From Flavobacterium sp. ASW18X (GTDB taxonomy: Bacteria; Bacteroidota; Bacteroidia; Flavobacteriales; Flavobacteriaceae), in assembly GCF_005144745.1 (NCBI RefSeq), contig NZ_SWKK01000001.1, positions 62,001 through 126,000 of the forward strand: 64,000 bases of DNA, read 5' to 3'. Position numbers and translations under genes: made by a program. Below, one piece after another: positions 1-64,000 of this stretch; the stretch's first letter is position 1; the number at the start of each line of letters is the position of its first letter. Under the pieces are notes generated by a model, which did not search any database, was not told the DNA's origin, and saw only the letters and a list, made by a program, of their open reading frames with translations.

Positions 1-392
1 ACAATTACCCTAAGTTAAAGGCAAGCACCATCGAATTTAATCTGCCGCAACCCAATTACACGGTAGATACCCTTGTGCATTTAGGCGAAAAATATGGAGA
101 TAAATACCATTTTTCTTTGATGATGGGAGAGGATAATCTTAAAAGCTTCCACAAGTGGAAGAATTATGAGGTAATCCTAGAATACCATGATGTATATGTA
201 TATCCTAGAATTTCTGAAGGTGTGGTAGAACATCAATTTATAAATCACCCAAAAGTGCATCGGGTAGCGGCTCCTATTGTAGAAATTTCCTCAACCTTCA
301 TCCGTAAAAACCATAAACTGGGTAAAAATATTAAGCCTTTACTTCCTCCAAAAGTTTGGACCTATTTAGATGAGATGAATTTTTACCGTTAA
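1..392 (+). CDS. nadD: Nicotinate-nucleotide adenylyltransferase, C-terminal part
   Basis: This is the 3' end of a gene that starts before the window. The reading frame is open from base 3 and ends at TAA 390-392. NadD transfers AMP from ATP to nicotinate mononucleotide in NAD synthesis, in the cytoplasm. The visible part reads LPQPNYTVDTLVHLGEKY and then a 'FSLMMGEDNLKSFHKWKN' segment, which is the family's substrate-binding region. Near the end comes ISSTFIRK, the conserved ISSTxIR signature of this nucleotidyltransferase. The N-terminal HxGH motif must lie upstream, so completeness cannot be judged. The family assignment is firm. Confidence 0.93.
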   Translation, partial: NYPKLKASTIEFNLPQPNYTVDTLVHLGEKYGDKYHFSLMMGEDNLKSFHKWKNYEVILEYHDVYVYPRISEGVVEHQFINHPKVHRVAAPIVEISSTFIRKNHKLGKNIKPLLPPKVWTYLDEMNFYR

Positions 393-455
393 TATTTAGT
401 TTTATTTAACTATTCTAGAGTGTTTTTCCTTTCTCAAAAGTTTCATATTTGAAAG

Positions 456-2933
456 ATGAAAAATGTTCTACTACTGGGATTAGCTTGTCTTTTCCTAACC
501 AACCAAACCCTAGAAGCTCAAAAAAAGAATAAAAAGAAGAAGAGCCAACAAGAAACTACTACTCCTACTAAGAAACCAAAAAACGGTATCAAAACTTACA
601 AGGAGGTGATTACCAAAGATGCAAAAACAGATGATGGTATTTTTAAGGTGCATCAAGTTAATGACGCCTATTTTTACGAAATTCCCTTTGCTAATTTAAA
701 CCAAGACATGCTTTGGGTAAGTAGAATTGCCCAAATACCCAATGGTTTGGGTGGCGGTTATGTAAATGCAGGCTCTAAAACCAATGAGCAAGTGGTACAT
801 TGGGAGCGCTTTCAGAATAAAATATTACTTAAGATAAAATCCTACGTTAATGTAGCAGAAGAGGGTAAAGCTATACGTAATTCCGTTAAGGTAAATAACT
901 ATGAACCTATTCTGTATGCTTTTGATATCAAGACATTTTCTAAAGATTCTACTGCGGCTGTAATTGATGTTACAAAATTTTTCACCTCAGATGTGCCAGC
1001 AATAAGTGGTTTGTCTGCACGGTTACGAAAAACATACAAGGTTAAAAAATTAGATAGTGATCGTAGTTTTATCAATAGCGTAAAGAGTTTTCCTAAAAAC
1101 ATAGAAGTAAAACAAGACTTTACCTATGTGGCATCAGAACCGCCAACAGAGGGCAGGGCAGAGACCATTAGCCTACAAATGAATCAGAGTATGATTCTTT
1201 TGCCAGAAAAACCGATGCAACCTCGTTTGTATGACCCTAGAGTGGGGTTTTTTACGGTAAGTCAGTATGATTTTGGTTCCAAAGAATTAAAGGCAGATTA
1301 CAAAACCTATATCCGTAGGTGGCGTTTGGAGCCTAAAGACCCTGAGGCCTATGCTAGGGGAGAATTGGTAGAGCCTATTAAACCTATTGTATATTATTTG
1401 GACCCAGGAACGCCCGAAGAATTGCAAAAGTATATTAAACAAGGAATAGAAGATTGGCAGAAACCGTTTGAAACTGCTGGCTTTAAAAATGCAATTATAG
1501 CTAAATATGCACCAACTCCAGAAGAGGACCCAGATTTTAGTCCAGAAGATATACGTTATTCTGTGGTGCGTTATGTAGCTAGTACTACCAGGAATGCGGT
1601 AGGGCCAAGTGTATCAGATCCACGTAGTGGGGAGATAATAGAAAGTGATATTATTTGGTATCATAACCATTTAAGAAGTTACCGCAACCGGTATTTGTTA
1701 GAAACGGCAGCGGCCAACCCTTCTGCTCGTACCTTAGATACACCAGCAGACGAAATTGGAGAGATGATGCGTATGGTTATTGCTCACGAGGTTGGGCATG
1801 CCCTTGGTTTTCCTCATAATATGGCTGCCAGTTATGCGTATCCTGTAGATTCGCTTCGTAATGGGGTGTTTACACAAAAAAATGGTATAGCAGCTAGTAT
1901 AATGGACTATGCACGCTACAATTATGTGGCACAGCCTGGAGACGAGAATATTCGTTTTATACGCCAAATGGGCCCTTATGACCATTATGCTACCAATTGG
2001 GGATATAGGTACTTGCCAGAAGCTTCTTCGCCAGCAGAAGAAGTGCCTACTCTAGATCAATGGATTTTAGCAAAGGCAAACGACCCTGTCTATAAATTTG
2101 GAAGACAATCAAGTAGGTTCGACCCACAATCACAAACAGAATGTATTGGTGATGATCCCGTATTGGCCAGCACCTATGGACTTAAAAACTTAAAGTATGT
2201 AGCCGAGCATTTGCCAGAATGGACATCTGACCAAACCAATGATTATACCGATTTAGAAGAACTGTATGGTGAGTTGTTGGGAGTTTATAGTCGTTTTACG
2301 GGTCATGTAACCACAACCATAGGGGGTGTTTTTGAAAATTTGAAAAAACCCAACCAAGAAGGAGTAGTATACAGTGCTGTGCCAAAAACGCAACAGCAAG
2401 AAGCTATGCGTTGGCTACACAAAAACGTATTTAATACGCCAGATTGGTTGCTTATAGAAGATGCATTGCCCAATATAGACCATGCGGGTTATTTTGAAAC
2501 CTTACGCAGCGTACAAGCTAGGCAGCTGAATGCCTTGTTGAGTTTTGATAGACTAGGCAGGCTTATAGATAATGAAGAAAGGGGAGGGTACACAGCTTAC
2601 GATATGTTAAAAGAGCTAAGAGCTGGTCTTTTTAAAGAGGCTGCACAAGGAAAAAACGTTAGCCTATACCGAAGAAATTTACAACGGAGCTATGTAGACC
2701 GCATGCAGTATCTAATGACGGAAGAGGACAAAGGCTACAATTATTCCAGACCTGGTTTTGAAAGTAAACTCGTGTATAATGTAAATACATCTGATGTTAC
2801 GGCTTTGGTACGTGGAGAGTTAGAAACACTTAAAAGACAGCTAAATGCCGTTAAGAATAATGGTTCTACCTTAAGCCATTATCATTACAAGGACCTAATA
2901 GCTCGCATAGACAAATTGTTGGCCGTAGATTAG
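456..2933 (+). CDS. Secreted zinc-dependent metalloprotease (DUF5117/DUF4953 type)
   Basis: An 825-residue protein with a cleavable signal peptide (about residues 1-21, ending LEAQ) followed by a Lys-rich linker. The metzincin-like zinc motif HEVGHALGFPHN begins at H444 and gives H444, E445, H448 and H454 as ligands and catalytic base. About 40 residues later a 'SIMDYARYNYVA' segment supplies the Met-turn. The length and order (DUF5118/DUF5117-like N-terminal half, peptidase, helical C-terminal part) match the large Bacteroidota zinc protease family. It is probably periplasmic or outer-membrane associated; the substrate is unknown. It stands alone between nadD and a convergent gene. ATG at 456 is the only sensible start, since it begins the signal peptide. 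Confidence 0.9.
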   Translation: MKNVLLLGLACLFLTNQTLEAQKKNKKKKSQQETTTPTKKPKNGIKTYKEVITKDAKTDDGIFKVHQVNDAYFYEIPFANLNQDMLWVSRIAQIPNGLGGGYVNAGSKTNEQVVHWERFQNKILLKIKSYVNVAEEGKAIRNSVKVNNYEPILYAFDIKTFSKDSTAAVIDVTKFFTSDVPAISGLSARLRKTYKVKKLDSDRSFINSVKSFPKNIEVKQDFTYVASEPPTEGRAETISLQMNQSMILLPEKPMQPRLYDPRVGFFTVSQYDFGSKELKADYKTYIRRWRLEPKDPEAYARGELVEPIKPIVYYLDPGTPEELQKYIKQGIEDWQKPFETAGFKNAIIAKYAPTPEEDPDFSPEDIRYSVVRYVASTTRNAVGPSVSDPRSGEIIESDIIWYHNHLRSYRNRYLLETAAANPSARTLDTPADEIGEMMRMVIAHEVGHALGFPHNMAASYAYPVDSLRNGVFTQKNGIAASIMDYARYNYVAQPGDENIRFIRQMGPYDHYATNWGYRYLPEASSPAEEVPTLDQWILAKANDPVYKFGRQSSRFDPQSQTECIGDDPVLASTYGLKNLKYVAEHLPEWTSDQTNDYTDLEELYGELLGVYSRFTGHVTTTIGGVFENLKKPNQEGVVYSAVPKTQQQEAMRWLHKNVFNTPDWLLIEDALPNIDHAGYFETLRSVQARQLNALLSFDRLGRLIDNEERGGYTAYDMLKELRAGLFKEAAQGKNVSLYRRNLQRSYVDRMQYLMTEEDKGYNYSRPGFESKLVYNVNTSDVTALVRGELETLKRQLNAVKNNGSTLSHYHYKDLIARIDKLLAVD

Positions 2934-2954
2934 GTTTATGTTTATAAAGAGATA

Positions 2955-2994
2955 GAGCACCTTTAGTGTAGCTTGCAAAGCACTAAAGGGGCTC
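2955..2994. terminator. Hairpin between convergent genes
   Basis: GAGC-A-CCTTTAGTG (2955-2968) pairs with CACTAAAGG-G-GCTC (2981-2994), a 13-pair stem with one A/G mismatch and a 12-base loop. It lies between the stop of the metalloprotease and the stop of the opposing YiaA gene. There is no strong T-run on either side, so termination is inferred from stem and position. Confidence 0.5.
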
Positions 2995-3012
2995 TTGTAT
3001 TAGTAATTGTCA

Positions 3013-3468
3013 CTACTTTTCTGAATCATCATAATATTTCATATCCCTTGTATTCTTTTGTACCGCAACGGCGGCAAAAATACTTAGGGTGTAAGACATA
3101 CCGTAGAATCCTTTTTCACTCAATTCCATATCTGCATTCCATAATCCTATCACTAAAAGGATAATACTTGCAAAGGTGGTAAACCAGCTAATGCTGTAGT
3201 AAGCATCCGTAACGGGTAAACCCTCTAGCCTGTCCCGAACACTTTTTTGAACGGAGACCACAGAGAATAGGCCAAATAATAATAACGTAAAATAATAGCC
3301 TTTTTCGTTTAGCCAAAGAGATGAATTCCATAAGCCGATACAATACGATGCCATGCCGATACTCAAAGCTGCCCAGGAGGCAGAAATAAATGCTGGAGAT
3401 GGTTTTAGGGTAAATTGGTTTTCTTTTCTGGTTTTTACTTCTTTGTTGTTTTCTAAAGTATTTTCCAT
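3013..3468 (-). CDS. YiaA/YiaB family inner membrane protein
   Basis: A 151-residue protein with four hydrophobic helices arranged as two similar halves. Each half has the pattern 'GLWN...L.EKGYY/FY' and then a hydrophobic run ending 'VQK..RD' (VVSVQKSVRD and VAVQKNTRD). This duplicated two-helix arrangement is the YiaA/YiaB domain. The function is not known in the family, so only membrane location can be stated. A good promoter sits directly upstream (3497-3527). The gene is monocistronic and convergent with the metalloprotease gene. The N-terminal 20 residues are hydrophilic and cytoplasmic. Confidence 0.85.
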   Translation of the reverse strand: MENTLENNKEVKTRKENQFTLKPSPAFISASWAALSIGMASYCIGLWNSSLWLNEKGYYFTLLLFGLFSVVSVQKSVRDRLEGLPVTDAYYSISWFTTFASIILLVIGLWNADMELSEKGFYGMSYTLSIFAAVAVQKNTRDMKYYDDSEK

Positions 3469-3496
3469 AACTAAAGTTTATAAAATTAGTATGGGG

Positions 3497-3527
3497 CAAA
3501 TCTATTTTAGGACCACGCACTACGCAA
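3497..3527 (-). promoter_or_regulatory. Bacteroidota-type promoter of the YiaA gene
   Basis: Read on the minus strand: TTG (3527-3525), a 20-base spacer, then TAGATTTG (3504-3497). This fits the TTG / TAnnTTTG consensus of the Bacteroidota main sigma factor. The start codon is 28 bases downstream. Confidence 0.65.
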
Positions 3528-3623
3528 TGGTAATATTTTTACTATACTTACGATATAATTATTAATATTTATTCTTTTTTATACTATTAATAGGAGTTGA
3601 TATTTTAAAAAACTTACGAATTA

Positions 3624-5090
3624 ATGGAGTTAAAAATACTCGTAGATAGTCTTTCTGAACACGAATTGCATGAGTTTTTGCAGTATTTAGCAAAGAAGAA
3701 TAGGCGTACAGATATAAAAAATATTACACTAGTAAAGTTTTTGGCCAAAGGCGATGTAACCAATTTAGATGTTAAGCTTTATGGTAAAGGCAATAAAAAC
3801 GCTTTTTATGTGCTTTGTGCTAGAGTACAAGAGGCATTGATAGAATTTATTGGGAGTTATGGTTTTGAGCATGAAAGCGCAGAAGACTTTCATGCTTTGA
3901 AATATTTATTAGCTGCGCGAATACTATTTGAAAAAGGAGCTATTAAAATGGCTAGTAAAGTACTATTGAAATCCGAAAACCTTGCCAACACCATTGATGC
4001 CTATCCTATCTTGGCAGAAGTAATACAGACCAAAATACAATTTGCGCATCTGATACCAGATTATTCTTTATCTAGCTTAGTGCTAGAATTGGAAGCAAAC
4101 AATAAAAAACTGCAAACAGCAACACGATTCAACATCGCTTACGCTCAGATTAGGGCACGATTAAAAAATGATAATTCACCAGAGGTATCTAAAGAACTGC
4201 AGCAGATTTTTACCAATCTGGATCTTGTTCTAGAAGAGGATTTAAGTTATAAATCGCTTTATCAATTAATGACCATAACGGCAACAGAAGCCAATCTGCA
4301 ACGTAATTTTTACGCTATATCACCCTATATAGAACAACTTTTTATCGCACTTAAAAATAAAGGAGAAGTTCCCGCCAAATACAGCTATTATTATGTACGC
4401 ATGCTGCACTTATTGGCACTATCTTTTTTTAGAAATAAAGAATTCAAAAAGTCGGCTAATGTGTTGTCTGAATTAGAAGATGTTTTGGTAGGCTTAAGTG
4501 CTGTAGAGCAGAAATCTTTTCTTAAAAATAGAACACTCCTCAAAGGACTTTTACTTCTCTATACTGGAAAAGTTATGGAGGCAGAAATACTGCTAAAAGG
4601 TCTTTCTACCACTTCTTTAGATGTAAAATTGGTGTTGGTTATGTGTCTTTTTCAACAAGGGAAATACAAAGAAGTTTATCGAGAATTGCGCTTACTTAAA
4701 AAATCTGATAATTGGTACGAAGAACGTGTGGGTTGGGCGTGGGTGCTCAAAAAGAATATCATAGAATTATTGACGCTTATAGAACTACAAGAACATGATT
4801 TAGTGCACGCTAAAGGGCAACAATTTAGGCGTAAGTTTAAAAGGAAATTGGTAGCGGTACAAGAAGAACGTGTGTTGACATTTATAAGATTGGTGTTGGC
4901 GTATGCTGAAAACCCTAGTTTGGCCACTACTCCAGATTTTGAGGCTAAAGTAGAAAACGCGTTTGATTTTAAAGGGCGTAGGCAAGAAGATATCTTTGTA
5001 ATGAGTTTTTATGCGTGGCTAAAATCAAAATTAACCCAACAAGAACTCTATGCGGTAACCCTAGACTTGGTGTCTAATTTGGATGGCTAA
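3624..5090 (+). CDS. Large helical protein of unknown function
   Basis: A 488-residue soluble protein with no signal peptide or membrane segment. It is built almost wholly of amphipathic helices with alternating Leu/Ala-rich pairs, for example 'LLAARILFEKGAIKMASKVLLKSE' split over residues 90-115 and 'GLLLLYTGKVMEAEILLKGL'. That pattern suggests a TPR-like or other helical-repeat scaffold. I do not recognise a named family. It has its own start (ATG 3624), and its 3' end overlaps the opposing DUF6503 gene by 17 bases. Codon use matches the neighbours. A protein-interaction role is inference only. Confidence 0.75.
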   Translation: MELKILVDSLSEHELHEFLQYLAKKNRRTDIKNITLVKFLAKGDVTNLDVKLYGKGNKNAFYVLCARVQEALIEFIGSYGFEHESAEDFHALKYLLAARILFEKGAIKMASKVLLKSENLANTIDAYPILAEVIQTKIQFAHLIPDYSLSSLVLELEANNKKLQTATRFNIAYAQIRARLKNDNSPEVSKELQQIFTNLDLVLEEDLSYKSLYQLMTITATEANLQRNFYAISPYIEQLFIALKNKGEVPAKYSYYYVRMLHLLALSFFRNKEFKKSANVLSELEDVLVGLSAVEQKSFLKNRTLLKGLLLLYTGKVMEAEILLKGLSTTSLDVKLVLVMCLFQQGKYKEVYRELRLLKKSDNWYEERVGWAWVLKKNIIELLTLIELQEHDLVHAKGQQFRRKFKRKLVAVQEERVLTFIRLVLAYAENPSLATTPDFEAKVENAFDFKGRRQEDIFVMSFYAWLKSKLTQQELYAVTLDLVSNLDG

Positions 5091-5787
5091 GAATATCCGT
5101 GCCTAAGAATTTATCATCTTTATTGTAATACCATTTGCGTGTTTTGGGCATTTTAATACCCTTAAATGTTTCAATACCAGATAAAAGAATGTATTCGCCA
5201 TCATTATCTGCCTCTTTGTGGTAAAACTGATATACTTCCATGGCATAGGTGGTAGGGTCAAAATAAAAATACCAAGTGTCTTTACCTACTACAGCATCAT
5301 AGGTCACCTTTAAAACTAAATACGTTTTGCCTTTAAATGTTTTGGTAGCCACCTTGGGGTCTAGGTTAGTGCCAGGGTCTTTTAATTTCATTGGCAAGCC
5401 ATATAGGTAGGTGTAGTAATCCTTCATCATAAAAGCGCGGTCACAATCTAATCTGTAGGTTGCTTTTTCTTCTTCTGTAAAGTTGCGTTTACCATTAAAA
5501 CTAATGTTGCAATTATCTTGTTCTATTTGGTATTGCGCAGTGTTTTCCTCTTTTTTTACCGTAAGATTAAACACCTCTTTTGGTAAATTTAGATAGATAA
5601 TACTTTCTCGAGAAGAATTATTTGGGGTTTCCATAACCACTTTTAGGCTGTCTTTAAAAGTGGGCCATTGGCCGTTTGGGTCATGATATGCAATAGCTTT
5701 ATCTAATAATTCTGAACCCGTAATCGATTGTGATTGTACCCCTAAAACACCACATATAAAAACAGCAAAGTATAGAATTTTATGCAT
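5074..5787 (-). CDS. DUF6503 family secreted protein
   Basis: A 237-residue protein beginning MHKILYFAVFICGVLGVQSQ, a clear signal peptide. A longer frame reaches 5829, but those 14 extra residues would lie inside the upstream transporter gene and would spoil the signal peptide, so ATG 5787 is preferred. The body resembles the flavobacterial DUF6503 family (a LolA/LppX-like outline with many beta strands and 'TWYFYFDPTTYAMEVYQF'). The start overlaps the end of the PiT gene by 8 bases, so the two are co-transcribed. The 3' end overlaps the convergent helical protein gene by 17 bases. Periplasmic location is inferred. Confidence 0.8.
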   Translation of the reverse strand: MHKILYFAVFICGVLGVQSQSITGSELLDKAIAYHDPNGQWPTFKDSLKVVMETPNNSSRESIIYLNLPKEVFNLTVKKEENTAQYQIEQDNCNISFNGKRNFTEEEKATYRLDCDRAFMMKDYYTYLYGLPMKLKDPGTNLDPKVATKTFKGKTYLVLKVTYDAVVGKDTWYFYFDPTTYAMEVYQFYHKEADNDGEYILLSGIETFKGIKMPKTRKWYYNKDDKFLGTDILSHPN

Positions 5788-8059
5788 TTTGTGGAATCTT
5801 AGCAGGTTCAATAGTGCTATCGTGTTCAAAATAATAAAGTTCCATCAGCTTCATTGTGGCTTTGATAATATCTTTGGTCTCTGTTAACAAAGAAAAATAC
5901 AATGTAGTGTTTTTTGGACTGGATTCTTCCGTTCTAGTTCTTGCGACCTGTTTTTCTATTTTTTGGTCTATCAGTGTAAAAAGTTCTTCTTTACGGGCCA
6001 ATAAAGGGCTTAATTTATCAAAAGAACGTTCTGTAAATACTTGAGCTGTGTTGCTAAATAAAGACTCTAACTGTTGGTCTAAATCCTTCAGCTCTTTAAT
6101 CTGATTGTATTTTAATTTCTTGTGGTTATTATTAACGTGTTTGTAACCAACTTTGGCAATATGTTCTAGGGACTGTGAAACATCTTGTAAGCTACCCAAT
6201 AAATTGATATAAAAATTAGACGCACCACCAACACTAGATTCGTCTAAATTTTTGATAAAATAAAAAATGTTGTTCTGTAAGCTTTCTATTTCTGCAGACA
6301 TTTTTGCCACCTCTTTATGATTTCTACGAAGTGATTCTAAGTCGTGCCTAGCCAAACCGTTTATAGCTCCTGTATATATTTTATTACTTCTAGAAATCAT
6401 GTTGCCAATGTTGTCAGCACTTTCTTGGATAACCCCTTGTATGGAACTGCTCTCTGCTTTTCTAAGGCTATCTTCGGCTTTAATTTCTTTAGATTTTTTA
6501 TTGTGAGCCATGTAGTTGCGTAGTAATAATACTGCTGCTGCAACCAATAGAATTATCAAAGCAACAAAACCACCAATATGTAAGATGTAAGCTATAATGG
6601 CTGCTGCGGTAAACGCAGAAAAAGCAGTAAAAAACCAACCTCCAATAACATTAAGAACACCTGCTACTCGGTATACCGCACTTTCTGCTCCCCAAGCACG
6701 GTCTGCAAGAGAAGTACCCATAGTCACCATAAAAGTAACGTAGGTGGTGCTCAAAGGCAATTTCATAGAGGTTGCTAATGAAATAAGGATGCTCGCAACC
6801 ATCAAGTTTACGGAGGCTCTCACCATATCAAAAGCAGGCATATCTTGTGCTTTTTGCTTAGGTAAGTATGTTTTAGGCATTTTAAAACGTTCATCAATTT
6901 TTTTAACTAAACTAGGAGGTAAAGCGGCCATGACGTTGCTGCTCGCAGTTATAGATAATTTTACAATTTGCCTAGATAGATAATTGGGTTGAAAGCGTTC
7001 ATCACCCTCGTCTTGTCTTGCTAGGTCAACACTGGTTTTTACAACACTACGTGCCTTAGAAGATAACCAAAGGGTAACCACCATAATGCCGCCAGAAAGT
7101 AAGAGTAAATAGGGTTTTGTGCGTACTGCGGCGGTTAATCCTTCCATCGTAAATTTAGCAGGATCTACACCAGAGCTACTCCAATCTTGGTAAGATTGTA
7201 AGGCAGCAATAGGTACTCCAATAAAATTGACCAAGTCATTGCCAGCAAAGGCCATAGCTAAAGCAAATGTGCCCAGAATAATAACTATTCTGTAAATATT
7301 CCATTTAATTACTAACGCAGCTGCCCAAGAAATAAGCGTCCAAATTGCCAAGTTGGCAAGTAAAAACAAGAAAGTATTGGCGTTAATCATTGCCATAAAA
7401 GAAGGGTCAAAAATGGCAGCACTTTTAAGGCCTTTGACCAAAATAAAGTAGACAATTGCGGTAATAGCTATACCGCCAAAAATGGCTTCTACCCATTTAG
7501 GTTTCTTGTTAAAATCAAAAGAAATAAGTATTCTAGTGACATACTGTACTAAGGCACCAATACTAAAAGCTACCACAACAGAAAGTAAAATACCAAAAAT
7601 AATTTCGGTGGCTTTTTGCGTATTAATGTAATTTACTAATTCTGAAAAGCTACCGTCTGCACCTGCTATTTTTATTAAAGAAACGGCCACCGCAGCTCCA
7701 AGTAATTCAAAAACAATGGATACCGTGGTAGAGGTTGGCATACCAAGCGTATTAAAGAAGTCTAGCAGTAAAATATCGGTAATCATTACTGCCATGAAGA
7801 TGATCATGATTTCTGCAAAGACAAATTCGGTAGGATTAAATATTCCTTTCCTGGCTACTTCCATCATGCCGCTAGAAGACATGGCACCAAAGGCTACGCC
7901 AAGACTAGCAACTATCATCACCGTTTTAAAAGAAATGGCTTTAGAGCCAATCGCAGAGTTCAAAAAGTTTACAGCATCATTACTAACCCCAACCACTAAA
8001 TCGGTTATGGCAAGGATAGCCAATGCAACAACCATAAACAAGTAGATATTCTCCCCCAT
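5780..8059 (-). CDS. PiT-family inorganic phosphate transporter with PhoU-like C-terminal domain
   Basis: A 759-residue inner membrane protein. The N-terminal repeat carries 'VGVSNDAVNFLNSAIGSKA' and a second repeat carries 'FAGNDLVNFIGVPIAA', the two PiT signature sequences (GANDvaN type). About ten membrane helices run to residue ~520. After a charged linker (HNKKSKEIKAEDSLRKAE) the last ~230 residues are long soluble helices with a PhoU-like look (SLRRNHKEVAKMSAEIESLQ). PhoU domains usually act as separate regulators of phosphate uptake, so the fusion suggests built-in gating. It probably imports phosphate with a cation. It is the first gene of a two-gene unit with the DUF6503 gene. Confidence 0.9.
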   Translation of the reverse strand: MGENIYLFMVVALAILAITDLVVGVSNDAVNFLNSAIGSKAISFKTVMIVASLGVAFGAMSSSGMMEVARKGIFNPTEFVFAEIMIIFMAVMITDILLLDFFNTLGMPTSTTVSIVFELLGAAVAVSLIKIAGADGSFSELVNYINTQKATEIIFGILLSVVVAFSIGALVQYVTRILISFDFNKKPKWVEAIFGGIAITAIVYFILVKGLKSAAIFDPSFMAMINANTFLFLLANLAIWTLISWAAALVIKWNIYRIVIILGTFALAMAFAGNDLVNFIGVPIAALQSYQDWSSSGVDPAKFTMEGLTAAVRTKPYLLLLSGGIMVVTLWLSSKARSVVKTSVDLARQDEGDERFQPNYLSRQIVKLSITASSNVMAALPPSLVKKIDERFKMPKTYLPKQKAQDMPAFDMVRASVNLMVASILISLATSMKLPLSTTYVTFMVTMGTSLADRAWGAESAVYRVAGVLNVIGGWFFTAFSAFTAAAIIAYILHIGGFVALIILLVAAAVLLLRNYMAHNKKSKEIKAEDSLRKAESSSIQGVIQESADNIGNMISRSNKIYTGAINGLARHDLESLRRNHKEVAKMSAEIESLQNNIFYFIKNLDESSVGGASNFYINLLGSLQDVSQSLEHIAKVGYKHVNNNHKKLKYNQIKELKDLDQQLESLFSNTAQVFTERSFDKLSPLLARKEELFTLIDQKIEKQVARTRTEESSPKNTTLYFSLLTETKDIIKATMKLMELYYFEHDSTIEPAKIPQNA

Positions 8060-8219
8060 CTTAATAATTCAAATAGGGCAAAATTGCTATTATAAATCGG
8101 CATACAGGTTAATAAAACGTTACGATATAGGCTGGTTTTGAGCTTTATGGTAAGGGTTATTAAATTAACTTGAGCCTCAAAAGTGCAATTGCGTTATCTT
8201 CGTTGCAAAATTTTAGGCA

Positions 8220-9578
8220 ATGAAGTGGGAAAAATTACTCTCCCTTAAGCGTTATGGCGATACGGAAACAAGACATAGAAAATTGCAAGATGAAACCCGT
8301 TTGGGGTTTGAGGTAGATTATGACCGTATAATTTTTTCTTCTGAGTTTAGAAGTCTGCAAGATAAAACGCAAGTAATGCCACTGCCTATAAATTTGGCGT
8401 CTAAACGCAACTTTGTACACACACGCTTAACTCATAGTTTAGAAGTTTCTGTAGTGGGTAGAAGTCTTGGTAGAATGGTAGGCAAGGAACTTTTAGAAAA
8501 ATACCCACAGTTACATACAGAACTGGGTTATAAGTTTAACGATTTTGGCGCTATTGTTGCTGCGGCTGCTTTGGCACATGATATTGGTAACCCACCCTTT
8601 GGGCATAGCGGTGAAAAAGCGATTGGTAATTTCTTCTCTAATGGTAAGGGTTTGCAGTACAAAGAATTGCTAACAGCAACAGAATTTCAAGATTTGATAG
8701 ATTTTGAGGGGAATGCCAACGGATTTAGATTGCTTAATGCTTCTAGGCAAGGAATAGAGGGTGGTTTGCGCTTAAGCTATGCTACCCTAGGGGCGTTTGT
8801 TAAATACCCCAAAGCATCACTGCCAAAAAAACCAACCCAGCATATATCAGATAAAAAATACGGCTATTTTCAATCAGAAAAAGCTTTTTTTAAAGAGCTT
8901 GCTGCAGAACTAGGCTTGCCACAAAAAACGGAAGGCGAACAACCTTCTTATCACAGACATCCTCTCGTATATTTGGTAGAAGCTGCGGATGATATTTGTT
9001 ATACCATAATTGATTTTGAAGATGGAATTAATTTAGGATTGATTCCAGAAGATTTTGCTTTAGAATACATGATTAATTTGGTAAAGGACCGGATTAACTC
9101 TAGTAAATTTAGAGCAATGGACTCAATTAGTGACCGTCTTAGTTATTTGCGAGCTTTGGCTATAAGTACTTTAATTGCAGATGTAGCCAAACTGTTTTTA
9201 GCAAATGAAGAAGCTATCCTTAAAGGAGAATTTGATGGTGCATTACTAGACAAATCTCAATATAAAGCACAAATTAAAGACATTATTAATCTTTGCGTAA
9301 GCAAGATTTATCAATCTCAAGAAGTGGTAGAGAAAGAACTGGCGGGATATAAAATTATCTCTAATTTATTGGATAGTTATAGTGCTGCCATGATGAACAG
9401 CAAGGCTGGTAACGCTAGTAATTATGACACCTTGTTGGTAGGTACCTTACCCAAACACTTTGCAAATACTAATGCTACTAGTTATGAGATTTTACTGGGT
9501 GTTAGTTCTTTTGTCGCAAGCTTATCAGATAGTGCTGCGGTACAATTAAACAACACCTTGCTAGGCAAGCATCTCTAG
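8220..9578 (+). CDS. dgt: Deoxyguanosinetriphosphate triphosphohydrolase (HD domain)
   Basis: A 452-residue cytoplasmic enzyme that splits dGTP to deoxyguanosine and tripolyphosphate, controlling dNTP pools. The HD phosphohydrolase ligands are present: H72 in 'THSLEVSVVGRSLG', H120-D121 in 'AHDIGNPPFGHSGE', and a later Asp in 'AADDICYTIIDFEDG'. The N-terminal 'EFRSLQDKTQV' stretch is typical of dGTPases. ATG 8220 starts at the usual place. A near-consensus -7 element (TATCTTCG, 8195-8202) lies 17 bases upstream. The stop codon shares a CTAG tetranucleotide with the opposing DUF3078 gene. Confidence 0.95.
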   Translation: MKWEKLLSLKRYGDTETRHRKLQDETRLGFEVDYDRIIFSSEFRSLQDKTQVMPLPINLASKRNFVHTRLTHSLEVSVVGRSLGRMVGKELLEKYPQLHTELGYKFNDFGAIVAAAALAHDIGNPPFGHSGEKAIGNFFSNGKGLQYKELLTATEFQDLIDFEGNANGFRLLNASRQGIEGGLRLSYATLGAFVKYPKASLPKKPTQHISDKKYGYFQSEKAFFKELAAELGLPQKTEGEQPSYHRHPLVYLVEAADDICYTIIDFEDGINLGLIPEDFALEYMINLVKDRINSSKFRAMDSISDRLSYLRALAISTLIADVAKLFLANEEAILKGEFDGALLDKSQYKAQIKDIINLCVSKIYQSQEVVEKELAGYKIISNLLDSYSAAMMNSKAGNASNYDTLLVGTLPKHFANTNATSYEILLGVSSFVASLSDSAAVQLNNTLLGKHL

Positions 9579-10651
9579 AAACTATATTTTAATCCAAGAC
9601 CCAGTGTTTGCTTAAACTGTACTTTTGGAATTCCAGGGTCTATTACGGTACCATCTTCAGCGGTCACTTCATCAAACTTAATATCGTCGTCATACAAAAG
9701 ATGCCCACTAATATTGGCTTGGATAAATTTGTTTACCTTAAAGAGTAAGTTGATTTCCCAGTCTACATCAATATTGCCAAAGCTATTAATATAGTCTGTG
9801 TAAAGGCTTAAACGATGATTTAGAAAGATATTCTCAAACAATTCTTCTTCCCAATTGTTGGTTAATAAAAATCCGAACTGCATAAACAGTCGTTCTCCAG
9901 GTTCTACCCCAAAGGCACCTTGATTAGAAAGATTTTCATCTAGAACAAATGTGGCTTTCTGTGTGATTGGAGATAAGTATAAATCGAACTTTTTGCCTTC
10001 CGGATTAAAAGTGGTACCTGCACCTAAAAGTAAATATCCTGGAGCCATAAAACGAGAGATGGGATTTTCTCTATTCGGATATTTATAACCGTTAGAAAAC
10101 TGGGTATTAAAATTAAGTTTTGCAGACCAAAACCATTTAGAAGTAGAGTCCTTACGGAAACCAAAGGTAGATGCAAATTTTATGAAATCGTCCGTTTTTC
10201 TGAGTTTACGTCCCTTTTGAGCGTTTATACCGTACCGCAAACGCAATTCGCTATCCCAGGTAGTATGGGCAAATTTATATTTACGGGTAAAGTTTAGATT
10301 GCCTAAGGCAGAAACGGCGTTTTCACCACCAGCATTCCAATTTACAAAAGCGGTTTCTGTTAAATCTAGGGTAAACTGATTGCTATTTTCCCAGAAACTG
10401 GTAGGCGATGCAAAACGCGCACGTTGCGCTAAAGTTTTAGATTGAATACGGACTTTAGGTGCTTGCAAATTAATGCCTTTTCTAATGTTGTCTATCTTCT
10501 TTTGTTCCCACCTTATGACAATAGTATCTATGGCCATAGAGTCTATAGCAACTTGGGTACTGTCTTGTGGGGTTTTTTCCCTTTCTTGGCCTAAGCAAGT
10601 AATACTTGCTAAAAGGAAGCATCCGAGTAATAATTTAATTGGTCTGGTCAA
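9575..10651 (-). CDS. DUF3078 domain outer membrane protein
   Basis: A 358-residue protein with a signal peptide (MTRPIKLLLGCFLLASITCLGQ). The rest is strand-rich, with 'LTETAFVNWNAGGENAVSALGNLNF', a hallmark of DUF3078 proteins, split across residues 95-118. Alternating aromatic strands and a C-terminal 'LGLGLKYSF' ending in Phe point to an outer membrane beta-barrel. The only possible start is TTG at 10651, since an in-frame stop lies four codons upstream. That start overlaps the end of dxs by 17 bases, so translation is probably coupled. The function of the family is unknown. Confidence 0.85.
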   Translation of the reverse strand: MTRPIKLLLGCFLLASITCLGQEREKTPQDSTQVAIDSMAIDTIVIRWEQKKIDNIRKGINLQAPKVRIQSKTLAQRARFASPTSFWENSNQFTLDLTETAFVNWNAGGENAVSALGNLNFTRKYKFAHTTWDSELRLRYGINAQKGRKLRKTDDFIKFASTFGFRKDSTSKWFWSAKLNFNTQFSNGYKYPNRENPISRFMAPGYLLLGAGTTFNPEGKKFDLYLSPITQKATFVLDENLSNQGAFGVEPGERLFMQFGFLLTNNWEEELFENIFLNHRLSLYTDYINSFGNIDVDWEINLLFKVNKFIQANISGHLLYDDDIKFDEVTAEDGTVIDPGIPKVQFKQTLGLGLKYSF

Positions 10652-12401
10652 GGTATTTTTTTAAATGTTCCCAACTAATGCCACAAATATCGTGCAATTC
10701 TTTGATAGAGCCATGCGGAATAATAACATCTGGTACACCAAATGGTTTTATTTGTATACTGATACCCTGTTTATTAGCATATTCTAAAACGGCACTGCCA
10801 AATCCACCAATTAGGCTGCCATCTTCTATGGTAACAATCTGTTTGTAATTCACAAATATAGTATCTAACAGTTTTGTGTCTAATGGCTTAGCAAATTGCA
10901 TGTCATAATGTCCAACGTGTTCAGGGTTATTGCAGTGGGCTATCGCTTTAGTAACAGCATGCCCTATAGCCCCAAAAGATAGAACGGCGGTATGTGTTCC
11001 TTTTTTTAGTTCTCTTCCTTTACCAATTGGTATTGTTTTAAAAGGCTGTTGCCAATCCATTGTTTCTCCTCTGCCTCTAGGGTATCTTATAGCAATAGGG
11101 TGGGTTAAACCTTTTTGAGCGGTGAACATAATATTCCGTAAGGCTACCTCATCCATAGGGGCAAAAACGATTAAATTAGGAATGCATCTCAAATAAGAGA
11201 TATCATAAACTCCATGATGGGTAGGGCCATCTTCGCCAACCAGACCTGCGCGGTCCAAACAAAATATTACGGGAATGTTTTGTAGGGCAACATCATGTAT
11301 TACTTGGTCATAGGCGCGTTGTAAGAATGTGGAATACACGTTACAGAAAGGTACAAGTCCGTCTAAGGCCATCCCCGCAGCTAGTGTAACTGCATGTTGC
11401 TCTGCGATGCCCACGTCAAAAGCGCGTTCTGGCATAGCAGCCATCATGTATTTTAAAGAGCTGCCAGTAGGCATGGCGGGAGTTATCCCTACTATTTTAT
11501 CATTTTGTTCAGCAAGTTCTATAATCGTTTTGCCAAAAACATCTTGGTATTTGGGTGGCAAATTTTCTTGGTTGTGGGATAAGCGCTCACCTGTTTGTGC
11601 ATTAAATTTACCCGGTGCGTGATAGGTGACTTGGTCTTCTTCTGCCGATTTTAGACCCTTACCTTTTGTTGTAATAACATGTAATAATTTTGGGCCTTCT
11701 ATTTCCTTTAGTCGGTTTAATTCATTTATTAATTCGGGTAGATTATGACCATCTAAAGGTCCTGAGTATGTGAGATTAAGGCACTCAAAGATATTTTCAT
11801 CTTTAGCAGTACCTTTTTTTACGTTGGTAAGATATTTTTTAAGTGCACCAACGCTGGGGTCAATACCTATAGCATTATCGTTGAGGATGACCAAAGTATT
11901 GGTGTTAGTTTCTCCTAAGTGGTTTAAAGCTTCGAATGCCATACCACTTGCAATAGATGCATCCCCAATAACAGCGATGTGCTGCGTAGTAAAATCTTTT
12001 TGCAACTGTGCTGCCAGCGCCATGCCTAATATAGCAGAAATAGAGGTAGAGCTATGCCCTGTTCCAAAAGCATCATACGGGCTTTCTGTAATTTTGGGGA
12101 ATCCGCTAATACCACCTAGTTGTCTGTTGGTGTTAAAAATATCTTTTCTGCCGGTTAAGATTTTATGGCCATAGGCTTGGTGACCCACATCCCATATAAG
12201 TTTGTCTTTTGGAGTGTCAAAAACATAATGTAGCGCTATGGTCAACTCAATAACACCAAGACTAGCGCCTAAATGCCCTTCTTTGGTGGCTATAATGTTA
12301 ATTATAAAGTCACGTAATTCTTTGGCCAGCCCTAATAGTTGGTCTAGGGTTAAATTTTTAAGGTCTTCGGGCGAGTTTATATGTGCTAACAAAGGTGTCA
12401 A
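10635..12401 (-). CDS. dxs: 1-deoxy-D-xylulose-5-phosphate synthase
   Basis: About 588 residues. It makes DXP from pyruvate and glyceraldehyde 3-phosphate, the first step of the MEP isoprenoid pathway; the products feed the polyprenyl synthase and carotenoid genes further along. Thiamine diphosphate is bound by 'GDASIASGMAFEALNH...N'. 'IWDVGHQAYGHKILTGR' and 'GIAEQHAVTLAAG' are strong family signatures. There is no ATG near the N-terminus. TTG 12401 gives MTPLLAHINSPEDLK, the usual family start, while a further TTG at 12434 would add 11 residues. It is the first gene of a pair with the DUF3078 gene. Confidence 0.94.
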   Translation of the reverse strand: MTPLLAHINSPEDLKNLTLDQLLGLAKELRDFIINIIATKEGHLGASLGVIELTIALHYVFDTPKDKLIWDVGHQAYGHKILTGRKDIFNTNRQLGGISGFPKITESPYDAFGTGHSSTSISAILGMALAAQLQKDFTTQHIAVIGDASIASGMAFEALNHLGETNTNTLVILNDNAIGIDPSVGALKKYLTNVKKGTAKDENIFECLNLTYSGPLDGHNLPELINELNRLKEIEGPKLLHVITTKGKGLKSAEEDQVTYHAPGKFNAQTGERLSHNQENLPPKYQDVFGKTIIELAEQNDKIVGITPAMPTGSSLKYMMAAMPERAFDVGIAEQHAVTLAAGMALDGLVPFCNVYSTFLQRAYDQVIHDVALQNIPVIFCLDRAGLVGEDGPTHHGVYDISYLRCIPNLIVFAPMDEVALRNIMFTAQKGLTHPIAIRYPRGRGETMDWQQPFKTIPIGKGRELKKGTHTAVLSFGAIGHAVTKAIAHCNNPEHVGHYDMQFAKPLDTKLLDTIFVNYKQIVTIEDGSLIGGFGSAVLEYANKQGISIQIKPFGVPDVIIPHGSIKELHDICGISWEHLKKYLDQTN

Positions 12402-12659
12402 AATATGCGTAAAATTAGTCAATTCTAGCGTCAATAAATAGCTAAGTTTTTAAACTAGAAAGCCTGCTGTTTTTATTTAAAATTAACGTTACTAAACTTA
12501 AAATTAAAAATTAGCTTGCAATAAGTCTTATCGCCTTCCGTTAACTAAGCTGTACCTTAAAAAGAGGCCTGCGTATAAGGGCTAGTGAAATTGGTGATGT
12601 GGAGAGTACAGATTAATAAGCATATAATCAATTAAACATAAACCAAAATTACTAGTATT

Positions 12660-13745
12660 ATGAGAAAACATTCATTGTTGTCCTTAGGTCTAAGTCTATG
12701 TATTTTAGTAGCATCTTGCTCTAAAGACGAAACTAATGATTCCCAAGAAGGGATAGACCAAGAATCAAAAGAAATAAGAGAAACACCAATCGCTATAGCA
12801 CAAGTAACGTCTGGTGTTACTGTAGAAAGTAGTACGGTAAAAGAAGGTATGCCGCCAGCACCAACGGGTCAGTTAGATATTAGTATGGATACAGATGACC
12901 AACTAGGGTATTTGGATGCTGGTTTTAATATTAGGGTAAGTTCTACTGGAGCACCAACAGGGGCTTATATTGTTTTTAAAGATAAAGACGGCAACGCACA
13001 AGATTCTTATTTTGATGTGGATTTAAGCGGTACTGGAAATAAAAAATCTACTCAGCGCCGTAAGAAATTTGGAGCTAATACCTCTATTTTTAATAAAGAT
13101 GGAGCGGAAGAGCAAGAAATAAGAGTGGTTTTTGAGAATACCATACCAACCGGTACTTTTTGTTATGACTTGTGTTTGTACGATGCTACAGGGAATATTA
13201 GCCAAATTGTAACTAGATGTGTAGTAATTGATGAGTGGGGTGGTAATGATAGTGTGGTAGGAGAATGGAAGTTCGAAGCCTCTTATGAAAATGGGGAACG
13301 TATGGATGAATCATCTAATGAAGAAGAATTTCCTTGCGTTAATGGGGGGAGTGTCTTAGCAGAATACTCAGATATAGTTACGGATAACTGGTTGTTAGTT
13401 TTTGAAGCTGATGGGGATTATTACGAAGAATATGAGTATGAGGCCTACAATATAGATTATGAAGCCACTACGAATGAATGTACTGCTATTTATGAGACAG
13501 AAATCTATGGTTATCACGATAGATATTTAGGTAAGTGGGCGTACAATATGGTGGATGGTTTGTCTGTTGTAGATTTTGCTTATACAGATTTATTAGACCC
13601 TACTGAAAATGAAACGTATGAGACTGGCGATTTATATTTTGAAGGAGTTGCAGTTGCTTTTGAAGGTGATAAAATGATTTTAACGGAAAGCGTTAACGAA
13701 GAAGGTATTACTATTGAATATAAAGTGGTGTTTGTGAAAAATTAA
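12660..13745 (+). CDS. Acidic secreted lipoprotein with lipocalin-like C-terminal domain
   Basis: A 361-residue protein. Residues 1-20 are a lipoprotein signal with lipobox LVASC (acylated Cys20), followed by SKDETNDSQEG, an acidic linker. The middle part (about 60-190) is strand-rich and ends with 'CYDLCLYDATGNISQIVTRC', giving several Cys residues. The last ~160 residues start VVGEWKFEASYENGE, the way lipocalin-like domains of Bacteroidota lipoproteins begin, and are very rich in Glu, Asp and Tyr. The function is not recognisable. It has its own long upstream region (12435-12659), in which I see no clear promoter, and a hairpin downstream. Confidence 0.78.
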   Translation: MRKHSLLSLGLSLCILVASCSKDETNDSQEGIDQESKEIRETPIAIAQVTSGVTVESSTVKEGMPPAPTGQLDISMDTDDQLGYLDAGFNIRVSSTGAPTGAYIVFKDKDGNAQDSYFDVDLSGTGNKKSTQRRKKFGANTSIFNKDGAEEQEIRVVFENTIPTGTFCYDLCLYDATGNISQIVTRCVVIDEWGGNDSVVGEWKFEASYENGERMDESSNEEEFPCVNGGSVLAEYSDIVTDNWLLVFEADGDYYEEYEYEAYNIDYEATTNECTAIYETEIYGYHDRYLGKWAYNMVDGLSVVDFAYTDLLDPTENETYETGDLYFEGVAVAFEGDKMILTESVNEEGITIEYKVVFVKN

Positions 13746-13771
13746 AGAACAGATATTAATTTGTTTAATAC

Positions 13772-13814
13772 AAAAAGGTAAAATTCAATTTTGAGATTGG
13801 GTTTTACCTTTTTT
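13772..13814 (+). terminator. Rho-independent terminator of the lipoprotein gene
   Basis: AAAAAGGTAAAA (13772-13783) and TTTTACCTTTTT (13802-13813) form a perfect 12-pair stem with an 18-base loop and a built-in T-run. It follows the lipoprotein stop by 26 bases. It overlaps the upstream half of the tadA promoter. Confidence 0.7.
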
Positions 13815-13828
13815 GCATTTTATCTTTG
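13797..13828 (+). promoter_or_regulatory. Promoter of tadA
   Basis: TTG (13797-13799), a 21-base spacer, TATCTTTG (13821-13828). The tadA ATG at 13834 is only five bases beyond the -7 element, so the transcript would be leaderless or nearly so. Confidence 0.65.
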
Positions 13829-13833
13829 ATGAG

Positions 13834-14283
13834 ATGGAAAACCCTTTTGATGATACGTATTTTATGAAGCGTGCCTTGCTAGAGGCAGAAAATGCTTTTG
13901 AAATGGGAGAGGTGCCTGTAGGTGCTGTGGTTGTAGCTGATAATAGAATTATTGGTAAAGCTCATAATTTAACGGAGCGCCTTAATGATGTTACCGCACA
14001 TGCAGAAATGCAAGCCATTACGGCAGCAGCTAATTATATTGGAGGTAAGTATTTACACGGTTGCACCTTGTACGTTACCTTGGAGCCTTGCCAAATGTGT
14101 GCAGGTGCATTATACTGGAGTCAGATTTCTAAAATAGTTTACGGAGCTAGAGATTTAGAGCGCGGTTTTAGCGTTACGGGTACTACAATACACCCTAAGA
14201 CAGAGGTTATACAAGGTGTAATGGAACAAGAAGCGGCAGAGTTGTTAAAACGCTTTTTTATTCAGCGTAGAAATAGAAACTAA
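13834..14283 (+). CDS. tadA: tRNA-specific adenosine deaminase / nucleoside deaminase
   Basis: A 149-residue cytidine-deaminase-fold enzyme that converts A34 to inosine in the tRNA-Arg(ACG) anticodon. The zinc and catalytic motifs are complete: HAE in 'TAHAEMQAI' and PCxxC in 'TLEPCQMCAGALYWSQI'. The N-terminal 'FMKRALLEAENAFEMGEVPVGAVVV' is typical of TadA. A TTG seven codons earlier (13813) is in frame but lies in the terminator T-run upstream of the promoter's -7 element, so ATG 13834 is chosen. A related guanine deaminase role is possible, but the size and N-terminus favour TadA. Confidence 0.9.
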   Translation: MENPFDDTYFMKRALLEAENAFEMGEVPVGAVVVADNRIIGKAHNLTERLNDVTAHAEMQAITAAANYIGGKYLHGCTLYVTLEPCQMCAGALYWSQISKIVYGARDLERGFSVTGTTIHPKTEVIQGVMEQEAAELLKRFFIQRRNRN

Positions 14284-14308
14284 AAAAGCCCCAGCAATTG
14301 CTAGGGCT
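14282..14308 (-). terminator. Terminator of the cold-shock gene
   Basis: On the minus strand AGCCC-T-AGCAATTGCT-G-GGGCT folds into a near-perfect hairpin (14308-14287) followed by TTTTTT. On the plus strand the same hairpin follows the tadA stop but has no T-run, so it mainly serves the minus-strand gene. Confidence 0.7.
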
Positions 14309-14336
14309 CGTAAGCTTCAAAATAAAATATATATTC

Positions 14337-14528
14337 TTAGATTACCTGCACTTGTGCGGCAACCATACCTTTTCTACCTTCTTCTTCTTGATATTCTACC
14401 TTGTCTCCATCGTTCAAGACTAAACCATTTAGCGCTGTAGCGTGTACAAAAATGTCCCTACCTGTTGCGTCGTTTGTAATGAATCCATAACCTTTAGACT
14501 CATTGAAAAATTTTACTGTACCAGTCAT
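14337..14528 (-). CDS. Cold-shock protein, CspA family
   Basis: A 63-residue single-domain nucleic-acid-binding protein. The RNP1 motif KGYGFI and the RNP2-like 'DIFVHATAL' are both present, in the order expected for the five-stranded cold-shock fold. These proteins act as RNA chaperones in the cytoplasm. It is monocistronic, with a terminator directly downstream. A near-consensus -7 element (TACATTCG, minus strand 14558-14551) lies 22 bases upstream of ATG, which would give a short leader rather than the long cold-responsive leader of E. coli cspA. Cold induction cannot be judged from sequence. Confidence 0.93.
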   Translation of the reverse strand: MTGTVKFFNESKGYGFITNDATGRDIFVHATALNGLVLNDGDKVEYQEEEGRKGMVAAQVQVI

Positions 14529-14607
14529 TAAAATAAATTATTATAAAGTGCGAATGTAATATTTTTAAAATGGAAAAAGTTTAAGTAAGGGTTATATTTA
14601 TCGAAAA

Positions 14608-14868
14608 TTATTGATTATCAGCTTTTTCAGCTTCATTTTTTCGCATTTTCTCAATATTTTCTTTGGTAAGCATGTAATCTTTCATATTCTTTCCCCTACT
14701 TTCCTTGTAAAGGAATAGTGGCATCGCTATTAAAAAAAGTCCTATAACTCCAGCGCCTATGTATTTTTCTGCACCGTTGGGTACACCATGCTCTTGTATA
14801 TATAGGCCATAACCCATAGCTGTGAAAGAAGCAAAAAGAACCAAAAGGGTAAGGTGTTTTAATTTCAT
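14608..14868 (-). CDS. Small two-helix membrane protein
   Basis: An 86-residue protein with hydrophobic helices at about 6-24 and 36-53, then a charged tail (KESRGKNMKDYMLTKENIEKMRKNEAEKADNQ, split by a possible hinge). A longer frame runs back to 14976, but ATG 14868 is chosen for two reasons. It starts MKLKHLTLLVLF, and a TATCTTTG element lies at 14895-14888 just upstream, so the extra 36 codons would not be transcribed. I do not recognise a family. It follows the DUF3592 gene on the same strand. Confidence 0.65.
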   Translation of the reverse strand: MKLKHLTLLVLFASFTAMGYGLYIQEHGVPNGAEKYIGAGVIGLFLIAMPLFLYKESRGKNMKDYMLTKENIEKMRKNEAEKADNQ

Positions 14869-14887
14869 GCTTAAAATTTTAATGGTA

Positions 14888-14895
14888 CAAAGATA
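14888..14895 (-). promoter_or_regulatory. -7 element of the small membrane protein gene
   Basis: TATCTTTG read on the minus strand (14895-14888) matches TAnnTTTG exactly and lies 19 bases upstream of the chosen ATG. No TTG is visible at the usual -33 distance, so only half the promoter is supported. Confidence 0.45.
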
Positions 14896-14944
14896 CTTCT
14901 TGCTTTTGTAAGCACTATTCTTTTGTATTAACGGATATCTAATA

Positions 14945-15601
14945 TTAATTTTCCCAGCCTCCAGACCAACGACCAAGGCCAGTACGGCGTAAAGTAGGTC
15001 TTCCTTTGTTAAGGATATTACTAATGTATCCTACTATTGCTAGGGTTAAAATAAGAATAAAAAATAGGAGTATAATAATCCCGAAAAGTGATATTCGGTT
15101 TCCATAGAAAAGCGCGTAAATCAGTAATGCATCAAAAGCAATCATTAAAAAAGGAATAAGAAAATTGAATCCTACTTTAGAAAGTAGCTCCTTTAGCACT
15201 CCAACGTCTTTACCCAACACCAAATGTATTTGTGCATAAAAGAGAACAGAGAAAATTAAAACAAAAATAAAGCTTCCAACTAAAGTGATAACCAAGGTAA
15301 ATCCCATAGTGATGACCATATCGGTTTCTTCATTGTAATTAATGGTATACGTGTCACCTACAGAAATTTCAGATTCGGAATGGTTTAGTTTACGTTTTAT
15401 TCGCTCCCCATTTTCGGTTGTAAATTCAACTATGGGCGCATAGCGCCTTTCATTATCACCATTGGTATGGCTATACTCGGTGCCAATTACTAGGGCTTTG
15501 TAGGTTGTGCCACTTGTGAGGACCACATAGGTGTTGGCCACGGATTGTGAAAATATACTCCAAGAGGTTAAGAATAATAGGTTAATACTGATAAGTACCA
15601 A
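14945..15601 (-). CDS. DUF3592 family membrane protein, N-terminus uncertain (probable frameshift)
   Basis: From TTG 15601 the product is 218 residues. A hydrophobic start is followed by an extracytoplasmic strand-rich part (ALVIGTEYSHTN, APIVEFTTENGERIKRKLN, 'VGDTYTINYNEE'), the DUF3592 pattern. Three more membrane helices follow. The frame stays open and looks coding upstream of 15601 back to a TAA at 15716-15718. It reads LFILFFILLSIGITHILIKK and then GCIGYGFIGLVLISINLLFL, yet it has no ATG, GTG or TTG there. An ATG at 15711 in the next frame would join this sequence if one T were added in the TTTT run at 15690-15693. The true product is thus probably ~255 residues, or the gene is disrupted. 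Confidence 0.65.
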   Translation of the reverse strand: MVLISINLLFLTSWSIFSQSVANTYVVLTSGTTYKALVIGTEYSHTNGDNERRYAPIVEFTTENGERIKRKLNHSESEISVGDTYTINYNEETDMVITMGFTLVITLVGSFIFVLIFSVLFYAQIHLVLGKDVGVLKELLSKVGFNFLIPFLMIAFDALLIYALFYGNRISLFGIIILLFFILILTLAIVGYISNILNKGRPTLRRTGLGRWSGGWEN

Positions 15602-15797
15602 ACCTATAAAGCCATAACCTATGCAACCTGTTTTTGTTTTAAGTTTTTTTATGAGAATATGGGTGATGCCAATACTTAGTAGAATGAAGAAAAGAATAAA
15701 TAAAGTTGCATACTTTTAAAATAGTAACGGTTAAAGTATGAAAATATAGCGTAAAAGTATTTAGATAAATGAATTTAGGCTTTAAAAACGGTGTTTG

Positions 15798-17579
15798 TTA
15801 TGGAGTATGCTTTATAAGTTTTCTTCTGTAAGCAGTTAATAGTTTGGATTTGCTTACAAATCCAATATATGTACCGTCTTTTACTACGGGTAGGTTCCAA
15901 GCGCCGCTTTCTTGAAACTTCTGCATAACCACCTTCATGTTATCTTTATCTTGAAAAATGTACTCAGGTGGGGCATGCATCATATCTTTAACAAAGGTGC
16001 AATGGTACAATTCATTATTAAACATAATTTCTCTTATGTCGTCTAGAAGAACAATACCAACCATTTTACTGTCCTTGTCTACCACTGGGAAAATATTTCG
16101 GGTAGACTTTGCTACCGACTTATGAAGCATTTCTCCCAAAGTCATTTCTGGATAAACCGTTTTAAAATTCTTTTCTATCACCTCATCTAATTGCAATAAA
16201 GTAAGTACCGTTTGGTCTTTGTTATGCGTTAATAAAGCACCTTTTTCTGCTAATTCTTTGGTATAGATATTATGGTCCATTACATTTTTAGTGACCAAGT
16301 AAGAGATAGACGCAGTAATCATTAAGGGTACAAATAACTGATAGCCTCCCGTAATCTCTGCAATTAAAAAAATGGCCGTTAAAGGAGCATGAATCACCCC
16401 TGCAATAAGACCTGCCATACCAATAAGCGTAAAATTGCTTTCGGATACCGTAAATCCTAACCCCAATTGATTTATCAATTTGGCAAATACGTTGCCCAAG
16501 GCGCTACCCATAACCATGGTTGGGATAAATATCCCGCCAGCACCACCTGCCGCCATAGTGGTGGTCATAGCTATGGCCTTAAAAATAGTGATACCAAAAA
16601 GCAGTAAAATAACTACCCAAATATTAGAAGTATACGCATCAAACGGTGTTTTGCCAAGCGCTTTTAAATCGTCTCCATGCAATAGATTATTTATAAAACC
16701 AAAACCTTCTCCATATAATGGTGGAATAAAATAAAGCATAATACCTATGGCAAGGCCACCTACGAGTAATTTGTATTTGGGGCTACGCAGTTTTTTAAAA
16801 AGATTGTGAATCCAAAAGAACATTTTAGTAAAGTAGATAGAGGCAACGGCAGTACCTGCGCCTAAAAGAATGTAAAAAAAGGTGTCTTCTAGTTCAAAAT
16901 TTTCGGTAAGAGTGTAGTTGAATAATACTTCATTCCCCAAAAAAAAGTAAGAAGTGAGTACCCCAGAAATAGATGCTAATAAAAGGGGCAGTACCGATAA
17001 CATAGTTAAATCTAGACTAAAGACTTCTACCGCAAATATGATGGCTGCAATAGGGGATTGAAAAATGGAAGCAATAGCACCAGCAGATGCGCACGCTATT
17101 AATAAGGTTCTTGTTTTGGCATCTATATGTAGAAACTTACTTAGATTAGAACTTAATGCAGAGCTAGACTCAACTGCAGGTCCCAATAAACCTACAGACC
17201 CTCCAAAACCCACGGTTAATGGCGCAGCTATCAATGGGTTGTAAATCTTTTTTAAGGATAGTAATCCATTTTTTTTTGAAAGGGCAAATAGAATAGAAGA
17301 AACAGCATTGCCTAGCGGATGCTTGTTTACAAACTTGGTATATAAGTACACCAAAGTAAGGCCCACAATAGGCAAAATAAAATACAGTTGATTCTCAGAA
17401 AATACGATGCCTTCTTCTAAAAGCGCCTCTATAAAGTAGGTAATGTTCTTAAGTGTAACTGCAGTTAAACCCGCTAACAAACCCACCACAATACTCACCA
17501 ACTGCACAAATGTCTTGTTATTGATGTTCTTGTAGCGCCATTTCAAGAATTTTTTGAAATAGACTTTGCTATCCCTCAT
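15798..17579 (-). CDS. ClC-family chloride channel-like protein with two CBS domains
   Basis: A 593-residue membrane protein with a ClC core (about residues 15-435) and a paired CBS region (about 450-590, 'NIFPVVDKDSKMVGIVLLDDI' type). The third ClC motif is intact (GGAGGIFIP). The other key positions differ. The GSGIP region reads LGNAVSS. The gating glutamate of 'GREGP' is replaced by Leu132 in GLLGP. In 'FAVEVF' E185 matches E202 of E. coli ClcA, but the proton glutamate E203 is V186. The known meaning of losing both glutamates is loss of Cl-/H+ exchange, so a channel-like conductance is inferred. The CBS domains may sense nucleotides. It is monocistronic. Confidence 0.88.
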   Translation of the reverse strand: MRDSKVYFKKFLKWRYKNINNKTFVQLVSIVVGLLAGLTAVTLKNITYFIEALLEEGIVFSENQLYFILPIVGLTLVYLYTKFVNKHPLGNAVSSILFALSKKNGLLSLKKIYNPLIAAPLTVGFGGSVGLLGPAVESSSALSSNLSKFLHIDAKTRTLLIACASAGAIASIFQSPIAAIIFAVEVFSLDLTMLSVLPLLLASISGVLTSYFFLGNEVLFNYTLTENFELEDTFFYILLGAGTAVASIYFTKMFFWIHNLFKKLRSPKYKLLVGGLAIGIMLYFIPPLYGEGFGFINNLLHGDDLKALGKTPFDAYTSNIWVVILLLFGITIFKAIAMTTTMAAGGAGGIFIPTMVMGSALGNVFAKLINQLGLGFTVSESNFTLIGMAGLIAGVIHAPLTAIFLIAEITGGYQLFVPLMITASISYLVTKNVMDHNIYTKELAEKGALLTHNKDQTVLTLLQLDEVIEKNFKTVYPEMTLGEMLHKSVAKSTRNIFPVVDKDSKMVGIVLLDDIREIMFNNELYHCTFVKDMMHAPPEYIFQDKDNMKVVMQKFQESGAWNLPVVKDGTYIGFVSKSKLLTAYRRKLIKHTP

Positions 17580-17635
17580 ACACTATCCGATTCTTAATAA
17601 AAGTATTAAAAATCTCGGCCTAAATGTAATAACAA

Positions 17636-19384
17636 CTACAAATCTAGCTTTATGTTCAGCTCGCTTAGTTGTTCATTATCAATAGTAGCAGGGGCATCTA
17701 TCATAACATCTCTACCACTATTATTTTTAGGAAAAGCAATAAAATCTCTAATAGTTTCTTTACCTCCTAAGATGGCAACCAATCTGTCTAAACCAAAAGC
17801 GATACCACCATGCGGAGGTGCACCATATTGGAAAGCATCCATTAAAAAGCCAAATTGTTCCTTAGCTTCTTCTGGAGTAAAACCAAGATGCTTAAACATA
17901 ATGGCTTGAGTTTCCTTATCGTGAATACGTATAGAGCCACCACCAATTTCGTTACCGTTCAGTACCAGGTCATACGCATTAGCTTTTACGGCACCTGGCT
18001 GTTCATCTAGCAATTCAATTTGTCCAGGTTTAGGAGATGTAAATGGATGGTGCATGGCGTGGTAGGTATTGGTTTCTTCATCCAATTCTAACAGCGGAAA
18101 ATCTATAACCCACAGCGGAGCAAATTCATCGGCTTTACGAAGTCCTAGACGTTCTGCCATTTCCATACGCAAAGCACTTAGTTGCGCTCTTGTTTTATTT
18201 GTTTCTCCAGAAAGCACGCAAATTAAGTCGCCTTTTTGTGCTCCGGTAGCTGTTGCCCATTTAGCTAAATCTTCTTGGTCATAAAACTTATCTACGGAAG
18301 ATTTGTAAGTGCCATCTTTATTGCATTTAACATAGACCATGCCTTTTGCACCTACTTGTGGGCGCTTAACCCAATCTATAAGTTTGTCTATTTCTTTGCG
18401 TGTATAGTTAGCAGCACCTGGTACCGCAATACCTACTACCAATTCTGCGCTATTAAATACGCCAAAATCTTTATGCTGTGCTACGGTATTTAGCTCGCCA
18501 AATTCCATTCCAAAACGGATGTCTGGTTTGTCATTACCGTATTTGGCCATAGCCTCATCATAAGTAATGCGCGGAAATTCTGCTACATCAACACCATTAA
18601 TTTCTTTAAGCAAATGTCTTGTAAGGCCTTCAAAAATGTTTAAAATATCTTCTTGTTCCACAAAAGCCATTTCACAATCTATCTGTGTAAACTCAGGTTG
18701 CCTGTCTGCTCTAAGATCTTCATCTCTAAAACACTTAACAATCTGAAAATACTTATCCATTCCGCCTACCATAAGCAATTGCTTAAAGGTTTGTGGCGAT
18801 TGTGGTAAAGCATAAAATTGCCCCTCATTCATACGGCTCGGTACTAGAAAATCTCTTGCGCCTTCTGGTGTAGATTTAATCAAATAAGGTGTTTCTACCT
18901 CTATAAAATTTTGGTCCGATAAATATTTACGAACCTCCATAGCCACTTTGTGTCTAAAGATGAGGTTGTTTTTAATTGGATTTCTACGAATATCTAGGTA
19001 ACGATACTTCATACGGATGTCTTCTCCGCCATCTGTTTCATCTTCAATGGTAAACGGTGGTAGCTTGGCGTTATTTAAAACGGTGAGTTCGCTCACCAAT
19101 ACCTCTATAGTGCCTGTGGCTATATTGTCGTTCTTAGACGCTCTTTCTATAACAGAGCCTTTTACCTGTATTACGGTTTCACGGCTAATTGTTCTAGCTA
19201 AAGCCAATAGTTCTGGCGTGGAGCGTTCTTCATCAAAAACCAATTGGGTTAATCCATAGCGGTCTCTTAGGTCTATCCAAACCACAAAACCTTTGTCTCT
19301 AGACTTTGCGGCCCAACCGCTAAGACTTACTTCTGTTCCAATATGAGATGCGCGCAATTCGCCGCAAGTATGGCTCCTATACAT
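17636..19384 (-). CDS. aspS: Aspartyl-tRNA synthetase
   Basis: A 582-residue class IIb synthetase charging tRNA-Asp. It has an N-terminal OB-fold anticodon domain ([19 protein letters not shown]). The catalytic core holds motif 2 ([20 protein letters not shown]), the bacterial GAD-type insertion (about residues 275-415), and motif 3 ([13 protein letters not shown]). The frame is open for 17 more codons upstream, but ATG 19384 begins [16 protein letters not shown], the conserved bacterial AspRS start, and a good promoter lies within those extra codons. The length is normal. It is a single gene, with no anticodon-specific regulatory leader visible. Confidence 0.97.
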
Positions 19385-19403
19385 AATAAAGAAATTTGCT
19401 GGG

Positions 19404-19435
19404 CAAAGGTAAGGTCTAGGACTACGCAGATGCAA
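19404..19435 (-). promoter_or_regulatory. Promoter of aspS
   Basis: On the minus strand TTG (19435-19433), a 21-base spacer, TACCTTTG (19411-19404). The -7 element ends 19 bases before the aspS ATG, which rules out the longer upstream frame. Confidence 0.65.
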
Positions 19436-19618
19436 GTATTTTTATAGATATGATGCTAACCATTCATCTACACTTTTAAGCGATTAATCCATTTAATGAG
19501 GTTTAATAGGGTTAAAAAGAAAAATATAAAACACTAAAAAACAGACGAATAGAGATCAAATGTTAACTAAAGGTTATGTAAAAGTAAATCAAACATGTAT
19601 TTAATGTAAAATATTTAC

Positions 19619-19626
19619 TATCTTTG
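19619..19626 (+). promoter_or_regulatory. -7 element of the MORN-like gene
   Basis: TATCTTTG, an exact TAnnTTTG match, 43 bases upstream of ATG 19670. No clear TTG lies at the -33 distance in the AT-rich stretch before it. Confidence 0.45.
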
Positions 19627-19669
19627 TAACGTTAGTGTAAAGGAATATAAGAACTTTAAACCCCATACA

Positions 19670-20020
19670 ATGAAGAAAATTACAATTATATTGGCAGTGA
19701 TGATGATTTCGGCGGTGACTTTTGCACAAGAAACTAAACCGAAGTTTGAAAAAGAGGGTAAAATGGTAAAAGCAACCTATTTTCATGATAATGGAGAAGT
19801 TGCACAATCTGGTTACCTTAAAGACGGTAAACTACATGGACAATGGTTTATGTATGATGTAGATGGCAAAAAACTGGCTACCGGAAAATATAACGAAGGC
19901 GTTAAAGAAGGTAAATGGTTGTTCTGGAAAGGAGAAATGTTGAAGGAAGTTGATTTTGTGGACAACCGTATTACCAACGTAAAAAATTGGAACCAATCTG
20001 AAGTGGTTTCGATACACTAA
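19670..20020 (+). CDS. Small secreted MORN-repeat-like protein
   Basis: A 116-residue protein with a signal peptide (MKKITIILAVMMISAVTFAQ). The mature part has MORN-variant repeats of the YwqK type: 'YFHDNGEVAQSGYLKDGKLHG', 'WFMYDVDGKKLATGKYNEG' and 'KEGKWLFWKGEMLKEVDF'. Such repeats form beta hairpins; their role in Bacteroidota secreted proteins is unknown. Similar proteins are sometimes labelled 'nicotinic acid mononucleotide adenyltransferase' in databases, which the sequence does not support. It is a single gene with a strong terminator behind it. Confidence 0.8.
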   Translation: MKKITIILAVMMISAVTFAQETKPKFEKEGKMVKATYFHDNGEVAQSGYLKDGKLHGQWFMYDVDGKKLATGKYNEGVKEGKWLFWKGEMLKEVDFVDNRITNVKNWNQSEVVSIH

Positions 20021-20037
20021 TAATTAGGGTAAGTGTT

Positions 20038-20069
20038 AAAAACCCCGACCATTTGGTCGGGGTTTTTTT
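20038..20069. terminator. Bidirectional rho-independent terminator
   Basis: AACCCCGACC (20041-20050), loop ATTT, GGTCGGGGTT (20055-20064) form a perfect 10-pair GC-rich stem. A T-run follows (to 20069) and an A-run precedes it (20038-20042). It serves the MORN-like gene on the plus strand and the efflux operon, whose last stop is at 20072, on the minus strand. Confidence 0.88.
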
Positions 20070-20071
20070 AT

Positions 20072-23000
20072 TTATGCTAATTCTGTTTTACTAGAACTTC
20101 TTTGTTTATAATCGCCGCGAATCCTAATCTTAATACGGTACACAATATTAAATAGTACCGGCACTATAATCAATGTTAAAAAAGTAGCTACAATTAAACC
20201 AAAGATTACGGTCCAAGCTAGTGGTCCCCAGAAAATTACGTTGTCTCCACCCATATATATTTGTGGGTCGAACTCAGAGAATAGGGTGACAAAGTTGATA
20301 TTTAAACCGATAGCTAATGGTATTAAACCTAAAACGGTAGTAATTGCCGTTAATATTACAGGTCTTAATCTTGCTTTTCCACCTTTAACCATGGCTTCAG
20401 TGGCTTGATCTATAGTCAATAATTCATCATCACTAATCTGTAAGTCAACCTTTTTTCTATCTAATAAAATCTGGGTATAATCTAAAAGTACAACCCCATT
20501 ATTTACAACAATACCTGCTAAGGAAATAATCCCCATCATGGTCATCATAATAACAAAAGGCCAGCCTGTAATAATTAAACCACCAAATACACCTATAAAA
20601 CTCAAAAATATGGCCATCATAATAATGGCAGGTTTAGAAATGCCACCAAATTGAAAAATTAGAATTAACATAATCAACCCTAAACCACCAAAGAAAGCTC
20701 CCATCAAAAACTGCATTTGTTTATTTTGCTCCTCTAACTGCCCAGTGTAATCTATTTTAACTCCGTCTGGTAACCCTTTAAATTCGGTCATTTCTTTCTG
20801 AATTTCAGCTACAATAGCTCCAGCATCCGTAAATCCAGGTTTTAAAGCAGAATATACGGTTACCACACGTTTGGTGTCTACGTGTTTAATTGCGCTAAAG
20901 CTAGAATTGTTGCGTTTGTTAGCTACCGCAGAAACGGGAACTTCCATAATTCTACCATTAGAAGGGTCTCTAAAAATGATGTTTTGATTAAAAAGGGCGC
21001 TAGTGTTGTAGCGTAAATCCTCATTAAAGCGTACGTAAATATCATAATCATCTCCATCTTTCTTAAAAACTCCAGCCTTTTCACCAAAAATGGAACGTCT
21101 TAACTGTTGGCCAACTTGCCCTACAGCTACGCCTAACTCACCCGCTTTTTCTCGATTCACAACTACCTGCATGCCAGGTTTGCTTTTATTCACATCCACT
21201 TTTAATTCCTCTATCCCAGCAATATTTTTGCTATTGATAAAGTTACGCATACGTTCTGCGGTGTTGATTAGAGTATCGTAGTTTATACCTGCAATTTCTA
21301 TGTTGATAGGATAACCAGCAGGTGGTCCCACAGCATCTTTTTCTACAGAAATAGTTACACCTGGATAAACACCTGTTAGCGTATCTTGAATTTTAAGACG
21401 AAGCTTTTCTGTATCTAAGCCATTTCTATACTTAAACTCACGCATGGAAAGGGTTATTTTTCCCCTATGTGGCATTTCTGCCGCAGAACCCCCTTCTGTA
21501 AACGGATTTTCTGCTCCCTTACCTACTTGAGATACACTAGATTCTACCAAATAATTAAAATCACCCTTGTTATACTTTGGTCTGCCAACCACACCATACA
21601 CTCGTTCTTCTATTTGCTTAGTAATGGTGTTGGTCTTCTCTATATCTGTACCTTGCGGGTATTCTATATAGACGTAAATTTCGTTTGGTGTATTGTCAGG
21701 GAAAAATTCCACTTTAGTACGTTGACTACCAAGAGACATTCCAAAGAACACAAAAGCTAAAACCAACAGTAATGCGGTAAAGCCAAAGTACCAATACACA
21801 TTTTTGCCTCTTAAAGCACGTATTAACTGCTTTTCATAAAAATTCTCAAAACGTACCAAAGTCTTAGTTTGAAAACGAACCGCCCATTTCTTTAAAAAGT
21901 ATTTATAAATCCAAAGTAGACCAGCAACCACAATCATTAAAGAACCCAAACCTCTTACCGCTCCCCCTACAAAAAAGATGAATAAGCCAAAACCAACTAA
22001 AATCAAGGTGCTTCTAATTAATTGTTTCTTGGTAAGGACACGTTCACCAACATCCATAAACTGAGAAACGAGCATGGAGTTCATAAAAATGGCTACAAAG
22101 AGTGATGAGCCTAAGACAATAGAAAGGGTAATTGGGAAATATTTCATAAACTGCCCCATAATACCGGGCCAAAACGCTAAAGGAACAAAAGCAGCCACTG
22201 TTGTTAAGGTTGATATGATAATGGGTATGGCAATTTCTCCAATCCCTTTTTTAGCAGCCTCTTTTCTAGAAAGGCCTTCTTGGTCCATAAGGCGGTACAC
22301 ATTTTCTACCACCACAACACCATTATCTACCAACATTCCTAGTCCCATGACTAAGCCGAAGAGAATCATGGTGTTAAGCGTGTAGCCCATCAGGTTTATA
22401 ATCATGAAGCTCATGAACATAGACATGGGGATAGCAAAACCTACAAACAAGGCATTACGGAATCCTAAGAAAAACATTAAAACGGTAACCACTAGAATAA
22501 TACCAAAAATGATATTGTTGACCAAATCATCTACTTGGTTTAAAGTTTTGCTAGAGGAGTCGTTAGCTATGTTAACATCTAAATCTTTAGGGAATACATT
22601 TTCTTTGGTGTCCTTAACAATAGCTCTTATTAAATCTGCAGCTTCAATGGTGTTTTTTCCAGAGCGTTTTTTAATATCTAGCATTACCACGGGAGCACCA
22701 TAATCTCTGGCGTAGGTGGTTTTATCTTCTTCATGAAAACTAACCTTTGCAATGTCTCTAAGATATACCGCTCCGTTTTCTGATTTTACTACAAAATTGT
22801 CTAGCTCCTTTGGGTTCTGTACTTCGCCCAGAATACGAATAGTTCTGCGCTGCCCAGACGTAATTAAATTACCCGCACTCATGGTTACATTTCCGTTGGC
22901 GATGGCTTGTATAACGTTGTCAAAATTTACCCGAGCAGCCATCATTTTGTATACATCTACGGCAACTTCTACCTCTTTTTCTTGAGCCCCACGAATGTCT

Positions 23001-23566
23001 ACACCTTTAATTTGCGGCAAATCTTCTATTTCGTCTTGTAAATATTCAGCAAAATCTTTTAAGCGTTCCACAGGGTAATCTCCTGTAATATTCACATTCA
23101 TTATAGGAAAAGATTCTGCGATATTCAGGTCAAAAACATTGGGTTCCACCTTTGCATTGTTAAACACAGGCCAATCTTCCCCAGCTTTTTCACTGTCAAC
23201 TTCGTCTTTTACTTTTTGTTTTGCATTTTCTACTGTAATGCCTTCATCAAACTCCACCACAATCATAGAATAATCTTCTTGCGATGTAGAGGTAATGTCT
23301 GTAACGTTGCTGATATTTTTTAAAACATCTTCTAATGGGTCTGTGACCAAGCGTTCCATATCTTCTGCGGTATTGCCCGGATATATGGTGCTGATGTAAA
23401 TTTTGGTTTCTGATACCTCTGGAAAATCTTCTCTAGGCATGGCAAAATAGGCAGATAGACCAAAAATGAAGAAAAGGGCTATCATTACATATACCACCGA
23501 AGGATTTTCAATGGCCCAGGAAGATGGGCCAAACAGCTTGTTGGCGTTCTTTTGTGCTTTTTCCAT
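20072..23566 (-). CDS. RND efflux transporter, inner membrane permease
   Basis: A 1164-residue AcrB-like pump with two halves. Each half has one N-terminal membrane helix, a large periplasmic loop and a bundle of helices (TM1 'PSVVYVMIALFFIFGLSAYF'). TM4 carries 'GLGMLVDNGVVVVENVYRLM', with one Asp of the usual Asp-Asp proton relay kept and the second replaced by Asn. TM10 carries 'GIVVNNGVVLLDYTQ'. This variant is common in Bacteroidota RND pumps. It is the last gene of tetR-tolC-adaptor-RND, three bases after the adaptor gene. The substrate is unknown: drugs, bile-like lipids or metals are all possible. The C-terminal Lys/Arg-rich tail is cytoplasmic. Confidence 0.93.
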   Translation of the reverse strand: MEKAQKNANKLFGPSSWAIENPSVVYVMIALFFIFGLSAYFAMPREDFPEVSETKIYISTIYPGNTAEDMERLVTDPLEDVLKNISNVTDITSTSQEDYSMIVVEFDEGITVENAKQKVKDEVDSEKAGEDWPVFNNAKVEPNVFDLNIAESFPIMNVNITGDYPVERLKDFAEYLQDEIEDLPQIKGVDIRGAQEKEVEVAVDVYKMMAARVNFDNVIQAIANGNVTMSAGNLITSGQRRTIRILGEVQNPKELDNFVVKSENGAVYLRDIAKVSFHEEDKTTYARDYGAPVVMLDIKKRSGKNTIEAADLIRAIVKDTKENVFPKDLDVNIANDSSSKTLNQVDDLVNNIIFGIILVVTVLMFFLGFRNALFVGFAIPMSMFMSFMIINLMGYTLNTMILFGLVMGLGMLVDNGVVVVENVYRLMDQEGLSRKEAAKKGIGEIAIPIIISTLTTVAAFVPLAFWPGIMGQFMKYFPITLSIVLGSSLFVAIFMNSMLVSQFMDVGERVLTKKQLIRSTLILVGFGLFIFFVGGAVRGLGSLMIVVAGLLWIYKYFLKKWAVRFQTKTLVRFENFYEKQLIRALRGKNVYWYFGFTALLLVLAFVFFGMSLGSQRTKVEFFPDNTPNEIYVYIEYPQGTDIEKTNTITKQIEERVYGVVGRPKYNKGDFNYLVESSVSQVGKGAENPFTEGGSAAEMPHRGKITLSMREFKYRNGLDTEKLRLKIQDTLTGVYPGVTISVEKDAVGPPAGYPINIEIAGINYDTLINTAERMRNFINSKNIAGIEELKVDVNKSKPGMQVVVNREKAGELGVAVGQVGQQLRRSIFGEKAGVFKKDGDDYDIYVRFNEDLRYNTSALFNQNIIFRDPSNGRIMEVPVSAVANKRNNSSFSAIKHVDTKRVVTVYSALKPGFTDAGAIVAEIQKEMTEFKGLPDGVKIDYTGQLEEQNKQMQFLMGAFFGGLGLIMLILIFQFGGISKPAIIMMAIFLSFIGVFGGLIITGWPFVIMMTMMGIISLAGIVVNNGVVLLDYTQILLDRKKVDLQISDDELLTIDQATEAMVKGGKARLRPVILTAITTVLGLIPLAIGLNINFVTLFSEFDPQIYMGGDNVIFWGPLAWTVIFGLIVATFLTLIIVPVLFNIVYRIKIRIRGDYKQRSSSKTELA

Positions 23567-23569
23567 GCC

Positions 23570-24763
23570 TTATTTTTTAGCTACTTCGGTTGTATTTTTA
23601 ACTCGGATTTCTTGATTATCTCTAACACTTCTTGCGCCTTCAGAAATGATTTGGTCACCTTTACTTAGACCAGAAAGTACTTCTATATAATCGCCTTGAG
23701 TTTTACCTGTTTCTATCACCTTTCTATGGGCTAAATAAGTGTCTCCGTTTGCGCTTTTACTCGCCAAATACACGTATTGGTCTCCATCTGCATTTTCAGA
23801 AACAATAGACTGAGGGATTAGGAGGGCCTCTGAATTAGTATAGTCGTTAATTTTTACTTGTGCCGTTAGGTTGGGCTTTATGTTCCCATCTTTATTTGGG
23901 ACAGGGATTTCTACGCTGAAGGCGCGGTTCCCTGGGTTAATAAAATTACCTGTTTGGCGCACTTTAGAGTTTATGCTACTCCCCAATACAGGAATATAAA
24001 CTTCTACACTTTTGCCTGGTGTTACATTAGGTAGATGACTTTCTGGAACTTCTACCGTTACATACATTTGGTTAAGGTTAACTATTCTAAAAACCTCTGC
24101 GCCAGGTCCTGGTGCTACAACAGTACCTTGGTCTTTTATAATAGCATCTATAATACCACTGAATGGGGCTCTAATACTAGATTTACCTAATTGGCTCTCC
24201 ATTTGTTTAACAGCGCTTGTTTGTGCTTCGTACTGAGTTTTAGCTTGTAGGTATTGTATTTCTGAACCTATGTTTTGCTCCCAAAGTCTTTTTTGACGTT
24301 CAAAAGTGGTTTTTGCTAGTGCAACTTGGGTACGCATTTGCTCTAGTTGACTAGACATGCCTCCGTCATCTATTGATGCTAAAAGTTGCCCTTTGGTTAC
24401 TTTTTGGCCCTCTTTTACATAGATTTTGTACAACGTGCCCGCCATTTCTGGGTAGATTAACACATTTTGGTCTGTCATGATATCGCCTTGCAACTCCAAA
24501 TAATGGTTAAATTCTTGCGGTGCAATTGTAAGTGTGCTAACCAAAGGAAATTTACGATCTGGGTCTTTAGAAACTATGGCAGAATCCAAGGCTTTAATTT
24601 GGCTTTCCAATGCTTTTAATTCTTTGTCTAGTTCTTCTCTTTTTTTGTTCATTGCAGAAACGTCGTTGCCAGAAACCAAACTTTCTACAGAGGCTGTTTT
24701 GCTATCAGAACCACAGGAAACGGCTAAGATGGCAAGTGTTAGTATCGTTATTGTTTTTTTCAT
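23570..24763 (-). CDS. RND efflux periplasmic adaptor (membrane fusion protein)
   Basis: A 397-residue lipoprotein with lipobox LAVSC (acylated Cys17). In order it has a short coiled coil just after the anchor (MNKKREELDKELKALESQIK), a barrel-sandwich half (GTLYKIYVKEGQKVTKGQLL), a longer alpha hairpin (about 130-195), and the second lipoyl half (SIRAPFSGIIDAI...GTVVAPG). A beta-barrel and a membrane-proximal domain follow (IETGKTQGDYIEVLSGLSKGDQII). It links the RND pump to the TolC channel. It is transcribed between tolC (14-base gap) and the pump gene (3-base gap). Confidence 0.93.
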   Translation of the reverse strand: MKKTITILTLAILAVSCGSDSKTASVESLVSGNDVSAMNKKREELDKELKALESQIKALDSAIVSKDPDRKFPLVSTLTIAPQEFNHYLELQGDIMTDQNVLIYPEMAGTLYKIYVKEGQKVTKGQLLASIDDGGMSSQLEQMRTQVALAKTTFERQKRLWEQNIGSEIQYLQAKTQYEAQTSAVKQMESQLGKSSIRAPFSGIIDAIIKDQGTVVAPGPGAEVFRIVNLNQMYVTVEVPESHLPNVTPGKSVEVYIPVLGSSINSKVRQTGNFINPGNRAFSVEIPVPNKDGNIKPNLTAQVKINDYTNSEALLIPQSIVSENADGDQYVYLASKSANGDTYLAHRKVIETGKTQGDYIEVLSGLSKGDQIISEGARSVRDNQEIRVKNTTEVAKK

Positions 24764-24777
24764 TTTGATTGATTTTT

Positions 24778-26115
24778 TTAGTTGTTATTCAAAACCGTCT
24801 CCAATTCGGTTTTCTGGTTAATGACATCTACCATGGATTGCAGATACTCTTGTTGTGAACTGTATAGCTGTGTTTGTGCTTCTCTAAGTTCAAAGCTGGT
24901 TGCAATTCCTTCATCATATTTAATTTGATTTTTCCTTTCTATACGTTCTGCAAGCGCTAAATTGTCTTTGGAAGTTTGGTACTCATCAATGGCCAGGGTG
25001 TAGTTGCTTTTAGCGCGTTCCCATTGCAGTTGAAGCATTTGTTCTGTCTCTTGCATTTGTGTTTTAGCTTTATCTAGCGCTATTCTTGCGCGTTGAGTGC
25101 TGGCAGAGCGTTTAAAGGAACTAAAAATTGGGATGTTCATTTCTATTCCTAAAACAGAACTATCGAACCACTCTTGGTCTCCGTTAAAGAAGGTAAACTC
25201 ATTGCTAAAAGCAGAAGTTCCATAATTTACAAAACCACTAAGAGTAGGTAAAGCTTTACTTTTGGCTAATTTGAGCTCTAATTGGCGTTGCTCATTTAAA
25301 TTAGTCATCAGCTTGTAATCTACATTGTTGCTAAGACTAAACGGTGTTTCTAGTAGTTTAAAATCTATCTGTTCTTCTGTTAATTCATCCAAATTTTCTT
25401 CAAGAATAGTTGGCGTTTCAATCGGTAGTCCAATGATTAGATTAAACATCTGTAGGGTTATTTCCTTTAGACGGATGGCGTTTTTAAGCTGACTGTTAAT
25501 AGAGGCTAGAGTAATTTTTAGTTGATCCAGATTTTCTTCTTCCGTTAATCCGTTTTCTAAAATTTTCTCTGTCTCATAAACATTTTTTTCTAAGTTACTT
25601 TTGTTCTTTTCTAGAATAGCCACACTTTCTTGAGCCAATAAAACATTGCCATAGGCTTCTACTACCGACTTTTTCACCTCCAAATCGGACTTTTCTTTGG
25701 TGTTTTGAGTGTAGTCTACAAAGGTTTTTGCCGCTTGTACTCCCACAATATAGCTGCCATCAAAAATAAGCTGGGTAAGCGTAGCAGTAGCAGACGCACT
25801 TTGCTTAGTGCTAAAAACAACCTCTTCAAAAGTGCCTGGCTCTCCGCCAAAAAACTCCGCAGGTATTACAGAAACTGGTTGTTTTAATTGATTTTGATAA
25901 GACACATTACCATTTATCTGGGGTAGTCCGGTAGCAATGGTTTCCCATTTTTGTTTTTGAGCATCTACCATATCCCGATTAGAATTAATAGCCGTGTAAT
26001 TGTTTTCTAATGCATATGCTACGGCCTCTTGTAGCGTAAAGCTTGTTGGCACCTCTTCTTGTGCTAGTGTTACCCAAGAAAAGAGTAGAATTGGTATGTA
26101 AAAGATTTTTTGCAT
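24778..26115 (-). CDS. TolC-family outer membrane efflux channel
   Basis: A 445-residue protein with a signal peptide ending TLAQ. It shows the doubled OEP pattern: 'LQEAVAYALENNYTAINSNRDM' begins the first half, and 'LGIEMNIPIFSSFKRSASTQRARIAL' begins the coiled-coil of the second half. The end, 'IATSFELREAQTQLYSSQQEYLQSM', is the conserved late-helix signature. It forms the trimeric exit duct of the tripartite pump. The gene starts directly after the tetR stop (no gap), so translation is probably coupled. It is co-regulated with the pump by the upstream TetR. Confidence 0.93.
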   Translation of the reverse strand: MQKIFYIPILLFSWVTLAQEEVPTSFTLQEAVAYALENNYTAINSNRDMVDAQKQKWETIATGLPQINGNVSYQNQLKQPVSVIPAEFFGGEPGTFEEVVFSTKQSASATATLTQLIFDGSYIVGVQAAKTFVDYTQNTKEKSDLEVKKSVVEAYGNVLLAQESVAILEKNKSNLEKNVYETEKILENGLTEEENLDQLKITLASINSQLKNAIRLKEITLQMFNLIIGLPIETPTILEENLDELTEEQIDFKLLETPFSLSNNVDYKLMTNLNEQRQLELKLAKSKALPTLSGFVNYGTSAFSNEFTFFNGDQEWFDSSVLGIEMNIPIFSSFKRSASTQRARIALDKAKTQMQETEQMLQLQWERAKSNYTLAIDEYQTSKDNLALAERIERKNQIKYDEGIATSFELREAQTQLYSSQQEYLQSMVDVINQKTELETVLNNN

Positions 26116-26721
26116 TTATTGTTGATTTGAGTTGATGATTTCATTTAAAATTTTACGGCCTTCTGGCGTCACAATTCCTCTTAAGTGGTACTCTAGATAG
26201 TCGTCCATAAGGTTGGCCATGGTAAAGTGTGTAGACGGAAAATAAGATTCGTCTTTTAAGTTAGAGACACCTACAAAGTAAATGCGAGAAATAAAATCGG
26301 GGTTAAGGTTTTTTCTATAGATACCCTCTTTAATTCCTGTCTCTATATTTTCTTTAATGCAACCTTGGGTTATTTCAAACTGTTTTCGCTTTATATTTTC
26401 AAACAGCTTAGGATAGTATTTTTGCAGTTGATAAATAGGCGATGATTTTTCATTTTTTAATCGCAATAGCAACAGTTGTTTAATTTCATACAATTCTTGG
26501 ATAGGATTTTTTTTTAGACTTACGATGTAATCAATCCCTTCCGTAATTTCTTGGAACATTTTAGACGTTACCTCCTCTACTAGCATGGTCTTGTTTTTAA
26601 AGTGCGAGTAGATGGTTTTTTTAGAAATCCCCATTTCTTGGGCCAAATCGTCCATGGTAACACTTTTAAAACCAAGGGTTAAAAAAAGGTCCGTTGCTCT
26701 ATTTAAAATTTTTTCTTTCAT
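26116..26721 (-). CDS. TetR/AcrR-family transcriptional regulator
   Basis: A 201-residue regulator. The N-terminal helix-turn-helix (about residues 1-47) reads 'RATDLFLTLGFKSVTMDDLAQ' and then 'GISKKTIYSHFKNK', the classic TetR DNA-binding pattern. The rest is a helical ligand and dimer domain without recognisable specificity. As first gene of the efflux operon, with a long palindrome over the only promoter, it is inferred to repress its own operon until an effector binds. ATG 26721 lies only ten bases after the -7 element. Confidence 0.92.
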   Translation of the reverse strand: MKEKILNRATDLFLTLGFKSVTMDDLAQEMGISKKTIYSHFKNKTMLVEEVTSKMFQEITEGIDYIVSLKKNPIQELYEIKQLLLLRLKNEKSSPIYQLQKYYPKLFENIKRKQFEITQGCIKENIETGIKEGIYRKNLNPDFISRIYFVGVSNLKDESYFPSTHFTMANLMDDYLEYHLRGIVTPEGRKILNEIINSNQQ

Positions 26722-26731
26722 ATTTAGGCGG

Positions 26732-26773
26732 CAAAATTAATACGGAAACTTTAAAAACAAAAAAAGTTTCCGT
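26732..26773 (-). promoter_or_regulatory. Efflux operon promoter with TetR operator palindrome
   Basis: Promoter on the minus strand: TTTG (26761-26758), an 18-base spacer, TAATTTTG (26739-26732). A perfect inverted repeat, ACGGAAACTTT (26742-26752) and AAAGTTTCCGT (26763-26773) with a 10-base A-rich centre, has one arm inside the spacer and the other just upstream of the -33 element. A bound dimer would block polymerase. Assignment to the adjacent TetR is by position. Confidence 0.8.
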
Positions 26774-26912
26774 CGTTTTTACCTTTTTTTAACTTAGAAT
26801 TTAGGATTTCGTATTTTCTGGGTCTATCGAAATGCTTTTCGGTAAAGAATTGTAATGTTTTTCTTTTGATTTAGGAATGTTGTAAAAGCCTAAAAATCTA
26901 AAAATCTTGGGT

Positions 26913-27338
26913 TTAGGATTGTTTTTGTTCATTTTCATGATGTCGTTTTTTGTGATTTTCTATATATCGCTTAAAGGCGGCCTCGCCCTCTACAGTCCAA
27001 AATTCGTCGTACAATTTCCAATCAGAGAAATCATTACGCATATCGCACTTCATCTTCCATTTCTTCTTGTTTTTCTTTCCTTTTTTAGGTTTACAAGCCC
27101 CTTCACCGCCAAAACCGAAAATTATTTTGGCTAAGACAAAGAGACCAAGTGCTTGCCAATAGGTAAGGGTAGACCAGCCCCATAGTTCTGGAGTAAGCCA
27201 GTTCCATAAACGCATGAGCACATAAATGGCCAAGCCAAAAACTATAGCGCCAAAAACTATAGCGGCAATCACTTTAAACACTTTTTTTGCGTAGTGCTCG
27301 GCAGACTTTTCTAACTGTTTTTCTTTGTAATTATTCAT
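26913..27338 (-). CDS. Two-helix membrane protein next to ECF sigma factor
   Basis: A 141-residue protein with membrane helices at about 22-45 and 62-79 and a very basic, Trp-rich C-terminal part (KPKKGKKNKKKWKMKCDMRN, then 'DFSDWKLYDEFWTVEGEAAFKRYIE'). It starts 10 bases after the sigma factor stop and is surely co-transcribed with it. The position suggests an anti-sigma or sensor partner. However, there is no zinc HxxxCxxC motif or other known anti-sigma domain, so this is inference. Similar small proteins follow sigma genes in other flavobacteria. Confidence 0.72.
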   Translation of the reverse strand: MNNYKEKQLEKSAEHYAKKVFKVIAAIVFGAIVFGLAIYVLMRLWNWLTPELWGWSTLTYWQALGLFVLAKIIFGFGGEGACKPKKGKKNKKKWKMKCDMRNDFSDWKLYDEFWTVEGEAAFKRYIENHKKRHHENEQKQS

Positions 27339-27348
27339 AGGTTTTACT

Positions 27349-27870
27349 TTATTTTTTGTTCAACTGTTTGTGTAAATGAGAAAGTGCGCGGTGTCTTCTA
27401 GACATTAGGGTTCCTTGTGCAATCCCTGTCTGTGTTGCAATCTCCCGGTAAGAGTATCCTTCAAAATCTACCGCAATAATAATGTCTCTGTAAACAGGCT
27501 TAAGTTGTACTAAGGCATCTTTAAGGGTCTGTTCCAATTCTGGTCGCTGACTTTCTGGTTCATCGCTATAAAAAAGAGCGCTAAATTCTTCCCATAATTC
27601 TGCTACACGGTCTTCATCGTATTGTTTTTCTTTACGAGTACGTAATACATCTATTATCTTATTACGGATGGCATTGTACACATAAGCGGCAATATTATTT
27701 ATAGGGACCGCATCTTCTGCTCTAGAAAGTACTTTTAAGGCCACCTCTTGCAGAATATCTTCTGCGTTGCTATCTGCAGTATCGTCTATTTTAGAGCGTA
27801 CATACCCTTTAAGGGAATGGTACTCCTCTTTAAAAAATTGACTTAGGTTATTGTTAGTAGTGGTTTTCAC
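27349..27870 (-). CDS. ECF-type RNA polymerase sigma factor (sigma-70 family)
   Basis: A 173-residue protein with regions 2 and 4 only. Region 2 is 'DILQEVALKVLSR...INNIAAYVYNAIRNKIIDVLR', with the DxxQE-like core. Region 4 is 'LVQLKPVYRDIIIAVDFEGYSYREIATQTGIAQGTLMSR', with the helix-turn-helix at the C-terminus. The start codon is GTG 27870; there is no ATG before region 2. The next gene on the strand encodes a small membrane protein, the usual genetic setting for an ECF factor and its partner. The target promoters and signal are unknown. Confidence 0.92.
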   Translation of the reverse strand: MKTTTNNNLSQFFKEEYHSLKGYVRSKIDDTADSNAEDILQEVALKVLSRAEDAVPINNIAAYVYNAIRNKIIDVLRTRKEKQYDEDRVAELWEEFSALFYSDEPESQRPELEQTLKDALVQLKPVYRDIIIAVDFEGYSYREIATQTGIAQGTLMSRRHRALSHLHKQLNKK

Positions 27871-27981
27871 AAGCTGGTTTACAGTGCTTTCTATTTATAA
27901 AGACGAAAGATTTTATTTCTATTGCATCTTTTTTTGATATATCTGACGAGTACAATCCGTTTTTGTTAATCTTTTTGGATG

Positions 27982-27989
27982 TATTTTTG
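27982..27989 (+). promoter_or_regulatory. -7 element of the polyprenyl synthase gene
   Basis: TATTTTTG, an exact TAnnTTTG match, ends 16 bases before ATG 28006. The nearest TTTG (27962-27965) leaves a 16-base spacer, shorter than usual. Confidence 0.4.
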
Positions 27990-28005
27990 AGCAAAATCCC
28001 ATTTT

Positions 28006-28980
28006 ATGCACAGCTTGGATGCCTACAGGGCAGCATTCTTATCGTATTTAGAAGAACATGAAATTACCAAAGAACCCAAACAGTTATATGAGCCCGTTAA
28101 CTACATCTTACAATTGGGAGGTAAGCGAATGCGTCCAATCCTGGCACTTATGGGGTGCGAGTTATTTGGGGTAGATTTTAATAAAGCATTACCCGCAGCA
28201 ATGGCCGTAGAGGTTTTTCATAACTTTTCTCTGGTACATGATGATATTATGGACGATGCTCCGCTGCGAAGAGGAAAAACCACAGTACACGAAAAATGGG
28301 ATGTCAATACCGGAATTCTTTCTGGTGATGCTATGCTTATTAATGCGTACCAACACTTGGCACAGTATGATGGAGATACCTTAAAAAAACTATTGGTATT
28401 ATTTAACACCACAGCTTTAGAAGTATGTGAAGGTCAACAATACGACGTGGATTTTGAAGTTAGAGACGATGTTACTTTACAGGAGTACTTGCAAATGATT
28501 GCCTATAAAACATCCGTTTTGGTAGCAGCAGCATTACAGATGGGTGCCATTGTGGCCGAAGCTACTATGGAAGACCAAGAAGCTATTTATGCTTTTGGTA
28601 AAAATTTAGGAATCGCTTTTCAACTGCAAGATGATTATTTAGATGCTTTCGGTGACCCAGAAACATTTGGAAAACAAGTTGGTGGGGATATTATAGAAAA
28701 TAAAAAGACCTTCTTGTATATCACTGCTATGCAAAAAGCAAAGGAAGCAGACCAAACTACTTTACAGCATCTCTTTAGTATACAACCAGCAGATCCTACT
28801 AGTAAAATAACGGCAGTTAAACAAATATTTGAGCACAGTGGTGCCGTTGCAGCCATTTTAGAAGAGGTGGAAAAATATACCCAATTGGCCTTTAACCAGC
28901 TTAAAGCTCTAAATGTGCCTGAAAATAGAAAAGATGCATTGCTTGCCTTTGGTAAAAGTTTGATGACTAGAAAGGTGTAG
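28006..28980 (+). CDS. Polyprenyl (isoprenyl) diphosphate synthase
   Basis: A 324-residue all-helical cytoplasmic enzyme that lengthens allylic diphosphates with isopentenyl diphosphate. The first Asp-rich motif is 'LVHDDIMDDAPLRRGKTTVH', the second 'FQLQDDYLDAFGD', with 'GGKRMRP' and 'GQQYDVDFE' in their usual places. The chain length of the product cannot be read reliably. Residues before the first motif (AVEVFHNFSLVHDD) would be the place to test for geranylgeranyl versus longer products. It is convergent with crtY, 32 bases apart, so a role in supplying carotenoid or menaquinone side chains is plausible. Confidence 0.93.
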   Translation: MHSLDAYRAAFLSYLEEHEITKEPKQLYEPVNYILQLGGKRMRPILALMGCELFGVDFNKALPAAMAVEVFHNFSLVHDDIMDDAPLRRGKTTVHEKWDVNTGILSGDAMLINAYQHLAQYDGDTLKKLLVLFNTTALEVCEGQQYDVDFEVRDDVTLQEYLQMIAYKTSVLVAAALQMGAIVAEATMEDQEAIYAFGKNLGIAFQLQDDYLDAFGDPETFGKQVGGDIIENKKTFLYITAMQKAKEADQTTLQHLFSIQPADPTSKITAVKQIFEHSGAVAAILEEVEKYTQLAFNQLKALNVPENRKDALLAFGKSLMTRKV

Positions 28981-29012
28981 ATTACCTTGTTCTGTTTGGT
29001 TTATTATTTAGA

Positions 29013-30152
29013 TTAAAATCCTGATTTTACCCTTTTTAGTAAGGCTTGTATAAAAGGTTTTTTGGGGCATGCCCAAATAAGTTGCAGGTCTTCCCAAAGG
29101 TTAGTTTCCTCGTCTAAAAATTTCAAGATTAGTTTTGCTGGTCTTTTTTGAAACATTTGACTAAAGATGGGGCTGCCTAGGTTATTTTTTTGGTCTAAAA
29201 TATCTAACAACAACACATCATAAAACCAGAATTTTTTATGGGGTTTTAAGTGATGTAAAGGTTTTTCGGACTTTAGTAAGTTTACCAACTTAGTAACTTG
29301 TTTTTTACTGTTGTAAAAGGTATAACCGGTACTGGGTTTGGCCCATCCGCCAGCAATTCCGATTTTTAGGTAACGCCCAGTATTTTCTTTATGGAACGGG
29401 TGGCATGTCATAGGTATATTGCCTTTTTCTTTGGCAATAACCTTATAATAAGTAACACCCAATTTAGAAAGGTAATTTGTTATTGCTGATTCGTATTCGT
29501 CTGTAGCTAAGGGAGTAGCAGAGAATAGGGTATACTCCACTAAAGCTTCGTTTTCTGCAAACGGAAGCACATACATAAACCTAGTATTCTCTTTTTGAGG
29601 TACGCTAAAATCCATAAAGGTAGCTGTATCTGAGCCAAACACAGCTTGGTCTGTCTTAATATGCCAACCTATAAAGTGTTGTTGTAAGACAGGGAATTTA
29701 CTTCGCGAAAGCAAATCCTTATAGTTAAATCTACTATCAAAAATTTTGTCCGCTCTAATGGTTTGGGTTTGGTTGGCTAGTTTAATTTGATTGTCTACAA
29801 TTGCTGTGACAGTACCCTGCAGAAACTCTATATTTTCTTTTGCCTTGAGCTTGGGAATTAATTTATTGTAAAAATCAATACCCCTAATCATTTTGTAGTA
29901 GTATGGGCTAATATTTTCTTTAGTATTGAACGTAGTATTCTTAAAGCGAATATTTGACCATTTTTTATACGTGTAAGCATCTAAATCACTCTGGTCTTTT
30001 TCCCAAAAGCACCAGGTTCTATCGTTTTCTGTTTTGGCACTTTTATCGATAACAAGAATGGAGCTAGCATTAAAAAATGAATCTTCGGCTAATGCTTTTA
30101 GCAAAAGAAGACCAGCAGCTCCTGCGCCAACAATTACGTAGTTATAATGCAT
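29013..30152 (-). CDS. crtY: Lycopene beta-cyclase
   Basis: A 379-residue FAD/NAD(P)-fold enzyme. The N-terminal dinucleotide motif is VIVGAGAAGLLLLKAL, and 'DRTWCFWEKDQ' follows at the usual place of the CrtY/CrtL family. 'GWHIKTDQ', 'FMYVLPFAENEALVEYTLFS' and 'GIAGGWAKPSTGYTF' are further conserved blocks. It closes the ends of lycopene to make beta-carotene, the precursor of zeaxanthin-type yellow pigments. No other carotenoid gene (crtB, crtI, crtZ) is next to it here. It stands alone, convergent with the polyprenyl synthase gene. Confidence 0.92.
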   Translation of the reverse strand: MHYNYVIVGAGAAGLLLLKALAEDSFFNASSILVIDKSAKTENDRTWCFWEKDQSDLDAYTYKKWSNIRFKNTTFNTKENISPYYYKMIRGIDFYNKLIPKLKAKENIEFLQGTVTAIVDNQIKLANQTQTIRADKIFDSRFNYKDLLSRSKFPVLQQHFIGWHIKTDQAVFGSDTATFMDFSVPQKENTRFMYVLPFAENEALVEYTLFSATPLATDEYESAITNYLSKLGVTYYKVIAKEKGNIPMTCHPFHKENTGRYLKIGIAGGWAKPSTGYTFYNSKKQVTKLVNLLKSEKPLHHLKPHKKFWFYDVLLLDILDQKNNLGSPIFSQMFQKRPAKLILKFLDEETNLWEDLQLIWACPKKPFIQALLKRVKSGF

Positions 30153-30176
30153 GTGCTAAAGGTACAAAAGCAACAC

Positions 30177-31115
30177 CTACTTTTTAGAGCGGACCATGGA
30201 CACCCAAATACCAATACCTAAGGCAATTGCAATTACGGTGAGGGAAATCCATTCTGGAATCTTAATCCAATTGGCTAGCATTAACTTAAAAGCTACAAAA
30301 ATAAGGATAGCAAATACGCTATATTTTAAATAATGGAAACGCTCTAGCATGTTCGCTAAGAAAAAGTATAGCGACCGTAGGCCCATAATAGCAAAAATGT
30401 TAGAGCTAAAAATTAGGTATGGGTCTGTGGTTATGGCTAAAATAGCTGGGATGCTATCTAGAGCAAAAAGTAAATCTGTGAATTCTATGGTGATTAAAGC
30501 TCCAAATAGCGCGGTAAATACTTTTTTGCCATTTATGGTAGTACGAAATTTATCACCATCTAATTGGTCAGAAATATTAAAGAATTTGGCTATGCCTTTG
30601 TTTTTTTGGCTTGGTTCATCTTCCTTATCATTTTTCTTAAACATGGTAATAGCTGTGTACAACAAAAACAAACCAAAAATAATGGTGATGTTATGGAACT
30701 TATGAATAAGTAACAAGCCAAAACCAATAAGAAGCGCCCTGAAAATAATAGCGCCTAAAATTCCTAAGAACAAGAGTTTGTGTTGGTATTTTAAAGGAAT
30801 GTTATAACCAGTAAATATGATGGCAATTACAAATAAGTTGTCTACACTTAAAGACAGTTCTATTAAGTAGCCAGAAATATATTTGAAAACAGCCTCTGTA
30901 GCGGGTATTTCTGTAGGATTGGCGACCATACCATTTGTATAAAAATAGTAGACAGCGCCAGTAAAAAGTAAGGCATTGGTAACAAAGAAAACAGTCTCCC
31001 AAAGTGCTTTTTTATTGGTAACAACTTCATTCTTTTTATGCAAGACAAAAAAGTCTATAAACAGTAATAATAGCACATGACCAATAAGAATAATCCAAGG
31101 CAGATTGCTTTCCAT
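30177..31115 (-). CDS. TerC/Alx-family integral membrane protein
   Basis: A 312-residue inner membrane protein with about nine hydrophobic helices. Diagnostic TerC segments are 'ELSLSVDNLFVIAIIF', 'ALITIEFTDLLFALDSIPAILAIT' and 'NIFAIMGLRSLYFFLANML'. The membrane-buried Asp residues in them are conserved in the family. In E. coli, Alx and its relatives are linked to manganese export and metal loading of secreted enzymes. A metal role fits the nearby DtxR/ZIP/TonB locus, but there is no direct link. A TACATTTG element (minus strand 31142-31135) lies 19 bases upstream of the ATG. Confidence 0.9.
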   Translation of the reverse strand: MESNLPWIILIGHVLLLLFIDFFVLHKKNEVVTNKKALWETVFFVTNALLFTGAVYYFYTNGMVANPTEIPATEAVFKYISGYLIELSLSVDNLFVIAIIFTGYNIPLKYQHKLLFLGILGAIIFRALLIGFGLLLIHKFHNITIIFGLFLLYTAITMFKKNDKEDEPSQKNKGIAKFFNISDQLDGDKFRTTINGKKVFTALFGALITIEFTDLLFALDSIPAILAITTDPYLIFSSNIFAIMGLRSLYFFLANMLERFHYLKYSVFAILIFVAFKLMLANWIKIPEWISLTVIAIALGIGIWVSMVRSKK

Positions 31116-31258
31116 AGCGCATAATATATTTGCTCAAATGTACTGGGTTTGCGCCAAAAGGATTAACTCTTTTACACTTTTATTTTAGTGAAATTGAAGG
31201 CAAGCATAGTGGCCTTTTTTACTGCAATTCAGGGTCTATCTATTATTGTTAGGCTTAT

Positions 31259-31753
31259 TTAATTTAGAATAGATAGTAATTTTTGGGGAGATAGATATTC
31301 AAAATATCGTTGTGTAATATTAAAATCTTTATCTAAAATAATCGTGGCAGGCAAGGAAAAAGGCGTCTCAGGTCTCGACGCTAATACTAAGGCAAGTTCA
31401 TGTGTGGGGTTTCTATGCGTTTCCAATTGTTTATTGGTAAATAGTTCTCCTCTGAATGCTATTGCTTCCTTACTTTCTGCATTCATCTTTACGGCATAAA
31501 AGTCACTATTAAGTTTAGCGATAACCTCTTTGTCTTTAAATGCTGCGGCATCCATTTTTTTACAGTACGCACACCAATCAGCGTAGAAGTTGATAAATAC
31601 TTTTTTTTGTTTTACTGCCAAAGAATCTTCTAACTGCTCAAAACTTAGCCAGTTTATGGTGGATTTTTGTGCGTTTACAGTGGAGTTAACAAGTGCTACT
31701 AATGCCAAAATTAGTAACGTTTTAAAGGGTTTAATTGTAGGTGTTGATGCCAT
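31259..31753 (-). CDS. Periplasmic thioredoxin-fold protein
   Basis: A 164-residue protein with a signal peptide (about 1-28, ending VNAQ). The thioredoxin fold has the active site 'FYADWCAYCKKMDAAAF', a CxxC redox pair, and 'LVLASRPETPFSLPATIIL' near the cis-Pro loop. It is likely a membrane-facing periplasmic disulfide reductase or chaperone of the DsbD-gamma/SoxW sort. The start is two bases after the stop of the TonB receptor gene. That tight pairing suggests it serves the receptor, whose plug contains a CxxC pair, or cargo of the same pathway. Confidence 0.87.
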   Translation of the reverse strand: MASTPTIKPFKTLLILALVALVNSTVNAQKSTINWLSFEQLEDSLAVKQKKVFINFYADWCAYCKKMDAAAFKDKEVIAKLNSDFYAVKMNAESKEAIAFRGELFTNKQLETHRNPTHELALVLASRPETPFSLPATIILDKDFNITQRYFEYLSPQKLLSILN

Positions 31754-31755
31754 TA

Positions 31756-34107
31756 TTAATGTAGTTTGCCAATTTTAAGGCCAAAGAATAGGGCTCTTGG
31801 CGCATCTGGTCCATAGATGTAATCAGAATCACGAGTTGCACCACTGTCAAAATCATTTTGGTAGCTGTTAAAAATGTTGGTTACACCACCAGAAATGGTA
31901 ATCATAAAAGATTCACTAAAATCAAAATGCGTTTCTAATTTTAGGTTCATATCAAAAAAATCACCAGATTCCCTAAGTTGTAAAAAGCCAGTATCGCTAA
32001 TTACTCTAGGGACGGTCATATTACCTGTATACGTACTGGTAACATCAACATTAAAATGTTTGTTAGGTAGCCAAGTTCCATTTATGTAACCGTAAAAATT
32101 AGGAACACGTACAAACTCGTTTACAGTAATATTAGTTTCACCAGGGATGCCATCAGTTTCAAACAACAATTGTGTTTCATCGTATTTTGTACGCTGTAAC
32201 GTTCCCCCTGCCTGAAATTGCCATTTAGGATTGGGAGAAACTCCTATTTCAAAATTAGAACCGTAAACTGTTGCACCTTTCCCATTTCTTACTTCTTCTA
32301 AGATAGAGCCGTTTTCTAAAACTGCACCAGTACTAACCAAAGTAAATGGGTCTTGTATATTGGTGTAAAATCCTTCTAATAAAACGTCTAACTGTACTAA
32401 TTTTTTTGTTTTAGCATAGTTTAAGGATGCTGTTAAAGCGTTAGAGAATTCAGTCTTTAAATTTTCTGATAGTATTACAAACTGTTGTTCTCCGCCCACA
32501 CTAGAAATGTGTAAATCTTCATTAAAAGCTTGTGGAGCGCGGAATCCACGAGCGTACCCTCCTCTAAACTTTAAATCATCTGTAATTAAATAAGATAACG
32601 TTAATCTAGGAGAAAATGCAGTTTGGTTAAGGTCTACTGTTCTAGCAATAGTGCCAATAGCATAATTGCCATCTACAGATACGTGGTCTAGACGGCCCCC
32701 TAATAGTGTGGTAAATCTCTGGGTAGGCTTCCATTCGTACTGAGCGTAGGTACCTAGACTGTTTACACTTTGGTCTATTAACCGATTGTAGCCTGCAATA
32801 TTATCTTCGGTATTACTGTAAGTATATTCTACCCCGCCGGTAAGAACATCATTGTTTTTAAAAGCTTTAGTTAATTGCAAACCATTTACCCAAGCTAAAT
32901 CTTTAGTGTCCCCAAATGCATTGTTAGCTGCGATACTATCGGCTCTAGTCCGCTCTCCTCCTAAACCACCATAATAACTATCTCTAGCAGTGTAAGAAGC
33001 AGAGGTATAAAGTTGACTGTTAAGTGTGCCATCCTTACTACGAATATCATAGTCCAATCCGCCAATAAAAGTATCGTGGTCTAACTGCTCGGTTATATCT
33101 GTAAATTGAGGCGCTAAGTCTAAACGGTCTCCACCTCTACGTTGTTCACGTATTGCATTTAAGTTTAAAGATAAACGGCTTTTGTCTGTAGGCTTAAAAA
33201 AAGCTTTAGCTCCTAAGGTATTATTGCGTAATTCTACTATTTCTGTGAAGCCATCTCCATTTGCATCATATGAGTCTCTGTTACGGTACATGCCAAAAAG
33301 CGTTATGCCACTTTTTAAATCATCCGCAACAATAGAACTATTGAAATTTACAACACGGTCTAAAGCTTCGCCATCTATAATAGCTAGGTTGCTGCCAACT
33401 TCCCATAAGTTTAATATAGGGTCCTTGGTAATTATATTCACGGTTCCTGCTATGGCATTAGAGCCAAAAAGTGCAGAGCCACCACTACGGATTACTTCTA
33501 CGCGCTCAATACTATTTGTAGGTATCTGTTCTAAACCATAAACCCCCAATAGAGAGGAGAATATAGGTCTACTATTTAAAAGAATTTGTGTGTAAGCACC
33601 ATCTAAACCATTTAGTCGTACTTGTGTAAACCCACAGTTTTGGCAGTTTGTTTCTACTCGTACGCCTGGCGCAAAATTTAAGCCCTCTGCAACGGATATA
33701 GATTGCGTTGCAGTGAGCAGTCTTGGTTTTAAAGAAGAAACAACAACAGGCGCACTTTTACGTTCCACTCGGTTTCTAGTAGCACTTATGACAACCTCAT
33801 CCAAGCCTAAAACATCTTCAATCAAATTAAAGTCAAGTTGGTTGTTTTTGGTACTGCTGATATCAACCTTCTTTTCCAAACTTCTAAAACCCTGACTTTG
33901 TACAGTAATGGTAGTAATGCCTTGTGGCAGCTTCAAAGTATATGTTCCGTTTTCATCAGAAGTTGTGCCCAGCGTTGTTCCTTTTACAAAAATACTAGCA
34001 AACGCAACGGGTTTTTTTTGACTTGTAACAGTACCACTTACCAGTTGATCTTGAGCGGTTAAATAGGTAAATAGTAAACAAAAATGTACTATAAAAAAGG
34101 TTTTCAT
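31756..34107 (-). CDS. TonB-dependent outer membrane receptor with CxxC in the plug
   Basis: A 783-residue receptor. A signal peptide (1-18) is followed by a carboxypeptidase-regulatory-like domain (VSGTVTSQKKPVAFASIFVKG). Next come the TonB box and plug ('EVVISATRNRVERKSAPVVV' to 'GSNAIAGTVNIITKD'), then a ~22-strand barrel ending in His rather than the usual aromatic. In the plug, 'NCQNCGFTQVRLNGLDG' carries two cysteines two residues apart, which is seen in a subgroup of Bacteroidota receptors. It is divergent from a DtxR-type regulator, so a metal complex is the most likely cargo (inference). A TAATTTTG element lies at 34128-34121. Confidence 0.92.
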   Translation of the reverse strand: MKTFFIVHFCLLFTYLTAQDQLVSGTVTSQKKPVAFASIFVKGTTLGTTSDENGTYTLKLPQGITTITVQSQGFRSLEKKVDISSTKNNQLDFNLIEDVLGLDEVVISATRNRVERKSAPVVVSSLKPRLLTATQSISVAEGLNFAPGVRVETNCQNCGFTQVRLNGLDGAYTQILLNSRPIFSSLLGVYGLEQIPTNSIERVEVIRSGGSALFGSNAIAGTVNIITKDPILNLWEVGSNLAIIDGEALDRVVNFNSSIVADDLKSGITLFGMYRNRDSYDANGDGFTEIVELRNNTLGAKAFFKPTDKSRLSLNLNAIREQRRGGDRLDLAPQFTDITEQLDHDTFIGGLDYDIRSKDGTLNSQLYTSASYTARDSYYGGLGGERTRADSIAANNAFGDTKDLAWVNGLQLTKAFKNNDVLTGGVEYTYSNTEDNIAGYNRLIDQSVNSLGTYAQYEWKPTQRFTTLLGGRLDHVSVDGNYAIGTIARTVDLNQTAFSPRLTLSYLITDDLKFRGGYARGFRAPQAFNEDLHISSVGGEQQFVILSENLKTEFSNALTASLNYAKTKKLVQLDVLLEGFYTNIQDPFTLVSTGAVLENGSILEEVRNGKGATVYGSNFEIGVSPNPKWQFQAGGTLQRTKYDETQLLFETDGIPGETNITVNEFVRVPNFYGYINGTWLPNKHFNVDVTSTYTGNMTVPRVISDTGFLQLRESGDFFDMNLKLETHFDFSESFMITISGGVTNIFNSYQNDFDSGATRDSDYIYGPDAPRALFFGLKIGKLH

Positions 34108-34175
34108 TAAAAAGAGGTCTCAAAATTAAATTGCAGTCTAAAACTGTTAAGTGGTAAAAAGATTAACGTAACATG

Positions 34176-34248
34176 AAATTTAGTTATCATGTAAATTAAA
34201 TTTAGACAAAGCTAAAAATTGATTTTGATAAATAAAAATGTATTTTTG
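34176..34248. promoter_or_regulatory. Divergent metal-locus control region with DtxR-box-like dyads and regulator promoter
   Basis: AATTTA (34177-34182) and TAAATT (34192-34197) form a dyad, and AAATTTAG recurs 22 bases apart (34176 and 34198). TTTAG-ACAAAG-CTAAA (34201-34216) is a 16-base inverted repeat with the outer arms of DtxR/IdeR-type boxes. Immediately beyond it lies a plus-strand promoter: TTG (34219-34221), 19 bases, TATTTTTG (34241-34248). The sites sit between the divergent TonB receptor and regulator genes, consistent with metal-dependent control of both. Binding is inferred. Confidence 0.55.
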
Positions 34249-34266
34249 AAAAAAGCTTTTAAGAGC

Positions 34267-34923
34267 GTGACAAAATCTGAAGAGAATTACATTAAAGCAA
34301 TTTATCATTTGGGTGGACATAGAAGTCAACTCATTACGACCAATGCCATTGCAGAAGAGATGGATACGAAACCCTCTTCTGTAACGGATATGGCTAAAAA
34401 ATTAGCAGATAAAGGCCTGGTAGATTATATAAAATATAGGGGTATTTCTCTTACAGAGAAAGGAACAAAAACGGCTTTATCCATCATAAGAAAGCACCGA
34501 CTTTGGGAGGTTTTTTTGGTAAAGAAATTAGATTTTTCTTGGGATGAGGTTCATGAAGTTGCGGAACAGTTAGAACATATTAAGAGCGAAAAACTAATAG
34601 ATAAAATTGACGAACTATTAGATTTTCCAAAGTTTGACCCACATGGAGATCCTATACCTTCTAAAGAGGGTGAGTTTTTTGAGCGCGATAAACAATTACT
34701 AAGTGAGGTTAGTAAGGGTCAAAGGGGGATTTGTGTGGGAGTAAAAGATACTTCTTCTGCTTTTTTAAAGTTTTTAGATAAGAACAAAATAGCGTTAGGA
34801 AATCATATAGAAATTTTAGAAAAAGAAGATTTTGATAATTCACTTTTGGTTAAAATCGAAACAAAAGAAATTCATATTTCTAATATGATAGCTAGTAATT
34901 TATACATAAAAATAAACACTTAG
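34267..34923 (+). CDS. DtxR/MntR-family metal-dependent transcriptional regulator
   Basis: About 218 residues. The N-terminal winged helix reads 'TKSEENYIKAIYHLGG' followed by 'AEEMDTKPSSVTDMAKKLADKGLVDYIKYRG'. Then come the metal-binding dimer domain ('TALSIIRKHRLWEVFLVKKL', 'EVAEQLEHIKSEKLIDKID', 'PHGDPIPSKEG') and a C-terminal FeoA/SH3-like part. It represses metal uptake genes when Mn(II) or Fe(II) is bound. No ATG is near the start. GTG 34267 gives the conserved N-terminus and lies 19 bases beyond the -7 element, whereas the TTG at 34219 overlaps the -33 element and cannot be translated from that transcript. The ZIP gene follows without a gap. Confidence 0.9.
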   Translation: MTKSEENYIKAIYHLGGHRSQLITTNAIAEEMDTKPSSVTDMAKKLADKGLVDYIKYRGISLTEKGTKTALSIIRKHRLWEVFLVKKLDFSWDEVHEVAEQLEHIKSEKLIDKIDELLDFPKFDPHGDPIPSKEGEFFERDKQLLSEVSKGQRGICVGVKDTSSAFLKFLDKNKIALGNHIEILEKEDFDNSLLVKIETKEIHISNMIASNLYIKINT

Positions 34924-35745
34924 ATGGAACAGGTAATTGCTTATTTTGAAACCATAGATCCCATTTTGGCCGCTTTGTATGCAACTTTATTTACTTGGGG
35001 CCTAACTGCTGCTGGTGCAGGATTAGTTTTTTTATTTAAAAGTCCTAATAGAGCTTTAATGGATGGTATGTTAGGTTTTACTGGGGGGGTCATGGTGGCA
35101 GCAAGTTTTTGGAGTTTACTGGCGCCAGGCATAGAAATGAGTCCGGGGGAAGGTTTTGTTAAAGTGATTCCCGCCGCGGTAGGCTTTTTATTAGGTGCTG
35201 GTTTTATTTTTGGGTTAGATAAAATCTTACCCCATTTGCATATAAATTTTAAAGTAGATGAAGCCGAAGGTATTAAGACCCCTTGGCACCGAACTGTACT
35301 TTTAGTTTTAGCTATTACCCTGCATAATATACCAGAAGGTTTGGCTGTGGGTGTACTATTTGGAGGGGTAGCTTCTGGTTTTGAGGGTGCTACTATTGGT
35401 GGGGCGGTTGCTTTAGCTCTTGGTATTGGCTTGCAAAATTTTCCAGAAGGGTTTGCCGTGGCAGTACCAATGCGCAGACATGGCTTAAGCCGCAGAAAAA
35501 GCTTTATGTACGGGCAGGCTTCTGCTATTGTAGAACCTATCGCTGGGGTTTTAGGCGCTTGGGCGGTTTTGACTTTTGAGCCTATTTTACCTTATGCATT
35601 AGCATTTGCTGCAGGAGCCATGATTTTTGTGGTAGTAGAAGAAGTAATACCTGAAACTCAGCAAGATAAGTATACAGACATAGCAACGATGGGCTTTATA
35701 GGCGGATTTATCATCATGATGACCTTAGATGTAGGGCTAGGATAG
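34924..35745 (+). CDS. ZIP-family divalent metal transporter
   Basis: A 273-residue inner membrane protein with eight helices. The metal-site helices are both present: TM4 'HNIPEGLAVGVLFGG' and TM5 'NFPEGFAVAVPMRRHG'; the latter has Asn in place of the His found at that point in many ZIPs. Proteins of this sort import Zn, Fe or Mn. The ATG directly abuts the stop of the DtxR-type regulator, so the pair is an operon and the regulator probably controls the transporter. Given the regulator, manganese or iron is likelier than zinc. Confidence 0.92.
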   Translation: MEQVIAYFETIDPILAALYATLFTWGLTAAGAGLVFLFKSPNRALMDGMLGFTGGVMVAASFWSLLAPGIEMSPGEGFVKVIPAAVGFLLGAGFIFGLDKILPHLHINFKVDEAEGIKTPWHRTVLLVLAITLHNIPEGLAVGVLFGGVASGFEGATIGGAVALALGIGLQNFPEGFAVAVPMRRHGLSRRKSFMYGQASAIVEPIAGVLGAWAVLTFEPILPYALAFAAGAMIFVVVEEVIPETQQDKYTDIATMGFIGGFIIMMTLDVGLG

Positions 35746-35777
35746 GTGTAAAAACAATTTGTTTTATTGTTTTACAC
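35746..35777 (+). terminator. Hairpin after the ZIP gene
   Basis: GTGTAAAA-A-CAAT (35746-35758) pairs with ATTGTTTTACAC (35766-35777), with one bulged A. It starts at the first base after the stop codon. The following sequence is AT-rich but not a pure T-run. Confidence 0.5.
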
Positions 35778-35868
35778 ATTTATTTAGCTTCCTAGCCGTT
35801 GAGAATGTTTAGTTTTAAGGATATATCAATGCTTTTTTACGATATAACCACAGACCAAAAACTAAACC

Positions 35869-36684
35869 ATGCAAGCAACAATACAGGTTAAGGATAAAAG
35901 TGAGCGTAATACACATTTAAAAATTGCACCGTTCGATGTACGTAAAAGATATACCAAACCCCATAGGCATAACAAATATCTAGAGCTGGTATACTTTTCG
36001 GATGCGCAAGGAGTGCACCATGTAGATTTTAAAGCATACCCAATTACATCTCCCGTAGTTTTTGTAATTACCCAAGACCAAGTGCATCATTGGGAAATCA
36101 CTACGGAACCTAAAGGGTTTGTTCTAATTATTAAAGCTTCTTTTTTAGACTTTAGTACAGATCAAGAATTGGCTATTTTGTTGCGTAGTATTTTTGATAA
36201 GCCAATGATTAACTTATCCAGAGAAGAAAATATTGGTACGCTTTTTAGTTTATTGGAGAAAGAATATGCAAAAGGTGTAGCGGGGAATACTATGGTTTTT
36301 GAAGGTTTATTAAAGGCATTATTTGCAAGCATAAAAGAAGAAGCAGAAAAAGACGGCCAAAAGGTACACAGTAAAGGCGCACAATTGGTGGCCTTATTAC
36401 AAGAGCGTTTAGTAAATAGTGTGGCCTATTACGCAGGAGTGTTACATACCTCTCCAGAGAATCTTAATGCCATCTGCAAAAAGGAATTTGATAAAACCGC
36501 ATCTCTTGTTATTGCAGAGGCTATAATTAAAGAAGCAAAAAGAAGGCTATGCTATACAGACGCTTCGATTGCGCGGTTGGCTTATTCTTTTGAATTTAAC
36601 GATGCTTCTAACTTTGTAAAATACTTTAAAAGGCATACAGGCTTAACCCCTTTACAATACCGTAAAACGGCAAGAATACCATAA
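35869..36684 (+). CDS. AraC-family transcriptional regulator
   Basis: A 271-residue protein. The N-terminal half is cupin-like ('KPHRHNKYLELVYFSDAQGVHHVDF', 'FVITQDQVHHWEI') and probably binds a small ligand. The C-terminal ~100 residues form the double helix-turn-helix of AraC/XylS proteins, ending 'FNDASNFVKYFKRHTGLTPLQYRKT', the standard second-HTH signature. The ligand is unknown. The next gene on the strand, 67 bases away with its own -7 element, encodes an outer membrane receptor-like protein and is the likeliest target. Confidence 0.9.
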   Translation: MQATIQVKDKSERNTHLKIAPFDVRKRYTKPHRHNKYLELVYFSDAQGVHHVDFKAYPITSPVVFVITQDQVHHWEITTEPKGFVLIIKASFLDFSTDQELAILLRSIFDKPMINLSREENIGTLFSLLEKEYAKGVAGNTMVFEGLLKALFASIKEEAEKDGQKVHSKGAQLVALLQERLVNSVAYYAGVLHTSPENLNAICKKEFDKTASLVIAEAIIKEAKRRLCYTDASIARLAYSFEFNDASNFVKYFKRHTGLTPLQYRKTARIP

Positions 36685-36722
36685 TTTATAGAATGCTACC
36701 ATTTGTCTGTTATTATTAAGCG

Positions 36723-36730
36723 TAATTTTG
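36723..36730 (+). promoter_or_regulatory. -7 element before the outer membrane receptor gene
   Basis: TAATTTTG matches TAnnTTTG; TTTG at 36702-36705 leaves a 17-base spacer. ATG 36752 is 21 bases downstream. Confidence 0.45.
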
Positions 36731-36751
36731 ACACTTTATAATTAATTGACC

Positions 36752-39226
36752 ATGTTAAAACAGACCAAACTTCTACTATTTCTATACGTAATACTTTCTT
36801 ATGGATATTTATCAGCTCAGGTTAAAGGTTACATAAAAGACGCACAAGACCAAAGTGCATTAGAATATGCCACTGTAGCCTTATACAGTGTAGATAGTAC
36901 CTTGGTATCTGGAGTAGTTACGGATGAAAATGGCTATTTTTTTATAGAACATCCTAATGATGGTGATTATTATCTAGATGCTTCTTTTATTGGTTACCAA
37001 AGCAAAAAATTTTCACCAATACAGGTCAGGAGTGCTAGGGCTTTAGATGTAGGAACTATTTTCTTAAATTCTGGGCAAATGGCGCTGCAAGAGGTAGTAG
37101 TACAAACTGAACGAAATACGGTCAATAACCGTATTGATAAACAAGTTTTTGAGACTAAAAAATTTCGGAATGCTTTAGGAGGTAGTGCCGCAGCTATTTT
37201 AAAAAACTTACCATCAGTATCTGTAAATGGACTTGGAGAGATAAGTGTGCGTGGAACTACGGGTTTTGTCGTTTTGTTAAATGGACAACCCGTTCAAGGC
37301 AATGCTGCTACTTTACTAAACCAACTACCTGCAAATGCAGTAGAGCAGATTGAAGTAATTACTGCACCTTCTGCTAAATATGATCCAGAAGGTAAGGCTG
37401 GTATTTTAAATATTATTACTAAAAAGGGTAGCAACCTGGGAGATTTTGCTCAGATTAATATTAAAGGAGGTTTCCCTTCTATAGAAAATTACGGGAACGC
37501 AGAAGATGCACATCGTTATGGTATAGATGCAACCTATAATATACAAAGAGAAAAGTGGAATGTTTCGCTTGGTGCCAACTATCAACGTCATGATTTGGCG
37601 GGTAGAAGAGAAGGCGATGTATATACCATTCTTAATGAAACTAGAACGCAATTTCCATCTGATGGAGAGCGTAGTTTTGATGAAGAAAACTATTCTGGAA
37701 GATTTACCGTGGATTTTACTCCAGATACTATAAATACGTTTTCTGTAGGTTTCTATGCTGGGAAAAGGTCTAAAGACCGGACTGCAGATATTGTATATTT
37801 TGATAATCACGCAATTTCCACAGCAGAGGGCGGTACAAGAAACTATACTTTTCAATATTTTAATAAGAACCTTAGGATTAGAAAAAGTGATTTTGTTTTA
37901 GGTAGTATGGATTATACCCATCAATTTAAAAACACTTCAAAATTAGCTGCTTCTTTTTTATATGAATATACATTACTTGGAGGGCCTACAACCAATAGAA
38001 ATTTAGGATATCCAGACACAACAATTCTTTATCAAGATGAATACAATACCAATGACAACCCCTTAAATGGATATCGTTTTCAATTGGATTACGCTCTAAA
38101 TCCATGGGGTTTTGGTCAATTAGAACTGGGTTATCAATACCGAATGCTTGATCATAAAGGAGATTTTATTTATGAGCGACGAACAGAACCAACAGCTTCT
38201 TTTGAGCTGGTTCCAGAATTTTCTAGTGAAGTGGACTTAAAACGTACCATACATGCGGGTTACTTACAATTTACCGGACAAAGAGCACAATGGGAATATG
38301 CAGTAGGTGTCCGTATAGAAACTATGGATAGGAGGTTCGATTTACGTGATAAATTAGGGGTGATAGATACTACATATACCTACGATTTTGTAAAACCTTT
38401 TCCTTCCGCATCTTTGCAATACACTTTTAAAAACAGGATAAAGGTAAAGGCTGCCTATAGCAAGCGTATAGAACGCACTACTACGTTTAAGATGAATCCT
38501 TTTCCAGAAAGAGAACATTCAGAAACCTTAGAGCAAGGGGACCCAACGTTGACACCTGAATTTATAGATTTGGTAGAATTAGGAGTGTCTAAAAACTTAG
38601 GCAAAGGCAATTCTATTTTTGCAACGAGCTATTATAGAAAGGTAAAAAATGTGGTAAACCGGGTAAACACCATTTATAATGATACTATCTTGAACCGAAT
38701 CTATTCTAATGTTGGGGACGCTCGCTCTCTTGGGTTAGAGCTAGGAGCGCAAATAAAACCTACGGAAAAGTGGAGCAATTTTATAGGGTTTAATATTTAT
38801 GACCACCAGATAAACGGTAGTTTTGACGGTGAAAAAATAGCAACTAATAGTACCGTTTTTAGTCTAAATACCAATAGTACGTATGCCTTTACAGATACCG
38901 CATCTTTACAATTCACGTTTAATTATTTATCAGCAAAGAATACAGCTCAGGGAGAAGATTCAGAGTTTTTTGCCCCCAACCTATCTTTTAGAAAATCGTT
39001 TTTAGACAATCGTTTAGTTGCAACATTGCAATGGCAAAATATAGATTTGGGATTGCTAAATACTAACGAACAAAGGATTACAACCTTTAGGCCTGGTGCC
39101 TTTTTTACCACTACCAACTATGTTTATGAGGTAGATATGGTGTTTTTAAACCTCTCTTATTCTTTTAACAAACGTAAAAATAAATCGCGTTTCATAGAGA
39201 GTGAGTTTGGTAAACGGGAGTTTTAG
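36752..39226 (+). CDS. TonB-dependent receptor-like outer membrane beta-barrel protein
   Basis: 824 residues. Signal peptide MLKQTKLLLFLYVILSYGYLSAQ, then a carboxypeptidase-regulatory-like domain (GYIKDAQDQSALEYATVALY). Next is a plug-like segment ('GGSAAAILKNLPSVSVNGLGEISVRG', 'VEQIEVITAPSAKYDPEGKAGILNIITKKG'), then an OMP_b-brl_3-type barrel with the typical 'YSKRIERTTTFKMNPF' and 'LNLSYSFNKRKNK' blocks. ATG 36752 is chosen over an in-frame TTG six bases earlier. Members of this subfamily often lack a demonstrated substrate. The AraC regulator just upstream may control it. Confidence 0.9.
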   Translation: MLKQTKLLLFLYVILSYGYLSAQVKGYIKDAQDQSALEYATVALYSVDSTLVSGVVTDENGYFFIEHPNDGDYYLDASFIGYQSKKFSPIQVRSARALDVGTIFLNSGQMALQEVVVQTERNTVNNRIDKQVFETKKFRNALGGSAAAILKNLPSVSVNGLGEISVRGTTGFVVLLNGQPVQGNAATLLNQLPANAVEQIEVITAPSAKYDPEGKAGILNIITKKGSNLGDFAQINIKGGFPSIENYGNAEDAHRYGIDATYNIQREKWNVSLGANYQRHDLAGRREGDVYTILNETRTQFPSDGERSFDEENYSGRFTVDFTPDTINTFSVGFYAGKRSKDRTADIVYFDNHAISTAEGGTRNYTFQYFNKNLRIRKSDFVLGSMDYTHQFKNTSKLAASFLYEYTLLGGPTTNRNLGYPDTTILYQDEYNTNDNPLNGYRFQLDYALNPWGFGQLELGYQYRMLDHKGDFIYERRTEPTASFELVPEFSSEVDLKRTIHAGYLQFTGQRAQWEYAVGVRIETMDRRFDLRDKLGVIDTTYTYDFVKPFPSASLQYTFKNRIKVKAAYSKRIERTTTFKMNPFPEREHSETLEQGDPTLTPEFIDLVELGVSKNLGKGNSIFATSYYRKVKNVVNRVNTIYNDTILNRIYSNVGDARSLGLELGAQIKPTEKWSNFIGFNIYDHQINGSFDGEKIATNSTVFSLNTNSTYAFTDTASLQFTFNYLSAKNTAQGEDSEFFAPNLSFRKSFLDNRLVATLQWQNIDLGLLNTNEQRITTFRPGAFFTTTNYVYEVDMVFLNLSYSFNKRKNKSRFIESEFGKREF

Positions 39227-39309
39227 GTAATACAACTCACTATTTCTTAGTATTACTTGTGGCGTTTTGCGTAACTCCCTAAAGTTTAATGAATTTTACC
39301 TTAAGATAA

Positions 39310-39339
39310 TTTGTGGTCTAAAATTTGCATTTATCTTTG
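39310..39339 (+). promoter_or_regulatory. Promoter of the hydrolase-like lipoprotein gene (start of Pel-like locus)
   Basis: TTTG (39310-39313), an 18-base spacer, TATCTTTG (39332-39339). ATG 39352 is 12 bases further on, so a longer frame from TTG 39325 is excluded. This is the only clear promoter at the left edge of the exopolysaccharide locus. Confidence 0.65.
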
Positions 39340-39351
39340 AAAGCTGAATTT

Positions 39352-40380
39352 ATGAAAGATATGCTACACAGAGGTTTTATTTTTTCAGTATTGATGGGGG
39401 TCTTCTTCCTCACTTGTTCTCAAACCACTCAAGAGTTTGAAGAGACAGTAATGATACCTACTGAAGAAGCGCCTTTGAGTGCTACCTATTATAAGGATGA
39501 AATGCGAGCCTTTGTTATAGAGATATCCCGTTACGCAAAAGAAAAAAATCCAGAATTCAGCATAATTCCACAAAATGGTATAGAATTAGTAACCTTAGAT
39601 GGTGCAGAAGAGGGTGTATTAGCTGTAGACTATTTAAATGCTATAGACGGTCACGGGCAGGAATCATTATGGTACGGAGATCCAAGGGATAACTCGGAAA
39701 CAGGTAATAGCAGAACAAGGTATTTACTAAGTTATCTAGAAAAATCTCAGGCAGAAGGTAATGCCATATTGGTAACCGATTACTGCCGTACGACCAATAA
39801 GATAACTACAAGCATAAATAATGCAAAAGAGAAAGGATTCACTCATTTTGTAGCTACTGAAAGAGAATTAAATGTAATACCTACAGAAGCTTACGATATA
39901 CCAAATGAGAATGCCAATGATATTGTGAAATTAACAGATGCTAAAAATCATCTCTTCTTCTTAAACTATTCTGCATATCCATCTAAAACTGCTTTGTTAG
40001 GGGCATTACAAGCTACTAATTATGACGTTTTAATTATAGATGTTTTTTTTGCTACAGAGCAGCAATTCACTGTAGAGGACATCACCGCTTTAAAAACCAA
40101 AGCTAATGGGGGTAAAAGAAAGGTGATTGCCTATATGTCTATTGGCGAAGCAGAAGATTATCGCTTTTACTGGGACAACAATTGGGACTTTGAGCCCCCG
40201 GTGTGGTTATCTGAAGAAAATCCTGATTGGCCAGGTAATTTTAAAGTAAAATATTGGGAGCAAGATTGGCAAAACACTATTATTTACAATCAAAACTCCT
40301 ATTTAAATTTAATACTGTCATCGCAGTTTGACGGTGTTTATTTGGATATTATCGATGCATTTGAATTCTTTGAGGATTAG
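39352..40380 (+). CDS. GH114/TM1410-like (PelA-hydrolase-like) lipoprotein
   Basis: 342 residues with a lipobox FFLTC (acylated Cys22). The body is a TIM-barrel of the GH114/TM1410 group, which is related in fold to the PelA hydrolase domain (GH166). Telling blocks are 'LLIDVFF'-type strand 'NYDVLIIDVFF', 'KVIAYMSIGEAEDYRFYW' and 'FDGVYLDIIDAFEF'; the acidic residues in the last two are the catalytic candidates. It may cut alpha-1,4-linked amino sugar polymers such as galactosaminogalactan or Pel. It lies 130 bases before the PelF gene, with its own promoter. Whether it is GH114 or GH166 cannot be settled by eye. Confidence 0.8.
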   Translation: MKDMLHRGFIFSVLMGVFFLTCSQTTQEFEETVMIPTEEAPLSATYYKDEMRAFVIEISRYAKEKNPEFSIIPQNGIELVTLDGAEEGVLAVDYLNAIDGHGQESLWYGDPRDNSETGNSRTRYLLSYLEKSQAEGNAILVTDYCRTTNKITTSINNAKEKGFTHFVATERELNVIPTEAYDIPNENANDIVKLTDAKNHLFFLNYSAYPSKTALLGALQATNYDVLIIDVFFATEQQFTVEDITALKTKANGGKRKVIAYMSIGEAEDYRFYWDNNWDFEPPVWLSEENPDWPGNFKVKYWEQDWQNTIIYNQNSYLNLILSSQFDGVYLDIIDAFEFFED

Positions 40381-40510
40381 CGTTTTTCCTACAAATTAGC
40401 CCCCCATTTGCTTTTTATAGATGTAATGTGCTTATAAACTTAAAATTTTGTTGATCCTGATTAGCAAAGTGATTTTTGTATAAGCGTTAACTATTAACTA
40501 AAAGTTTCCT

Positions 40511-42046
40511 TTGAGCAATAATAAGAACATACTTCTTGTTACAGAAGGTACGTACCCATACAAAGGCGGCGGAGTCTCTACGTGGGCACATTACCTTACC
40601 CAAAATATTAAGGATTTTGATTTTAGCCTGTATGCGCTTACCGCAGATGTGGAATATAAACCTATATATGATTTAGGAACCTCGGTTAAAGAAATAGTGC
40701 AAATCCCTGTTTGGTCTCCAGAAGAACCGTATGACTGTGTAGATTATAATGAAGAATATAAAACCATTCTTATGCGTAGGGAGATGACCACCTATGAGAA
40801 TGTTCAAAATTTATTTGTACCCCATTTTAAACTCTTTCTAGAAAATACGTTTAAGGACGCTCCACAAACGGATGCAGATTTAGAAGCGATTAAAAAGGCA
40901 TTCATAAAAATGTGGCAATTTTTTAATAATTACGATTACAAATCTACTTTAAGAAGTGAGTCTGTTTGGAACAGTTTTAATCATTGTATTTCAAAAATTT
41001 GGCCACAGAAAGAATTTAAGGAGGCAACTTTGCAAGATATGAGTATGGGTATCCGATTAATTTATCGGTTTTTAATTCCATTAGCCATAGATCCCCCAAA
41101 GTCAGATATTACCCATTTAACCATTGCGGGGACTGGAATTATACCAGCGCTTAAGAATAAAGAAAAATATGGCGCTAAAACAATGTTAACCGAACATGGT
41201 GTTTTTATTAGAGAGCGCATGTTAGCAATAAGTAAGACCGCTTATTCTCCTTTTTTAAAAAGACTATTAATTGTTTTTTCTGAAATGTTAACTCGGTTAA
41301 CCTATAGAGAGTGCGACCGTATATTAACAGTGAGTAAATTTAATATAGAATGGGCACTACGTTATGGAGCAAAGAAAGAAAAAGTAAATGTGGTTTATAA
41401 TGGGGTAGAGTCGGCTAAGTTTATTCCTGCAAAAATTACCATTAAAAAAGACCGGCCAACAGTTGTGGCTGCCGCTAGGATTTTCGATTTAAAAGATATC
41501 ATTACGATGATTAAGGTTTGTGCAGAAGTGCGCAAATCTATTCCAAATGTGCTTTTTCTGGTGTATGGTAATAAAGATGCTGTTCCGGAATATACAGAAC
41601 AATGCGAAAATTTAATCTCAGAGTTAGCATTAGAAGACCATTTTAAACTTGCTGGTTTTCATAATAAACCGCAAGAATTGTTTTTAGAGGGTGATATCTC
41701 TATTCTCACCTCTATTTCTGAAGGGTTCCCTTATACTGTTATAGAATCTATGAGTTGTAGCATACCTGTAGTAGCTACGGATGTTGGTGGTGTTACAGAA
41801 GCGCTAACAGAAGAATGTGGGTTTGTTTGCAAGCCTAGAGACTTTATTGCTATTGCGGATAAAGTTGTAGCGATATTGAAAGATGATATACTTCGTAAAA
41901 AAATGGGAGAGGCAGCTAGAAAAAGAGTTTTAGAACTTTTTACTATAGAACAATTTATTGCATTGTTTGAAAAAGAATATCAAGCTTTGGTAACGCCAGT
42001 ATCTCAATTAAAAAAAGAATCACTAAAGCAGATTCAGATAGCTTAA
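40511..42046 (+). CDS. pelF: PelF-type GT4 glycosyltransferase
   Basis: A 511-residue cytoplasmic GT-B enzyme that polymerises the Pel sugar chain from UDP-GalNAc-type donors. The N-terminal 'NILLVTEGTYPYKGGGVSTWAHYL' is the PelF hallmark. The insertion with 'FNHCISKIWPQKEF' and the 'MLTEHGVFIRERML' block follow. The C-terminal donor site has 'ISEGFPYTVIESMSCSIPVVATDVGGV', the GT4 E-x7-E motif. The only possible start is TTG 40511, since an in-frame stop lies four codons upstream. The stop TAA overlaps the next ATG by one base. It is the first gene of a tight five-gene run. Confidence 0.88.
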   Translation: MSNNKNILLVTEGTYPYKGGGVSTWAHYLTQNIKDFDFSLYALTADVEYKPIYDLGTSVKEIVQIPVWSPEEPYDCVDYNEEYKTILMRREMTTYENVQNLFVPHFKLFLENTFKDAPQTDADLEAIKKAFIKMWQFFNNYDYKSTLRSESVWNSFNHCISKIWPQKEFKEATLQDMSMGIRLIYRFLIPLAIDPPKSDITHLTIAGTGIIPALKNKEKYGAKTMLTEHGVFIRERMLAISKTAYSPFLKRLLIVFSEMLTRLTYRECDRILTVSKFNIEWALRYGAKKEKVNVVYNGVESAKFIPAKITIKKDRPTVVAAARIFDLKDIITMIKVCAEVRKSIPNVLFLVYGNKDAVPEYTEQCENLISELALEDHFKLAGFHNKPQELFLEGDISILTSISEGFPYTVIESMSCSIPVVATDVGGVTEALTEECGFVCKPRDFIAIADKVVAILKDDILRKKMGEAARKRVLELFTIEQFIALFEKEYQALVTPVSQLKKESLKQIQIA

Positions 42047-43647
42047 TGGATACAGTAGATAGGTACAATGAACTAAGTGCAAAAGTAATTGCACAAGTGG
42101 GCAAACCCCAAGGGTTATTGGTGGTGTACGCAGCATTAGAATCTTTTGGTATTCGCAACCAAGATACCAAAGAAGATTACGGGTTTGCATCTTTACAAGA
42201 TTTGGCAGCTGCTATTTACAATCAAATTGTAGCCATGCCTGCGGAAGACGTTAAAAATACGGTAGAAAAAAAAGAACAATCAACGCAAGCCTACCTGCCA
42301 GTTAATGAGTATTCTAAGGTGAAATTGAACTGGTTTGCTAAGTATTATGGGCTGGGTTTGTTTTATTTGCTACCTATCTTTATACAAGTATTTGCCATTA
42401 TTTACTTTAATTATTCGCTTTGGACCTACCTTAAATTTAATATTGTACAATCTACCGCAGTGGTCCTTGGAGTCATCTTTGGATTTGTAATATCTGGTGG
42501 TTTTGTGCAACTTATGGGAAGACAAGCCTTTTTCTATTGGGAGCATAAAAAATATGCTAAGACCAGGCATCTCATTTATTCCTATACGCAAGCAGGAATA
42601 AAATTGTTTTTGGTAGCAGTGCTACTCCTGTTTCTAATTAATTTTTTGCTTCACTGGTTTCCGTTGCCATTTATGTTTGTTTTGTGTGGTTATACCTTTA
42701 TGTTAGCTACATTATTACTAACTATAGCACCTTTCTATCCCCTTAAAAAGAGATGGGCGGTCACCATTACTATAACATTAGCAACGGTAATAGCTTTGGT
42801 CTTGCACGAGGGTTTTAAGATGCATGTTTATGTAAGTCATTTTTTGGGACTGGCTGCAGCAATCACCTTTAACCTAGCATTTACTTGGTATTTTTTTAGA
42901 CAAAAAATAGGTGCGGATAAAAAAGAATACGAGCGTCCATCTAAAATAAAAGTGTTTTACAATAACTACCCATACTTTTTTTACGGAATGCTTTTATATG
43001 TGTTTGTTTTTATGGATCGTATAATTGCTTGGTCTGCCAATTGGACAAATAATTTTAAGTTCCCTTTGCTTTATGAAAAAAATTATGAGATAGGTATGGA
43101 TTTAGCTATTCTTATGTTTTTTGCGCTTGTAGGTGTTGGAGAATATGCCATTGCAGAATTTAGTAGAAAATTGGACCAGAATCAGAAAGGCTTAGCTTCT
43201 ACAGATGGTAAGGCATTTGGTAATCATTTTAAAAAATTATACCGTAGCCATATCTTAATTCTTTGGATTACCGCAATAATTTCAAGTGTTCTTATCTACA
43301 TTTTGGTAACCGAACCTTGGGGTTATATTGCCAAGTTTGGAGAGGAGTTGGCAACTACAAGCATGCATGTTTCTATTGCCGGTGCATTAGGCTATATTTT
43401 CTTGAGCTGGGGTATGCTCAATGTACTTTATATGTTTACACTCAATGTTGTAAGGCCTAGTTTGCGTGCTCTAGCAATTGCGATAGTTGTTAATTTTTGT
43501 TGTGGATTTCTTTTAAGTAGAGCGTTTACGCATGATTTAAGCGTATATGGTATGTTGCTAGGGGCGATTGTATTTACCATACTTACCTATAAACACTTGC
43601 ATAATTTTTTTAACCGTTTAGACTTTCACTACAGTGCTGCTTATTAA
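42046..43647 (+). CDS. pelG: PelG-like polysaccharide flippase with N-terminal extension
   Basis: A 533-residue inner membrane protein. Residues ~100-520 hold about 12 helices of the MATE/MVF type, with 'YYGLGLFYLLPIFIQVFAIIYF', 'YFFYGMLLYVFVFMDRIIAWSA' and 'IGMDLAILMFFALVGVGEYA', all PelG-like. The first ~95 residues are soluble (ELSAKVIAQVGKPQGLLVVY, 'FASLQDLAAAIYNQIVAMPAEDV') and are not part of the known ~456-residue PelG. PelG is thought to move the polymer across the inner membrane with PelF. The start overlaps the pelF stop by one base. Confidence 0.82.
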   Translation: MDTVDRYNELSAKVIAQVGKPQGLLVVYAALESFGIRNQDTKEDYGFASLQDLAAAIYNQIVAMPAEDVKNTVEKKEQSTQAYLPVNEYSKVKLNWFAKYYGLGLFYLLPIFIQVFAIIYFNYSLWTYLKFNIVQSTAVVLGVIFGFVISGGFVQLMGRQAFFYWEHKKYAKTRHLIYSYTQAGIKLFLVAVLLLFLINFLLHWFPLPFMFVLCGYTFMLATLLLTIAPFYPLKKRWAVTITITLATVIALVLHEGFKMHVYVSHFLGLAAAITFNLAFTWYFFRQKIGADKKEYERPSKIKVFYNNYPYFFYGMLLYVFVFMDRIIAWSANWTNNFKFPLLYEKNYEIGMDLAILMFFALVGVGEYAIAEFSRKLDQNQKGLASTDGKAFGNHFKKLYRSHILILWITAIISSVLIYILVTEPWGYIAKFGEELATTSMHVSIAGALGYIFLSWGMLNVLYMFTLNVVRPSLRALAIAIVVNFCCGFLLSRAFTHDLSVYGMLLGAIVFTILTYKHLHNFFNRLDFHYSAAY

Positions 43648-44440
43648 AAAAAATATTGTGATGATAAGCTTTTTGAGTATGGCTAGCCTTTGGACTACAA
43701 AAACCAATGCGCAGCAAGATTTTGTGGTAAGTTATGCTAAGGTGAACCCAGAGGCATTACCAGAAAATATAAAGTTATTGATTGTAGAAGGGAGTTTATA
43801 CAATGTAGAAGAGGTTAAAGCACTAAAGGCAAAGTGCAATTTAGTGCTGGCATACATTAGTTTCACAGAAATAAGTAAGGACGATTCGAGTTATGATTTA
43901 TTTGCTCCCTATACAATTGGGGAGAATGAAACTTGGGGAAGTTGCTATATTAATCTTAAAGACAGAACAGCTTTAGGTCTTATGAAAAAACGGGCCTTGT
44001 CTCTTTTGCAAAAAGGGTTTGATGGTTTGTTTTTAGATACTATGGATAATGTTGGTGCTTGGGGAAATGTGCCAGAATTAAAAGGTGAGGTACTGCACTT
44101 AATCCAAACCATTAATGAGGAGGAGAAACCCAAAGTATGGGTGCAAAATGGGGGCTTGGATGTATTGCCACAAACACATCAACTTATAACTACGGTATTG
44201 GTAGAATCGGTTGCTACGGATTACGACTTTAATAAAAAAGTATACCGATTAAGAGGCCAACAAGACTTTAACCAAAGAAAACAGCAACTATTAAAAGCCA
44301 AAAAAGAATTTAAAATAGAGATTTTGGTGGTAGAGTATGCTTTAAAAGAAGCATTGAAACAACAAATCAAAGAGCGGTTAAGTGGGCTGCCATTGTCTTA
44401 CTATGTAAGCAATATTGCCTTAAATCAGTATAAATATTAA
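43634..44440 (+). CDS. Secreted GH114/PelA-hydrolase-like protein
   Basis: A 268-residue secreted TIM-barrel protein of the same broad family as the lipoprotein at 39352, but short and without a lipobox. Blocks: 'NLVLAYISFTEISKDDSSYD', 'WGSCYINLKDRTALGLMKKRA', 'GFDGLFLDTMDNVGAWG' and 'PKVWVQNGGLDVL'. The start is GTG 43634, which overlaps pelG by 14 bases and supplies the basic part of the signal peptide (LLIKKN); ATG 43661 is a possible alternative. In P. aeruginosa the equivalent hydrolase is the N-terminal domain of PelA; here it is a separate gene inside the operon. A trimming or editing role is inferred. Confidence 0.78.
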   Translation: MLLIKKNIVMISFLSMASLWTTKTNAQQDFVVSYAKVNPEALPENIKLLIVEGSLYNVEEVKALKAKCNLVLAYISFTEISKDDSSYDLFAPYTIGENETWGSCYINLKDRTALGLMKKRALSLLQKGFDGLFLDTMDNVGAWGNVPELKGEVLHLIQTINEEEKPKVWVQNGGLDVLPQTHQLITTVLVESVATDYDFNKKVYRLRGQQDFNQRKQQLLKAKKEFKIEILVVEYALKEALKQQIKERLSGLPLSYYVSNIALNQYKY

Positions 44441-44449
44441 GCATAATAG

Positions 44450-46432
44450 ATGTTCGATAATTTTTTAATAGCGCCGTTTAGACTTATCCTATTGTTATTA
44501 GGCTTATTGGTGATACATCAATTTGCGGTTAGACAACATTTGCAAAATTATACGTATTCTTATTTTGTTAGGCGTACAGCTATATATGGTGCGGCACTAA
44601 TAGTGGGGATGTTTGTTTTAGTACAATTAAACATGTATAGTACGTTTACCCTAATTTTACTATTATTTGGTATTTCTTTTTATAAATATTTTAGAATAGG
44701 TTCCTTATTAAATCCTGGAGAAAAAGATAAAAACCTTAAAAGGCGTATGCTAATCACGTTTTTCATTTTCTTGGAAAAAAGGGAGCGTAATCTTAAAAAA
44801 TTATGGCATAAAGAGCTAAAAAATTACCTACCCAAACAATTTCATAAACCAACCATGTTATTATTGAGTATTGGTTTTGTTGCTATTCTTATGCGTTTTG
44901 GTTATGTAAGCTTAGATAGTTATACTTTATCTAAATCTTGGTTAGAATCATTAGACGTTGTAAAAAACTTTGATGATAATTTTTGGCTTATAGATGATTA
45001 TAAAGTTGTTGGTGAATTAGCGCTTGTAAATGTGTATGCCAAACTAACAGGGATTAGCAAGGAAATGGCGTTGTATACCTTTGGTTTTATAGAGGCCTTT
45101 ATGCTTTGTACGGTCATTTTTTATTTGATTGCAACGTTTACGCAATCCCGATGGAAATTGCCCTTTATAGGCACTATGTTTTTTGCTGCTGTATTTTATC
45201 TTTTGCCTTTAAATCCTAGTATTATTATGGAGCATTCGCCTATTTATTTGGGTCTTTTCTTTGCTCTAATATTTTTTGTTTTTCTGTGTAGACCAAAGCA
45301 GATAGCCCATTTTGAGGCAAAGTATTTTTTAGTACAGTTTTTATTGGTTAGTGCGGTTGCTTTAATAAATTATTACGTGCTATTTATGTTAATGCCAATT
45401 CTGTTGGTTGCATCCCTTGTAGATTTTGGTAAAAACAAGAAATTTATTGTCAAAAGTATTTTAGCTTATTTATTAGCAACATCACTAATGGTAGGTATAA
45501 AGTTATTTGTATGCTATGCCAGACAAATTGATATTTATACATTCTTTACCAGCAACATACTTAGTGTAGATACCTATTCTTACTTCCCTACTTTGTTGGT
45601 AGACTTTAATACTCTATTATTACTTTATCAAATCACGGCTTGTATAGGGCTATTGGGACTTATATTTTTGAGATTAAGTAAAAAGAATATAGGGCCTAAT
45701 TTATCATTTACAATTTTCTTCCTTTTAGCATTCAATATTAGTGTTATTGGTTTTAAATGGATGGATATAGATTTGTTTTTTAAAGCACTTGGGGTGCTAT
45801 ATCCTATACAATTTGCCATTTCTTTATATGCTGTTTTGCGCTTGTTAGATATGATTTTAATCAGGAAAATAGTTTGGTTAAAATTCAAAAGAGTGGGCAC
45901 CATACTGCTACTTGCGTTTTTAACGATTACTACCTTGATGGTAGATGTAACTGCTGCTAAGTCTACTAAAACAGGCGAAGTAAAAAAGGAAATTGTACAC
46001 CTTTATGACAAGTTATACCGTAATCAATTTCAAAATAGTTACATCGTAGTAAATAATTATTACGGCTATAAACTGGCACAAAAAGAGCATCTGTTTCTAA
46101 CGCATCAACAATTTATTAAGGATTACGCCCAAAGAGATTCCATTTTTCATGCTAAGAAAAATTTGGGTGCGCAGGTAGCATTAGAAGATGATGAAATTCT
46201 TCCAGAAAGTGTTTTTGTTGTTGTAACCAAAGATAACGCTCCAGAGTCTTTATTCCATACAAAAGAAGAGGCGTCTACTAATATTATGGCCTTATTAGAG
46301 CAGCTAAAAGGTAGAGGGCGTTCCATAAGAACCTACCAGGAAACAGAACATTTAAAAGTTTTAGAAATAATCAATGCTCCTAATCTTAGTAGCATTAATG
46401 AAATGATATTTAATTATGACCAAGGGATTTAA
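44450..46432 (+). CDS. Multi-pass membrane protein of unknown function in the Pel-like operon
   Basis: 660 residues. There are three helices in the first 85 residues, then a charged cytoplasmic-looking stretch with 'FLEKRERNLKKLWHKELKNYL'. A second bundle of about 10 helices spans ~135-510, and a soluble C-terminal part of ~140 residues carries 'LYDKLYRNQFQNSYIVVNNYYGYKLA'. The first loop of the second bundle is acidic ('NFDDNFWLIDDYKVVGEL'), as in GT-C glycosyltransferases, but I cannot assign a family. It is neither PelD (GAF/GGDEF) nor PelE (TPR) by eye, yet it occupies their place. It starts nine bases after the hydrolase gene and overlaps the next gene by 17. Confidence 0.72.
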   Translation: MFDNFLIAPFRLILLLLGLLVIHQFAVRQHLQNYTYSYFVRRTAIYGAALIVGMFVLVQLNMYSTFTLILLLFGISFYKYFRIGSLLNPGEKDKNLKRRMLITFFIFLEKRERNLKKLWHKELKNYLPKQFHKPTMLLLSIGFVAILMRFGYVSLDSYTLSKSWLESLDVVKNFDDNFWLIDDYKVVGELALVNVYAKLTGISKEMALYTFGFIEAFMLCTVIFYLIATFTQSRWKLPFIGTMFFAAVFYLLPLNPSIIMEHSPIYLGLFFALIFFVFLCRPKQIAHFEAKYFLVQFLLVSAVALINYYVLFMLMPILLVASLVDFGKNKKFIVKSILAYLLATSLMVGIKLFVCYARQIDIYTFFTSNILSVDTYSYFPTLLVDFNTLLLLYQITACIGLLGLIFLRLSKKNIGPNLSFTIFFLLAFNISVIGFKWMDIDLFFKALGVLYPIQFAISLYAVLRLLDMILIRKIVWLKFKRVGTILLLAFLTITTLMVDVTAAKSTKTGEVKKEIVHLYDKLYRNQFQNSYIVVNNYYGYKLAQKEHLFLTHQQFIKDYAQRDSIFHAKKNLGAQVALEDDEILPESVFVVVTKDNAPESLFHTKEEASTNIMALLEQLKGRGRSIRTYQETEHLKVLEIINAPNLSSINEMIFNYDQGI

Positions 46433-49400
46433 GTATTTATGTCTTGTTTTGGTGTTGCTTTATGGTTGTCAACCAGGTAAGGATTTACAAAAAGATTGGA
46501 GTAATGTTAAACGTAATAACTCCAATCCCGTATTGGCTTATATAGGACAAAAAAACAATACGTACACCAATTTGGCAAAGGTTACGGATTATGCAAAATT
46601 GCCTTTAACAACAATTGGTAAAGATCAATTTAACCTAACCACAAAAATACCTAGTTCTGTAAAATTACTATGTGTTTCTAATACATTTGAGTTAAATGAA
46701 AGAGCGGTAGATACCTTACATGCCTTTGTAGCCAGAGGTGGTAGTCTCTTTTTAGTAAATGTTAATGCAGATGAACGTATGGCTTATTTAATGGGTATGG
46801 ACCCCACATACAAACTTAATAGGGATGCATCTGCTAAAGGTTATTTTTTAAAAGAAGAATTGTTTCCAGAAGCTAAAGGTAAAGTACATCCGGGATTAAA
46901 TTATGTACATAATGGTTTTGCTGCTGACAATTTTAAAGATGATATAAAAGTATGGGTAACTGCTAAAAACAATAAAGCTTATCCATTAATTTTTGAGCAT
47001 AGGATTGGGAAGGGAAAAGTTATTGTGCATAATACGGACGATAATTTTTATAAGGTCTCTAGAGGCGTGCTGTTTTCTAGTCTACTATTAGGTTTAGAAG
47101 GTATGCCTTACCCGGTTTCTAATGTGGCTAATGTACATTTAGATGATTTTCCTGCGCCTGTATACAATATCTACAAAGAACCTGTAAAAAGCAATCAAAA
47201 CATTACCATGGCCAAATACTTTACAGATGTTTGGTGGCCAGATATGTTAGATTTAGCAAAACGGTTAGAACTTAAATATACGGCCTACCCGGCTTTTGAT
47301 TACAATTATAATGTAAAACCACCTTTTATTTTTACAGAATGGGAGGCCAATAAATTTAGGCGTAGCGGTTATGAAGAAGAAATTAGCAATTGGTTTGGAA
47401 GAGAGCTGTTAAAAAATGGTCATGAACTTGGTTTGCATGGCTACAATCACGTTTCCTTAACTAAAGAAGAATGGCCTAATCCAGACTATATGGTTACGGC
47501 TTTGAATTCAGCAGAAAAGAAATGGAAAACGGCAAAGTTTGGGGCGTTGCCAGTGTCTTACGTGCCACCCTCTAATGTAATAGATAGTGTGGGGTTGGCT
47601 AAACTAGAAGAGGCGTTCCCTTCTTTGAGGTACATGCAGAGTCAATACTTAGGAGATTTTGATAGGGGCAGTAATAGAGAATACGACCCAGACAGGTGGA
47701 ATCCCCATTTTTTTGATTATCCAAGGATTAGCAGTGGGTTTGAAATATCGGACGATTTAAAAATTGAAATTCATTCGTTGTTTTTATTTACAGGAATATG
47801 GAATCATTTTTTGCATCCAGACGATGTTTTTCAAATCCCAGATGGCTCTAATAAAAAAACAAGTGGTCATTACAGCTATAGAAATGCCAACCAACTACCT
47901 TGGCGTAGTAGCAATGAAAAAAAAGGATTGTATGAAACTTTTGAAGAAGAGTTATTATCCTTTAAAAGTAAATACCCTTACACGCGTTTTGTTACCGCTA
48001 AAGATGGTTCTGAGTTTACTATTAAATGGCGATATGCCAAGTACGAACACACCGATGAAGACGGTGTTCATATGGTATTTTCAGACAGTTATGGTAAAGA
48101 AGAAAAAGAACACCTATGGTTTGCGTATGTGCCAAAAGATAAGGCTACTAAATTTGAACAAGATTTAACTGGAAATGTTCTAGAATTCTCAAAGCTACCA
48201 ATATTAAACGGTCATTTGTATCAAATAAAAACACACGACCCATTTATTGCCGTAGGAGAGCTTACAACTAAAACAGGTGAAGATGATTTTGCCGTTATCT
48301 CTAGAGTTAAGGCAGAGAGAAAAACGTTCCAAGATTTTAAATTCCAATTTTTACCCTTAACCATGAAATTAGAAAAATTGGTTAATACTGGGGAGTATGG
48401 AAAGGCTGCGGAAGAATTGGAAAAGCATGTTACCGCAGGGAATAGGTTAACGACTTCTCATTGGAAAAAATACGCAGATTTAATGTTAGGTGCTAACAGA
48501 CAAGAAGGTATGTGGGATTATTTTGATACGTATTTTAAAACTTCAGAAGATTACGCTTTTTTACATACAGTACATCAAATTGGTAAAGAACACGGATTTA
48601 ATAATGATGCAGTACAGAAACTTTGGTTTGATAGAATCCTTAAAGCTGAACAAGGTAGTTCAGATTTGTTAAAAGAATATATTTCTTCATTTTATACGGA
48701 TGGTAACCTCAAAAATATCAAAGAAGCTTATAGACAATTAAGTCGTATTTCTGGTAACACAGAAGACCAAAGGGCCTACATAAAATTTTTACTAGATAAT
48801 AAAGATGCTGATTTAAGTTTGGCCTTAGCAACTGTTGAGCCTTGTGAAGCAACCTATAGAGCAATGGCAACAGAATTGGCTTGGTATTACGCAGATGCTT
48901 TAGATTATACCAATGCTTTAGATTGGGCGTATTGTTCTGATGCTATTGATAAGGATACTAAAGATTTTTGGTTTTTAAAATCTACGCGTTTTGAAGCGTT
49001 GAAAGAAACTAACCCAGCTGAATATTATGGTATTTTGATAAGAACGGATGAGGATAAAGCTTATGCAGAGTTAATGTCTAAATCTTATTGTGCAAAAGAA
49101 CTAGTGCCAATAGCAGATAAAATTGCAATACTCTTTGGCGCTAGAGAAAATTATAAAGGAGCTTTGGCATGGACAGACTGCGCAACAACAGTACCGGTCA
49201 AAAATTTGCTCACTTGGAATTATGAGGTAAGGCGCTACACTAAGATGAAGCGTATTTATCAGGATTATATGGATTTATATCCAGAAGATAATGAGGTAAG
49301 GTACCATATGGCTACTTTACTAATGTATACAGGTGATTTAAACGGTGCAGCAAAAATCACCAATGAAATAGCAAGTGGAAAAAACTTTATTGACCTACGG

Positions 49401-50414
49401 GGAAAAATTAATAAAAACATAGAATACCTCCCTGTTAGTGAGCAAATATATTTGGTTGGTAAGTATCCTAAACTGTTTAGCGATAATACCAAAACAGCAT
49501 TGCGGTCTAAAGAGCGACTTTTAGAAGGCCACGATGTGTTTTTTAAAGGTAATTCTATGAATGATAGATTAGACCCAACAGTTCTTAACTTTAAGGGAGG
49601 GTATAATCTAAGAGACAAGAAGAATAATATCCATGCCTTGGCAGGTGTTAGAGGTTTTGTGTACCCCATAAATTTTATTGGAGATACTTTAGATAATGAG
49701 GAACGGAATTTATTAGGCTTGGAATATATTTTTAAGAATGATAGGAATAAAGAATACGATTTAACCCTAAGTGCAAGAATAGAAGGGGATAATTTTAACA
49801 ATACGTTTTTCCACGCTGCTGCTAGTGTTAGCTTTGCTAAGGAAAAAAACTTTTATAGTAATAAATTGAGTTTTAATCCAGTACCTACTGGGCCAGGATA
49901 TGTGCGTGGAATATACATGGCAACAGTAGAAAGTTATAATGAGCTGCAGTTATTGCCCAAATTAACACAAATAATAAACATAGAAGGCAATTACTTTACA
50001 GATGCTGCCTTTATGGCTACGGGTACCGCTAGAACCTCTTATAATCTGCTTGATGTAAACGCTAATTGGCAACTGGGGCCTTTGGTAGAAGCCTCTTACG
50101 GTGTTGCTAGTCTAGATCAAAGGGATGGTTTTCCATATTGGTTGGCAGATAAGCGTTTTATTGGGGGAGCTGGTGTAAGTCTAATCATAGGGAAACAAGA
50201 AAATAAGTTTTACTTGGATAGTAGTGCAACTTATTTTTATGAAAATCAGAATCAGCCAAATTTTGAAAGGTATTTAGCCAACATCAACGCTAATTTAGGA
50301 AGGTATTTTACTGTAAGTGCGGGAGCAGAATTTTATACTATAGAAAACTTTTTCTCAAATGCTTTTAACTTAGGTTTTACCTACCATTTAAAGCCATTTA
50401 AGTATAATTTTTAA
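46416..50414 (+). CDS. DUF2194 deacetylase-like / TPR-like / outer membrane beta-barrel fusion lipoprotein (PelA-PelB-like)
   Basis: 1332 residues. Lipobox LLYGC (Cys18). Residues ~35-220 resemble a glutamine-amidotransferase-like fold ('FVARGGSLFLVNV'). The CE4-like site follows: D243-D244 in 'VHLDDFPAP', H341 and H345 in 'HELGLHGYNH', and 'SYVPPSN'. This arrangement is DUF2194. From ~646 to ~1045 the chain is helical with TPR-like pairs ('LEKLVNTGEYGKAAEELEKH', 'YRAMATELAWYYADALDYTN'). From ~1046 to the C-terminal Phe it is alternating strands ('SAGAEFYTIENFFSNAFNLG'), a barrel of PelB size. In P. aeruginosa these functions are split between PelA and PelB, which bind each other. Deacetylation coupled to export is inferred. 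Confidence 0.82.
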   Translation: MTKGFKYLCLVLVLLYGCQPGKDLQKDWSNVKRNNSNPVLAYIGQKNNTYTNLAKVTDYAKLPLTTIGKDQFNLTTKIPSSVKLLCVSNTFELNERAVDTLHAFVARGGSLFLVNVNADERMAYLMGMDPTYKLNRDASAKGYFLKEELFPEAKGKVHPGLNYVHNGFAADNFKDDIKVWVTAKNNKAYPLIFEHRIGKGKVIVHNTDDNFYKVSRGVLFSSLLLGLEGMPYPVSNVANVHLDDFPAPVYNIYKEPVKSNQNITMAKYFTDVWWPDMLDLAKRLELKYTAYPAFDYNYNVKPPFIFTEWEANKFRRSGYEEEISNWFGRELLKNGHELGLHGYNHVSLTKEEWPNPDYMVTALNSAEKKWKTAKFGALPVSYVPPSNVIDSVGLAKLEEAFPSLRYMQSQYLGDFDRGSNREYDPDRWNPHFFDYPRISSGFEISDDLKIEIHSLFLFTGIWNHFLHPDDVFQIPDGSNKKTSGHYSYRNANQLPWRSSNEKKGLYETFEEELLSFKSKYPYTRFVTAKDGSEFTIKWRYAKYEHTDEDGVHMVFSDSYGKEEKEHLWFAYVPKDKATKFEQDLTGNVLEFSKLPILNGHLYQIKTHDPFIAVGELTTKTGEDDFAVISRVKAERKTFQDFKFQFLPLTMKLEKLVNTGEYGKAAEELEKHVTAGNRLTTSHWKKYADLMLGANRQEGMWDYFDTYFKTSEDYAFLHTVHQIGKEHGFNNDAVQKLWFDRILKAEQGSSDLLKEYISSFYTDGNLKNIKEAYRQLSRISGNTEDQRAYIKFLLDNKDADLSLALATVEPCEATYRAMATELAWYYADALDYTNALDWAYCSDAIDKDTKDFWFLKSTRFEALKETNPAEYYGILIRTDEDKAYAELMSKSYCAKELVPIADKIAILFGARENYKGALAWTDCATTVPVKNLLTWNYEVRRYTKMKRIYQDYMDLYPEDNEVRYHMATLLMYTGDLNGAAKITNEIASGKNFIDLRGKINKNIEYLPVSEQIYLVGKYPKLFSDNTKTALRSKERLLEGHDVFFKGNSMNDRLDPTVLNFKGGYNLRDKKNNIHALAGVRGFVYPINFIGDTLDNEERNLLGLEYIFKNDRNKEYDLTLSARIEGDNFNNTFFHAAASVSFAKEKNFYSNKLSFNPVPTGPGYVRGIYMATVESYNELQLLPKLTQIINIEGNYFTDAAFMATGTARTSYNLLDVNANWQLGPLVEASYGVASLDQRDGFPYWLADKRFIGGAGVSLIIGKQENKFYLDSSATYFYENQNQPNFERYLANINANLGRYFTVSAGAEFYTIENFFSNAFNLGFTYHLKPFKYNF

Positions 50415-50890
50415 TTAGATTGATGCACTTCTAGCAGTTGTAAATAGTCATATTGCAAGTCTTCATGGAGCGCATCAATTTTTTTCTTCGCCATGGCTAA
50501 TTGGCGGTCGTAAATATTCATTAGCATTTTATTGCGTCTTATACTGGGCTTAATAGCTATAAGTTCATCACAAAAATGAAGTAGAAGGCGTACCTCCGTT
50601 TCTTTATTTCCGGAGTATCTAATATTCTTTTTAAGTCCTCTTAATATCTTCCTAACGCTTTTTTTTATGTAGAAATAACTACTAGTGTTAATTTCAGAAA
50701 ATTCGTGACTAATATCGCCTTTTACCTCTGCTACATAATCTTCTTCATCATCTGCTAAGAACAATAAATAAGAGAGTAATTCTTTATTCTCTAGTTTAAA
50801 TTTAGCAAGTCGTAAACAAAGCTGCACCAATTCTTCTTGGTCTTTGTATTGTAATTCTTTTTTTAATTGTGCTATTGTTGCTGCTTTCAT
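50411..50890 (-). CDS. Small helical cytoplasmic protein, conserved hypothetical type
   Basis: A 159-residue, highly charged, all-helical protein (MKAATIAQLKKELQYKDQEE at the start) without signal peptide or membrane helix. I recognise no domain. 'SYFYIKKSVRKILRGLKKNIRY' is strongly basic and could touch nucleic acid, but this is speculation. It lies 13 bases after the SDR gene on the same strand, so it is probably co-transcribed with it. Its stop shares the TTAA tetranucleotide with the stop of the convergent fusion gene. Confidence 0.72.
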   Translation of the reverse strand: MKAATIAQLKKELQYKDQEELVQLCLRLAKFKLENKELLSYLLFLADDEEDYVAEVKGDISHEFSEINTSSYFYIKKSVRKILRGLKKNIRYSGNKETEVRLLLHFCDELIAIKPSIRRNKMLMNIYDRQLAMAKKKIDALHEDLQYDYLQLLEVHQSN

Positions 50891-50903
50891 TACATCAAAT
50901 CCA

Positions 50904-51662
50904 TTAACTTCTTAAATAGCTGGCTCCATTTACATCTATAATGGTACCAGAGGTGTATGCGGCTTGTTCTGAAGCTAAAAATAATATAGCATGAGCAACC
51001 TCTTTTGGTTGTGCCATGCGTTTAAAGGGAGACTCACGCAAAAGGTTGTCGCGTTCTGCTGGTGTAAGTGTTACTGCGGCCATTTCGGTCTCTGTAAATC
51101 CTGGAGCAACCACACCTAGGTAGATTTTATGCGGGGCTAACTTTTTGGCCAAAGACTGACTCATAGCATTTAAGGCTGCCTTGCTGGCTCCATAAGCGGG
51201 TTTGGTAGGTTCTCCTCTAAAAGCCCCTCTAGAAGATACGTTTACTATGCGGCCACCACCGGTTTTCATCATGGCCTTTGCCGCACAAAAAGTTAAGTTG
51301 GCGGCAGCAAATAAATTGGTTTTAAAAGTTGTTTCCCACGCAGAAGACCATTCGTCTAAATTTACCTTATCTACTTCGTGAAAAATTGAAATGCCAGCAT
51401 TGTTCACCAACACGTCTAGTTGCCCATAGATACCAATAAATTCTTCAATTAATTGCTCACAGTTTTCTTTTTCTGAAATATCTTTTTGAAACAAATAATG
51501 GCCTTCTCCAGGTAAGTTATCTAGTGTTTTTTGGGCCTCTTCTTTGTTGGTTTTAAAATTGATGCCTATCTGGGCGCCCTGTTGGGCAAAGGCTAAAGCG
51601 GTTGCTTTGCCAATGCCTCTCGAGCCTCCTGTTATCAATACCTTTTTATTTTGAAAATTCAT
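50904..51662 (-). CDS. Short-chain dehydrogenase/reductase (SDR)
   Basis: A 252-residue classical SDR. It has the cofactor motif TGGSRGIGKA near the N-terminus and the NNAG block ('LVNNAGISIFHE'). The catalytic Ser is in 'VNVSSRGAF' and YxxxK in 'YGASKAALNAMSQSLA'. The C-terminal 'SEQAAYTSGTIIDVNGASY' is the usual FabG-like end. The residues after the glycine motif suggest NADP. The substrate is unknown; FabG-type 3-oxoacyl reduction or a sugar/alcohol oxidation is possible. It lies 24 bases after the S41 peptidase gene on the same strand. Confidence 0.93.
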   Translation of the reverse strand: MNFQNKKVLITGGSRGIGKATALAFAQQGAQIGINFKTNKEEAQKTLDNLPGEGHYLFQKDISEKENCEQLIEEFIGIYGQLDVLVNNAGISIFHEVDKVNLDEWSSAWETTFKTNLFAAANLTFCAAKAMMKTGGGRIVNVSSRGAFRGEPTKPAYGASKAALNAMSQSLAKKLAPHKIYLGVVAPGFTETEMAAVTLTPAERDNLLRESPFKRMAQPKEVAHAILFLASEQAAYTSGTIIDVNGASYLRS

Positions 51663-51686
51663 TTGGATTAAAAGTCAATTTTGTAC

Positions 51687-54600
51687 TTACTGTTTTACTC
51701 TAATTGGATATGTTGGTGTTATCGTCTTTTTGATGGGTTTTTCTTTAAGTTCTTTAAGGACTATTTCTATCGCTTTTTCCAATTGTGGGTCATGCCCTTT
51801 AATTACTAATTCTGGTAATTGTTCTACATCTACATCTGGAGCAACCCCTTCGTTCTCTACTCTAAAACCTTTATCAGAATAGAACGCTACATTGGGTGCG
51901 GTAACCACCCCACCATCTATAAATTCAGGATAACCCAATACACCTACAAGACCACCCCATGTACGTTTACCTACTAAGGTGCCCAATTCAAATTTGCGAA
52001 ACATCCATGGTAAATAATCGCCACCAGAACCGGCCATTTCGTCTATCAACATTACTTTTGGCCCTTGAATAGAGGCGCTGGGCGATTTTAAATCTTTTCC
52101 ATACCTAAAATTCCAATGTGCTTGCACGGGTCTTTTAAGAATATCTATATAATAATCTGCCAACTGTCCACCGCCATTATAGCGCTCATCTATGATAATA
52201 GCTTCTTTATTGGCTTGTGGGTAAAAATATCTTTTAAAATATTCAAATCCTGCTTTCGCGGTATTGGGCACATAAACATAGGCTACTTTTCCATTTGTAG
52301 CTTCGTGTACCTTTTTCATATTACCTTCTACCCAATCACGGTTGCGTATGGCCCATTCTGTAGCCAAGGGCGTTACTTGGTAAGTTCTGGCATTACTGCC
52401 ATCTGGCGAGGTACTCACTTTTAAGTCTACCAAGGTGTTGGCGGTGTTTTCAAAAAAGCGGTATAAATTATCGGTCCCCAAAACATTTTTACCGTTTACG
52501 GCTAGGATATAATCACCTTGGTTTACATGTATTCCAGGTTCTGTAAGAGGCGATTTTAAGTCTGGAGTCCAGTTAAGGCCGCCGTAAATTTTGGTTATCT
52601 GATAGCGATTGTTTTTTACTTGGTAATCTGCACCTAGCAATCCGCCCGATATATTTTTGACCTCATTAAGCGCATCTCCTTCCCGATCAAACCTGTGGTG
52701 CCCCACGGCCAACTCACTAAACATCCATCGCATTACGCGGTACAAGTCATCTTTGCAAGAAAGGTGTACCAAAAAGGGTTTGTATTTCGCTTTCATGGCA
52801 TTCCAATCTGCTCCATGCATTCCCGGGTCATAAAAATAATCTCTATTAACCCTCCAAGCTTCGTTAAAGATATTGTTCCATTCTTCTTGCGGATTAATTT
52901 TTACAGTGATGTTGTTTAAGGGCAAGGGAGAATGCTCAGATTTTTTACCCAAATTGGACACGAACCAAGAGCCACCACTGTTATAAAACATTTTTTTACC
53001 TCCGCTGGCTACCTCAAAATAGTCTAAAGGAAATTGTGCTTCGGCCTTCCGTTCGTCAAAGGTAAATTTGAAGAGTTGGCGTTCTCCGTTGAATATATCA
53101 GCAGAAACATAAAATAATTCACCCTCATTAGCCAAGGCAAGGTTACGGTAAGAACCTGTTTCAATGGGCAGCGCAAGCATTCTATTTTGTAGGCCATCCC
53201 AATCTATTTTCAAGGTTTCCGGTTTTTTTGCTTCCGCTGCTTTGTTTTCACCTAATTCAACATCGTTTTCCTTTTTTAAGGGTGAAACAACATCTTTTTG
53301 AAGGGTTAAAAGGTATATAGTGTTGGTACTTACTTTGTCTTGGTTAGATTGGTCAAACCAATTAACTACAGGGCCCGCATCCGTAGAAGCTAAAACGTAC
53401 ATGTACTTTCCACTAGGGTCAAATTTAGGTTCCGTAACGTTGGCAAGTCCATCGGTAAGTTCGTAAGATTTGTTCTCTGCTAAGGAATATAAGAAGGCTT
53501 TTTCAAAATTGGTTCCAATAATCTTGGTGTAGGCTATCCAGTTAGAATCGTAAGACCAATCACTAAAAAGCTCTCTTAAGTCGCCCGGTATAAACAATTC
53601 GTCTTGGTCAATTTTAGTAGTTTTAGTGGTAGCTATATTGGTAACATAAAGGTTACGGCCATTATCTACATAGCTTACCATTTTACTGTTAGGAGACCAA
53701 TGCAGATTGCCGTAAAACCCTGTGCCATCTAATTTTATTTTTTTGATGGTACCTGTGGCTACGGTTTGCACATGCAAAGCATACTCACCAGAGGCATCAG
53801 ATAAATAGGCAATAGTTTTGCCATCTGGCGACCATGCCGGAAATTTTTCATGCACGCCTGGAGTTTGTGTCATATTCTTGATATCTCCTTTTTCTGCGGG
53901 TAGGGTAACCACCTCTCCCCTAAAATCTAGTACCACCCTAGCCCCAGAAGGCGAGATACTACCAGACCGAACGTAGTTTTGTCCTGAAACATAACGTTCC
54001 CTTAGCTCCAATAAATCCGTAGTTATAGTTATACTTAATTTGGTGTCTTTACCCGTATTGGTGTCATAAATATGCAACGTTCCGGCATGTTCATAAATAA
54101 TTTGGCCTTTATGCATTTTAGGGTCTATAGCAGGAAAGTCTGTATAATCTGTTAGCTTGGTAATTTGTTTGCTTTTGGTGTCATAACCAAATAAGTTAAA
54201 CTCGCCATCGCGGTCGCTTCTAAAAAACACCTTGTCGCCATACCATTGTGGTTGTACATCGTTACTGCCGCCATTGGGTTTTGGAATTTCTGTAATCTTA
54301 TGCGAGTCAATATCATATATCCATATTTTAGAAATACGGCCACCTCTATAGTGTTTCCATTGGTGAAAGGCATCAAAATAGGGGTTGTAGGCCAACTGTT
54401 GCCCATCCTTAGAATAGGTGGCCCAAAAAGCATTAGGTACATCTAGTGCTGTAGTAGCACCACCTTCAACAGGCACCGTATATAATTTAAAATAGCGGTT
54501 GGTATGTGTATTTCTTCTAGAAGCGAATAGTACTTGTTTTCCATCTGGGGTAAAATCTCTTACTAAATCGCGGTATGGGTGGTACGTTAATCTTTTGGGT

Positions 54601-54905
54601 ACGCCACCAGTGGCAGGTACAATATAGACGTCATGGTTGCCATCATACTCCGCATTAAAGGCAATCATGCTCCCGTCCGGTGAAAAAACCGGATTGGATT
54701 CTATGCCTTCATCAACAGTTAATCTTCTAGGATTGCTGCCGTCCTTATCTGCCACCCATAAGTCTTGGGCATAAATAAACGCTATTTGCGTATCGCTAAT
54801 AGCTGGTTGATGCATTAATTTAGTTTCTTGGGCAATGCCTTGATTTAAAAACAGCAATTGTAAGGGCAGCAAAAGAAAAGCTGCTTTAAGTCTGGTGTAG
54901 TTCAT
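51687..54905 (-). CDS. Tricorn-like S41 family peptidase with beta-propellers
   Basis: A 1072-residue secreted protein (signal peptide ending GIAQ). The N-terminal ~600 residues contain WD40-like/TolB-type repeats: 'SNPVFSPDGSMIAFNAEYDG', 'KFPAWSPDGKTIAYLSDASG' and 'LHWSPNSKMVSYV'. Then come a tricorn C1-like helical domain ('EEWNNIFNEAWRVNRDYFYD'), a PDZ domain ('VNQGDYILAVNGKNVLG') and the S41 core. The catalytic Ser lies in 'DEMAGSGGDYLPWMF', with His in 'SELAVGHHRFD' and Glu in 'VENEGVAPD'. It probably degrades peptides in the periplasm. It is divergent from an S9 peptidase gene. Confidence 0.94.
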   Translation of the reverse strand: MNYTRLKAAFLLLPLQLLFLNQGIAQETKLMHQPAISDTQIAFIYAQDLWVADKDGSNPRRLTVDEGIESNPVFSPDGSMIAFNAEYDGNHDVYIVPATGGVPKRLTYHPYRDLVRDFTPDGKQVLFASRRNTHTNRYFKLYTVPVEGGATTALDVPNAFWATYSKDGQQLAYNPYFDAFHQWKHYRGGRISKIWIYDIDSHKITEIPKPNGGSNDVQPQWYGDKVFFRSDRDGEFNLFGYDTKSKQITKLTDYTDFPAIDPKMHKGQIIYEHAGTLHIYDTNTGKDTKLSITITTDLLELRERYVSGQNYVRSGSISPSGARVVLDFRGEVVTLPAEKGDIKNMTQTPGVHEKFPAWSPDGKTIAYLSDASGEYALHVQTVATGTIKKIKLDGTGFYGNLHWSPNSKMVSYVDNGRNLYVTNIATTKTTKIDQDELFIPGDLRELFSDWSYDSNWIAYTKIIGTNFEKAFLYSLAENKSYELTDGLANVTEPKFDPSGKYMYVLASTDAGPVVNWFDQSNQDKVSTNTIYLLTLQKDVVSPLKKENDVELGENKAAEAKKPETLKIDWDGLQNRMLALPIETGSYRNLALANEGELFYVSADIFNGERQLFKFTFDERKAEAQFPLDYFEVASGGKKMFYNSGGSWFVSNLGKKSEHSPLPLNNITVKINPQEEWNNIFNEAWRVNRDYFYDPGMHGADWNAMKAKYKPFLVHLSCKDDLYRVMRWMFSELAVGHHRFDREGDALNEVKNISGGLLGADYQVKNNRYQITKIYGGLNWTPDLKSPLTEPGIHVNQGDYILAVNGKNVLGTDNLYRFFENTANTLVDLKVSTSPDGSNARTYQVTPLATEWAIRNRDWVEGNMKKVHEATNGKVAYVYVPNTAKAGFEYFKRYFYPQANKEAIIIDERYNGGGQLADYYIDILKRPVQAHWNFRYGKDLKSPSASIQGPKVMLIDEMAGSGGDYLPWMFRKFELGTLVGKRTWGGLVGVLGYPEFIDGGVVTAPNVAFYSDKGFRVENEGVAPDVDVEQLPELVIKGHDPQLEKAIEIVLKELKEKPIKKTITPTYPIRVKQ

Positions 54906-55027
54906 TTTTTTAAGTGATGATTATGATAGCTACAAGATACGGGTTTACAATAAGTTTTTAGAATGGGTTATTGAAGTATTAAATTTTGGAATTTGCGGCG
55001 AGAAGGAAAGCAAGGTATGCCCTGTGT

Positions 55028-55059
55028 TTTGACTATATCAACAGTTTCATTTACCTTTA
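55028..55059 (+). promoter_or_regulatory. Likely promoter of the S9 peptidase gene
   Basis: TTTG (55028-55031), a 20-base spacer, TACCTTTA (55052-55059), one mismatch to TAnnTTTG. ATG 55081 is 21 bases downstream. Confidence 0.5.
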
Positions 55060-55080
55060 AAACCAACTAACAGACCAACA

Positions 55081-57108
55081 ATGAAGAAACTTCTTTTAAT
55101 TTCGTTTTGTTTTTTATTGAGCACGTACGGATCAGCCCAAAAATCAAAATTTGATTACTTAGACATTTTTCAATTACAATACGCAACCAATCCTAAAATT
55201 TCTCCAAATGGCGATTGGATTGTTTACAGGAAAATGGGTTTTGACATTATGAAGGACCGCTCTTTTGGTAACCTATGGCTTTTAAAATCTGATGGTAGCG
55301 AGCATCAAAAATTAACGGTTCATGAAGGGTCTGAGTATGCTGCAAGTTGGTCTCCCAATGGAGATAGAATTGTCTATGGCAGTGCTACGGACGAAGGTTC
55401 TGAAATCTTTATGTATTGGGTAAAAACCGGGAAAACGGCCAGAATTTCGCAATTGCCGCATAGCCCAAGTAGCATAACGTGGTCTCCAGACGGTACCCAG
55501 TTGGCATTTTCTATGAACGTACCAGAAAAAGCTCCGGTCCTAGCAAAAATGCCCGAAAAACCTAAGGGGGCAAAATGGGCAAATATGCCCAGGATTACAG
55601 ATAGGGTGTATCATGAGGCAGATGGTAGGGGTTATATAGCGCCTGGTTTTAATCAGTTATTTGTTATGCCGGCAAATGGAGGTGCCGTAAGGCAAATAAC
55701 CTCTGGTAATTGGCATCACCGGGGTAGTATATCTTGGAGTAAAGACGGCTCTAAAATTTATTTTTCTGCCAACCGGGTGCCAGATTGGGAATATCGTTTT
55801 AGAAATAGTGAGATTTATTCGGTTGAGGTAAAAACCGGTATTATCACAGAATTAACCCAGCAAGATGGCCCAGACAGTAACCCGGTGGTTTCTCCGGATG
55901 GGAGTACCATTGCCTATTTAAGTTATGAAGATAAGTATGAAGCCTATCAAATTAGACAAATTCACTTGATGGATGCAGACGGTGGTAATAAGCGCAAATT
56001 GGCATATAATTTAGATAGAAACATTTCGGGTATAGTTTGGTCTGCAGACAGTAAGGGTTTGTATTTTAATTATGATGATAAAGGAAACGGTAAAATAGGT
56101 TATGTTTCCTTAAACGGTAAGGTTTCAAAAATTGCCGATAATAGAGGGGGTACTACTTTGGGTAGGCCTTATGGCAGTGGTACTTTTACAGTGTCTGATA
56201 GCGGACAAATAGTTTATACTTACAGTACCCCAAAGGCTCCTGCTGAGTTAATGCTGATAACAGCCAAAGGAAAAGCCACAAAAATTACACAGCTAAATGC
56301 AGCTTTTTTAGATTTTAAAACGTTAGGCGAAGTAGAAGAATTGTGGTATACCTCTAGTGTAGATGGTAGAGATATACAAGGATGGGTAGTGTATCCGCCA
56401 GATTACGATGCGAATAAAAAGTATCCGTTTATGGTGGAGAATCACGGGGGTCCTATTTTGAATTATGGAGACCGATTTTCCATAGAAATGCAATTGTATG
56501 CTAGTGCAGGTTATGTAGTTTTTTATCCAAATCCTAGAGGGAGTACAAGTTATGGGGAAGAGTTTGGGAATCTCTTGTACAATAATTATCCCGGAGAGGA
56601 TTATAATGACGTTATGGATGGGGTAGATTATTGTATTGCAAAAGGGATAGCCCAAGAAGAGCAACTCTTTGTTACCGGTGGTTCCGCTGGTGGTATTATG
56701 TCCGCCTGGATGATAGGTAAAAACAACCGGTTTGAGGCCGCGGTAGTTGCAAAACCGGTAATGAATTGGATTAGTAAAACATTAGTGGCCGATAATTATT
56801 TTGGGTATGCAAATTCTAGATATCCGGGACAACCATGGGAAAATTTTGAAAACTATTGGAAGTTTTCTCCGCTTTCCTTGGTGGGTAACATTGAAACCCC
56901 TACTATGGTAATGGTGGGCATGAACGATTTACGTACGCCGCCTTCTGAAGCAAAACAGTTGTACCACGCCTTAAAGCTGCGTAAAAAAGAAACTGTATTG
57001 GTAGAAATACCTGGAGCTAGTCATGGTATTGCAAGTAAACCTAGTAATCTAATCACTAAAATTGCACATACTATTGCTTGGTTTGACAAATACAAAAAGG
57101 AAGAATAA
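55081..57108 (+). CDS. S9 family peptidase (prolyl oligopeptidase/DPP type)
   Basis: A 675-residue secreted protein (signal peptide ending YGSAQ). A TolB-like propeller fills residues ~30-400 ('ASWSPNGDRIVYG', 'ITWSPDGTQLAFS', 'NPVVSPDGSTIAYLSYED'). The alpha/beta hydrolase domain ends the chain, with S535 in 'TGGSAGGIMSAW', D616 in 'MNDLRTPPSEAK' and H648 in 'GASHGIASK', a complete triad. It likely removes di- or oligopeptides from peptides in the periplasm and may work with the divergent S41 protease. The next gene follows after four bases. Confidence 0.95.
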   Translation: MKKLLLISFCFLLSTYGSAQKSKFDYLDIFQLQYATNPKISPNGDWIVYRKMGFDIMKDRSFGNLWLLKSDGSEHQKLTVHEGSEYAASWSPNGDRIVYGSATDEGSEIFMYWVKTGKTARISQLPHSPSSITWSPDGTQLAFSMNVPEKAPVLAKMPEKPKGAKWANMPRITDRVYHEADGRGYIAPGFNQLFVMPANGGAVRQITSGNWHHRGSISWSKDGSKIYFSANRVPDWEYRFRNSEIYSVEVKTGIITELTQQDGPDSNPVVSPDGSTIAYLSYEDKYEAYQIRQIHLMDADGGNKRKLAYNLDRNISGIVWSADSKGLYFNYDDKGNGKIGYVSLNGKVSKIADNRGGTTLGRPYGSGTFTVSDSGQIVYTYSTPKAPAELMLITAKGKATKITQLNAAFLDFKTLGEVEELWYTSSVDGRDIQGWVVYPPDYDANKKYPFMVENHGGPILNYGDRFSIEMQLYASAGYVVFYPNPRGSTSYGEEFGNLLYNNYPGEDYNDVMDGVDYCIAKGIAQEEQLFVTGGSAGGIMSAWMIGKNNRFEAAVVAKPVMNWISKTLVADNYFGYANSRYPGQPWENFENYWKFSPLSLVGNIETPTMVMVGMNDLRTPPSEAKQLYHALKLRKKETVLVEIPGASHGIASKPSNLITKIAHTIAWFDKYKKEE

Positions 57109-57112
57109 GAAT

Positions 57113-57544
57113 ATGAAGAATAAGGGAAACTGGTTTTGGAATGTAGTTATTATTAGCGTTGTTGCTGCGTGTATTTTTGCGTTTGCATTGCACTACCAAA
57201 ACTATCCCAAGATAGAAGAGGGTACATTTACGGTCTATTCTGGCATATACAGCAAAAGAATTCCCCTAAAAGAGGTTTATGCCATAGAAAGGGTAAACAA
57301 AATCCCAAAAATGGAGCGTAAGAGTGGATTTTCTTGGTTGGCAAAAGAAAAAGGAATTTTTAAAGACTCATTGGTAATGGCAGATACCTATGTATTTGTG
57401 GACGACTTACATCAAGATAAGTTACGTATACAATATCAAGATTCTTTGAGTTTATATTTTAACGTAGAGGATAGCGTGCAGACCAATGCATATTATCATA
57501 AAATACTATCGTTTTTAAAAGAACATCCAAAAGAACCAAAATAA
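57113..57544 (+). CDS. Small membrane-anchored protein with PH-like domain
   Basis: 143 residues. One N-terminal membrane helix (WNVVIISVVAACIFAFAL) is followed by a ~110-residue strand-rich part: 'GTFTVYSGIYSKRIPLKEVYAIERV' and 'SLSLYFNVEDSVQTNAYYHKILSFLKEH', which resembles bacterial PH domains of short membrane proteins. A longer frame begins at 57062 inside the peptidase gene, but ATG 57113, four bases after that gene's stop, starts MKNKGNWFWN and is preferred. The function is unknown; it is co-transcribed with the S9 peptidase. Confidence 0.72.
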   Translation: MKNKGNWFWNVVIISVVAACIFAFALHYQNYPKIEEGTFTVYSGIYSKRIPLKEVYAIERVNKIPKMERKSGFSWLAKEKGIFKDSLVMADTYVFVDDLHQDKLRIQYQDSLSLYFNVEDSVQTNAYYHKILSFLKEHPKEPK

Positions 57545-57595
57545 CGTATACTTTTTACAGTATTTTGTAGTTAACTATGTAAATCTTAAGTAGCT

Positions 57596-58012
57596 ATGCG
57601 GTGTATTTTCGTATTGGTATTTACTCTAACAATAATTTTTTGTGGTTACGCACAAGAGAATCAATTATCTGTGAAAGTAATAGGCATACCTGAAACAAAA
57701 GGTAATGTTAGTGTTGCGGTTTACAATACTGAGGATAGTTTTTTAAAGTTTGAAGGTGTTTTTAAGAGTGATAGCATTTTAGCAAAAGCAGGCGAAACTA
57801 CCTTGCATTTTAAAGACCTACCTATTGGGGAATATGCTTTAGCCGTTTTTTACGATGCTAATGGAAATGGAAAGCTAGACACTAACTGGCTGGGCATACC
57901 TAAAGAGAAAGTAGGCTTTTCTAAAGCCAGAATGCGAACCTTTGGTCCACCAACGTATAAGGATTGTTCTTTTTCCCATAATGGAATAACAAAAATTGAG
58001 ATTTCTCTATAA
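57596..58012 (+). CDS. DUF2141 domain secreted protein
   Basis: A 138-residue protein with a signal peptide (MRCIFVLVFTLTIIFCGYAQ). The mature domain has the DUF2141 pattern: 'GNVSVAVYNTEDSFLKF', 'FKDLPIGEYALAVFYDANGNGKLDTNWLGIPKEKVGFS' (in sections) and a late 'IEISL'. The DxNxNGxLD loop resembles a calcium site. The fold is probably an immunoglobulin-like beta-sandwich. The function is unknown in the family. It lies 51 bases after the PH-like gene, possibly in the same transcript. Confidence 0.87.
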   Translation: MRCIFVLVFTLTIIFCGYAQENQLSVKVIGIPETKGNVSVAVYNTEDSFLKFEGVFKSDSILAKAGETTLHFKDLPIGEYALAVFYDANGNGKLDTNWLGIPKEKVGFSKARMRTFGPPTYKDCSFSHNGITKIEISL

Positions 58013-58126
58013 GTTCTCTTAAAACTGTATTTATAAAACGTTAAAAATCAATTATTTGCTAATAATGTGATACCTATTTGCGTTTCTTTAGTGGAGCACT
58101 GCCACTAACGATTAAAATAGAATATC

Positions 58127-58636
58127 ATGAAAAGATTTTTATTGGCACTGTTTTTAATTTCTACTTTCACCATCGCTTTTGCGCAAGATTCCGTAAAGAT
58201 AGACGGTCGCTTACAGCCTTTACTTAATCAATTTTTTAGACATTGTGAAGCGTACGGTATACCATATCACACTAAATTATTTCAGCTAAAATCTATAGAT
58301 ATTAGTAATACTTTGCCATTAGAAGAAGGTAGCGTGGTCATGGGTATGGTAAAGCGTAATGATGACCATGTTATAGAGCACATTTTAGTTAACTGGATTG
58401 CAAGCATAGATCCAGAGATTTTAAAAATTGTGGCATTTCATGAGTTTGCTCATCATTTTTTAGATTATAAACATACCTGTGTTAGTTGTGATGAAATAAT
58501 GGCGGTAAATAATGCAAGTTATTTTAATGTGGCCAAAGATTGGGATAATCAGGTACATCAACTATTTGTTACCTCACCTGTCTATTTAGACATGCAAGCA
58601 AAAATAAGCGCAGTTAATATGGTGCCTTCGCCTTAA
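58127..58636 (+). CDS. Small secreted putative HExxH metalloprotein
   Basis: A 169-residue protein with a signal peptide (MKRFLLALFLISTFTIAFAQ). The mature part contains 'VAFHEFAHHFLDYKH', an HExxH motif (HEFAH) like that of zinc peptidases, followed within 20 residues by CVSC-DE. A third ligand is not certain; the Glu in 'CDEIM' or the Asp after the second His are candidates. I do not recognise a family. Its 3' end shares TTAA with the stop of the opposing small Feo gene. Peptidase activity is inferred from the motif only. Confidence 0.72.
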   Translation: MKRFLLALFLISTFTIAFAQDSVKIDGRLQPLLNQFFRHCEAYGIPYHTKLFQLKSIDISNTLPLEEGSVVMGMVKRNDDHVIEHILVNWIASIDPEILKIVAFHEFAHHFLDYKHTCVSCDEIMAVNNASYFNVAKDWDNQVHQLFVTSPVYLDMQAKISAVNMVPSP

Positions 58637-58776
58637 GAACAACCACAATTAGAGCTTCCACAGCCAGACTTTTTCTTCTTTTTAGAGACTAATACAGGAA
58701 TAGGTTTAACCAACTTATGAAATAAGTAAACTAGAGCCGTAGTTAGAACAATATATACAAGGATTTGCTGAATCAT
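58633..58776 (-). CDS. FeoB-associated Cys-rich membrane protein
   Basis: A 47-residue protein. One membrane helix (QQILVYIVLTTALVYLF) is followed by a basic stretch (SKKKKKSG) and a Cys-rich end CGSSNCGCS. This is the known small partner encoded directly after feoB in many Bacteroidota, often called the FeoB-associated Cys-rich protein. It starts six bases after the feoB stop. The cysteines may bind iron or act in redox sensing (inference). It fills the place of FeoC, which is absent. Confidence 0.85.
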   Translation of the reverse strand: MIQQILVYIVLTTALVYLFHKLVKPIPVLVSKKKKKSGCGSSNCGCS

Positions 58777-58782
58777 TGGATT

Positions 58783-61017
58783 TTACTTTAGTAGTTGATA
58801 TGCGGTAAAAGCGACAACGTAAGCCGTTACACTCATGAAAATTAATTGATATAGAGGCCATTTCCAAGAGTTTGTCTCTCTTTTAACAATTGCCAAGGTG
58901 CTCATGCATTGCATAGCAAAGGCATAGAAAAGCATTAAAGAAATCCCTGTGGGCAAATCAAATAACGGTTTACCATTGGGCTTTAATTCTGCCGCCATTC
59001 TGTTCTTAATAGTTTCTTCCTCATCGCTCCCTACGCTATAAATTGTAGCAAGCGTGCCCACAAATACTTCTCTGGCAGCAAAAGAGGTAATCACAGCGAT
59101 GCCAATTTTCCAATCGTATCCTAAAGGTTTAACTATGGGTTCTATTGCCTTACCCATGTAACCTATGTAAGAATTCTCTAATTTGTAGCTAGCAATTTCT
59201 TGTTCTACCACCTTTTGGTATAGTGTTTCGTCCTTTAATCGTAAGGAATCCCGAATACTTTCTATTGGCATAGTGTAGCTGTTCTTTAACACACTATCTT
59301 TTAATGCATGCTTATAGTCTTCAAGGTTTTTTTCTATATAAGCCTTGCTATAAGCATTAAAGCCTTGTTGCTCTATTCTTTGGGTTACGATTGTTTCTGC
59401 ATTATGAAATTCATCACTAAAGCCATTAGAGCCTAAAAACCATAGCACTATGGAAATTGCCAAAATAATTTTACCTGCTCCAAAAACAAAGCTTTTTGTT
59501 TTTTCAACAACCGTGTAAATAACGTTTTTAAACAAAGGCATTCGGTACGCAGGCATTTCTACCATAAAAAGAGAGCGACTTTTAATTTTAAGTATTTTGT
59601 TTAAAATGGTTGCGCTAGCAATGGCCATTCCAAATCCTAATAAATACAGAAGCATTAGGGTTAATGCTTGGTAACTTAATCCTAAAAAACTCTTTTGGGG
59701 AATAACTAGCCAAACTAAAATTAGATAGACGGGTAACCTGGCAGAACAGGTGGTAAACGGAACTACTAGAATGGTAATTAATCGCTCTTTCCAATTTTCT
59801 ATAGTACGTGTTGCCATCACGGCAGGTATGGCACATGCGGTACCAGAAATTAAAGGAACCACGCTTTTACCACTAAGACCAAACGGACGCATTAACTTAT
59901 CCATTAAGAATACCACCCGGCTCATGTAGCCAGATTCCTCTAGTAAAGCTATAAACAAGAATAAAAAAGCAATTTGAGGAATAAAAATGACCACACCACC
60001 AATACCAGCTAAAATACCTTCTGCGAGCAAATCTGTAAGTACACCAGGAGGCAAGGTGTTTTTAACCCATTCTCCCATACTTGCAAACAAACCATCAATA
60101 AAATCCATCGGATAGCTACTCCAATCGAATATAGCTTGAAAAATGGTTAGCAGAATGACAAAAAATATGAGATAGCCAAAAATACGATGAGTTAATATCT
60201 TATCTAGGCTAGCGCGAATTCCTTTGGCGGCTTGCAAATCTATTTTGTAAGTAGCCTTTAGAATACCGTTTATAAATTGATATCTTAATACTGTTTCTTT
60301 ATGCTGTAATCTTTTTAGCTCCGTCTTAGATTTAGTACCAAAAGACGCATGGTCTTGTATGCGCTGTTTTTCTATGGGCATAAAGTTGACATCTTGCGTA
60401 ATGACCAGCCAAAGTTTATATACATCTTCTTGCGGAAACGTCTTTTTTAGTCGCTCAAAATAGCTTGGGTCAATAACAGAAGTATCAATATTTGGTGTAG
60501 CAGAAAGCAATTTGTAATTGGCAATGAGTTCTTTTAATCGCTCTATACCTACTCCTTTACGGGTGCTAACTAATGCAATTTTGGTGTCTAAACGCTCTTC
60601 TAATAAATCTATATCTAAACTGATGCCTTTGCGGTCCATGCGGTCCGCCATATTCACGACAAGGATAGTGGGTATGCGTAAATCTTTTATTTGTGTAAAA
60701 AGTAGAAGATTTCGTTTTAAATTTTCTACATCGCTAACTACAACCGCAACATCTGGATAATCTTTATCATTTTTATTTAATAACAACTCTACAACCACAC
60801 TCTCATCTAGACTGGTCGTGTTTAAACTGTAGGTTCCCGGTAAATCCAAAATATGAGCTTTAACGCCTCTTGGAAGTTTGCAAATACCTTCCTTTTTTTC
60901 TACCGTGATACCTGGATAATTACCAACTTTTTGGTTAAGCCCAGTAAGCTGGTTAAAAACAGAGGTTTTTCCGGTGTTTGGGTTCCCAATCAGGGCTACA
61001 TTAATGCTCTTACTCAT
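58783..61017 (-). CDS. feoB: Ferrous iron transport protein B
   Basis: 744 residues. The N-terminal G domain has G1 GNPNTGKTS, G3 DLPGTYS and G4 NMAD, followed by a helical GDI-like spacer (about 170-260). The membrane domain carries two gate repeats, including 'ISGTACAIPAVMATRTI' and 'CSARLPVYLILVWLV' with the conserved Cys of the pore, and 'GIAVITSFAAREVFVGTLATIYSVG'. It imports Fe(II) under low oxygen or acidic conditions. It starts seven bases after feoA and is followed by the Cys-rich partner. An insertion of ~90 residues (about 530-620, 'NAETIVTQRIEQQGFNAYSK') is usual in Bacteroidota FeoB. Confidence 0.96.
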   Translation of the reverse strand: MSKSINVALIGNPNTGKTSVFNQLTGLNQKVGNYPGITVEKKEGICKLPRGVKAHILDLPGTYSLNTTSLDESVVVELLLNKNDKDYPDVAVVVSDVENLKRNLLLFTQIKDLRIPTILVVNMADRMDRKGISLDIDLLEERLDTKIALVSTRKGVGIERLKELIANYKLLSATPNIDTSVIDPSYFERLKKTFPQEDVYKLWLVITQDVNFMPIEKQRIQDHASFGTKSKTELKRLQHKETVLRYQFINGILKATYKIDLQAAKGIRASLDKILTHRIFGYLIFFVILLTIFQAIFDWSSYPMDFIDGLFASMGEWVKNTLPPGVLTDLLAEGILAGIGGVVIFIPQIAFLFLFIALLEESGYMSRVVFLMDKLMRPFGLSGKSVVPLISGTACAIPAVMATRTIENWKERLITILVVPFTTCSARLPVYLILVWLVIPQKSFLGLSYQALTLMLLYLLGFGMAIASATILNKILKIKSRSLFMVEMPAYRMPLFKNVIYTVVEKTKSFVFGAGKIILAISIVLWFLGSNGFSDEFHNAETIVTQRIEQQGFNAYSKAYIEKNLEDYKHALKDSVLKNSYTMPIESIRDSLRLKDETLYQKVVEQEIASYKLENSYIGYMGKAIEPIVKPLGYDWKIGIAVITSFAAREVFVGTLATIYSVGSDEEETIKNRMAAELKPNGKPLFDLPTGISLMLFYAFAMQCMSTLAIVKRETNSWKWPLYQLIFMSVTAYVVAFTAYQLLK

Positions 61018-61024
61018 GCTAATG

Positions 61025-61258
61025 TTACTCTTCTATAAGCTGCAGCTCTATTTGTGATGCTAAAGATTTTCTAATAGCAATGTGAGAGCCATTAACATTT
61101 ATATACAAGGGGTCATTTAAAGGCGCTGTTTGTATCAATTCTACTTCATTACCAGGTAAGCAGCCTAGCTCTAAGAGTTTTATAGGCAGTAAATTGCTGG
61201 TAAATTCTTTAATAATGCCTTTTTGTCCTTTTTTTAATGTGGCTACTGTAATTAGCAA
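61025..61258 (-). CDS. feoA: Ferrous iron transport protein A
   Basis: A 77-residue cytoplasmic SH3-like protein ('TLKKGQKGIIKEF', 'LLELGCLPGNEVELIQTAPLNDPL', 'GSHIAIRKSLASQIEL') that helps FeoB. The start is TTG 61258; no ATG is available. It is the first gene of the feoA-feoB-Cys-rich unit. Confidence 0.93.
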   Translation of the reverse strand: MLITVATLKKGQKGIIKEFTSNLLPIKLLELGCLPGNEVELIQTAPLNDPLYINVNGSHIAIRKSLASQIELQLIEE

Positions 61259-61287
61259 AGCTTATTTAGATTTATTTTAAGTAAGGA

Positions 61288-61295
61288 CAAAAGTA
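61288..61295 (-). promoter_or_regulatory. -7 element of the feo operon
   Basis: TACTTTTG on the minus strand (61295-61288), exact TAnnTTTG, 29 bases upstream of the feoA start. The bases between promoter and start form a loose dyad (TTATTTA...TAAGTAA, plus strand 61262-61284) that could be a metal-regulator site, but the match is weak. Confidence 0.45.
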
Positions 61296-61323
61296 AGATA
61301 AATTTTCTAGAGCATCTTGGTTA

Positions 61324-62001
61324 TTACTCTTGATTATAACCGTCTTTTAACACTTTCAGGTCTTCTAAAAGTTTTTCTATCTCTTCTGGTTGGGTGCCAT
61401 CGTAAAAGCCTCTAATGCGTTTTTCCTTGTCTACCAAAATAAAATTTTCGGTATGAATCATATCAAAAGGCCCGCCATCGCCATCCGTTTTTACTGCTAA
61501 ATAAGATTTTCTTGCTAGCTGGTAAATCTGTTTTTTATCGCCAGTAACTAAATTCCATTTATGGTCTAATACGCCTTTTTCTCGCGCATATTTTTTCAAT
61601 TGTGCTACCGAATCTATCTGTGGGGTTACTGTATGGGATAATAATAAAACATCATCATCATCTAGAATAGCTTGTTGTACAGTAACCATGTTTTTTGTCA
61701 TGATTGGGCAAATGGTTGGGCAGGTAGTAAAGAAAAAGTCGGCTACATATATTTTGTCTTTGTAATTGTCTTGTGTAATGGTCTCCCCATTTTGATTTGT
61801 CAAAGAAAAATCGGCAATGGTATGGTACTTCTTTACATCGAGCAACGTACTATCTACCAATTCTGGGTTTACCATATTGGGTTGGTAAACAGGTAAGCGA
61901 TTTTCTGGTTTTAAAGCGTTATACATAAAGTACAGTATAAAAACAGAGAGGATTCCTAAAACAACAAAGAAGAATTTAAATTTTGAAAAAAATTGTAACA
62001 T
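61324..62001 (-). CDS. SCO1/SenC-family protein (copper chaperone type)
   Basis: A 225-residue membrane-anchored thioredoxin-fold protein with an N-terminal helix (FFFVVLGILSVFILYFMY). The copper site is complete: CPTIC in 'FFFTTCPTICPIMTKNM' and the distal His in 'FDMIHTENFILVD'. It delivers copper to the CuA centre of cytochrome oxidase, or acts as a thiol reductase. It lies 65 bases upstream of feoA on the same strand, but the feo genes have their own -7 element. ATG 62001 is only four bases after the -7 element of its promoter. Confidence 0.92.
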   Translation of the reverse strand: MLQFFSKFKFFFVVLGILSVFILYFMYNALKPENRLPVYQPNMVNPELVDSTLLDVKKYHTIADFSLTNQNGETITQDNYKDKIYVADFFFTTCPTICPIMTKNMVTVQQAILDDDDVLLLSHTVTPQIDSVAQLKKYAREKGVLDHKWNLVTGDKKQIYQLARKSYLAVKTDGDGGPFDMIHTENFILVDKEKRIRGFYDGTQPEEIEKLLEDLKVLKDGYNQE

Positions 62002-62005
62002 GCTG

Positions 62006-62037
62006 CAAAATTAGGGGGTAAGTCTGGTATAATCAAA
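62006..62037 (-). promoter_or_regulatory. Promoter of the SCO gene
   Basis: On the minus strand TTTG (62037-62034), a 20-base spacer, TAATTTTG (62013-62006), then CAGC and the ATG. The expected transcription start falls on or next to the start codon, so the mRNA should be leaderless. Confidence 0.7.
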
Positions 62038-62122
62038 GCGGTAGAAAGACAATTCCTGCTAATTCTTTCTTAAAAACATTCATCGGAATCTTTGCAATGT
62101 TTTATTACCTGCCGTAAAAATG

Positions 62123-62130
62123 TACTTTTG
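62123..62130 (+). promoter_or_regulatory. -7 element of rseP
   Basis: TACTTTTG, exact TAnnTTTG, ends 25 bases before ATG 62156. No TTG is at the usual upstream distance. Confidence 0.4.
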
Positions 62131-62155
62131 TGGGCTTTAAGACATAAGATAGTAT

Positions 62156-63511
62156 ATGAGTCCCATTGCAATACAGGTAATTCAATTCTTTTTAAGCCTT
62201 TCCCTACTAATTGTTTTACACGAGTTAGGCCACTTTATTCCAGCCAAGCTTTTTAAAACTAGAGTTGAAAAGTTTTATTTATTTTTCGATGTAAAATTTT
62301 CACTCTTAAAAAAGAAAATAGGAGAAACAGAGTACGGTATAGGATGGCTACCTCTCGGAGGCTATGTAAAAATTGCTGGTATGATAGACGAGAGTATGGA
62401 TACCGAGGCAATGAAAGAAGAGCCAAAACCGTGGGAATTTAGAAGCAAGCCAGCGTGGCAACGTCTTATAATTATGCTAGGTGGGGTAACGGTAAATTTT
62501 ATTTTGGCCGTACTTATTTACATTGGGATGGCCTATAAGTATGGGAGCCAATACATTGTAATGGATAGTTTAAAAGACGGAATTGCAGTAGTAGAACCTA
62601 CTATTGGGGATAAAGCAGGAATAAAAACTGGTGACCGTATTTTAAAGGTAGACGGAGAGTCTATAGAAAGCTTTAATAATCTTTTTATCGAAATAATTAA
62701 CGGTAATACCATTACTCTAGAAAGAGATGGACAACAGATAGAAAAAGAATTACCGGTGGATTTTATTTCTACTCTAATAGAGGACGAGGAAAAAGCTCGT
62801 TTTTTAACCCTAAGGCAGCCTTTTATTATTGCTGAGATTTCTGAAGGTAGCGCTAATAAGGGGATAGATTTAAAAGAAGGTGACCGGGTACAAACTATTA
62901 ATGGTCAAGATGCTCGTTATTATGATCAAGTAAGTGCACTTTTAGAGGCAAATAAGGGAAAGACTATTAGCATAAATGTGCTTACTAAGGAAGGTAGTTC
63001 TAAAACGGTAGAAGCTCAGGTTTCTACAGAAGGTAAATTGGGTGTAGCTTTAGGTAGGTACTCACCTTATGAGTATGCAGAACTAGGGTATTACGATGTG
63101 AAAACCGAGGAGTATACCTTTTTAGAGGCAATACCAGCAGGTATCAATCAAGGTGTAGAAACTTTGGGCAACTATGTAAAGCAGCTTAAAAAGATTTTCA
63201 ATCCGTCAACTGGCGCCTATAAAGGTGTGGGCGGATTTAAAGCAATAGGAAGCATGTTTCCAGATTCATGGAACTGGCCTGCGTTTTGGGCAACAACTGC
63301 ACTTATAAGTATAATTCTGGCATTTATGAATATTCTACCAATACCGGCTTTAGATGGTGGGCACGTAATGTTTTTACTCTATGAAATGATAAGTGGAAGG
63401 AAGCCTAGTGATAAATTTATGGAATATGCACAAATGGTTGGATTTTTCTTATTGATTGGTTTACTGTTGTTTGCGAATGGAAACGATCTTTATAAGATGA
63501 TTTTTAAATAA
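62156..63511 (+). CDS. rseP: RIP metalloprotease RseP (site-2 protease)
   Basis: A 451-residue inner membrane zinc protease. The active site HELGH (H22, E23, H26) lies in the first helix ('LLIVLHELGHFIPAKLF'). The third ligand is in 'NILPIPALDGGHVMFLLYEMI' in the last third. Two PDZ domains lie between (about 120-215, 'VVEPTIGDKAGIKTGDRILKV', and 220-300, 'EISEGSANKGIDLKEGDRVQ'). It cleaves membrane anti-sigma factors and remnant signal peptides. ATG 62156 is right because the HExxH must sit near the start. A tRNA gene follows. Confidence 0.95.
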   Translation: MSPIAIQVIQFFLSLSLLIVLHELGHFIPAKLFKTRVEKFYLFFDVKFSLLKKKIGETEYGIGWLPLGGYVKIAGMIDESMDTEAMKEEPKPWEFRSKPAWQRLIIMLGGVTVNFILAVLIYIGMAYKYGSQYIVMDSLKDGIAVVEPTIGDKAGIKTGDRILKVDGESIESFNNLFIEIINGNTITLERDGQQIEKELPVDFISTLIEDEEKARFLTLRQPFIIAEISEGSANKGIDLKEGDRVQTINGQDARYYDQVSALLEANKGKTISINVLTKEGSSKTVEAQVSTEGKLGVALGRYSPYEYAELGYYDVKTEEYTFLEAIPAGINQGVETLGNYVKQLKKIFNPSTGAYKGVGGFKAIGSMFPDSWNWPAFWATTALISIILAFMNILPIPALDGGHVMFLLYEMISGRKPSDKFMEYAQMVGFFLLIGLLLFANGNDLYKMIFK

Positions 63512-63526
63512 AATGATGATTTTTTC

Positions 63527-63558
63527 TTTGTAGAAAAGGAAAGAAAAATATATATTTG
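63527..63558 (+). promoter_or_regulatory. Promoter of tRNA-Asn
   Basis: TTTG (63527-63530), a 20-base spacer, TATATTTG (63551-63558): a full match to the Bacteroidota consensus, 21 bases before the first tRNA base. Confidence 0.75.
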
Positions 63559-63579
63559 CACCCGTTTAAAATTAAACAC

Positions 63580-63653
63580 TCCTCCTTAGCTCAGTTGGTT
63601 AGAGCATCTGACTGTTAATCAGAGGGTCCTTGGTTCGAGCCCAAGAGGGGGAG
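63580..63653 (+). tRNA. tRNA-Asn (anticodon GTT)
   Basis: A 74-base cloverleaf. Acceptor stem TCCTCCT pairs with AGGGGGA (one T-G pair). The D arm is 'TAGCTCAGTTGGTTAGAGCA'. The anticodon stem TCTGA/TCAGA closes the loop CTGTTAA with anticodon GTT at 63614-63616. The T arm is CTTGG-TTCGAGC-CCAAG, and the discriminator base is G. A complete encoded CCA is not present (the sequence continues CAG), so the tail is added by the CCA enzyme. It has its own promoter and terminator. Confidence 0.96.
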
Positions 63654-63662
63654 CAGTAAAAG

Positions 63663-63694
63663 CCCAGTAGGTATTGTACTTACTGGGTTTTTTT
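63663..63694 (+). terminator. Rho-independent terminator of tRNA-Asn
   Basis: CCCAGTAGGTA (63663-63673), loop TTG, TACTTACTGGG (63677-63687): 11 pairs with one G-T, then TTTTTTT (63688-63694). Confidence 0.88.
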
Positions 63695-63799
63695 ATTTTA
63701 TCTATCATGTTTATCCAACATATTATCCAATAATTTATTTTAATTGTTTATTAAATAGTCTGTTAAATGCTAGACGTGTAGTAAATTATTTTTAATTAT

Positions 63800-63817
63800 G
63801 TGGTATATTTGTACCAC
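63800..63817 (+). promoter_or_regulatory. Palindromic operator over the -7 element of the XRE gene
   Basis: GTGGTA (63800-63805) and TACCAC (63812-63817) are perfect inverted arms around TATTTG. The -7 element TATATTTG (63804-63811) lies inside this palindrome, so a dimeric repressor bound here would block initiation. The gene 28 bases downstream encodes a helix-turn-helix protein, which makes self-repression the simplest reading. Confidence 0.55.
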
Positions 63818-63844
63818 AAATAACTAATACTTTTTAACACAAAT

Positions 63845-64000
63845 ATGAAAAAGGCAGGTGAACTTATTAAGGAATACAGGCTAAGACGTAAACTAACCCT
63901 AAGAAAGTTTTGTACTATTATTGAATTTGACCCGAGTAATTGGAGTAAAATTGAGAGGTCATTATTAGAGTTTCCTAAATCAAAAAGTATACTGGATAGT
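63845..64000 (+). CDS. XRE-family helix-turn-helix regulator, N-terminal part
   Basis: The gene runs off the window; 52 codons are visible. The sequence 'GELIKEYRLRRKLTLRKFCT' followed by 'EFDPSNWSKIERSLLEFPKS' is the Cro/CI-type helix-turn-helix (HTH_3). Such proteins are typical of small regulators, antitoxins and phage or island repressors. A palindrome covers its promoter. Nothing can be said of the C-terminus or partners. Confidence 0.8.
   Translation, partial: MKKAGELIKEYRLRRKLTLRKFCTIIEFDPSNWSKIERSLLEFPKSKSILDS

Follow-up and report, generated by a model that had tools for sequence, protein, structure and literature searches.

Whether one bacterial protein can both deacetylate an exopolysaccharide and release it through the outer membrane is the question raised by a gene in a 64,000-nucleotide stretch of the Flavobacterium sp. 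ASW18X genome (the window). A sequence-only reading of this stretch had proposed a PelA-type deacetylase fused to a PelB-like exporter in a single 1332-residue frame, and the frame was confirmed at 46416–50414 on the forward strand, with an ATG start, no internal stop and a 17-nt overlap with the upstream gene. A frame artefact was ruled out, since the long frame is kept by 29 relatives of the first set and, in the motif scan, by 70 of 80 loci; a TAG flagged inside two relatives was the ordinary stop of those frames (...WLF).

The chain (all coordinates on the forward strand) begins with a signal sequence and a lipobox-like LYGC with Cys18 (46416–46469; simple-rule lipobox scan), followed by a CBM114-like domain at aa ~30–225 (46503–47090), which a phmmer match to PDB 9ZAU, Bacillus cereus PelADA, supports from aa 51, and a CE26-like deacetylase domain at aa ~235–520 (47118–47975; edges approximate), supported by Pfam, the PelADA alignment, the model and a fold match. 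A beta-rich domain at aa ~543–614 (48042–48257), seen in the model, matches the third PelADA domain in position. Of the three-domain PelADA layout, the esterase and beta-rich domains appear in the model and the CBM is placed by sequence alone; the CBM114 domain and the PelADA domain list are described in the excerpted text of PMC13254593. A helical TPR-type region at aa 624–1037 (48285–49526; model, with TPR_14 matches in relatives) and a predicted 16-stranded outer-membrane barrel at aa 1040–1324 (49533–50387; model and VIA-align fold matches) complete the protein.

AlphaFold2 was run on aa 226–1332, the CBM part lying outside the model, and gave a mean pLDDT of 87.4 and a pTM of 0.50, so that the mutual placement of the domains is not reliable. 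The model comprised a deacetylase fold, the beta-rich domain, helices at aa 624–1037 and 16 strands at aa 1040–1324, close to the ~400 helical and ~285 strand residues proposed earlier. An NCBIfam search of the fusion protein matched nothing. The C-terminal Phe pointed out in the sequence-only reading is present but is not a family trait, since just 10 of 70 relatives (the full-length fusions among the best 80 of 221) end in an aromatic residue. The proposed N-terminal lipid anchor likewise holds in part: a lipobox-like site occurs in 64 of 71 rows from the best 80 of 221 relatives (window included; simple rule) and in 23/30 rows of the other set (by eye), and since this site is frequent but not universal, the design does not depend on the lipid anchor.

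The deacetylase half matched Pfam DUF2194 (PF09960) at aa 50–555 (E 6e-70), as had been anticipated, and was closest in sequence to PelADA (phmmer E 3e-40, aa 51–474). Residues D262, D263, H350, H354, P405, R458, H488 and D491, the catalytic and metal residues of PelADA, all have aligned counterparts, in the same order D243, D244, H341, H345, P384, R437, H467 and D470. D243-D244, H341, H345 and the SYVPPSN motif lie exactly where they had been read, and a CE4-like deacetylase fold is predicted around D243, H341 and H345. Of 71 rows (window included; among the best 80 of 221 relatives), a set that came from a scan on patterns including some of these motifs, 69 retain all eight residues and the other two carry P384A; all eight are also retained in 29/30 rows of the first set. 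The identification as a PelA deacetylase stands in outline, but the enzyme is of the PelADA type (CE26 with CBM114) and not that of P. aeruginosa PelA (CE21 + GH166); the Pfam scan and the 9ZAU match gave DUF2194/CE26, and neither showed a hydrolase domain in this protein. PDB 9ZAU was absent among the 50 structural matches listed for the fold search. PelADA has been shown to deacetylate α-1,4-GalNAc oligomers (PMC13254593, excerpts), and a function is suggested for DUF2194 in Bacteroidota.

For the export half, structure prediction gave the C-terminal barrel that had been postulated, with 16 strands. The best structural matches of this predicted barrel are polysaccharide exporters, with VIA-align Z values of 22.9 for 4y25, which we take to be PgaA, 21.8–22.0 for BcsC and 21.3 for PelB (PDB 9H80), and of at most 14.6 for the next barrels. 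The profile of the helical region matched designed TPRs and, weakly, PelB (E 0.019) and BcsC, and TPR_14 was matched in 6/32 relatives (best E 2e-19). Pfam B-barrel_PelB_C matched neither the fusion protein nor anything in its own genome at E 1, and phmmer with aa 629–1332 alone against the PDB returned two chance matches and nothing else.

Strong DUF2194 matches were found in 27 of 395 sampled Bacteroidota genomes, all in frames of 1268–1349 residues, and a separate search with a C-terminal exporter profile (390 genomes) matched the same 27, which argues that the fusion is not due to chance; this search scored at most three first-look candidates per genome, so that some stand-alone exporters in Bacteroidota may have been missed. 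The motif scan kept the best 80 of 221 confirmed relatives, comprising 70 full-length fusions, three contig-end cuts, one broken copy and six deacetylases alone. The fusion occurs in many relatives of Flavobacterium and is not a local oddity, and other bacteria use separate proteins. All seven KSB1-type genomes with DUF2194 carry the halves as two neighbouring genes; the downstream gene overlaps or abuts the deacetylase gene and matches the C-terminal profile (four complete, two contig-cut, one short), and PelG and a GT-C-like gene precede the pair wherever the contig extends far enough. A tree of 60/97 rows, near relatives thinned by hand, requires two fusion/split changes, and yet a single fused branch, as expected from one fusion origin, was not rejected (AU p 0.165). 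Alignment A2 (fold) used 68/71 rows, leaving out L117, L130 and one of a pair >90% identical; A3 had 32 rows and A4 45/72 (71 relatives and the window). The length of the TPR region differs among relatives.

The fusion gene ends a conserved operon. In the window a gene for a GH114/TM1410-family protein of 351 aa (39325–40380; PF03537 E 7e-17), of a type that adjoins the operon in several Flavobacteriaceae, lies in front, and the operon comprises the glycosyltransferase PelF (511 aa, 40511–42046; NF038011 149.6 bits, cut-off 100), a PelG-like membrane transporter (533 aa, 42046–43647; PF16933 E 0.066, below the curated cut-off), a GH114-family protein (268 aa, 43634–44440; PF03537 E 1.2e-10) and, adjoining the fusion gene upstream, a 660-aa membrane protein with a predicted GT-C-like fold (44450–46432), all on the forward strand. 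The PelG profile reached E <= 0.001 in 3/16 relatives (best 9.9e-8) and lay above 0.001 in the other 13. Upstream of the 70 full-length fusions (best 80 of 221 relatives), the GT-C-like gene lies directly adjacent in 68, with GH114 in 68, PelG in 67 and PelF in 65; of the five exceptions, four start near a contig end, and in the fifth (L146, on a short contig) the direct upstream neighbours are different genes. One scanned Balneolaceae-type operon (L037) carries a second DUF3492 glycosyltransferase. Neither PelD nor PelE was seen among the genes of the window operon, and PelD had no match in the genome in a search where the control was also silent. The window operon has no room for a PelC-sized gene, which suggests that the system may be independent of PelC. 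These loci add Flavobacteriaceae, Roseivirga and Balneolaceae to the groups with Pel-type systems.

We consider it quite likely that the fusion processes and exports, within one chain, a Pel-like polymer of α-1,4-linked GalNAc/GalN, a polymer identity that we infer from PelF, GH114 and CE26 only; trimming a sticky biofilm sugar and releasing it through an outer-membrane channel are probably both tasks of this one protein. PelF would make the chain in the cytoplasm, and PelG, with the GT-C-like partner, would move it across the inner membrane. The CBM114/CE26 part could then catch the chain and, using a bound metal, strip acetyl groups from it, the protein's own TPR superhelix would guide it, and the 16-stranded barrel would let it out of the cell, a covalent link thereby taking the place of the non-covalent PelA–PelB contact of P. 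aeruginosa.

Several systems resemble the fusion. PelADA shares with it sequence homology over CBM and CE, the assigned catalytic residues, a beta-rich domain after the CE and a PelF/PelG context; as described in the excerpts of PMC13254593, however, it ends at 610 residues without TPR or barrel, carries a helix that anchors it to the cytoplasmic membrane and has PelD and PelE in its operon. P. aeruginosa PelB likewise has a TPR region and a 16-stranded barrel and partners a Pel deacetylase, but its chain contains no enzyme and is coupled to a PelC ring (PMC12141448, excerpts), and its sequence match is weak, confined to the TPR region and lacking in the barrel. Pseudomonas PelA is also a periplasmic Pel deacetylase acting with a TPR exporter, whose binding enhances deacetylation; it belongs to another esterase family, carries a hydrolase in its chain and has a separate exporter (PMC12022489, excerpts), whereas the GH114 proteins of the window are genes of their own. 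The Zymomonas BcsZ–BcsC fusion joins an enzyme to an outer-membrane polysaccharide pore, but for cellulose and with a glycoside hydrolase rather than a deacetylase (PMC7112194, excerpts). The KSB1-type pairs have homologous halves in the same order, differing in being two genes. No PelADA–exporter fusion was described in titles or abstracts among the open-licence PMC literature matches listed, which is not proof; DUF2194 itself came up in two papers there. PelA-to-PelB polymer hand-over and the need for PelC are named as open questions in excerpts of PMC12022489, PMC12141448 and PMC13254593; the fused chain offers one gene in which mutations can be placed independently in the deacetylase, the guide or the pore, with natural split and catalytically dead versions as ready controls, and with enzyme and channel in one protein the coupling of trimming and release is easy to test.

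The architecture might be right and the cargo still not Pel. The GT-C-like protein has no counterpart among PelA–G and might point to another polymer or a decorated one; its gene's place directly beside 68 of 70 fusions (best 80 of 221 relatives), the lack of visible PelD and PelE genes in the window operon and the second DUF3492 glycosyltransferase of L037 would fit a related polymer containing galactosamine or hexosamine that this protein helps to build or decorate. We regard this as unlikely, though a serious alternative, given that PelF clears its equivalog cut-off and that GH114 and CE26 are both consistent with α-1,4-GalN(Ac); the fungal GH114 enzyme Ega3 cleaves a polymer of α-1,4-galactosamine and breaks up Pel biofilms (PMC10485009, excerpts).

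Two further readings concern the chain itself. It is improbable that the barrel is an anchor or receptor keeping the deacetylase at the outer membrane: its closest folds are dedicated exporters with other barrels far lower, the window operon showed no second exporter gene, and split homologues occupy the same place in KSB1-type operons. What speaks for an anchor is the persistence of orphan copies in genomes that yielded neither PelF nor the GT-C-like gene, so that the barrel can be of use even in the absence of this polymer. Even more doubtful is a cut after secretion into deacetylase and exporter, the fusion merely fixing stoichiometry; separate genes in KSB1-type genomes and the variable TPR length favour it, but the halves share one frame in 27 sampled genomes, which argues weakly against it.

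A new observation here concerns three orphan copies from genomes in which searches found neither PelF nor the GT-C-like gene: their frame is still full-length, but the zinc site is gone. Our tentative suggestion is that a self-contained deacetylate-and-export chain, working without PelB, PelC, PelD and PelE, may have lost its zinc site at least twice in Flavobacteriaceae after loss of the synthase and been kept as an outer-membrane pore that binds carbohydrate without acting as an enzyme and serves a new cargo; the best-conserved part in an orphan pair is the sugar-binding domain.

The fusion gene, 46416-50414 on the plus strand, is a single uninterrupted reading frame encoding 1332 residues. 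It begins inside the preceding gene, with a 17-nt overlap between its start and that gene's stop, and it is the sole match in its own 3.6 Mb genome. In the tree of the deacetylase part it clusters with Croceitalea dokdonensis (57% identity over that part) inside Flavobacteriaceae. DUF2194 was the only Pfam family above the cut-off (aa 50-555, E 6e-70), and PDB 9ZAU was the one solved structure related by sequence (E 3e-40). This entry is B. cereus PelADA, the founding member of CE26 and CBM114, for which deacetylation of alpha-1,4-GalNAc is demonstrated and residues D262, D263, H350, H354, P405, R458, H488, and D491 are assigned (PMC13254593). Their counterparts in the alignment are D243, D244, H341, H345, P384, R437, H467, and D470, and the R-H (30) and P-H (83) spacings are the same in both proteins. 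The active site proposed in the sequence-only reading was correct but incomplete, as the PelADA alignment gives eight residues; the deacetylase identity also stands, with the family being CE26 by the 9ZAU match and not CE21, to which P. aeruginosa PelA belongs. CE4-type enzymes were the structural matches of the modelled deacetylase part (top Z 18.6, VIA-align).

A sequence search with aa 629-1332 alone returned no match. A profile from 32 relatives matched designed PPR and TPR repeat proteins (top E 3.6e-8) and, weakly, BcsC (E 0.013) and PelB (E 0.019), and TPR_14 was found in 6 of 32 relatives. The AlphaFold2 model of aa 226-1332, built with 68 sequences (mean pLDDT 87.4, pTM 0.50), is helical across aa 624-1037, with 16 predicted strands spanning aa 1040-1324. 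The top five Foldseek hits were BcsC (9b8h, 9b8a, and 6tzk), PelB, and 4y25, an entry titled as a polysaccharide outer-membrane secretin, which we take to be PgaA. VIA-align scored 4y25 at Z 22.9 (3.3 A, 270 aligned), BcsC at Z 21.8–22.0, and PelB 9h80 at Z 21.3 (5.9 A, 330 aligned), with the barrel ranked after these at Z 14.6. The barrel earlier proposed for the C-terminus is supported by the 16 predicted strands and these closest folds. The pairing of lipid anchor and barrel, held to be an unusual topology, is less odd than claimed, as OprM and NalP also combine the two; the lipid anchor was not universal among relatives of the fusion. A 16-stranded barrel is common to PelB, BcsC, and PgaA (PMC12141448).

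The operon runs from a GH114/TM1410 gene (starting at 39325) through PelF (40511), PelG-like (42046), and GH114 (43634) genes to that of a conserved 660-aa membrane protein (44450-46432), which lies directly before the fusion gene, overlapping it in the window and overlapping or abutting it in relatives; there is no space in the window operon for a PelC, PelD, or PelE gene. The 660-aa protein showed no recurring Pfam family (two families, each in 1/45 relatives, E 0.0017–0.0034) and no match in a PDB sequence search. Its model (pLDDT 85, pTM 0.86) matched an OST complex chain, DPY19, ALG12, ALG9, AftA, and ArnT, which are GT-C enzymes, at E 2e-5 to 3e-3 and query TM 0.32–0.37, and the protein is predicted to be GT-C-like as a fold class only. 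Among the 70 full-length fusions in the best 80 of 221 relatives, the GT-C-like gene was directly upstream in 68, within 30 nt in 66, and overlapping in 36, with upstream GH114 in 68, PelG in 67, and PelF in 65. Five loci missed an operon gene; four of them begin near a contig end, and the fifth (L146) has other genes directly upstream on a short contig. In locus L035, too, other genes separate the fusion from the GT-C-like gene, and a Balneolaceae-type operon (L037) additionally carries a kinase, a receiver, a second DUF3492 glycosyltransferase, and an HD-domain gene.

Several loci vary further. The L035 operon contains SpoIIE-type phosphatase and HATPase genes (Pfam), which genes in L146 and the KSB1-type loci (L164-L170) resemble by eye; such genes may provide partner-switch control instead of c-di-GMP. 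The operon is present with several genes fragmented in L140 and L117 (Flavobacterium covae, F. davisii) and intact in F. columnare (L113). Fodinibius sediminis has, besides L118, a second version of 1586 residues (L130:9824-14584) with a different operon order.

DUF2194 was detected at E 1e-5 in 31 of 395 sampled Bacteroidota genomes. Twenty-seven matches were strong (E <1e-50), all in frames of 1268–1349 residues; the remaining four were weak and partial (frames 506–776), one being above the family cut-off. The C-terminal profile recovered the same 27 in 390 genomes, plus one weak TPR-region match. Matches occurred in 13/299 Flavobacteriaceae genomes and 4/60 nearest relatives, a patchy distribution as expected of an accessory operon. 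Carriers among the matches listed included Maribacter, Cellulophaga, Salegentibacter, Flavobacterium, Tenacibaculum, Roseivirga, Gracilimonas, and Fodinibius. Two loci titled as Limnohabitans (L116) and Actinomycetota (L145) MAGs instead fall among Flavobacterium and KSB1-type genomes, probably through binning or naming errors.

DUF2194 was also present in 7/82 genomes of the phylum-level group of a KSB1 bacterium, all in frames of 624–689 residues, and in all seven the adjoining downstream gene matched the C-terminal profile. Four of these downstream genes were complete (642–646 aa, ending in Phe), two were cut by contig ends, and one had just 190 aa; TPRs were unmistakable in the one scanned by Pfam (E 6e-28). 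The fused gene is most simply explained as the joining of two adjacent, mostly overlapping genes. On the deacetylase tree the fused and split states need two changes; a single branch for the fused forms stays compatible with the data (AU p 0.165). Three Kryptonia loci had the deacetylase without the exporter half, and elsewhere in those genomes the C-terminal profile gave TPR-region matches only. KSB1 genomes were earlier reported to carry pelADEFG genes (PMC9012183).

The most economical account is that the fusion is a one-chain deacetylase, guide, and pore for a Pel-like polymer; we infer the polymer substrate, the coupling of deacetylation to export, and independence from PelC. The covalent link would stand in for the P. 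aeruginosa PelA-PelB contact, which boosts deacetylation (PMC12022489). Because cellulose systems offer an earlier case in which enzyme and pore likewise share one chain (PMC7112194), the fusion is not wholly new in principle; this version is.

Three full-length copies with intact frames (1304–1315 aa; L063:12029-15943, L185:4130-8077, and L186:11714-15643) lie outside any pel-like operon, in the Flavobacteriaceae genomes G005, G584, and G783. No operon genes occurred in the approximately 20 kb read around each, and searches of the three genomes found neither PelF above the cut-off nor the GT-C-like gene, both of which were recovered in 5/5 operon-bearing genomes searched alongside. The zinc site was gone in all three: every one of the eight positions was changed in G005, while G584 and G783 lost H341, H345, and P384 (one also H467 and D470) and retained D243 and D244. 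The other 11 of the 14 Flavobacteriaceae copies (13 matched plus the query) kept all eight residues, each beside a GT-C-like gene. At least two losses of the zinc site are supported, because a single orphan clade was rejected (AU p 0.013, to be read with caution given the long G005 branch). In G005, genes related to the flanking ones of the window (31259-35745) still adjoin the copy, an arrangement that suggests loss of the operon from around it. Between the two orphan orthologues the CBM was the best-conserved domain (84% identity; barrel 71%, esterase 69%, TPR 59%), whereas the esterase was more conserved than the CBM in 4/4 operon-borne pairs. In the orphan proteins pN was 0.085–0.241 against a pS of 0.737–0.788, with dN/dS values rough because silent positions have reached or nearly reached saturation; pN lying far under pS still speaks for selection acting on these proteins.
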